Assembly: GCA_016929605.1 (NCBI GenBank)
Contig: JAFGIM010000034.1
Coordinates: 1 to 34,952, forward strand
Length of the DNA stretch: 34,952 nt
Source of the DNA: Spirochaetales bacterium
Lineage (GTDB): Bacteria > Spirochaetota > Spirochaetia > Treponematales > Treponemataceae
Reading direction: 5' to 3'
The notes under the pieces are model-generated. The model worked only from the letters and a program-made list of their open reading frames with translations, made no database searches and had not been told where the DNA came from. Made by a program: the position numbers and the translations under genes. The number at the start of each line of letters is the position of its first letter. The first letter of the stretch is position 1. Positions 1-34,952 of this stretch are shown piece after piece.

Positions 1-152
1 GGGAAATTGAGGGCGAGCGGGTCGGCGGGTTTTCCGGACCGGCGGGCGGCTGTCACGAGCGGACAAGGGCGATGGATCAACACCCCGGAGGGGTGTTTAA
101 CTCCCCGCGATAGTTGTGCTTCTCTTTTACCGTACATTACGCTTGTTTATCA

Positions 153-183
153 CCAGAAAGTACAGTATATTGATACTTACTGG
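153..183. promoter_or_regulatory. Imperfect inverted repeat just upstream of abiE-like start; candidate autoregulatory operator
   Basis: CCAGAAAGTA (153-162) / TACTTACTGG (174-183): 9 of 10 positions complementary, 11-nt spacer; right arm overlaps the SD of the gene starting at 191. Confidence 0.5.
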
Positions 184-190
184 AGGTAAA

Positions 191-781
191 ATGATACAAA
201 CCCACCAGATGGTTATGGATACGCTCTCTACCTATAGCTCTCCCAAGGCGAAATTGACACGCATGGTTTCAAACGGGGAGATGATCCGGATACGGCGCGG
301 GTTGTACATTGATGATCTGTCAATCCCGCGCATGGCCCTGGCACCCGTGATCTATGGCCCCTCGTATATATCCTTTAATACCGCTCTTTCCTGGCACGGT
401 CTGATACCAGAGCGCGTGGAAATTATCGAATCAGCAAGCTTTGGAAAAAATCGTGACAAGACATTTCACACACCTCTTGGTGAGTATCACTACCGATACC
501 TCCCCGCTTCTGCCTATCCACATGGACTGCGTCTACAAGAAGATAGCGGATACCAGTTCCTTATCGCCAGTCGTGAAAAGGCCTTGTGCGACGCCATGTA
601 CAAGGCAGGAGTTCTTGCTCACGAGAAAGATATCGAAGCTCTGCTGATAGAAAACTGGAGAATCGAAATGGAAGACATTGAGTCTCTGGACAAAAACCTT
701 GTCCGCTTCCTGGCACCCCTTTACAGGAAAAAAGCGTTAACCGTATTTGCTTCCTGGCTTGAAAAGGAGTCTCATCCATGA
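191..781 (+). CDS. AbiEi-like antitoxin / transcriptional regulator (type IV TA)
   Basis: ORF track 116..781; ATG at 191 preceded by GGAGG. N-terminal winged-helix-like segment (KAKLTRMVSNGEMIRIRRGLYI) and AbiEi_4-like body (SYISFNTALSWHGLIPE, REKALCDAMY). Directly followed by an AbiEii-like nucleotidyltransferase. Confidence 0.85.
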   Translation: MIQTHQMVMDTLSTYSSPKAKLTRMVSNGEMIRIRRGLYIDDLSIPRMALAPVIYGPSYISFNTALSWHGLIPERVEIIESASFGKNRDKTFHTPLGEYHYRYLPASAYPHGLRLQEDSGYQFLIASREKALCDAMYKAGVLAHEKDIEALLIENWRIEMEDIESLDKNLVRFLAPLYRKKALTVFASWLEKESHP

Positions 782-1659
782 CAGACCTCTCCCCCGTAAA
801 AAAGATGCTTGATGAATACCAGTGCAAGACCAACGAGGATCGAAGCGCTGCCCTCCGTGAAATCGTACAGGAACTAGCCCTTGTTGGCTTATCGCGGACA
901 GACTTTTTCTCGTGCGCGGCCTTTTACGGAGGAACGGCCCTCCGGATTTTTCACGGTCTTGAGCGGTACTCGGAAGATCTTGATTTTAGTCTTCTTACCC
1001 CCCATGCGTCCTTTAGCCTGAATGATTACCTGCCGGCGATTCGTGATGAGCTTGCTTCCTGGGGATTTGAAATGACGGTGGAACAAAAAAATAAAACAGT
1101 AGAGGGTGCTGTTCAGTCAGCCTTTATAAAGGGAGGAACTCTGGTGCATCTGGTAAAGATTGCTGCTGTAGACCCACCCGTGTCAGGTGTTCCTCCCAAC
1201 AGCCTGTTACGGGTAAAACTGGAAATTGATACCGACCCGCCTGACGGTGCACGTTTTGAAACAAAATACCGTTTACGTCCCATCCCCTTCGCCGTTCGAC
1301 TCTATGATCCTTCCTCACTTTTTGCGGGAAAAGTTCACGAAGTTCTGTGCCGGAAATGGAAGGACCGGGTTAAAGGTCGCGACTTTTTTGATTTTCTGTG
1401 GTACTTATCTAATAACATTCCCCTAAACTTGGCACACCTTGAACAGCGCATGCGGCAGTCGGGACATTGGGAGGATGTTCCCTTGCTGGAAAAGAACCTG
1501 AGACAATTATTGCAAGAGCGTTTCGCGACAGTGAATTATGCTAAAGCCAAGGCCGATGCCATTCCCTTTGTACGCGATTCCCGCATGGTTGATCTTTGGT
1601 CCGCTGATTTTTTTATCGCCGTTACCAAAGATCGCTTAAAAATAGCAAATCAAGTTTAA
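778..1659 (+). CDS. AbiEii-like nucleotidyltransferase toxin
   Basis: GGTALRIFHGLERYSEDLDFSL matches the AbiEii/DUF1814 nucleotidyltransferase motif; KGRDFFDFLWYL matches the downstream conserved block. ATGA overlap with the antitoxin gene. Confidence 0.88.
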   Translation: MTDLSPVKKMLDEYQCKTNEDRSAALREIVQELALVGLSRTDFFSCAAFYGGTALRIFHGLERYSEDLDFSLLTPHASFSLNDYLPAIRDELASWGFEMTVEQKNKTVEGAVQSAFIKGGTLVHLVKIAAVDPPVSGVPPNSLLRVKLEIDTDPPDGARFETKYRLRPIPFAVRLYDPSSLFAGKVHEVLCRKWKDRVKGRDFFDFLWYLSNNIPLNLAHLEQRMRQSGHWEDVPLLEKNLRQLLQERFATVNYAKAKADAIPFVRDSRMVDLWSADFFIAVTKDRLKIANQV

Positions 1660-1673
1660 TAAAAGGAAAAACC

Positions 1674-2852
1674 ATGCAGTTTAAAAAAATCTTTACATCT
1701 TTCTTTCTGGCGGTAGTAACCCTGGTAGTTTCTTCTGTAGAAGCCGAAGAAGGGATACATGCGGAATATGTTAGAACCCACAGTGGAGACGGGAAATATC
1801 TATCAGTCTCTCCGGATGGGTCCAAGTTCGCAGTTGTTTTGGGGAAAGTAATTACGATTATCGATTCTGCTACAGGCGAAGTCCTTGCCGACAGCTCCGA
1901 AGCCAACACCGCCTTTGATCCGCGTTCCTTTTGTTGGTCCCCGGATTCTTCCCTGGCCGCCTTTACCGAGGATTATTACCGACTTATGCGGGACAGTGAT
2001 GTGTGGATTCTTACTATAAAAGACAATGCTCTTATCCGTGTATTTGCTGACGATATTCAAAAACCATTTAGAGCGGAAGAAGGGAATTCGGCAACAAATC
2101 CCGTTTGGAGCCCAGACGGGAAGAAGTTATTTGTTTCGTGCGTCGACTATGCCTCGCGCTCTTCGGTAATCAGAAGCATCACCAATCTGGATGAGTCAAC
2201 GGCGGAGGTAGTTTTCTCCGAAACCCCTGAAAACGGTCCCGGCATTTGGAGCAGTATGTTTCCTGTGGGAGATTCTCTTTATTTTTGCCGCCACACTCCA
2301 AAAAAAAATGACGAAGGAGACGGAATCTTCCGCGTTCATCTTTCAAACGGCCACATCGAGACGGTTCTTTCTCCCGATGAAACAAGGGGAGAGCCGCTTC
2401 TTTTGGCTGTGAGCGCTGACGGTACCTACGCACTCGCGATTCACTTTTTATACGCCATGTCTTTTACGTCAACTTTTTTTAATGAGGGAACCGGGGTATA
2501 TAAATCGGGCGTATTTCTGATCGACTTGTCTGATTATTCAAAGAGGCCTTTGGAAATCTGGAAAAGTGGAGACGAGGTATCGCGTATTATAACCGCTTCT
2601 TTTTCCCCCGATGGAAGCCAGGTGGTGTACCTGTTCCAAGAAGGAAAGGACGGTCACATACTCATGATTCAGGACACCAAGGGCGGAGCCCCCCGCGTCC
2701 TCTTTTCCAATGACGAGGACAATACTCTATTGTTCGGCGATTCTGCCGTTTCGTACAAACCGCAGCTCTTTTGGACACGCGGCAACAGGCTTTTTGCACT
2801 GGGAAACAAAGGGGACGCACTCCACGAGTTCACGCTGGTTACAGGTGAGTAA
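1674..2852 (+). CDS. Exported WD40/TolB-like beta-propeller protein
   Basis: N-terminal signal peptide; repeated blades (SPDGSKFAVV, SPDSSLAAFT, SPDGKKLFVS, SPDGSQVVYL). SD AAAAGG before ATG 1674. Confidence 0.75.
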   Translation: MQFKKIFTSFFLAVVTLVVSSVEAEEGIHAEYVRTHSGDGKYLSVSPDGSKFAVVLGKVITIIDSATGEVLADSSEANTAFDPRSFCWSPDSSLAAFTEDYYRLMRDSDVWILTIKDNALIRVFADDIQKPFRAEEGNSATNPVWSPDGKKLFVSCVDYASRSSVIRSITNLDESTAEVVFSETPENGPGIWSSMFPVGDSLYFCRHTPKKNDEGDGIFRVHLSNGHIETVLSPDETRGEPLLLAVSADGTYALAIHFLYAMSFTSTFFNEGTGVYKSGVFLIDLSDYSKRPLEIWKSGDEVSRIITASFSPDGSQVVYLFQEGKDGHILMIQDTKGGAPRVLFSNDEDNTLLFGDSAVSYKPQLFWTRGNRLFALGNKGDALHEFTLVTGE

Positions 2853-2894
2853 AAAAAAACGCGGACTTTGAAAGTCCGCGTGCTATCTTTTTTT
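2851..2894. terminator. Bidirectional rho-independent terminator
   Basis: CGCGGACTTTGAAAGTCCGCG perfect hairpin (2860-2880), T-run 2888-2894 on + side and A-run 2851-2859 on the other, so it works on both strands. Confidence 0.85.
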
Positions 2895-2928
2895 AAGGCC
2901 GCTTTACACTAAACGAACTATACGCATG

Positions 2929-3024
2929 TCACTTAATTTCAAACGTTATTTCTTTATTTGCAAGTTCACTCGGCTTAAGATACTTATAGGTGACGCTCTT
3001 TGCAGTGCACGCAACGGGCACCAT
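2929..3024 (-). CDS. Small downstream ORF, possibly frameshifted (31 aa from internal ATG)
   Basis: MVPVACTAKSVTYKYLKPSELANKEITFEIK*; coding-like composition; open frame extends upstream as EENAQII. SD-associated ATG at 3049 is out of frame by one base. Ends before the terminator at 2851-2894. Confidence 0.4.
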   Translation of the reverse strand: MVPVACTAKSVTYKYLKPSELANKEITFEIK

Positions 3025-3070
3025 GATGATTTGAGCATTTTCTTCTCATACTATTCTCCCCTTTATTATT

Positions 3071-3193
3071 TTAATCCTCGTAAAAGACGTACGGTTTACT
3101 CTGCTCTTCTTGGCGGGCGCGTGCTTCGCTCATATCGACGCAGCTGGCAAGAAACAACATGCAAAACAACAGACATAAAAGAATGTATTTCAT
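3071..3193 (-). CDS. Small (40 aa) predicted lipoprotein, not in supplied ORF track
   Basis: Minus-strand translation MKYILLCLLFCMLFLASCVDMSEARARQEEQSKPYVFYED*: lipobox LASC; strong SD AGGGAGG upstream of ATG (3193). Confidence 0.7.
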   Translation of the reverse strand: MKYILLCLLFCMLFLASCVDMSEARARQEEQSKPYVFYED

Positions 3194-3251
3194 ACGTGGC
3201 CTCCCTTATTACTATATCACAGATTTTATAATTATCGTGTATACTATAGCA

Positions 3252-4730
3252 ATGAAAATTAGCACCCAGTGGCTCGCGCTATGTTTTGTTTTGTCGGTTA
3301 TTTCCTGTGCAAGCTCCAGTCCGGACGAAGATCCGCCAATGGGATTTACCTCATATATAGGACTCAATCATAGCACCGCCCATTATCGCTCATCACCAGA
3401 TGCACCAGCCTATTACATAGACTCACAAAAAGGCAATGACGCCCACGACGGACGTAGCGCCGATCGCCCCTGGCAATCGCTTTCCCGACTCCATTCAGTT
3501 ATTCTTGTCCCCGGAGATGTAGTTCGCTTGTGTCGGGGCTCGGTATGGACAGGAGAAAGCCTCTTCTTTGATAACGGTTCAGCAGGGTCACCACTCAAGC
3601 CGGTTATAATAGAAGCCTATGGGAAGGGAGACCTTCCGCACATCACCAAACCCGCTGCGCTTTGGGACAAAAACAAAACATGGCCCGCCATCAGCTTTGG
3701 CCAAAACACATCAAGCACTGCACCAGGTGCATGGATCAGGATTCTTGACCTTCATGTGTCACACATTCCCGGCGTAGCTATCGCCTTGAACGGTAAATCG
3801 CATGATATTCTAATCGCTGGATGCGAGATATCCCAGTCGGCAATGGGCGTTTCCATCGCGGGAGAAAACCAGAAGGTTATAGGCTGTTATATCCACGACG
3901 GGGTTATGGGAGTGGATAGTGGAGACCCTTCAAAAGATTGGGGTGCCAACGGCGTTGGCGTTCGCGGAAAAAACATCGAGATCGCATGGAACTATTTTTA
4001 TCGATGTATTGCGCCGTCAAAATCGTTTGGCACTGATGGAGGGGCAATCGAGTTCTTTGGGTACGATTCGGATGCCGGCTCCGGATGGGAGTACCTGAGC
4101 GATAACATCATGATTCATCACAATGGATCTGATGGAAGCGATTGTTTTATCGAGGCGAATAGCAAGGTCACCAGGATGCTTCTTTCGTATAACGTGTCCG
4201 TAAACAGCCCAAATGGGGCCCTGCTGTTTCATCTTAATACCATCCGCACCGACACCTATTATCAGGTAACCCTTGCCCATAATGTGCTGGACGCACGAAA
4301 TTCACAAAAGGATGGATGGGGCCTGATCGGCCTTTTAGTGGACTGGAACAACCTTACTTCTCCTAACCTTGCTTTATCCAGCCTTACCGCACGTAACAAC
4401 ATCTTTATTACCAATTACGCCATCATGAGCTGGATAAACCCGATAGGGAATCGACTGGTTCACGACCACAACGTAATTCATCTGGTTAACGACGGACGGC
4501 TTTCGGTCAACAAGGACATATGGCCGGCAAACGGAGAAACCTTAGGCGACCCGCTCTTTACTGATCCTGCATCAGGCGATTATTCTCTTACCGGCAAGAG
4601 CCCTGCAATACGGGCTGGGTTACCAATCGACGGCGATACAAGCTGGAAGGCCGAGGCGCTCGCCGTAGATTTAGCCGGGAAAAGATATCAATTGAGCGAC
4701 ACGGCCGATTGCGGAGCCTTTTCGTATTAG
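3252..4730 (+). CDS. Lipoprotein with right-handed parallel beta-helix (pectate-lyase-like/NosD-like) repeats
   Basis: Start at 3252 gives signal MKISTQWLALCFVLSVISCASS; YYIDSQKGNDAHDGRSADRPWQSLSRL motif typical of extracellular parallel beta-helix proteins; later repeats (IAGCEISQSAMGVSIAG, NIEIAWNYFYRC, NIMIHHN). Confidence 0.75.
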   Translation: MKISTQWLALCFVLSVISCASSSPDEDPPMGFTSYIGLNHSTAHYRSSPDAPAYYIDSQKGNDAHDGRSADRPWQSLSRLHSVILVPGDVVRLCRGSVWTGESLFFDNGSAGSPLKPVIIEAYGKGDLPHITKPAALWDKNKTWPAISFGQNTSSTAPGAWIRILDLHVSHIPGVAIALNGKSHDILIAGCEISQSAMGVSIAGENQKVIGCYIHDGVMGVDSGDPSKDWGANGVGVRGKNIEIAWNYFYRCIAPSKSFGTDGGAIEFFGYDSDAGSGWEYLSDNIMIHHNGSDGSDCFIEANSKVTRMLLSYNVSVNSPNGALLFHLNTIRTDTYYQVTLAHNVLDARNSQKDGWGLIGLLVDWNNLTSPNLALSSLTARNNIFITNYAIMSWINPIGNRLVHDHNVIHLVNDGRLSVNKDIWPANGETLGDPLFTDPASGDYSLTGKSPAIRAGLPIDGDTSWKAEALAVDLAGKRYQLSDTADCGAFSY

Positions 4731-4733
4731 GAC

Positions 4734-5477
4734 TTAGTCCGCAAAAACCGTTAGTCGCTCGGCAGACTGCTCTCCCTCCCGGGCATTAAGAGCAAGACGT
4801 TCATTTATAGAAACCGAATGTTTCCAAAAACTGACGGCCGTCTCAAGATTTCCGCGGGTTTTTTCTATCTCTCCTAAATAGAAATAGGCGTTACACATAT
4901 AGCCTTCTATTTCCGGATGAGCGGTATAGTATGAACTGATAAACTCGAAATCTTGTTCTGCTACCGGACGTTTTTTAAAGGATCCCGGTAGGTTGATATA
5001 AAAGTTCCCACGCATGTAACGAACGAACCATTGGAGATCATGACCGTCAGAAATTTCAACTGCGGTATCAAATGTTCTTATGGCCTTTTTAACCATGGAA
5101 AGTTGTGTAAAAGGATTTCGTGAATCCCTGCTTACCAAAGAGCAACCAAGCCCGTAATACGTCATCGCCAAAACGTTGTTTTTTTCCATTTTTTCAAAAG
5201 CCTTACTATGCTCCACAATCTTTTCTGACGCACCTTCTTCGGGATTTTCCATCGGAGAGGAAAGCGCTGAATACAATATCGCTATTGCAAGATGTGCATA
5301 GTAATCACTCTTGTTCGTTTTTAATCTGTTCTGATACTCCGCAATCTTTTGATGCACTTCTAGTACCGATTTATTAAAATATTCATTAAGCGCAAAACAT
5401 TCTTCCATATCCGTTGCCTGCACAAAGCAGATTGAAACCAACAACCAGCACAGCATCAATAAAGTCTTTGTCTTCAT
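4734..5477 (-). CDS. Exported TPR-like protein
   Basis: Signal peptide MKTKTLLMLCWLLVSICFVQA; helical repeats (YAHLAIAILYSAL, YMCNAYFYLGEIEKTRGNLETAVSFWKHSV). SD AAGGAG. Confidence 0.65.
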   Translation of the reverse strand: MKTKTLLMLCWLLVSICFVQATDMEECFALNEYFNKSVLEVHQKIAEYQNRLKTNKSDYYAHLAIAILYSALSSPMENPEEGASEKIVEHSKAFEKMEKNNVLAMTYYGLGCSLVSRDSRNPFTQLSMVKKAIRTFDTAVEISDGHDLQWFVRYMRGNFYINLPGSFKKRPVAEQDFEFISSYYTAHPEIEGYMCNAYFYLGEIEKTRGNLETAVSFWKHSVSINERLALNAREGEQSAERLTVFAD

Positions 5478-5503
5478 AATAACTCCTTAAATTCCAGTCT
5501 TTC

Positions 5504-6655
5504 TTATAGCCATAGCTCCATGGAAAGCTCTGCTGTCCATGCCTGTCCATACAATGCAAATTCAGTCCATGTAGGCCCGACAGGGAAGGCCACATTCATT
5601 GATACAGTTACATTTTCCCACCCTGAATAAGCGATCTTTGGAACTACAAAGGCTCCAAGATCCTGTAGATTCATCAAGGTCGTTATCGACGCCTCCCAAT
5701 TATCAGTTGTGGGATTAGACAGCCTGAACATCAGATAATGCCGGCCATTTCTTCCCTGATTTCTCACCAGATCCCGATACGAAATCATTTTTTGATAGAC
5801 GTCGTATGCACTTTTGTATTCATCTATCTTGTCTTCCCACTCAGAGAAACTATATCCAGACTGGTTATAATAGTACTCTGCGATAATAGAGGCTTTGGAA
5901 AGATGAACGATAACCCCGATAACATCTTGCATCTTATCCTTTTCGCCCCATACACATTCAGTATGAAACTCTGTGTATTGTCCTATCGTACGCGAGTAGG
6001 TACCGCCAAGACGCCAACGATCATCAAATGATGCGGCAAATCCGAATGTACCCGCATCGCAGGAAATCTCGTAACGGGCAAAACATTGTCGACTTTGCGA
6101 AGAGCATAGATATCGCTCTATAGGGGAAGGCACATCTACTTCGGGAAGAAAAGATAATCCAATAAAACCAATAGAGGAAAAGTATTCCAGATTAAACATT
6201 ATCCTGCCTTCAGAAAATCTGAGTTCATACCCGCGATAATCATCAAGCACAAAATTAATGGGAGAAATAAAATACGAAGGAGAAGCATTTATCCGCTTCT
6301 TGCCAAGATCAAGAAAAAGGCTTCCTTTCCGCAATGAAGTAAAAAGTTCTGCAAGGCAATTATATCCGTCGGGATTATCGTCTGCACGGAAACTACCATA
6401 ATCCGCAAGAAAAAAAGAGGCACTCTCTCCGGACAGATCAAGAGCTAATGTATACCGGCAAGACCCATTATAGCCTTCTTCTGCATTTAAAACGTTATCC
6501 GGATTCAAGGGAGTGTCATAATGAAGAAAACGTTGTATTGATTCTGCGCTTGCAGAAACTTTAACAGGGTCCATAGTGTACTCGGCAAAAATGGTTGTGA
6601 TGAAGAGCAATGCATACAAAAAAATAATTATTACAAATCGTAATTGATGTATCAT
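5504..6655 (-). CDS. Predicted outer-membrane beta-barrel protein (DUF1302/porin-like)
   Basis: Signal peptide; alternating amphipathic strands; LDLGKKRINASPSYFISPINFVLDD resembles the GKQxxxWG..SPTN segment of DUF1302/alginate-export-type barrels; C-terminal LSMELWL strand. Confidence 0.5.
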   Translation of the reverse strand: MIHQLRFVIIIFLYALLFITTIFAEYTMDPVKVSASAESIQRFLHYDTPLNPDNVLNAEEGYNGSCRYTLALDLSGESASFFLADYGSFRADDNPDGYNCLAELFTSLRKGSLFLDLGKKRINASPSYFISPINFVLDDYRGYELRFSEGRIMFNLEYFSSIGFIGLSFLPEVDVPSPIERYLCSSQSRQCFARYEISCDAGTFGFAASFDDRWRLGGTYSRTIGQYTEFHTECVWGEKDKMQDVIGVIVHLSKASIIAEYYYNQSGYSFSEWEDKIDEYKSAYDVYQKMISYRDLVRNQGRNGRHYLMFRLSNPTTDNWEASITTLMNLQDLGAFVVPKIAYSGWENVTVSMNVAFPVGPTWTEFALYGQAWTAELSMELWL

Positions 6656-6665
6656 ACAAATGCTC

Positions 6666-7400
6666 TTACATGCGTAAAAGGAATTCTTTATTGAAAAGGT
6701 TTTCGCTAATCTCTTCTTCTACCATTTCAAGAAATTCGATAACCGTATGACTGTTTTCTTGCACTCGATCGTACAAGCTTGCCTTGGTTACAATGTGATG
6801 ACCGCCCATGTGCTTTCTACCCGAGTAGAAAACGGTTTTTACCAGCTTACCGCTCAATGCATAACAATTAGCTTTAACCGGAAAGCATCCGTTCTTATCG
6901 ACCCATAAAACCATTCGATTATAGGTACACCCTTTCCGCTTGGCGTTTAATTCTAAAACCAGACATTGTACGGATTCATTTTCAATCTGAATTTTTTCCT
7001 CCCCGGTCAGGCGTGGAGTATAATCCGACGAATAACGTACATTCATCACGTCCCCATTGGAGGCTTGTCCCATCAAACGCTGAGATGCAGTAAGCCTGAC
7101 AGGTCGACGAGTTTTTGGAACAAAGACATACATTTCATCATTAACCATCAAAAGTTTTTTACCCCTCATATTTACAGGCTCTTCGTATTGCACCATAGTT
7201 TTATCTACACCTTTAGCGTTCCCGCTCATTTTTGCCCTGTCACACTCCATCCCATCTTTATAATCTGTTATGCTGAGCGTAAATCGAAATGAGCTTGCAA
7301 CGGCACGGCGATTATCGGCGCGCAACAGAATCTCGTCGGCATCAAGGGCATACATAGCTAGCGCAATAAAACAGCATGCCAAAGTTATACAGTACTTCAT
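6666..7400 (-). CDS. Periplasmic LolA-like (outer-membrane lipoprotein-sorting protein-like) carrier
   Basis: Signal peptide MKYCITLACCFIALAMYALDADEIL; VNMRGKKLLMVNDEMYVFVPKTRRPVRLTASQRLMGQASNGDVMNV matches LolA-like PF17131-type proteins. ATG 7400 preceded by AAGGAG. Confidence 0.75.
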   Translation of the reverse strand: MKYCITLACCFIALAMYALDADEILLRADNRRAVASSFRFTLSITDYKDGMECDRAKMSGNAKGVDKTMVQYEEPVNMRGKKLLMVNDEMYVFVPKTRRPVRLTASQRLMGQASNGDVMNVRYSSDYTPRLTGEEKIQIENESVQCLVLELNAKRKGCTYNRMVLWVDKNGCFPVKANCYALSGKLVKTVFYSGRKHMGGHHIVTKASLYDRVQENSHTVIEFLEMVEEEISENLFNKEFLLRM

Positions 7401-7419
7401 ACAAATCACTCCTTTATCA

Positions 7420-8640
7420 TTACATCCAGCGCAAGGTATCTGCGATAGAACAACGAATTGCTTTTACAGCAGGGTACAAAGAAGCGCCTACCGCCACGGC
7501 GACAAAAAACACAGCATAGTAAAGCGCATCCATCATCTGTAATTGAATCATTCCGCGATATGATCGGGTATTCCCCGGTGGCGGCGGCAGCGGGATGCCG
7601 CCTACAGCGTTGATGATTGTTGCTATAATTATTGCGAGGATAAAACCTGCAACACATCCAAACAGTGCAAGGAGAAATCCTTCGCTTCCTAGAATACACA
7701 AGACTTGTCCGCCTCGAGTTCCCAGAGCCCTCATCGTTCCCAGCTCGCGCATACGCTCAAAAACAGACATCAACATGGTATTGAGTATGGCAAACACGAC
7801 AATCACAAGAATTACAATTCCTGCTACATCCATCGATGAAGAATAAAAAGCGCTTGCGCCTCCATAATACGGAACCAGCTCATCCCATCTTCTCCATTCA
7901 AGACCATACCGCTCGCAACACGCAGCAAGATCCTTTTCTATACCAGGGGAAAGAGACGAATCGGAGAGCATCAGGATCAGAGAGTCCACCGATTCGGGAA
8001 CATCAAGCATAATTTGTGCGGTTTCCAGAGGAATACAAGTAAAGGTATTTTCAAGTTCTTCAAGTTGATTACCCATACAGCCACTAAGAGTAAAATCCAT
8101 GGCGTTTATCGCGCCTTCACGCAGAGCAACAGTAACCGTTACAGTATCATCCGGCTGAGCCTTAACCATCGAAGCAAGGCCGGTGCCGGCCAGGAGAGAG
8201 AACTGTTCATTTTTACGCGGAAATCTTCCCTTATCCAGAGATGAAAACGCAAGAAGCTTCTTCTCTTCAGCGTTCCAACCTCCATACCCACACACTGTGG
8301 CGCTTTGCCCGTTATGAGTAAGCAATCCCTCAAACGATAGACGCGGCGCAATAAAATCAACTCCAGGAATAAGAGATAAACTCTTGAGAACCTTTCGATA
8401 ATCAGAGATCACCAAGTCATGACGATTTTCGTTGGAGAGAGAACAGTATCCTTTTTTGAATACCTGGTAGTGACCAATCCCCCCATTGATAATCGATTCA
8501 CGCAAACCCCATAAACAATAATGGACATACCCCCGCGAAAGAAGCAAACAGGCAAATCCAATCAAGACAGTAAGAAGCGTAAGCATTGTTTTCCGTTTAT
8601 GCTTTATCAGGTTTCTAATTCCCATTGTTACAAACAACAT
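7420..8640 (-). CDS. FtsX/LolCE-type ABC transporter permease
   Basis: ILNTMLMSVFERMRELGTMRALGTRGGQVLCILGSEGFLLALFGCVAG is the FtsX-domain signature; start at 8640 (MLFVTMGIRNLIKHKRKT) has SD GGGAGG. Confidence 0.85.
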   Translation of the reverse strand: MLFVTMGIRNLIKHKRKTMLTLLTVLIGFACLLLSRGYVHYCLWGLRESIINGGIGHYQVFKKGYCSLSNENRHDLVISDYRKVLKSLSLIPGVDFIAPRLSFEGLLTHNGQSATVCGYGGWNAEEKKLLAFSSLDKGRFPRKNEQFSLLAGTGLASMVKAQPDDTVTVTVALREGAINAMDFTLSGCMGNQLEELENTFTCIPLETAQIMLDVPESVDSLILMLSDSSLSPGIEKDLAACCERYGLEWRRWDELVPYYGGASAFYSSSMDVAGIVILVIVVFAILNTMLMSVFERMRELGTMRALGTRGGQVLCILGSEGFLLALFGCVAGFILAIIIATIINAVGGIPLPPPPGNTRSYRGMIQLQMMDALYYAVFFVAVAVGASLYPAVKAIRCSIADTLRWM

Positions 8641-8651
8641 ACGAGCCTCCC

Positions 8652-9875
8652 TCAATTCCAGCGCAAGGAATCGGCTATCGAATACCGATGAGCCCTTATC
8701 GATATAACAGCCGAAGCAATAGCGGACACAAGCATAAACAGAAATACATAACAAAGAATTGTAGACGGTTGTGGTTGAATATATGTGTAATATGGTTCCT
8801 GGTTAAAAACAGTTGGAGGATGATACATGCCGCCCGAAAGATACACAAAAAATGATATTAAAAGAGCAATGACAAACCCCGAAAGGCAACCGCAAAGAGA
8901 GAGAATCATACTTTCACCAAGTATGATTCGGGTTATCTGCGCCTTGGTTGTGCCCATTGCACGCATCGTACCGATTTCGCGCATTCTAGCCATGTAAGCC
9001 ATATATAGTGTATTGATAATGATAAAAATAGAAATTACCAGAATAATCGCAGTAAGGATTTGCTCATTCATGGAAAATACCTGACGACTCCGTTCATAAA
9101 AAACAGCGAGGTCATCCCAGCGTCGATACTCAAGATTCCATTTCTTGCAGAATTGTTGTATGTCCTTTTCTTTTTTACTTGCGTTTACTCCGGAGGCTAG
9201 ATGCACAATAATGGTGTCTACAGAATCTTTCAGATCAAGAAGCTCCTGCACAGAGGCCAAATCTGCAAGTATAAAGAGATCGTTTAACCGGTCGGTTTCA
9301 CCATAACTTTGTTTTGTCCCGGTAATGCAAAAGTCCATAGCAGACACTCCGCCGCCATTCATTGTTGCAAGGACTGTCAAGTATTCTCCAAGATTCGAAG
9401 CACTTTTAGCCAGCACGTTTTCCCCGACCACTGCCTGATACCTTGTATCTGGATTAATAAAAACACCGGAACTAACCGAAGCATATTCCATGCGTTTTTC
9501 TACTTCAGGATCACCTCCAAATCCTTTGAGTAAGATACTTCTCTCATCACTTGATCCAACACCGGAAAAATGAAGCCGGGGGGCAAGAAAATCAATATCG
9601 TCATCCTCCATTAGTGATTGGGCAACTGTATGGTAGTCCGTAATCATATGCTGGTATGGCTCGGTTGACTCTTCGTCAAGATACCCCTTGGAATATAATT
9701 GAAAGTGCCCGTATTGATCGCGAATAACGCTTTCCCTGAATTGGCGGAACATTTGGGTATTTGATCCGGTGTAGACATACAAGGCCACAATACCAAACGA
9801 TATCATCGTCATGGTAAGAACGTTTTTGCGGATGTTTTTTTTGATGTTTCTCAAGCTCATACGTAGATACATCAT
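8652..9875 (-). CDS. FtsX/LolCE-type ABC transporter permease (paralogue of neighbour)
   Basis: IINTLYMAYMARMREIGTMRAMGTTKAQITRIILGESMILSLCG; overall co-linear with 7420..8640. Confidence 0.85.
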   Translation of the reverse strand: MMYLRMSLRNIKKNIRKNVLTMTMISFGIVALYVYTGSNTQMFRQFRESVIRDQYGHFQLYSKGYLDEESTEPYQHMITDYHTVAQSLMEDDDIDFLAPRLHFSGVGSSDERSILLKGFGGDPEVEKRMEYASVSSGVFINPDTRYQAVVGENVLAKSASNLGEYLTVLATMNGGGVSAMDFCITGTKQSYGETDRLNDLFILADLASVQELLDLKDSVDTIIVHLASGVNASKKEKDIQQFCKKWNLEYRRWDDLAVFYERSRQVFSMNEQILTAIILVISIFIIINTLYMAYMARMREIGTMRAMGTTKAQITRIILGESMILSLCGCLSGFVIALLISFFVYLSGGMYHPPTVFNQEPYYTYIQPQPSTILCYVFLFMLVSAIASAVISIRAHRYSIADSLRWN

Positions 9876-10531
9876 GCGAGTCGTCCATCCAATATTCCAA
9901 TGGTACGGTGGGCATAGTGCGAAAGAGCTTCGTTATGCGTAGAAAAAATAAAGGTAGTACCACAATCGCGATTAAGATGTACCAGTAGATCAATTATCTT
10001 TTCACCCGTTTTGGAATCAAGATTGGCGGTTGGCTCATCTGCCAAAATAATATCAGGATTGGTAACTAAAGCCCTGGCTATGGCAACGCGTTGGCGTTGA
10101 CCGCCCGATAGCTCGTCTGGGCGATGATTCATATAATCTACAAGACCGACAGACTCAATTACGGACTCAACTCTTGACCTGTCTATCTTTCCTCCACGAA
10201 TTGCAAGGGGGTATTCTACATTTTCTCGTACATTCAGCACCGACACCAGATTAAAGTTCTGAAATATAAAGCCAATATGCCGGTTCCGAAACCGGGACAA
10301 GGATGCATCATTCATCGCCCTGGTGTTTTCGCCGCGGATACACACATCACCAGAGGTGGGAGTTTCTATACATCCCAAAACATGAAGTAGAGTTGACTTC
10401 CCTGCTCCACTTGGCCCCATCAGACAGATAAAATCGCCCGAGTCTATTTCCAGCGAAACATCAGTCAAAGCGGGTATTATTACCTTGTCCATCATGTAGG
10501 TCTTGGTAACATTGAGTACACTGATCAACAT
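9872..10531 (-). CDS. LolD/MacB-type ABC transporter ATP-binding protein
   Basis: Walker A GPSGAGKS, LSGGQRQRVAIARAL signature, Walker B IILADEPTANLDS; SD GGAGG before ATG 10531; ATGA overlap with downstream permease. Confidence 0.9.
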   Translation of the reverse strand: MLISVLNVTKTYMMDKVIIPALTDVSLEIDSGDFICLMGPSGAGKSTLLHVLGCIETPTSGDVCIRGENTRAMNDASLSRFRNRHIGFIFQNFNLVSVLNVRENVEYPLAIRGGKIDRSRVESVIESVGLVDYMNHRPDELSGGQRQRVAIARALVTNPDIILADEPTANLDSKTGEKIIDLLVHLNRDCGTTFIFSTHNEALSHYAHRTIGILDGRLA

Positions 10532-10583
10532 TGGCAGCCTCCAGAATGTATAGTATCCACACACATTAAGACTGTCGCGCGTT

Positions 10584-10625
10584 TAATGACAACAGAACAT
10601 ATCGTAATGACAACAGGACATATTG
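10584..10625. repeat. Two-copy tandem direct repeat, period 21 bp; candidate LytTR binding site
   Basis: TAATGACAACAGAACATATCG (10584-10604) and TAATGACAACAGGACATATTG (10605-10625): 19/21 identical; a degenerate third core CAACAtGA follows at the same phase (10632). Confidence 0.8.
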
Positions 10626-10640
10626 CACATGCAACATGAA

Positions 10641-10670
10641 TTGACAGATTAGCAGCGGCAAGCGTACTAT
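10641..10670 (+). promoter_or_regulatory. Sigma70-like promoter of LytTR gene
   Basis: TTGACA (10641-10646), 18 bp, TACTAT (10665-10670); ATG at 10680. Confidence 0.5.
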
Positions 10671-10679
10671 TACCTCATC

Positions 10680-11225
10680 ATGTTTATGTACCGAATATCT
10701 GCATCACCGGAAACAAAAGCACTCATCAAGGAGCTGATGAATACCATAAAGGCGGAAGAAGCTGAGCCGGCCGAAGTGCATCTTGTTGAAAAGGGCATGC
10801 CGATTCCAGAGAACTCACTCTGCCTGGTATTTGACGCCGAACATCTTGGCGACCTCCTGCGCTTTATTAACAAAATAGCACCAAATCGTCAGAGCCCGCC
10901 CTTTCTGATCGGCCGCAAACATGAAACCTTTCAACCCCTTCTTCTTTCAGATATTTTGTTTTTCAGGTCTTGCGGGAACATCCTGTACGCTCACACCGAA
11001 CAGCAGGCCTACGAAATTAAACACAAGCTATTTGAGATGGAAAAACTAATCGCCTGCGAGAACTTTATCAGGGTAAATAAGTCAAACATTATTAATGTTC
11101 TTAAAATCAAGGAAATTATCCCCTGGTTTGGAGGACGCATTCTTCTTCGCTTTACCGCAAGCGAGGAGCGAATAGAAGTTTCCAGAAATTACGTAAAAGA
11201 CTTTAAGCAATTCTTGAACATGTAG
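10680..11225 (+). CDS. LytTR-domain DNA-binding regulator
   Basis: C-terminal LLLSDILFFRSCGNILYAHTEQQAYEIKHKLFEMEKLIACENFIRVNKSNIINVLKIKEI..RIEVSRNYVKDFKQFL fits LytTR; no receiver domain. Confidence 0.85.
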   Translation: MFMYRISASPETKALIKELMNTIKAEEAEPAEVHLVEKGMPIPENSLCLVFDAEHLGDLLRFINKIAPNRQSPPFLIGRKHETFQPLLLSDILFFRSCGNILYAHTEQQAYEIKHKLFEMEKLIACENFIRVNKSNIINVLKIKEIIPWFGGRILLRFTASEERIEVSRNYVKDFKQFLNM

Positions 11226-11235
11226 GAGTGCTCAA

Positions 11236-11643
11236 ATGGATACTATTAAGGATATTCTGATCGTACTGATTATTTCCGCGCTGGTAGGTCTTGGAGTTAG
11301 CGGAGGCTTTGCTCTTGTTAACAATAGGCCTTTACTACAAACGCTGATTGCAGGTCTTTTATCAGGTTCGATTATAGGTTTGGTAAGCCGGCTTTGTTTT
11401 ATGTTTGTTTACTTCAATTTTAGAAACAAGCCGGCCCTTGCTTTTATGGTGGTCATTGCAATTATCGGAACAGCAACGGCGCTTATATCCCTTTACTTTG
11501 ATATTCGCTTTCCTTTTCCCGCCATTCCGCTCATTGCTGCTTCAGCACTATGCGGTACGATCGTTACCGTGGTTATGTTTCACAACTACAACACTATAAA
11601 CGCCCGGCTTAAGCGAAAAAAAGAAAAACTCGATCAACGTTAA
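11236..11643 (+). CDS. Four-TM membrane protein paired with LytTR regulator (DUF3021-like/LytTR inhibitor-like)
   Basis: 135 aa with four hydrophobic segments, starts 10 bp after the LytTR gene; basic C-terminus (RLKRKKEKLDQR). Confidence 0.6.
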   Translation: MDTIKDILIVLIISALVGLGVSGGFALVNNRPLLQTLIAGLLSGSIIGLVSRLCFMFVYFNFRNKPALAFMVVIAIIGTATALISLYFDIRFPFPAIPLIAASALCGTIVTVVMFHNYNTINARLKRKKEKLDQR

Positions 11644-11656
11644 ATGGCTTACAAAC

Positions 11657-11947
11657 TTAGTCGCGTTTACATACTCTTATATAGAGGCCTGGCATACCAG
11701 TGAATACATGGGAGAGTACGGGAACAAGGAAACCAACAGCCATCCCAGAAACAGGACCATACGTTAATCCAGAAAAAAAGATCATCCAATGCATTGGCTG
11801 CGCACTGCGATAATCAAGGCCCAATCGATGTGTTACAAAAGGCAATGAGAGTGCGGTAATAACAAATACAATCTGTCCAATTACAGCATTTCTGTTCCGA
11901 TACGAAAGTTGGTTAACCAGAATTGCCTTCGACGCTGTAGTGTTCAA
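11657..11947 (-). pseudogene. Truncated ECF transporter S component-like membrane protein
   Basis: HWMIFFSGLTYGPVSGMAVGFLVPVLSHVFTGMP resembles ECF S-component N-terminal half; ORF ends at 96 aa (GLYIRVCKRD*) where further TM segments would be expected. Confidence 0.5.
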
Positions 11948-12048
11948 AAATTACACATACACCCTAAAGTAACCGAAAGTTACCCTATCCAAAATCAATT
12001 CCTCCTTTAATGATGTGAGTAACAATTACTTCTGCAAGGAGAGAGTCG

Positions 12049-12999
12049 ATGAACCGACTAGCCGCATTCTTTTTTTTGATCGCTCTGGTAGCAAGCACTT
12101 CCTACGCGCACATTGCAAATCGCGGAGTGTGTTCCCGTAATGGTGAAATTTGTCTAATCAATGTAGAAACCGGCGAGTACACCTCGCTTACATCAGGTCA
12201 TAACGACATGAAACCATCCTGGTCTATGGAAAACGATCAAATCGTTTTTTTCAGGGTAACTAAAATGACTGATCGAGTCCAAACATGGAAAACAGCCATT
12301 TGCATTGTTCATGCGGACGGCAGCAACTTTACACAACTCACCAGCGGCGAGTATACCGACTACAATCCCACATGGACGCGAAATGGGAAACATGAAATCT
12401 TATATTCACGTTATTTCTCTTCAAGAGGACGTTCCGTTATCCACCGCATTCGTTTCTCCGGCGAGACAATTGAAGACGAGATTATCAGTGATCCAAAACA
12501 AAAAGAATACGCCTTAAGCACACTCAAAGACGGACGCATTTTGATTACTTCCAATCGATCAATATTTACCAGTATTCATTGGTTACTTACCCCAGCAACA
12601 AGCGATACGGAGGCAGTATACGAACCAGTGAACTTCAATTTCAAATTTCGCTCGATTATGGATCGTGCAACCTTTAGCCCTGATGAAACTAACATTGCAT
12701 TTGAGTATAAGGCGGGGTATGGCTCTTTTAGCTATGAGGACAAGCAAATAATGATAGCCGATTTTGACCGCCAGTCTATTACTATTTCAAACTCAAAGCG
12801 AATTAGTCCTAGAGCAAGAGAGGCTATGACCTTGTATCCCCGATGGCTGTCCGACGGAAAGTCTCTTGTATACCATTCGAACAGGGAAGGTTCGGCAAGA
12901 CTCTATCATTACAATCTGGAAACGGAACAAACAACCACTGTTCCCGGAGACCGGACAATTCCATATGAGTTTTTTTGCGGAGAAAGAAGTCCTAAATAA
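12049..12999 (+). CDS. Exported TolB-like beta-propeller protein
   Basis: Signal peptide; ICLINVETGEYTSLTSGHNDMKPSWSMENDQIVFF, ICIVHADGSNFTQLTSGEYTDYNPTWTRNG, FSPDETNIAFEY blades. SD AAGGAGAG. Confidence 0.8.
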   Translation: MNRLAAFFFLIALVASTSYAHIANRGVCSRNGEICLINVETGEYTSLTSGHNDMKPSWSMENDQIVFFRVTKMTDRVQTWKTAICIVHADGSNFTQLTSGEYTDYNPTWTRNGKHEILYSRYFSSRGRSVIHRIRFSGETIEDEIISDPKQKEYALSTLKDGRILITSNRSIFTSIHWLLTPATSDTEAVYEPVNFNFKFRSIMDRATFSPDETNIAFEYKAGYGSFSYEDKQIMIADFDRQSITISNSKRISPRAREAMTLYPRWLSDGKSLVYHSNREGSARLYHYNLETEQTTTVPGDRTIPYEFFCGERSPK

Positions 13000-13022
13000 T
13001 GGTCAACCATAGGGAAACACAC

Positions 13023-14543
13023 ATGAAGCGATATCGTTATTACATTGCCTTATTTATTACCATTTGCTCGGTTATCTACTGTGGAGCGGGAAGGTATGTT
13101 CGTCTGGCTGGAAACGCCACCACAAACAAAGACGAGATTAGTTCTGTAGGATTCACTTGCCGTGACACCTTTGGTCCATTAAGTTCGGAAGCAATATGTG
13201 AGATGGTGGATGAAGTTGTAGTACAAATCCTTGGCCCGAATAAATGGAAAATTCTGTGTAAAACCGGTGACCGGGTTGTCATAAAGGTAAATCTGGTTGG
13301 ACCACACCGAGGCAAGAAAGGAGAAAAAGGAGTCGCGATCATTACTGACTACCGTGTAGTGCAAGCTGTTGCGCAGGGAGTACGGGATGCAATAGGTCCA
13401 CAAGGGGACATCATCGTAACGGACACCCTATTCTATAACGACGAGAACCCTTCCCTTCCGCAAAAAACAACAAGTTTTTATCATGCCACCGGCTATGATA
13501 AGGACGGAGACGGTATTCTGGACGGATCTTCCGGCGCGCGACTTGTTAACGCAGAGTCATATCAAGAAGATCGTAGATTCCTCACCATTGTTCATACATC
13601 TGTTCTTGGCAAGACCTCGATTTGGCTTCCTGATTTTATGCGGCGTCCACAGGACGCGTCAAAAACAGGCGAATATGCCGATGTTATAATTTATCTGCCA
13701 GTATTCAAGAGCCATGGATTTACCGGTATCACGGGTGCCCTTAAACTCGGGTATGGCCTACGATCAGAAAGTTCCCTGCCGGGCGATACAGGCCGATACA
13801 AACACAGCGGGTACGGTTGGGGAACGGGTAACAAACAATTATTACTCGACTACCTTTGTGCGCAATTCAAAACAAGACCCTGCGATTTTATCTTACTCGA
13901 TGCCTTAACCGCGAACAGAAAAGGTCCCCTTAATCTTTCGGAAATGGATATCGAACGAGGTACCGATTGGATCAGAACTAACGCATTGTTTGCTTCTAAA
14001 GATCCTGTTGCACTTGACACTGTAAGCTCGCTTTTTGCCGGTTACGATCCTGAAAGCATTGCTTTACTGGCAAACGCCGCAGCAGACGGACTTGGAACGA
14101 ACGAGCCTGAGCGGATCCGAATTAACGGCGCTTCTCTTTTTAGTAACCACCGCGCAGCAATTGCCGCACAGTATCCACCCAAAAAATCATTTTCTGGTAA
14201 GCTCAAGTATGGGAATACCCCTGGCTCCTGGCCGCTTCAAGATGGCTGGGGAGGAGCAAAGATAAAAATTGATCTTGAACCCCCTATTATTGAAACAGTG
14301 TCGTTCAAGGAAACAACTACGGACTCGGTACAGGTAGTTTGGAAGGCCACAGATAAAAGCGATATCATACGTGTAGATCTTTTTTGCAATGATACACCGA
14401 TAGAAACTACAAGGGAAAATACAAGCACAGGTTCTTTCAATTTTGTTCAAGACAACAAAAAATCTTATTGCATGGTGTTTTGGGACAGCTCGTTAAACGC
14501 GAGCGAATATATTTTGTATCCTGTTAACAAGGATCAATCATGA
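13023..14543 (+). CDS. Exported DUF362-domain protein with C-terminal Ig/FN3-like domain
   Basis: Signal MKRYRYYIALFITICSVIYCG; DUF362-like core (GDRVVIKVNLVGPHRGKKG..VQAVAQGVRDAIGPQGDIIVTDT.., ADVIIYLPVFKSHGFTGITGALKLGYG, DFILLDALTANRKGP, DPVALDTVSSLFAGYDP); C-terminal beta-rich segment PPIIETVSFKETTTDSVQVVWKATDKSDIIRVDLFCN. Confidence 0.78.
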   Translation: MKRYRYYIALFITICSVIYCGAGRYVRLAGNATTNKDEISSVGFTCRDTFGPLSSEAICEMVDEVVVQILGPNKWKILCKTGDRVVIKVNLVGPHRGKKGEKGVAIITDYRVVQAVAQGVRDAIGPQGDIIVTDTLFYNDENPSLPQKTTSFYHATGYDKDGDGILDGSSGARLVNAESYQEDRRFLTIVHTSVLGKTSIWLPDFMRRPQDASKTGEYADVIIYLPVFKSHGFTGITGALKLGYGLRSESSLPGDTGRYKHSGYGWGTGNKQLLLDYLCAQFKTRPCDFILLDALTANRKGPLNLSEMDIERGTDWIRTNALFASKDPVALDTVSSLFAGYDPESIALLANAAADGLGTNEPERIRINGASLFSNHRAAIAAQYPPKKSFSGKLKYGNTPGSWPLQDGWGGAKIKIDLEPPIIETVSFKETTTDSVQVVWKATDKSDIIRVDLFCNDTPIETTRENTSTGSFNFVQDNKKSYCMVFWDSSLNASEYILYPVNKDQS

Positions 14544-15463
14544 ATCTGGAAATTTTAATAAGAGGTATTACACTCACATTCAAACAATCAACGCTCCTTA
14601 TCACCGACATGCTTCCCTGGATACTCGGCGGTGCACTGATTGCAGCATGTATACAAAAAGTACAAAGAGTTCCTTTTGAGGATAAGATCTTAAAAATTCA
14701 TACTGCCCTCGCAATTCCAATTGCCTCTGTATCTGGAGCAGCTTCCCCTCTGTGCACACTTGGTACCTTACCAGTAGTAACTGCTTTTTTAGTACGGGGT
14801 TTACACAGAGGGGCCGCCTTAGCCTTTCTCTCTTCTTCATCGATTATAACTCCACAAATTGCGATTATGACTGCTGGATTTATGGGACCCAAGATTGCGA
14901 TTTTGCAAGTAACCGGGGGTATTACCGCAGGAATAACCGCAGGACTATTGCTAACCCTGGCCGAGCAAAATGGAATGCTAATGTTTCGCGCGCAAGACTC
15001 TATTGATATTCCTGAAGCGAGACATACAAAACGCAGCTTTATGGGTCAGGTATCCTCTCAACTTGAGTATAGTCTTTTCTGGCTTGTAACTGGAGTCGTC
15101 TTTTCACAGGCAGCGGTAGTACTTTCTGATATGAGTGGCATGAGTGATGCACTATGTAATGCCTCTTCTTTGAACAATCAGGGAAACCCTCCATCCGGTC
15201 TTTTTGCTTTCTTTGGTGCACTTCTATCCGCTCCGTTGTACTCTTGCGGGGGAGCCGTTTTGCCGATACTCGCAGCGTTACGAGCATATGGAATTCACGA
15301 ATCCTTTTTTCTCGCATTTCTAATCTGTGGACCGGCAACGCGTCTTCGTTCTGCCGCGGCTGTAGGGAAAATACTTACACCTCGCGCACTTACGTATTAT
15401 CTGTTGTATATTCTTGTGTTTTCTGTTCTATGGGCATTTACAGCAGGGCCTATTCTGCACTAG
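14540..15463 (+). CDS. YraQ/DUF318-family permease
   Basis: Multiple TM; SVSGAASPLCTLGTLPVVTAFLVRGLHRGAALAFLSSSSIITPQIAIMTAGFMG and second-half repeat GALLSAPLYSCGGAVLPILAALRAYGIHESFFLAFLICGPATRLRSAAAV typical of this family. ATGA overlap with upstream gene. Confidence 0.75.
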   Translation: MNLEILIRGITLTFKQSTLLITDMLPWILGGALIAACIQKVQRVPFEDKILKIHTALAIPIASVSGAASPLCTLGTLPVVTAFLVRGLHRGAALAFLSSSSIITPQIAIMTAGFMGPKIAILQVTGGITAGITAGLLLTLAEQNGMLMFRAQDSIDIPEARHTKRSFMGQVSSQLEYSLFWLVTGVVFSQAAVVLSDMSGMSDALCNASSLNNQGNPPSGLFAFFGALLSAPLYSCGGAVLPILAALRAYGIHESFFLAFLICGPATRLRSAAAVGKILTPRALTYYLLYILVFSVLWAFTAGPILH

Positions 15464-16424
15464 AGCGCATTTTTTGTATCAGGTTACTCAGTTCAGTTCG
15501 GTTTTGCACGCCAATTTTTTGATACAGAAGGTGCACCCTCTTTTTAACTCCGCTTAAAGAGAGTCCGGTTCTATCCTGTATTTCCTTGTACTCCAAACCT
15601 TCAAGAAGCGCTTCACAGACTTCAATCTCGCGGTCTGTCAATTTGATCTTACCTTCATTATGCACTCCAAACAAATCACGAAGACCTTTCTGTGCTCTAC
15701 GTGCCTGCGATTCTTGTTTCATCCTTAGTTCCTGAAGTTCCCGGTACGCCCCGCTGCGATGCAGTGAAATAACTACGGGGAACAAAAACGACATTGAGAC
15801 TAAAAGAATGGAATTATTAAAGAAGTAGTTCGCAGTATTGATATTGATAAGTACACGCCAAAAAAAGAGAGACAGGATCATGACATGAAGAGAGACAAGC
15901 AAAATACCGGCATTACGATATCTCCCCTTACCAGAGCGCAGAGAGATAGCCATTCTGGTTTCAATAATCACAAAGATAATGATGTAGCAGGCAATAGCCG
16001 GCCCATCAAAATACATCATGTACCATTCCCATCCGTGTAAATAAACGGTCATACTGAACAGCAGGGAAACACTCGCCAGAGCGATACAGGCTCTGAACCA
16101 GGGGCGGTTACGGCGGGGCAAGTCAAAAATCTGGGTTATCAAGCCCGAATAGGAAACCATAAGAGCAAAGGCACAGATTGAAACCCCCACAGTGCAAATA
16201 CGAGAGCGAATCGGTTCATAAAAAAGCAATATCGCAAAGGCATTATCAAAGAATACATAGCCAGAGAGACTCAAGGAAAAAAAAGCGAAGTGCATCATAA
16301 GAGGATCGCGACGTCCTTTTTCTATTCCCATGCGGTCCATAACTGCAAAAAATGCAATCATAACAAGCGCAGTAATTGTCGCGGTATCAAGGATAGATCT
16401 GTAAAGAAAGGGTAGTTCACGCAC
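15450..16424 (-). CDS. Membrane-anchored LuxR-family transcriptional regulator
   Basis: About seven hydrophobic segments followed by LTDREIEVCEALLEGLEYKEIQDRTGLSLSGVKKRVHLLYQKIGVQNRTELSNLI (LuxR HTH). GTG start at 16424. Confidence 0.85.
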   Translation of the reverse strand: MRELPFLYRSILDTATITALVMIAFFAVMDRMGIEKGRRDPLMMHFAFFSLSLSGYVFFDNAFAILLFYEPIRSRICTVGVSICAFALMVSYSGLITQIFDLPRRNRPWFRACIALASVSLLFSMTVYLHGWEWYMMYFDGPAIACYIIIFVIIETRMAISLRSGKGRYRNAGILLVSLHVMILSLFFWRVLININTANYFFNNSILLVSMSFLFPVVISLHRSGAYRELQELRMKQESQARRAQKGLRDLFGVHNEGKIKLTDREIEVCEALLEGLEYKEIQDRTGLSLSGVKKRVHLLYQKIGVQNRTELSNLIQKMRSSAE

Positions 16425-16426
16425 GA

Positions 16427-17941
16427 TTACTTCTTACCATAAATGAACACTTCAAAAAGTGAATAGCCCCATTCAGTTGCGCGGCGGATACCGCGAATGC
16501 GAACGTATCGTGCCTGTGTCGCTGGAAATGACAAAAACTCGATAGACCCCAGTCCATCATTTTTTTGTGCCACGATCGTCCAGCTTTCCTTATCCATCGA
16601 AGTCTCTATGCAATATTCCTTGCCATACGCCATTTCCCAATAGAGGGTAAGGGCGGTCACGGTACAAGGAGAACCCAGATCGAGCGAGAGACTTTCATTG
16701 TCGGTCCATTCGCTGCCCCAACGGGTATAGATGTCTCCATCGACTGCATTCTTTGCCTCAAGGGTGCTATCCTCAATTTTTGTGGAAAAGGCATCCACAA
16801 CCGTTAGAAGTGTTTCTGCACCCGCGGTGTCTGCATCTTTAGAAAGGGATGAGCTTACAAGCAGAAAAGGATTCCGCGTAGATCGAAGCTCGGTTCCATC
16901 TGCAAGGCGAGCAACCGCAGTAAGGCGCCTGACGCCACCAAGATTTACTGACCATTCGCTTTCCCAAGGAGCCTTTTTAGAAACAGCGGCTTGGCTCCCG
17001 TTTGTGTACCAGGTGACTTCTTCCACCGGGGAGGTACCTTCGCTCTGTGTGATATCAGCGCGAAGCGGTATCACCGTTCCAATGGCACAGGTAAGCGGAA
17101 GGCCGTCGCGGCGGATAACAAGCCGACCTGGACGAGCAGGGTTATTATAGAAAAAATCAAGGATCAATTCCGATGCATACGGGGGCCAGTAATGAGCACA
17201 GTCGTCGTCAAAAATCTGGGCAACAGTATGCCCTTGACCCTCCCAAGCTAGACCGATGGCGGTGCGGGACCGAAAAAACTCTTCGCCCTCTCCCGTCGCT
17301 CCGTTCACACCCTTCCATAGTTCTACAGACTCGGGAGCCGACAGGAGCTTCCATTCAGGAAGACCTACAAAGGGCACTTCTTCGTCCCGCTTTCCATGGA
17401 TATGCAAGACCGCGGTGGGAACAAGAGCTGCTCTATCTGCATCGGCCCGCATCGCTCCGGCAACCGGCGCGATCGCGGCGAAACGACCGGGAAGAACGAC
17501 CGCAAGCTCGTACGCCTTTATAGCCCCGGCAGAAAATCCCGCAAGATATATCCGAGAAGTGTCGATAGAATATTTTCCGGAAAAAGCCTTTATCATCGCT
17601 TCAAAGAATGCGGTATCCTCGGCGGAGTCCCACCTGCGCCCAATGCCATCGGGATAGACCATAATGACATCATGCTCTTCGGCCATTGGATCAAAGAGCG
17701 TGGTTTTCTGAAACTCAGCTCCGGTGTGAGAAGCCCCATGCAGGGCAAAAACCAGAGAATACGAACGAGTTTCATCGTAGGTCAGGGGGATATAAAAGGT
17801 TCCTTCACGGGTACGGCCGTTAACCCTTATCTTAAAGTTTTTGCTATTTTCTATGACGAGCTCACCGTCTGGAAGCGATTTTCCACAGGAAGCAAAATAC
17901 AACACACACAGCACTGTTACTAAAATGAATTTTATTTTCAT
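16427..17941 (-). CDS. Exported PHB-depolymerase/feruloyl-esterase-like alpha/beta hydrolase with C-terminal F5/8-type C (CBM32-like) domain
   Basis: Lipobox YFASC; LVFALHGASHTGAEF, VYPDGIGRRWD, IYLAGFSAGAIKAYEL nucleophile elbow, HGKRDEEVPF; C-terminal AKNAVDGDIYTRWGSEWTDNESLSLDLG..VRIRGIRRATEWGYSLFEVFIYG. Confidence 0.85.
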   Translation of the reverse strand: MKIKFILVTVLCVLYFASCGKSLPDGELVIENSKNFKIRVNGRTREGTFYIPLTYDETRSYSLVFALHGASHTGAEFQKTTLFDPMAEEHDVIMVYPDGIGRRWDSAEDTAFFEAMIKAFSGKYSIDTSRIYLAGFSAGAIKAYELAVVLPGRFAAIAPVAGAMRADADRAALVPTAVLHIHGKRDEEVPFVGLPEWKLLSAPESVELWKGVNGATGEGEEFFRSRTAIGLAWEGQGHTVAQIFDDDCAHYWPPYASELILDFFYNNPARPGRLVIRRDGLPLTCAIGTVIPLRADITQSEGTSPVEEVTWYTNGSQAAVSKKAPWESEWSVNLGGVRRLTAVARLADGTELRSTRNPFLLVSSSLSKDADTAGAETLLTVVDAFSTKIEDSTLEAKNAVDGDIYTRWGSEWTDNESLSLDLGSPCTVTALTLYWEMAYGKEYCIETSMDKESWTIVAQKNDGLGSIEFLSFPATQARYVRIRGIRRATEWGYSLFEVFIYGKK

Positions 17942-17986
17942 ACCTGTATGCTATAAAAAACTATTCAGTCTGTCCATCTCTTTTTT

Positions 17987-18703
17987 TTAATCTTCCAACA
18001 ATACAGAATACTCCCGATCAAGTGTTTCGCGAAGAAGATACATAAAACAAGCTCCCGGATCATGTTTTACCGTCGGAGTGTAGTCGTCAACTAATTCCTT
18101 ATATAGGTAGAGATGAGAGCGACCCTTTTGGACATACTCATGGTGTCCAACCAGATAGCGGATACTCGAAATGCGCGATGCAATGTTAGCCACAAGGGCG
18201 GCACAAGAGGCAAGCTGTTCATCGGTCAATACATCCCCGGAGGAGCCAGTCATTTCTATACCGATTGCAGTATGATTGTATCCTATTATGTGTCGGCCCA
18301 TATCAGTTTCCGGAAGCAAGGACCATATTGCCCCGTCCCGAGTGATAACATAGTGAACCCCGACATTAACTGCACCTCCAGAAGAAATCTCGGTACGGGA
18401 AGCTGCTAAAGTTTCCGGCGCGAATACGGAAAGCGAGTACTCGTCGGAGTCAGTTCCGGTATAATGAATTACAATCATCTGCGGATTTTGCAGCGTCCAT
18501 TGGTCAAGTCCATAATGGAGGAGCGAATACTCCTTCATCAAGATCTTTCGCGCCTCGCTTTGAACAGGATGTCTTTTAGTCGCGAGCATTGGCGGTACAG
18601 ACTCGTCTCTGGAAGGAAGCTGGGCACAAGCGGAGGTTACTACGAGAGCGACCCCAAATAAAAAGGCCAAGAGCATTCGGTTACATCGGGCGTGAGTATT
18701 CAT
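17987..18703 (-). CDS. Lipoprotein N-acetylmuramoyl-L-alanine amidase (Amidase_2/PGRP type)
   Basis: Lipobox TSAC; MIVIHYTGT, NVGVHYVITRDGAIWSLLPETDMGRHIIGYNHTAIGIEMTG, YLVGHHEY, KHDPG motifs. Confidence 0.85.
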   Translation of the reverse strand: MNTHARCNRMLLAFLFGVALVVTSACAQLPSRDESVPPMLATKRHPVQSEARKILMKEYSLLHYGLDQWTLQNPQMIVIHYTGTDSDEYSLSVFAPETLAASRTEISSGGAVNVGVHYVITRDGAIWSLLPETDMGRHIIGYNHTAIGIEMTGSSGDVLTDEQLASCAALVANIASRISSIRYLVGHHEYVQKGRSHLYLYKELVDDYTPTVKHDPGACFMYLLRETLDREYSVLLED

Positions 18704-18760
18704 ATAGTCCCACTATACATCCTCTTGACCTTTTGTCGCTACTGGCTAACACTGTCTACA

Positions 18761-20197
18761 ATGAATCATAAGAAAAAAGATTCCCTTATCATACCTCTGT
18801 GCCCGCACCTTTTGTTCTGTATAATCATCTTTTTGATTACCGCGTGCCAAAGTACGCCAAAGGAAAAGCTCTATCCCGGGACTCCTTCCCTTCTCTCTGG
18901 TGTGCATCCGGAAATGAACACCCCCGGATTCTGGATTGCCCGACACGGCGACCCCGACGGACGTATCCTTGACGCGCAGGGAATCGACAGGATAAACGGG
19001 GAAGTTCAAGCGCAAGGCCTTACCCGCGACTTGGGAATGATACAGCAGGTGACTTCAGAAGATCTCGCCAAAGACTTTATCAAGACAATTACTTGGGTGC
19101 GCAAAGTATCCCTCTTTACCAAAAACGGAAAGCGACTCCATAAAGATTTCACAGCCGCGTGCGAAAACGAAATGAATATTCAGAACCTTCCACCTCTTAT
19201 ATCTCCCCGGTATGGATACACCGTCAGGCAAACGAATGTCCGTATCCTACCCACGGATGAGCCAGGCTATGAAGAGAAGGGAAGCGAGTTTATCGATCAT
19301 ATTCAGGCAAGCAGTATCGACTGGGGGACTCCGCTAGTTCTGTTGCATCAAAGTAAAAGTGGCGAATGGCTTTTTGTCCATACTGAATTAATTTCAGGAT
19401 GGATACGCGCTGCTGAAGTGGCGCACATCGAAGCCGATGCTTTTTTTACCCTGTACCGCAGAAGCGAACCACTCGTTGTGACCGCCGCAAAAGCTGACCT
19501 CTGGGCGGACACAAGTAAAACGCGCTTTCTCGGTTCAGTACGAATGGGAAGTTATCTATTTGCTCCAATTACGATTACTGACGGAGCTAGCGCCTCTGAA
19601 GGACTTCTAGAAATACGCATGAGCGCGCGAAGCAAAAACGGAACATTCATCGAAATACCCGCCTGGGTTGAAAGCAAGTATGTTTCTAAAGGATTCCTTC
19701 CCTATACTGCCCGCACGATATACGAGCAAGCTTTCAAGCTTCTCCATTCTCCCTATGGATGGGGCGGCAGCTTTGGGGAACGCGATTGCTCGCAATTCCT
19801 GTGCGAGATATTCCGTACTGTCGGCATCGTCTTGCCACGTAATTCATCTCGGCAGGCACGGGTTGGCATTCCGATTGAATGGATAGAGCGACAGACATCG
19901 ACAGACGCCAAGAAAGACATCCTAACTAATGGAGCGATCGGAGGAGCTACACTTCTTCGCTTCCCCGGTCATATCATGCTTTATCTGGGATCGGTTTACG
20001 GAGAACCATACGCAATCCATTCCACCTGGGGATACCGAGAGAAAATAGGACGAAGCAACGTAACCCGTCTTGTAAACCGAGTAGTTGTGTCTAACTTGAA
20101 TCTTGGAGAGGGAAGCGATAAGGGGTCTCATATTGAGCGGCTTACCAATGCGGTGATCATCGCGGGGACGGAGGACTTTTACGGCAATCAAGAATAA
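18761..20197 (+). CDS. Lipoprotein SH3-domain/NlpC-P60 endopeptidase
   Basis: Lipobox ITAC; bacterial SH3-like segments; YGWGGSFGERDCSQFLCEIFRTVGIVLPRNSSRQ..LLRFPGHIMLYLG carries NlpC/P60 Cys and His. Confidence 0.85.
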   Translation: MNHKKKDSLIIPLCPHLLFCIIIFLITACQSTPKEKLYPGTPSLLSGVHPEMNTPGFWIARHGDPDGRILDAQGIDRINGEVQAQGLTRDLGMIQQVTSEDLAKDFIKTITWVRKVSLFTKNGKRLHKDFTAACENEMNIQNLPPLISPRYGYTVRQTNVRILPTDEPGYEEKGSEFIDHIQASSIDWGTPLVLLHQSKSGEWLFVHTELISGWIRAAEVAHIEADAFFTLYRRSEPLVVTAAKADLWADTSKTRFLGSVRMGSYLFAPITITDGASASEGLLEIRMSARSKNGTFIEIPAWVESKYVSKGFLPYTARTIYEQAFKLLHSPYGWGGSFGERDCSQFLCEIFRTVGIVLPRNSSRQARVGIPIEWIERQTSTDAKKDILTNGAIGGATLLRFPGHIMLYLGSVYGEPYAIHSTWGYREKIGRSNVTRLVNRVVVSNLNLGEGSDKGSHIERLTNAVIIAGTEDFYGNQE

Positions 20198-20268
20198 TGT
20201 CATAATACAAAGGATCTAAAAAAGACTCAAATCGGAACAATACAGAGCTTGTCCGCCAAGCTAAATTA

Positions 20269-21600
20269 TTACTCAATCGAATAGGGAATAACCTGTCCGT
20301 CAAGTAGTACCGGAGAAGTAAGGATAAAGGTAGCCGGATCAGGGTCCGCAACTGCCACGCGAAGGGTACGGCTATCGTCACTCCTTAAACCCTTTAACGA
20401 ATCCGTGGAACTAACAGAGCCAAAGGATGCGTACATATGATAGGGAACCGTTGCCGCTCCGCAGTTCTTGATGGTAACCTCAGTTCCCCCCTCAGAAATC
20501 GAAACATCCTCAATCCTGAGTGCGTAGCCAAGGGATCGGCCGGCTCGGGCTAATGCTTCCGGGTTGGCAAATGCTGTTTGACCGTCGCCAATGACAAACG
20601 ACAAGTTACAGCGCCGCGCTACTTCCGCAAGAGAAAGGCCATGCGGTCCATCGGAATCCAGGGCATGCGCTTGATCGAAATCGGTATAATAACTAAACTC
20701 ACCACCGTTCATTCCCATCGCTATACGGTCCTCAAAAAACTTCCAGTTTTCCCAGTTCGTATCATTCCATTCCTTATGAAGAAGCGAATCATCAAAAATG
20801 CCAAAGGCCGGGGCATTGACGGGAAGATCAGTCGCATACGGGCCAAAATCGGTGTCTCCTGCGTCCACCGAGATTCCCCAGGGAACATTCACGAAGGATC
20901 GGGACACCTCGGTAAGGATAGAAACCTGATCAGCGCGGGAAGGGAAAATGCGGCCCAGGGCTTCTGCCATCGTATCAGCATCCGTATGGGAAAAGTTACT
21001 CAGATTATCAAAGTCTATATGATACTCCGCCCAAAAACCAAAGCCCACCTCTACATAACCAAGACCGGTTGATTGGTCCGGATACCGTTCCGCCATTTGT
21101 TTATAGAAAGAGCTAATAAAGGCAGGTAAGTCGGGATTTGACCAATCAGGAAAAACCACTCTCTTTTTTGCCGCACCGGCTATACCTTCGTCATAGTCGG
21201 CCTGACGGGTATGTACCCACAAGGAATCCGGAAGACTTTTGGCAACAAGCCCAAGTTCCGGATCGGTATCCCGAAAACGGACAACGCCGTGATGGCCCCG
21301 CCCCTTAGCCTGCGTAAGGAAGGTATCCACCTTCGTCCAGTCATACCGATACCCGCCAGAGGGATCGTCACTGGCAACATCGGAGTAGTAAAAGTACGAG
21401 AACTCAAGCGAGATCGAGTCATTGTATAGTGCCATTTTTGGATTAGTCTGCCACAAAACGATACCGCACAGAGGAGGAGGCCCTTTGGATAAAGAAGGGG
21501 CGAGATCTAAAGAATCTCCCGAATCGGAAGAAGAGCAGGAAAGCCACAGACACATACTGGCCGCCGTAACGGCATACCAAACAAACGCGTGTGTTTTCAT
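20269..21600 (-). CDS. Lipoprotein with glycosidase-like/DUF4832-like architecture
   Basis: MKTHAFVWYAVTAASMCLWLSCSSSD lipobox; TIM-barrel-like N-part (RYDWTKVDTFLTQAKGRGHHGVVRF) and ARAGRSLGYALRIEDVSISEGGTEVTIKNCGAATVPYHMYASFG C-terminal part. Confidence 0.5.
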   Translation of the reverse strand: MKTHAFVWYAVTAASMCLWLSCSSSDSGDSLDLAPSLSKGPPPLCGIVLWQTNPKMALYNDSISLEFSYFYYSDVASDDPSGGYRYDWTKVDTFLTQAKGRGHHGVVRFRDTDPELGLVAKSLPDSLWVHTRQADYDEGIAGAAKKRVVFPDWSNPDLPAFISSFYKQMAERYPDQSTGLGYVEVGFGFWAEYHIDFDNLSNFSHTDADTMAEALGRIFPSRADQVSILTEVSRSFVNVPWGISVDAGDTDFGPYATDLPVNAPAFGIFDDSLLHKEWNDTNWENWKFFEDRIAMGMNGGEFSYYTDFDQAHALDSDGPHGLSLAEVARRCNLSFVIGDGQTAFANPEALARAGRSLGYALRIEDVSISEGGTEVTIKNCGAATVPYHMYASFGSVSSTDSLKGLRSDDSRTLRVAVADPDPATFILTSPVLLDGQVIPYSIE

Positions 21601-21693
21601 AGGTCTAGTATAGCCCATCAGAGAGCGAATACCCTGATTAAAAGTACCTACCCCTTTAACAAAAAACTTCCGATCGATATACTTCCCACCATT

Positions 21694-22716
21694 ATGGCAA
21701 TAATAGAAGCAAAAGGTTTATCTAAAACGTATCAAAACGCGGTTAAGGAAGCGGGGCTCGCTGGAGCCCTTAAGCACTTTATCAAACCAGTCTTTACCGA
21801 GATTAAGGCCGTTAGCGACGTGCACCTTTCCATAAACGCGGGAGAAACGGTCGCGTATGTTGGACCAAACGGAGCAGGAAAATCAACCACAATCAAGATG
21901 CTCACCGGTATTCTTAAACCTTCCGGAGGGCAGATCCAGATAAACGGCATGGACCCATACCATCAGCGCCTGGAGAACACCAAGCACATGGGCGTAGTGT
22001 TTGGTCAGCGCACGCAATTGTGGTGGGATATTCCCGTATCTGAATCTTTTACCCTGCTCAGGGACATCTACGCCATTCCCCCCAAGCGCTACAAAGAAAA
22101 CCTTGCATGGCTTTCCGAAATGCTCGGCCTTACACCCTTTATGGGTTCTTCTGCCCGAAAGCTCTCTCTTGGCCAGCGCATGCGGGCAGATCTTGCCCTT
22201 GCTTTTTTGCACGACCCCTCAGTTGTTTTTTTGGATGAACCGACTATTGGCCTTGATGTTGCCGTGCGTGAACGTATCCGCGAGTTTCTAAAAAAAATAA
22301 ACCGGGAGCGAGGCACTACCATACTCCTTACCTCGCACGATCTGGACGACATTCGGGACGTGTGCGACCGCCTCGTTGTTATCGACCGGGGAACCATCAT
22401 CTACGACGGCAAACTTCAGGCCCTCCTGGATCAATGCGTCCGATGCCGCACCATGCACCTTCGCCTGACTTCCGATGGTGAAGAGTTCGCAAAAAAAATT
22501 GGTAAACACGCGAACCTTGAGGTAATCGCATCGGGACCCAGCGAAGCATCCATCGAGTTTGACCGATTTGCCCTTTCCGCCAAGGACATCATCAACCTTG
22601 CCAACACTACCGGGGAGGTAATCGACTTCCGCATCGACGAGCCGGATATAGAGCGCGTTATTAAAAACGTGTACGAAGGCAAACTCGATATATCCAGAAA
22701 CAGAGGCCACGAATGA
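21694..22716 (+). CDS. ABC-2 type exporter ATP-binding protein
   Basis: Walker A GPNGAGKST, LSLGQRMRADLALAFLHDPSVVFLDEPTIGLD, LTSHDLDDI. Confidence 0.92.
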   Translation: MAIIEAKGLSKTYQNAVKEAGLAGALKHFIKPVFTEIKAVSDVHLSINAGETVAYVGPNGAGKSTTIKMLTGILKPSGGQIQINGMDPYHQRLENTKHMGVVFGQRTQLWWDIPVSESFTLLRDIYAIPPKRYKENLAWLSEMLGLTPFMGSSARKLSLGQRMRADLALAFLHDPSVVFLDEPTIGLDVAVRERIREFLKKINRERGTTILLTSHDLDDIRDVCDRLVVIDRGTIIYDGKLQALLDQCVRCRTMHLRLTSDGEEFAKKIGKHANLEVIASGPSEASIEFDRFALSAKDIINLANTTGEVIDFRIDEPDIERVIKNVYEGKLDISRNRGHE

Positions 22717-23516
22717 GAGCGGCTCTTAAAAAATACTGGCGGCATACAGCCCTTGCCATGCAGGAAACCCTTGCATATCGGGTAACGTATATCGTCAACA
22801 TGTTCTCGATGGTGGTAACCTACACGGTTATCTTTTTTGTCTGGTCCGCCGTCTATGCGGGGAACCCCGACCTTGACGGCTATCAGTGGCAAGAGATGAA
22901 GAGCTACCTGATCGTTTCGCTTTTTTTAAGCTCCCTGGTTTCCATGTCCAGCGAGTTTAGAATATCTCGGCAGATACGAACGGGAAACATAGCCATAGAG
23001 CTCTTGCGACCAGCCGACTATCAAAAAGCAAGCCTTTCCATAACACTGGGGTACTCAATCAGCGAAGGAGTGTTAATCGCCATTGCCTGTCTCGGTTTTG
23101 CCTTTGTAACAGGCGCAACAGTTATCCCACAAAACGCGCTTACCTGGCTTCTCTTTATCGTATCGGTGCTCTTTTCCATGGCAACCAAATTTCTTATGGT
23201 GTACGTGTTTGGCTTGGTCAGCTTTTGGACTACAAGCCTTATGGGAATAAGTTGGCTCAGGCGAGGTCTTACCGACTTTTTCTCCGGCGCTCTTATACCT
23301 CTCGCATTATTTCCATCAACGCTGCGGACTATTACCGACTGGCTCCCCTTCAAGGCAATTGTCTGGATTCCCGCAAGCGTCTTTACCGGTCGCCTGTATG
23401 GAAGAGCCCTTACCCGCGACTTTGCCGTCGCCTTTATCTGGATTGTCGTTCTCTGGTTTCTGGGTCGACTCGTATGGAAAGCTGCGATGCGAAAAGTTAC
23501 CATCCAAGGAGGCTGA
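22713..23516 (+). CDS. ABC-2 family (DUF990-like) permease
   Basis: Six-TM-like protein; ATGA overlap with ATPase gene; SRQIRTGNIAIELLRPADYQ resembles this family. Confidence 0.8.
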   Translation: MRAALKKYWRHTALAMQETLAYRVTYIVNMFSMVVTYTVIFFVWSAVYAGNPDLDGYQWQEMKSYLIVSLFLSSLVSMSSEFRISRQIRTGNIAIELLRPADYQKASLSITLGYSISEGVLIAIACLGFAFVTGATVIPQNALTWLLFIVSVLFSMATKFLMVYVFGLVSFWTTSLMGISWLRRGLTDFFSGALIPLALFPSTLRTITDWLPFKAIVWIPASVFTGRLYGRALTRDFAVAFIWIVVLWFLGRLVWKAAMRKVTIQGG

Positions 23517-23519
23517 TAT

Positions 23520-24329
23520 ATGCACTTCATAACACAAACTCGCCGCTCCCTTTTTTTGTTCTTTCGTTTCCTGGCGCAAAATACAAAGATAAAACTGGAG
23601 TACAAAGCCGACTCGATCATTCTCTTTTTTTCTGGTGCTGCTCTCCAGGGAATCGGCTTTCTATTTCTTTCGGTCCTCTTTACTCGGATTCCTTCGATTC
23701 AGGGTTGGACTAAATGGGAAATCATCTTTATGCTTTCGCTCATCTTTTTTTCGGAAGGGCTTGTATCCTTTGCTTTTGAGGGAGCCTGGCAAATGGCATT
23801 CCTCCTGAACATGGGGGACATGGATCGCATCTTGCTCAGGCCGGTCTCTCCAATACTTCAGATACTCACCTTTACCATGGGAATACACGGAATTGGAAAT
23901 ATGGTGATGGGTACTGTCCTTTTTATTTTGTCTTTATCAAACACCATTATCGTATGGAGTGCGGCAAAGATTTTATTTGTACCGGTTTTTATTGTAAGCG
24001 CCTGCGCGATCAGAACCGCAATATCATTTGCAGCTAACTGTAGTGCATTTTGGATCAAGGCAATGAGCAACGCCATTCCCCTTATGATTTTTCAGCTCGC
24101 GGACTTTGCCAAATACCCCGCATCCATGTTTGGCCGTGCGATTGAAACGCTCATGATTTTTATCATCCCCTATGCTTTTATCAGCTACATTCCTGCGGTA
24201 TATCTTTTTAACAAGTTCGCATGGGGACCTCTTGCCTGGCTTTCGCCTCTGGTCGCGCTTTGGCTAGCATGTATTGCCAGGAAGATATTCTATTTTGGAC
24301 TATCACGATACGAGAGTACGGGAAATTAA
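23520..24329 (+). CDS. ABC-2 family (DUF990-like) permease
   Basis: MGDMDRILLRPVSPILQIL block characteristic of the family; follows first permease by 3 bp. Confidence 0.8.
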   Translation: MHFITQTRRSLFLFFRFLAQNTKIKLEYKADSIILFFSGAALQGIGFLFLSVLFTRIPSIQGWTKWEIIFMLSLIFFSEGLVSFAFEGAWQMAFLLNMGDMDRILLRPVSPILQILTFTMGIHGIGNMVMGTVLFILSLSNTIIVWSAAKILFVPVFIVSACAIRTAISFAANCSAFWIKAMSNAIPLMIFQLADFAKYPASMFGRAIETLMIFIIPYAFISYIPAVYLFNKFAWGPLAWLSPLVALWLACIARKIFYFGLSRYESTGN

Positions 24330-24345
24330 CGATCCCAAGAAATAC

Positions 24346-25161
24346 TTACGTAAGGAGTCCTCTGATCCGCGTCTCTTTTTGTATTCTATTCAGAATCAGA
24401 CGCGTCTCACCCTCCGACAAATCTTCCACCAACCGGGCCGCATACAGGGGCAAAAGCCATCTTCTTATGTCGCGTTCACTAGTCCCGCTTAAAGCGCAAT
24501 ATGATGCAAGATATGCACGGGCAAGCTTTCGCTGACCAAAGCGCAAAAGATAACGCATCGCAAAGGAAACCGAATCAGGAATTTCACTCGTTTCAAGCAG
24601 CAACACACTTCGCGCAACATCGCAAAGAGGATTACCGGCACATCCGGTCATCCAATCGATAATAAAGGCATTAGAATCCTTTAGAATGTTATCAGGATGA
24701 AAGTCCCCATGACAGAGCATGTTTGCTTCAGGGAGGGAATCAAGATAGCTAGCGATTGCCTTTTTTTGTTCGCCGCTTATATGCGGTGCGGCCATTATCG
24801 CCTGCTCTATATTCTTTTTTTGACGAGGCAGGTTTTCCGTACATTCAATCGAATGTACGTTATAGTGCAGAAAGGCCATTTCGCGTGCTGTTGCAGAAAG
24901 AAGCAAGGGATTGTTCGACAATTGACTCAATAAGGAAGAGCCATTAACACATTCATAGACTATGCCAGGCCGAGCATCACGGTGAACCATCGACACAGGC
25001 TTGGGAGTCGAAACCTTATGTGTCCAGGCAAACAGAGCACATTCAAACTCGCGACGCACTACCGACTCATCTGTACCCAAGCTGAACAGTTTAAGTGCCT
25101 GGTGCGCGTCATAGCGAATAACCTCGGCCGTTCGTCCCTTTCCGATACACTCTCCATCCAT
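24346..25161 (-). CDS. Aminoglycoside-phosphotransferase-fold kinase
   Basis: GKGRTAEVIRYDAHQALKLF, LCHGDFHPDNILKDSNAFIIDWMTGCAGNPLCDVAR (catalytic loop and DxD-like motifs). Start 25161 has SD AAGAGG. Confidence 0.75.
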   Translation of the reverse strand: MDGECIGKGRTAEVIRYDAHQALKLFSLGTDESVVRREFECALFAWTHKVSTPKPVSMVHRDARPGIVYECVNGSSLLSQLSNNPLLLSATAREMAFLHYNVHSIECTENLPRQKKNIEQAIMAAPHISGEQKKAIASYLDSLPEANMLCHGDFHPDNILKDSNAFIIDWMTGCAGNPLCDVARSVLLLETSEIPDSVSFAMRYLLRFGQRKLARAYLASYCALSGTSERDIRRWLLPLYAARLVEDLSEGETRLILNRIQKETRIRGLLT

Positions 25162-25180
25162 ATGGAACCTCTTGCAATGT

Positions 25181-25231
25181 AGTATATCAAGAGTATCAAT
25201 TTTTGCCAAACTTCAATTCTAAGCATATACT
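25181..25231. promoter_or_regulatory. Back-to-back divergent promoters with overlapping -35 elements
   Basis: Plus: TTGCCA (25203-25208)-17-TATACT (25226-25231). Minus: TTGGCA (25209-25204)-17-TATACT (25186-25181). Shared palindrome TTTGCCAAA. Confidence 0.65.
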
Positions 25232-25237
25232 ACAAAT

Positions 25238-26878
25238 ATGAAGAATACAGAGAATGTGCAAAAACCTGAGCCAGTTGAAGTTAGCCCGGGAATTTTCTGG
25301 GTGGGAAAGCGCTTTGAAGATGACTCAATTGACTGTAACCCCTATCTGATTATTGATAATGACCAAGCGGTACTTATTGACCCCGGTTCTGTCATCGATT
25401 TTTCTTATGTTCGGGATGCTATCCTGTCATTAATACCACTACAAAACATAGCTCTTATTATCGCACACCATCAGGACCCCGATATCTGTAGCTCCATTAC
25501 CAGCTTTTATCAAAGCGGAGTCAAAGCACCGGTAGCCATGCACTGGCGGACATCTGTGCTCGCACACTATTATGGTATACAGAATGAAACGTATCTTGTA
25601 TCCGAAAATAGTTGGAAATGGACATTCTCTAGCGGAAGAACTCTTCGTTTTATTCCCGCACCATATTGTCATTGCCCGGGTTGTATAATGACGTTTGATC
25701 AGACATCCGGCGTACTGTTCTCGAGCGATTTATTCGGCTCGCTTGATTCAAGCAAAAATCTATTTGCCGGTCCTGACTATCTGGAAGGCATGAAGGCGTT
25801 TCATGCGCACTACATGCCATCGCATGAAATTCTATCTCCAGTTATGCGATCTCTGATGCCACTGGACATCTCTATAATTGCACCACAGCACGGACAAATT
25901 ATACGGGACAACATCAAGCAACATATAAGTGTTCTTGAATCTCTTGAATGTGGCACCTTTGCCGTAAAACCAGACACTCCATTTGCCCAAAACAGCTTTC
26001 TTTTCCCGGATAAAAGCGCTGACCATGAAGCTTTTCGCAAAGAGATTCTTCGCCTGCATCACCAAATTTCAAAGGAAGCAGCGTGCCTGTATTTCTCGTT
26101 AGATAATCTTGAATCAGTAAACCGAATGTATTCACGCAAGGCTGGAGACGAGATGATCCATGCCCTTGCGTATATTGTGGACAACACCATTGCTGATCTA
26201 CCTGACTGGCGAAGATATACATTAGACTCTCCCTACATTGCCTGTATCGCCGAAAACACAACAAGCGATCAAGTTACACAATTGATTGAACGTATACGAC
26301 ACAGCGCCGAAACAACAGAATTTACTATTGAACCGCCAATACTCTCAATTGCCGTTGTTTACACTTCCGATCTTTATCATGTTCCCGACTCAGAAATCGT
26401 TAAAGAAACTGAAAATACACTATTAGCTCGCCTTAACCATGCACGACGCAATCCAGCTGGAGGATTTTGCGACAGCCTTGACGATAACACAGCACTTCAA
26501 TACTTACAAAAAAATATCCTCCTGATCGAACCAGATGAATCCTATATACGCTTCCTTGAACCTTTTTTTCAGGAACGAGGATATCGTCTTACGGCGATTG
26601 CGGATGGATCATCAGTGGCGGACATGTTAAAAAAGCACATCCCTGATCTCGTTATTGCCGAAGCAATGGCACCACAGGTTAACGGATTTGAAGTGCACGA
26701 TGTTTTACGAATGAATGGAAAAAGCGCAGGGATTCCTTTTATTCTAATCTCCCGAAGAAAAGATGAAGCATTTATCAAGATGGCAACAGACAAGGGGATT
26801 ATTCATTTTTTGAAAAAACCTTTTTACAAGACAGAACTCCTTGGACTTGTGGATAATCTATTAAGGTCGCACCCATGA
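25238..26878 (+). CDS. ODP/flavodiiron-type metallo-beta-lactamase-fold domain + degenerate GGDEF + receiver-like domain
   Basis: N-term: IALIIAHHQDPDICSSI, PYCHCPGCIMTFDQTSGVLFSSDLFGSL, IAPQHGQII (MBL/ODP). Middle: LYFSLDNLESVNRMYSRKAGDEMIHALAYIV...RYTLDSPYIACI aligned by eye to GGDEF. C-term: NILLIEPDESYIRFL..PDLVIAEAMAPQVNGFEV..ILISRR..HFLKKPF (REC). Confidence 0.75.
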   Translation: MKNTENVQKPEPVEVSPGIFWVGKRFEDDSIDCNPYLIIDNDQAVLIDPGSVIDFSYVRDAILSLIPLQNIALIIAHHQDPDICSSITSFYQSGVKAPVAMHWRTSVLAHYYGIQNETYLVSENSWKWTFSSGRTLRFIPAPYCHCPGCIMTFDQTSGVLFSSDLFGSLDSSKNLFAGPDYLEGMKAFHAHYMPSHEILSPVMRSLMPLDISIIAPQHGQIIRDNIKQHISVLESLECGTFAVKPDTPFAQNSFLFPDKSADHEAFRKEILRLHHQISKEAACLYFSLDNLESVNRMYSRKAGDEMIHALAYIVDNTIADLPDWRRYTLDSPYIACIAENTTSDQVTQLIERIRHSAETTEFTIEPPILSIAVVYTSDLYHVPDSEIVKETENTLLARLNHARRNPAGGFCDSLDDNTALQYLQKNILLIEPDESYIRFLEPFFQERGYRLTAIADGSSVADMLKKHIPDLVIAEAMAPQVNGFEVHDVLRMNGKSAGIPFILISRRKDEAFIKMATDKGIIHFLKKPFYKTELLGLVDNLLRSHP

Positions 26879-29724
26879 CAGATTTTGCAGACATTTTTCT
26901 TTTTGAAGTCCTTATATATATAGCATGTATACTTTTGCTTTGGATAATTCAGTCTTATAAGCATGGAAAGGAAAAACGACTTCACAGATGGGCACAAAAC
27001 ACTCTTACAAACATATTGGGTCGCGATACTCCACATACCAAGGGAATTGTATCCACTGCACGTAAAAGAAACGCCTTGCTTGATGCATGGATTAGCCTCT
27101 CTCAAACGATTCTTCCAGATCAACTTGAAAAAAAGCGGTTTACTGCACTAGCAACCAAAACAGCTCTTGATATGTACTGGATCCGTCGACTTCGCTCCAG
27201 CTCCATATATACCAGGAGCCGTGCAGCGTATTATCTTGGGTACCTTGAAACGGACAGATCAAAACGGGCACTTGTAGCTTCCCTTAAACAGGAACAAAAA
27301 GAATCTGTAAAGCTCTACCTTATTCATTCATTGGTCACACTTGGAGTGTCATCATCACTACCGGATATTATAGATACCTTACACGGAAGCAGCGATCGGT
27401 TTATAATGCGGGTTACTGGGCTTCTTCTTGATTTCCAATCAAGTTTTATCGCTTTATTTCCCAACCTTGAAACCCGCCCTGAAGGTGAAATATGCGCCCT
27501 GATTGTTGAATACGCCCGCCTTGCGCCCTTTAAAAATTTTGCTGCATATCTTAAGCGGGTTTTCCTGGATCTCCATACAGATAAAGCCTTGCGATTAAAA
27601 GCGTTTGAATGTCTTCTTGAATCGTATCCCTACACGATTAATCCTTCAGATTTCCTTGATGATCCTGACTTACACATAGCGCAAAAGGCGTGTAGCAACC
27701 TGGCAAATCGTCCCGGCAAAGCTAATGCGCTTATCTTACTTCAAAAAATGCGAAATCAGAACCACCGAGAGCACGCCCTGCATTCTCTTTCCTTAATGGT
27801 TAAAACATCAAACGATGTGTTCATGTTTCTTAAAGACAGATTATCTACAGAGCAAGATCCCGACCAACACACACTTCTGTGCCGTGCCTTAGCTGCACGA
27901 TTGGACTACTTCCTGCTCCATCAACAGAGCGACAAACCTCACATTGCCCAAGACATTATCCATACGGTTCTTGCTACCGGACAAATCAGCGACATTATCA
28001 CCTTTTTAAACACAAACCATAATGCCACACTTGAACGCTTTGTAATAAGCATACTGCAATCTGCGATGTATTCTGAAGCGCCCTGGCTAATGGAACTTCA
28101 ATCATACCTTTCGCCAACAATCTTACAAAAAATAGGAATCCCCAAAAAACCGGTAACACAACAAAGAACAGGCACAAAAAACGAGTATATCCCACGTATT
28201 CCCCTTACGATTATTCTCGTTAGTATTGCCCTTGTTCTCCCCTCCTTTGCCTTATATTCTTTCTTACAAGGAAATACTTCAGTACGTGCAGTGCTATCTA
28301 TCTCCTTCAGGAATTTCTTGTATGCCTTCAGTTTCTATAGCATGGTAATAACATCGTTTTATCTTTTTCTTACTGCCTGTGCATACAAAGAATCACGAAG
28401 ACAAACAAAACTGACCACATTAAAAAGCGAATCTTTTTTGTTTACCAAAAACATGCTTCCTTCTATTAGCATCCTGGCACCGGCATTTAACGAGGAAGCA
28501 AGCATTATCGCGAGCGTAGAATCGCTTCGCCATGTATTGTATCCCTCTGTCGAAATTATCGTCATTAACGACGGATCAAAAGACAATACACTTGCTCTAC
28601 TTATAGATCACTTCTCGCTCGAACGGCACGAAGGAGACCATCAACAAGCATTAAGCACACAGCATATTCGAGGCGTGTACAAAAACCCCTCCATACCAGA
28701 ACTGGCAGTTATCGACAAGGTAAACGGAGGAAAGGCTGATTCACTTAACGCTGGAATAAATCTTGCTCAAGGGGAGTACATCCTTGGCATCGACAGCGAC
28801 AGCCTTCTTGACCGCAAGGCACTGCTATCTATTGCCGCAGCCTTCATTGATGAAGAGAAACCCGTTATTGCGTCCGGAGGAAATATCCTGCCTATAAATG
28901 GCTGTACGATCAATCAAGGAGCGATTATCGATCGTCGCGTCCCCAAACAGGCTATTCCTTTATTCCAAACAATCGAATACCTTCGATCGTTCCTGAACGG
29001 TCGGCTTGGCTGGGCACACTTACGTTCCCTTATGATAATATCTGGTGCATTTGGTTTATTCAGAAAGGAAGAGGTAGTACAGGTTCGTGGATACCTGACA
29101 AGTTCTGAACGCCATGGAAAAGATACCGTTGGAGAGGATATGGAACTAGTGGTTCGTCTTGCCAGACGCATGAAGGACAACAAGAAATCCTTTCGTATTC
29201 TTTATAATGCACAGGCTACCTGCTGGACGGAAGTTCCCTCAACGTTCCCAATACTCAGGCGGCAACGGGAGCGTTGGCAACGCGGATTAATCGATATTCT
29301 TTCCTTCCATCGCTCTATGATTCTCAATCCCCGGTATGGCACCTATGGATTACTCGGTTTTCCTTATTATTTGCTATTTGAGGTAATCGGTCCCTGGCTA
29401 GAGTTTCTTGGCCTTGGTGTATTCGCCGCTTCCCTTGCTGCGGGATTTGTCGACCACTCTTTGCTAATTCTGATAATAACGTCTAACTTTCTCTTCAGTT
29501 TTGCTTTGTCTATAACATCACTCTATACTAGTGAGAGAGAAAGGACTTTGTTTCCGTTACGAGATAAGGTTTTTCTCGCACTTGCTGCGCTTGCAGAGAC
29601 AATTGGCTTTCGTCAAATCGTGTCTTTTTATAGAATTTCTGGTTTTGTGAGTATATTACGAAAGGTGACCGGGTGGGGAACTATGACCCGCACTGGCTTT
29701 ACAATGAAAAGGAGCAAACAATGA
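26875..29724 (+). CDS. HEAT-repeat domain fused to membrane GT2 processive glycosyltransferase (BcsA/PgaC-like)
   Basis: N-terminal helical repeats (RSRAAYYLGYLETDRSKRALVASLKQEQKESVKLYLIHSLVTLGVSSSLPDIIDTL); GT2: SILAPAFNEEASIIASVESL..IIVINDGSKDNT, DKVNGGKADSLNAGI, ILGIDSDS, VGEDMELVVRL, RRQRERWQRGL; flanking TM helices. Confidence 0.88.
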   Translation: MTDFADIFLFEVLIYIACILLLWIIQSYKHGKEKRLHRWAQNTLTNILGRDTPHTKGIVSTARKRNALLDAWISLSQTILPDQLEKKRFTALATKTALDMYWIRRLRSSSIYTRSRAAYYLGYLETDRSKRALVASLKQEQKESVKLYLIHSLVTLGVSSSLPDIIDTLHGSSDRFIMRVTGLLLDFQSSFIALFPNLETRPEGEICALIVEYARLAPFKNFAAYLKRVFLDLHTDKALRLKAFECLLESYPYTINPSDFLDDPDLHIAQKACSNLANRPGKANALILLQKMRNQNHREHALHSLSLMVKTSNDVFMFLKDRLSTEQDPDQHTLLCRALAARLDYFLLHQQSDKPHIAQDIIHTVLATGQISDIITFLNTNHNATLERFVISILQSAMYSEAPWLMELQSYLSPTILQKIGIPKKPVTQQRTGTKNEYIPRIPLTIILVSIALVLPSFALYSFLQGNTSVRAVLSISFRNFLYAFSFYSMVITSFYLFLTACAYKESRRQTKLTTLKSESFLFTKNMLPSISILAPAFNEEASIIASVESLRHVLYPSVEIIVINDGSKDNTLALLIDHFSLERHEGDHQQALSTQHIRGVYKNPSIPELAVIDKVNGGKADSLNAGINLAQGEYILGIDSDSLLDRKALLSIAAAFIDEEKPVIASGGNILPINGCTINQGAIIDRRVPKQAIPLFQTIEYLRSFLNGRLGWAHLRSLMIISGAFGLFRKEEVVQVRGYLTSSERHGKDTVGEDMELVVRLARRMKDNKKSFRILYNAQATCWTEVPSTFPILRRQRERWQRGLIDILSFHRSMILNPRYGTYGLLGFPYYLLFEVIGPWLEFLGLGVFAASLAAGFVDHSLLILIITSNFLFSFALSITSLYTSERERTLFPLRDKVFLALAALAETIGFRQIVSFYRISGFVSILRKVTGWGTMTRTGFTMKRSKQ

Positions 29725-30458
29725 AGCGTTATATGGCAGCAATTCTTTTTAGTGTGGCATCCCTGCTGTGGGCACAATCATTTAATTTCAGAAATATTTT
29801 CGATATAAATTACATCGGTTATAACAACGACACCTACGTCTTTGAAACCGAGAACACCCTTTTGTACTATTATTCGGACACCCTAATACCGCTTGCTCGG
29901 GTCAGAGTTACCAAAACGCAGTATGAGCTTCGGACTCTTATTCAGCCGGGAGTTGTATGGATTTTTATGCCCGGATTATATAGCGAGATAGTATACGGTA
30001 TATCTTCTAACGAAGATGGTGAGTTGGGCCAGGATGGTTATATTGAACTTGTTCATGAAACAGATACCACTATTGCCTCCGCACGGTTTCGGGCCGGATA
30101 TTATCACGAGAGCGAGGTTCTCTACCTTATTCCGGATGTCTCCTTTAAAAAGCAATTCACATCCCTGTATTCTTTAAAATTGAAATACTTTTTTGGCTAT
30201 ACTGACGAGCCGTTCTACTCGCACTCTGTACAACTGGAAAATGGTTTTTCCTTTAATAAACAGTATGCGGCGACTTTAATTACCACTGGAATTACAGAGG
30301 ATATCTCCGGCTCCTGGGAAAACAGTTGGTCTGCCGGACTACGCCTTGAAGCCCTTGTTGCACAGCGGCTTACCATAAAATATCTTTTTCAGTATCACTC
30401 ACTCGTGAACGATGTGTGGGGAATAGAAAACGGCCTTACGCTTGATTGGCAGTTTTAA
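29721..30458 (+). CDS. Predicted outer-membrane beta-barrel protein (YaiO-like)
   Basis: Signal peptide MKRYMAAILFSVASLLWAQ; amphipathic beta-strands, C-terminal aromatic LTLDWQF; ATGA overlap with GT2 gene; SD AAGGAG. Confidence 0.65.
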   Translation: MKRYMAAILFSVASLLWAQSFNFRNIFDINYIGYNNDTYVFETENTLLYYYSDTLIPLARVRVTKTQYELRTLIQPGVVWIFMPGLYSEIVYGISSNEDGELGQDGYIELVHETDTTIASARFRAGYYHESEVLYLIPDVSFKKQFTSLYSLKLKYFFGYTDEPFYSHSVQLENGFSFNKQYAATLITTGITEDISGSWENSWSAGLRLEALVAQRLTIKYLFQYHSLVNDVWGIENGLTLDWQF

Positions 30459-30476
30459 CAGTACATCTTTAAAGAG

Positions 30477-31043
30477 TCAGCATGAGCGGAAACAATCCGA
30501 GGTATGATCATTAACAAGGCCAACAGCCTGCATCCATGAATAGATAATCGTAGAGCCTACAAAACTCATCCCCCGTTTCTTTAGTTCTTTTGATATAGTG
30601 TCGGAAAGTTCAGTGCTTACCGGTACATCGGAAATACTTTTCCAATTCCCGCGAATTGGCTTTCCTCCAACCCAAGCCCATATCCAATCGGAAAAACTAC
30701 CTGCTTCTGCCTGAATAGCCAAAAAAACTCGCGCGTTCGCGACCGCTGCATTAATTTTTCGCCGATTTCGCACAATCCCTGCATCAGTTAGCAAGGAAGC
30801 TATCTTTGCCTCATCATAACAGGCAACCAATTCAGGATCAAATCCGTCAAACGCACGCCGGTAATTCTCTCGCTTGTTTAAAATGGTTTCCCAGGAAAGA
30901 CCCGCTTGCGCACCTTCCAACACCAGCATCTCAAAAAGCTTTTGATCATCATACACCGGTACGCCCCATTCTTTATCGTGATAGGCAAGATACAGAGGAT
31001 TCTTTGGATTAGCCCAGGCGCAGCGTATGTTTATTTGACTCAT
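30477..31043 (-). CDS. tag: DNA-3-methyladenine glycosylase I
   Basis: RCAWANPKNPLYLAYHDKEWGVPVYDDQKLFEMLVLEGAQAGLSWETILNKRENYRRAFDGFDP; C-terminal MQAVGLVNDHTSDCF. Confidence 0.95.
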   Translation of the reverse strand: MSQINIRCAWANPKNPLYLAYHDKEWGVPVYDDQKLFEMLVLEGAQAGLSWETILNKRENYRRAFDGFDPELVACYDEAKIASLLTDAGIVRNRRKINAAVANARVFLAIQAEAGSFSDWIWAWVGGKPIRGNWKSISDVPVSTELSDTISKELKKRGMSFVGSTIIYSWMQAVGLVNDHTSDCFRSC

Positions 31044-31123
31044 GATAGGTCCCGTACAAAAGAGCATAATACAGTTTCTACTGACGGTAAAGACAGTTTG
31101 GTGGAGTTCACTCTTTTTAATTG

Positions 31124-31153
31124 TTGACAGAATCAACTAACAGAGTGTATTCT
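31124..31153 (+). promoter_or_regulatory. Sigma70-like promoter of GH5 gene, with small inverted repeat over -35
   Basis: TTGACA (31124-31129)-18-TATTCT (31148-31153); GTTGAcagaaTCAAC (31123-31137) overlaps the -35. Confidence 0.5.
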
Positions 31154-31201
31154 CCATTTTAGTAGTCTATTCAACCCACAGACACGTATTCGGAGAGTTT
31201 A

Positions 31202-32242
31202 ATGAAGACACACAAGATTCTATCATGTTGCCTGGTGGTAGCCACTATAATCCTGATCGGTGGATGCGCCAAAACCCCGGTAGCCAAACACGGCCGTCTT
31301 TCCGTTCAGGGAAAAACCCTCGTTGACTCACGGGGACAACCGGTTCAACTTCGCGGATTCAGTACCCAGCACATCGCCAAGTCGGACATGTTCGTAGCTC
31401 CTCGCTACCTGAAGGAAATTCGCGACGACTTTGCGAGTGACGTAATCCGGGTTGCCATGTACACCAACAAACGCGAATACGGCTACATGCTCTCTCCGGA
31501 ACTTAAAGAAGTGGTTAAGAAAGTCGTAAAAGATGCAACAAAAGAAGGAATGTATGCCATTATCGACTGGCACATCCTTGCCGACCGGAATCCCATGGAT
31601 CTATTAGAAGAGTCCAAAGCCTTTTTCGATGAAATGTCAAAAGAGTTCGCATCCTACAATAACGTATTCTATGAACTGTGCAACGAACCGAACGGAGACG
31701 ATGTAACATGGGCGGATCACATTAAACCCTATGCAGAGGAAGTAACCTCAGTAATCCGCAAGAATGATAAGCGTAACATCATCCTGGTAGGAACACCCCG
31801 ATGGTCTTCCCAACCGCAAGAGGCAGCTGCCGACCCCCTCTCCGATCCGGCCACAATGTACGTATTTCATTTTTATCCGGATCACGCAACACAGGCCGCA
31901 CGCGATAACATAGCGCGCGTCCACGAACAGATTCCCCTATTTTGCACCGAATTCGGCGCTTCGGAATCGAGCGGCGCCGGAAAGATATACCCTGCCGAAA
32001 TCGGACGATGGATGGACCTGATGGACGAGCGAAAGATCTCCTGGTGCAACTGGAATCTGTCCGCCCTCCATGAAGCAAGCGCCGCCCTCCAAATCTCCTT
32101 CAAGGTCGGTACCGACATGCGCCTTGCCGACAAACTCTCCCCTTCCGGTGAACTTATCCGCTACTACATCAGGCGCGGCCGCGTCCCGGAGAAAGACCTC
32201 GAAGTTCCTTCATTCATTAATGAAGAGACTATGCGGCGGTAA
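31202..32242 (+). CDS. Lipoprotein glycoside hydrolase family 5 (cellulase-like)
   Basis: Lipobox IGGC; YAIIDWHIL, FYELCNEPNGDD (acid/base NEP), YVFHFYPDHA, PLFCTEFGASE (nucleophile). Confidence 0.9.
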   Translation: MKTHKILSCCLVVATIILIGGCAKTPVAKHGRLSVQGKTLVDSRGQPVQLRGFSTQHIAKSDMFVAPRYLKEIRDDFASDVIRVAMYTNKREYGYMLSPELKEVVKKVVKDATKEGMYAIIDWHILADRNPMDLLEESKAFFDEMSKEFASYNNVFYELCNEPNGDDVTWADHIKPYAEEVTSVIRKNDKRNIILVGTPRWSSQPQEAAADPLSDPATMYVFHFYPDHATQAARDNIARVHEQIPLFCTEFGASESSGAGKIYPAEIGRWMDLMDERKISWCNWNLSALHEASAALQISFKVGTDMRLADKLSPSGELIRYYIRRGRVPEKDLEVPSFINEETMRR

Positions 32243-32280
32243 AGAACGACGAAAAAGAGAAGCTGAATATCAGGTAAGAT

Positions 32281-32709
32281 ATGAGAAGGCTTGAACGGGA
32301 AGCAGGCATGCTCCTTGCCGCAGAAACTGCGTGCTGTTCGGTAACCGCCGCGCAATGCCACTTTCTTCTCGAGCTGGAGGCGCTCGTACAATCGAGCCTG
32401 CAGGAGATTGCAGATTCCCTGTCGCTCGATAAAAGCACACTCAGCAGAACTGTTGACACGCTTGTTCGGGACGGATTTGTCGAACGGATTCCCGACACAG
32501 TCAACCGGAGGAAGGTCTCGCTGTCCCTGACCGAATCGGGCAAGGACAAATGTGCGTACATTAACTCACTGTGCAACAATCAATACGAAGAAATATTCTC
32601 GTTAATCCCGAAAAATAAACGCGCCGTTGTATTAGAAAGGATAAATCTTCTTGCATCAGTCATGCTTACAAAGCGCAGTCAGGAAGAAACGTCATGCTGC
32701 GCGCAATAA
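32281..32709 (+). CDS. MarR-family transcriptional regulator
   Basis: VTAAQCHFLLELEALVQSSLQEIADSLSLDKSTLSRTVDTLVRDGFVERIPDTVNRRKVSLSLTESG winged-helix; CC near N-terminus and at the C-terminal tail. Confidence 0.85.
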   Translation: MRRLEREAGMLLAAETACCSVTAAQCHFLLELEALVQSSLQEIADSLSLDKSTLSRTVDTLVRDGFVERIPDTVNRRKVSLSLTESGKDKCAYINSLCNNQYEEIFSLIPKNKRAVVLERINLLASVMLTKRSQEETSCCAQ

Positions 32710-32798
32710 AGACCTCCTTTCGACCGGTTACTACTAGGGGTAACCCACCTTCCGCGATACCGATAACACTTGCTGTTAAAGATTATATCAACATTTAC

Positions 32799-33614
32799 TC
32801 AGGCCTTTCTTCCGTGATGAAAGAATATCCGCCCGTCGATTTCCTGTTTACTACAATAGTCGCGAATTTCAGCTTCAACACCATCCCAGTAATCATTACA
32901 CCTTCCATAGATATGCTCGTATTCTGTTACCAGGTCAGGCTGTTGTGCCGATATCCATTGCATCATGGACTGGCGAACCCCTCCCGCCATATTAAGATTC
33001 TCAAGCATGTAAAAATCTGTAAACGAGCGTGTCTCTTCGATAATTGCCTTCCAGTCGGTTAACCCCGGCATAATTGGCCCGATAAACGCATAGGTGCGGA
33101 TTCCAGCGTCATGGAGGGCTTTAAGGGCGCTCAACCTTTTACTAACTGAAGAAGCACCTCTCTCAACTTCCTTTCGCACGGAATCGTCCAATGTGGTGAT
33201 AGTGAGTCCGGCCTCGCAGTTAGTGAATTGACGCAAAATATCGATGTCGCGCACGATAAGATCGCTTTTTGTCTGTATTCCCAGGCGTGGTTCAAGAAAG
33301 ACAAGCTTTTCAAGAATACGCCTCGTTAACCCATATGCACGCTCTTGGGGAAGGTATGGATCGGTAACCGAGGACATGAATATTGATTTTTCGCGATACC
33401 GATCCCCGCTTTCCGGTATTAGATCAATCGCATTGACCTTTGCGTCAACAAAGCTTCCCCAGGCCTCTTCGTGTCCGGTAAAGCGCTTCATAAATCGAGC
33501 ATAGCAATACCGGCACGCATGCGAACAGCCCACGTATGGATTAATCACGAAGTCAGCCGCGGGAAGATTTGATTTAGTAATAATCGTCCGCACCGATATT
33601 TCTGAAATCTTCAT
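32799..33614 (-). CDS. SPL-like/PA0069-type radical SAM protein
   Basis: NPYVGCSHACRYCYARFMKRFTGHEEAWGSFVDAK with CX3CX2C cluster; SSVTDPYLPQER, GIQTKSDLIVRDIDIL. Confidence 0.85.
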   Translation of the reverse strand: MKISEISVRTIITKSNLPAADFVINPYVGCSHACRYCYARFMKRFTGHEEAWGSFVDAKVNAIDLIPESGDRYREKSIFMSSVTDPYLPQERAYGLTRRILEKLVFLEPRLGIQTKSDLIVRDIDILRQFTNCEAGLTITTLDDSVRKEVERGASSVSKRLSALKALHDAGIRTYAFIGPIMPGLTDWKAIIEETRSFTDFYMLENLNMAGGVRQSMMQWISAQQPDLVTEYEHIYGRCNDYWDGVEAEIRDYCSKQEIDGRIFFHHGRKA

Positions 33615-33618
33615 TTAC

Positions 33619-34302
33619 CTATCGCTTATACGGCTTTCCATAAGGCGCGTCGAATCTTTTTTCCCATGCATTGTTTTTCTTCAAGTTCATGTTCCAATAC
33701 ATGTTGGTTAGACCAGTTGGCTTAAGGATGATAAACAAGAGGCGCATACCAAATCCCAATGTATATGGCTTAACCGCCTTTTGAATAATCGCAGGTTCGA
33801 CTATTCCTTTATTGACGATGGATGCTCCCATCTCCATAAAGAGCTTTCGCGTTTTTGCCGTCATCCCCGGAGGCATTATCTGTATGCCTTCGATACCACC
33901 TTTAACGACAACTCCCATATTCTTCCAACCGCATCGCTGTGACAGGCGCGAAAAATACAGCCCAAGTGTTTCCCCCTGAATCCCCTCTGGAAAGCCCGAT
34001 TGCACAACAAAGGCAATTCGTTTTCCGTTCAAATCTGCTTGTGACACAGCGGCAAGAGAGTCAATAAAACGTTTAACCAGTGCAGGCATTGAATCGGTAT
34101 ACAGAGGCATAACCATTACTATTTCGTCCGCTGCAAGGAAGGCCTTGATCTCTGCATCCAGTTCGCCCAATCGTGCAAGGTCTATTGTTTCAATCTCTTC
34201 TGTAACACCGCACGATGCCATACCCTCGGCAATCCAAGAAAGAATGATTCGAGAATTTGATTCCTTCCCACGGGGAGAGCCATTAATAAACAACCGCTTC
34301 AT
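33619..34302 (-). CDS. Flavodoxin-fold NAD(P)H-dependent oxidoreductase
   Basis: MKRLFINGSPRGKESNSRIILSWI phosphate loop; MVMPLYTDSMPALVKRFIDSL. SD GGAGG before 34302. Confidence 0.75.
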   Translation of the reverse strand: MKRLFINGSPRGKESNSRIILSWIAEGMASCGVTEEIETIDLARLGELDAEIKAFLAADEIVMVMPLYTDSMPALVKRFIDSLAAVSQADLNGKRIAFVVQSGFPEGIQGETLGLYFSRLSQRCGWKNMGVVVKGGIEGIQIMPPGMTAKTRKLFMEMGASIVNKGIVEPAIIQKAVKPYTLGFGMRLLFIILKPTGLTNMYWNMNLKKNNAWEKRFDAPYGKPYKR

Positions 34303-34828
34303 CACACACCTCCCCTACATTCATGTCTGCCGTTGCAACAAACCGTAGATTAGTTTGTGTGTTTAGCGTAAACCGCTCAAAGAAACGCCGCGCAAGCGCT
34401 AAATCGTCTGGACCATCACCCTGCCCCAACTGAGTGTATAAGGCGACGTCAGCGTTAAACTCATACCGATGCCGATGATGGCATTCACCTTTATACAACT
34501 CAATATAGGGGTGAGCAAGCGGGATAAATCTGTCCTGAACTGCCTTAAGAACATAACTAATTGCGCCCATTACCAGAGGACTTGCCCAGACAACCAAATC
34601 ATAACCAACCATCCTGGGCAGGATATCATCCATCGCATCCCTATGCACGCAAAGCCCCGGTGTTTTCCACCAACAAGACCAACACCCAATGCACAGCTTA
34701 ACGTCTCGATCCCTCAATAATTCATGATCAACGTGACATCCTCTTCCACGCAAGCCGTCAGCGAGCGAATCAACACTTCCATCAAAACTTGAGGGAGAGG
34801 GATTACCGTTAAGTATAATAACACGCAT
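34283..34828 (-). CDS. Flavodoxin-fold NAD(P)H-dependent oxidoreductase (divergent neighbour)
   Basis: MRVIILNGNPSPSSFDGSVDSLADGL; CIGCWSCWWKTPGLCVHRDAMDDILPRM; VWASPLVMGAISYVLKAVQDRFIPL. SD GGAGG. Confidence 0.85.
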   Translation of the reverse strand: MRVIILNGNPSPSSFDGSVDSLADGLRGRGCHVDHELLRDRDVKLCIGCWSCWWKTPGLCVHRDAMDDILPRMVGYDLVVWASPLVMGAISYVLKAVQDRFIPLAHPYIELYKGECHHRHRYEFNADVALYTQLGQGDGPDDLALARRFFERFTLNTQTNLRFVATADMNVGEVCDEAVVY

Positions 34829-34952
34829 ATATATCCTCCAATACGGATGTAGCGACTCCTAATAGTATCATACAACAGTAGAATAACAATTACTGCTCGC
34901 AGGATTGTTGGTATTTTCTTCTTTTCCCCATAAAAAAGTAAGCCACCATAAC

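Follow-up and report, generated by a model that had tools for sequence, protein, structure and literature searches.

We describe here a pair of adjacent genes that joins a degenerate signalling protein to a membrane glycosyltransferase; the pair is real, widely conserved and apparently undescribed. It was recognised in the window, the 34,952-nt stretch of DNA analysed here, which is the entire source contig of a 2.16 Mb assembly (78% complete). Gene 1 (25238..26878, + strand, 546 aa), assigned from its ORF and Pfam matches, encodes a regulator composed of an ODP domain, a degenerate GGDEF domain and a pseudo-receiver domain (REC), and its family is the upstream partner of HEAT-GT2 genes throughout the family. 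Gene 2 (26875..29724, + strand, 949 aa) encodes a HEAT-GT2 membrane synthase, as judged by ORF, Pfam, AlphaFold, profile comparison and Foldseek, and gene 3 (29721..30458, + strand) a predicted 14-stranded outer-membrane beta-barrel with an N-terminal signal-like helix (AlphaFold, Foldseek). The ORF coordinates bear out an earlier note on this DNA in which the three genes were described as coupled by ATGA overlaps: both junctions, gene 1/gene 2 and gene 2/gene 3, overlap in this way, the latter with the sequence AAAAGGAGCAAACAATGA, and the ORF list places the ATG start codon of gene 3 at 29721 and its end at 30458. A sigma-70-like promoter candidate (TTGCCA-17-TATACT, 25203..25231, + strand) ends 7 nt 5' of the gene 1 ATG; it is a consensus match only, in a region whose total is not significantly greater than that of shuffled sequences. 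The promoter-like hexamers in 25203-25238 would, if used, give a nearly leaderless gene 1 transcript, and a divergent promoter-like site overlaps the candidate in the same interval. We found no description of a HEAT, GT2 and YaiO operon or of an ODP and GGDEF operon in the open-access literature that was searched.

Conservation of the pair supports a functional unit. As the synthase alone served to choose the loci, the count of regulator pairing is not circular; the scan part of the sample consists of the best 80 matches, and near-identical strains may remain in it. A single-sequence scan of genome contigs with the window synthase gave no matches, and an alignment-based scan of the same contigs did recover relatives. 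At family level the synthase was present in 7 of 118 genomes, all in the genus of the window, and strong matches occurred in 28 of the 393 genomes of the phylum sample. Named genomes with matches included Acetobacterium, Fusibacter, Parasporobacterium, Anaerobium, Trichococcus, Sphaerochaeta and Rectinema, along with Acholeplasmataceae/Izemoplasma MAGs and one Fibrobacteria MAG; plasmid sequences matched the GT2 half only. Altogether at least 107 non-redundant loci were collected, with HEAT fused to GT2 in 94 of them. Among the loci listed, 88 non-redundant fused genes have at least 400 nt of upstream sequence and could be scored, and the regulator family lies directly upstream, within 1.4 kb, at 87 of these. 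The sole exception is L142, in which the synthase frame is broken in the ORF call. The pair occurs in Spirochaetota, Bacillota, Acholeplasmatales/Izemoplasma and one Fibrobacteria MAG, and a 4-nt overlap links regulator and synthase genes in 33 of the 75 pairs scored for it. Since 87/88 relatives across phyla keep the gene 1-gene 2 order, the arrangement is not due to chance. Apparent natural fusions of regulator and synthase (L049, L050, L127, L131) were rejected: GC-rich DNA has lengthened these ORFs without a stop codon, and the regulator is read in a different frame.

Gene 2 has the features of a processive membrane GT2. Its catalytic domain (residues about 530-810, 28462..29304, + strand; Pfam, Foldseek and motif positions) matches Glycos_transf_2 with 68.6 bits and carries NGGKAD at residue 617, DSDS at 640, GED (in VGEDME) at 752 and QRERW at 797, and NDGS is also present; thus D, DxD, [G]ED and QxxRW are all found, together with C-terminal membrane helices seen in the AlphaFold secondary structure (residues about 823-928, 29341..29658, + strand). 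In front lies a HEAT-type helical solenoid (residues about 62-420, 27058..28134, + strand), identified by AlphaFold, by a profile match to alphaRep proteins and by HEAT_2. The model (pLDDT 88.5, pTM 0.87) contains the solenoid and the GT2 domain with its membrane helices, and a profile of the family recovers designed alphaRep proteins of the HEAT type (best E=4.8e-28), for the most part through residues 97-242. HEAT_2 is just cleared in the window protein, with 27.8 bits (cut-off 27.7), and scores 40.3 bits in an Acetobacterium relative. HMM, AlphaFold and motifs therefore agree with the original description of a HEAT-like domain fused to a GT2 with these four motifs. The nearest folds to the GT2 part are hyaluronan synthases (8snc, TMt 0.66, rmsd 4.7 in Foldseek). 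Assignment as an equivalog of the PNAG synthase PgaC/IcaA (TIGR03937) was rejected, the score being 108.3 bits where 422.3 are required, and a Pfam search detected no PilZ domain in gene 2. At the family level we infer an exopolysaccharide as the product. Gene 2 would be a processive GT2 polymerase in the inner membrane, comparable to hyaluronan, PNAG and cellulose synthases and preceded by a HEAT solenoid on the cytosolic side, and the operon would represent a synthase-dependent polysaccharide pathway.

The third position of the operon is variable. Gene 3 is modelled with 14 strands and an N-terminal helix (pLDDT 88.1), by prediction a closed antiparallel barrel with a signal sequence, as in outer-membrane beta-barrels, and its Foldseek matches are porin-like (OmpG, TMq 0.73; FadL; PgaA). 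The barrel that had been proposed on reading the sequence is therefore predicted as such, but its assignment to the YaiO type fails: the window protein has no Pfam match to YaiO (PF19413), its sister protein reaches 15.2 bits against a cut-off of 23.9, and profile comparison with genuine YaiO barrels (hhalign) gives a probability of 0.1. Genes 1 and 2 are kept together almost throughout; the family of the barrel is present in only 10 of the 94 fused loci. A protein of about 1000 aa that was classed as an envelope protein with no assigned family is more common (33/94), and a SpoIIE-PP2C protein lies near 9. It is thus conceivable, if quite improbable, that genes 1 and 2 alone form the functional unit and that gene 3, a porin with no relation to it, shares their transcript by chance; besides the counts just given, the barrel is as similar to generic porins as to PgaA. 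However, further loci from Spirochaetota (L041, L042, L120, L086, L078, L083, L129) have a member of the same barrel family beside the pair, the ATGA overlap is present in the window, and a YaiO barrel occupies the equivalent place in the unfused relatives described below. We therefore retain gene 3 as the putative barrel through which the polymer would cross the outer membrane.

Several other neighbours deserve mention. The protein of about 1000 aa (L118:10832-13999 and 30 related ORFs, about 700-1130 aa) is the usual partner of the pair elsewhere; it was absent from the search of the source genome and has no Pfam or PDB relative, so that it gives no clue to the polymer, and its conserved GVNxG, AEFG and FEWxDEW motifs resemble a clan-A glycosidase. 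In the type B loci (L045:4948-6507, L046:1349-2911, L044:2930-4276) a SpoIIE phosphatase and HATPase_c_2 protein is encoded directly upstream of the regulator, and in L139 a STAS protein is found at the SpoIIE-equivalent place next to the regulator, an arrangement that hints at partner switching as a further input to this synthase. A PAS-GGDEF gene directly follows the pair in Acholeplasmatales (L091:10608-11513, with an intact GGDEF of 138 bits; similarly in L090, L096 and L105). In the window, a GH5 cellulase-family lipoprotein (31202-32242, E=2.8e-54) is encoded shortly 3' of the barrel gene, with a minus-strand 3-methyladenine DNA glycosylase gene in between; the lipoprotein could act on the polymer of the operon.

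The N-terminal part of the regulator is an ODP domain with metallo-beta-lactamase fold (residues 31-219, 25328..25894, + strand), assigned by Pfam, solved ODP chains and ligand columns. It matches PF19583 with 196.8 bits (E=4.5e-58, cut-off 27.2), as expected from the ODP/MBL domain read there before, although the same Pfam entry also matches in 12 of 14 control genomes and is by itself not specific. The best PDB matches are two ODPs (6qnm/6qrq, 5.5e-26 and 1e-24), compared to 1e-10 for the best flavodiiron protein. Gene 1 and these two chains have the HQDPD motif in common, the solved ODPs reading HQDPDV, and the ligand-equivalent residues H78, D80, D82, H145, D164 and H218 are all kept, while the seventh flavodiiron His position is replaced by I83, as it is in solved ODPs. 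The relationship to flavodiiron enzymes might allow gene 1 to be an active ODP-type enzyme for O2 or NO reduction, which would sit beside the synthase to protect against stress and have no part in signalling. This we regard as very improbable indeed: gene 1 has no flavodoxin or rubredoxin domain, its ODP is fused to signalling domains, and the site is lost in many relatives that still keep the pair.

A survey of the ligand columns puts the sensory role of the ODP into perspective. The complete ligand set is present in 25 of 61 regulators, window included, from Spirochaetota, Bacillota and one Fibrobacteria MAG, a distribution that implies that the metal site is under selection. The remaining 36 do not show it, as the ODP is degenerate, absent or cut at a contig edge, and the pair is still kept. 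Degraded sites are found in Acholeplasmatales, the Rectinema group and type B loci L044-L046, the latter from the genus of the window, and L128, L141 and L143 encode a GGDEF-REC protein of about 324 residues in which no ODP is called. The suggestion of an oxygen- or iron-responsive system is thus compatible with the ligands of the window protein but does not extend to the family: as 36/61 relatives do not show the site and the pair persists in them, the function common to the whole family cannot be Fe/O2 sensing, and judged from these columns such control would be lineage-specific at most. It follows from the loss or absence of the ODP in many relatives that the degenerate GGDEF and receiver form the constant core and the ODP a variable input. 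One locus of the same genus (G077:C16, L047:6058-7402) has ODP residues 1-152, 80% identical to those of the window, running straight into the barrel gene; it lacks the remainder of the regulator and all of HEAT-GT2, through either a deletion or an assembly join.

Both core domains have lost their signature residues. The GGDEF domain (residues 264-365, 26027..26332, + strand; Pfam and motif survey) has no GGDEF signature, scores 19.8 bits, below the Pfam cut-off of 23.8, and is the weakest among 26 GGDEF matches in the source genome, although several orthologues clear the cut-off with 49.6-65 bits. The motif survey found GG[DE]EF in none of the 61 regulators, window included, and no RxxD I-site was seen by eye in the aligned region of the window protein and its relatives. 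The pseudo-receiver (residues 427-537, 26516..26848, + strand; Pfam and relatives) matches Response_reg with 51.6 bits and carries Glu475 at the phospho-Asp position, while Lys527 and Ser505 are kept. Among the 61 regulators the phospho-site is Glu in 58 and Asp in three, Lys is retained in 50 and Ser/Thr in 59. The GGDEF-like and receiver-like domains first noticed in the translation are hence recovered, the former below cut-off, and the view that the regulator does not actively synthesise c-di-GMP is strengthened. Loss of GG[DE]EF and of the phospho-Asp, together with the lack of a usual output domain, makes it less likely that the regulator itself binds DNA or synthesises c-di-GMP. Glu is the substitute in 26% of Asp-less receivers and can confer phosphate-independent activity, but alone it is often insufficient for constitutive activity (PMC4395418); in the present family it may mimic phosphorylation.

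Alternatively, the degenerate GGDEF domain might bind GTP or c-di-GMP at a non-canonical site as an effector, such that the synthase answers to a nucleotide and the ODP only modulates. The window protein retains N and D at guanine-binding-like positions (VNRMYSRKAGDE), more than 20 canonical GGDEF domains and five PilZ matches over cut-off are encoded in the source genome, an intact PAS-GGDEF gene follows the pair in Acholeplasmatales (L091, 138 bits), and BcsE and PelD provide a precedent. However, the RxxD I-site at which BcsE and PelD bind c-di-GMP is not present, the N/D-like positions are not retained in the Acetobacterium group (IEYLYG), and the synthase lacks PilZ, so that we consider nucleotide control rather unlikely.

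We favour, tentatively and with slightly more doubt than confidence, a model in which gene 1 is a pseudo-enzyme regulator that acts on the synthase via its HEAT domain, the ODP adds Fe/O2 modulation and the barrel exports the polymer. The degenerate GGDEF and receiver, having lost catalysis and phosphorylation, would now serve as binding or allosteric modules on HEAT, and the Glu replacing the phospho-Asp would hold the receiver in one state. The ODP, whose ODP-type di-iron site appears intact in the window lineage, would add modulation by Fe(II)/O2 (redox), and the amount of polymer made would depend on iron or oxygen with no transcriptional step in between. The earlier note had a regulator without output domain act directly on the synthase, perhaps by docking on HEAT. 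The pairing and the dead domains support such a dedicated regulator and are compatible with direct action. Docking gains weak support from partial distance correlations with HEAT given GT2, which over 58 loci are 0.57 for the degenerate GGDEF and 0.51 for the receiver versus 0.23 for the ODP; these values are modest, and fast evolution of HEAT and GGDEF could also produce them. In the favoured model the regulator probably docks on the HEAT solenoid, and the direction of the effect, iron or oxygen as the signal and export through gene 3 are likewise what we infer rather than observe.

A signal-free role is an unlikely alternative reading of the same degeneracy, in which the regulator of most lineages is a scaffold or assembly factor that stabilises, folds or positions HEAT-GT2 and its degenerate domains are structural. 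All three domains are simultaneously degenerate in Acholeplasmatales, the Rectinema group and type B loci, where the pair stays, and the conserved Glu implies a fixed receiver state. The ODP ligands preserved in 25 regulators of Spirochaetota, Bacillota and the Fibrobacteria MAG speak against this, and SpoIIE-PP2C or STAS genes beside some loci suggest regulated control.

A possible origin of the pseudo-enzyme regulator can be seen in loci with unfused parts. The locus of Candidatus Neomarinimicrobiota (L148) begins with a hybrid histidine kinase and continues with Hpt-REC-GGDEF-REC, HEAT, GT2 and TPR-YaiO, followed by a protein related to part of the partner of about 1000 aa; the GGEEF motif of the Hpt-REC-GGDEF-REC protein is intact and its receivers have the Asp. 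Christiangramia and a Terriglobia MAG encode receiver proteins ahead of separate HEAT and GT2 genes. The Neomarinimicrobiota loci have the same parts in the same order as the window and are probable unfused relatives, but their GGDEF and REC domains look active, HEAT is a separate gene and there is no ODP. The fused systems may be the derived version, with HEAT having become part of the synthase and catalysis having been lost from the signalling protein. Combined into a single scenario, a HEAT-bearing polymerase would be gated by contact with an ODP, a dead GGDEF and a Glu-locked receiver, would descend from a kinase/REC-GGDEF pathway whose once active enzymes lost their catalysis, and would let iron or oxygen gate output without nucleotide or phosphorylation; that every part of it holds seems doubtful. 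If true, a synthase would be switched on and off by direct contact and not via DNA or a signalling nucleotide, and pseudo-enzyme control would replace c-di-GMP across Spirochaetota, Bacillota and Acholeplasmatales, in walled as well as wall-less bacteria. The natural series from active REC-GGDEF in unfused loci to fully degenerate fused ones would illustrate how signalling enzymes turn into protein-contact regulators, and the pair offers a concrete test case of whether ODP domains gate enzymes besides chemoreceptors.

Known systems share single aspects of this arrangement. BcsE, a degenerate REC-GGDEF protein, controls cellulose secretion in E. coli through protein contacts (PMC7439463). Like gene 1, BcsE and PelD, the latter with a degenerate GGDEF, are catalytically dead REC and/or GGDEF proteins dedicated to an exopolysaccharide synthase machine (PMC7439463). 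In contrast to gene 1, they retain RxxD for c-di-GMP, the domain order differs, the ODP is extra in gene 1, and the partner synthase described here carries HEAT instead of PilZ. The chemotaxis ODP of Treponema denticola belongs to the same domain family with the same HQDPD...H...D...H ligands and is a cytosolic sensor working by protein contact (PMC7666581, PMC6978683), to which we liken gene 1. It is, however, stand-alone with a chemoreceptor as partner, while the ODP of gene 1 is fused to GGDEF and REC with a synthase as partner; that ODPs can be fused to signalling domains is a general observation made before (PMC7319448). In the E. coli NfrB-DgcJ system a dedicated signalling protein also contacts a GT2 polymerase locally, but there the cyclase, DgcJ, is active and c-di-GMP is bound by the MshEN domain of NfrB (PMC8669469), whereas gene 1 has a dead cyclase domain and gene 2 carries HEAT in place of MshEN. 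Gene 2 shares fold, motifs and membrane helices with processive GT2 enzymes of the hyaluronan synthase/PgaC/BcsA type, yet it is an equivalog of none of them and has an extra HEAT solenoid of about 360 residues. Thus, the nearest relatives are BcsE and PelD for the concept of the regulator, the T. denticola ODP for the sensor, NfrB-DgcJ for local contact with a synthase and hyaluronan synthases for the fold.
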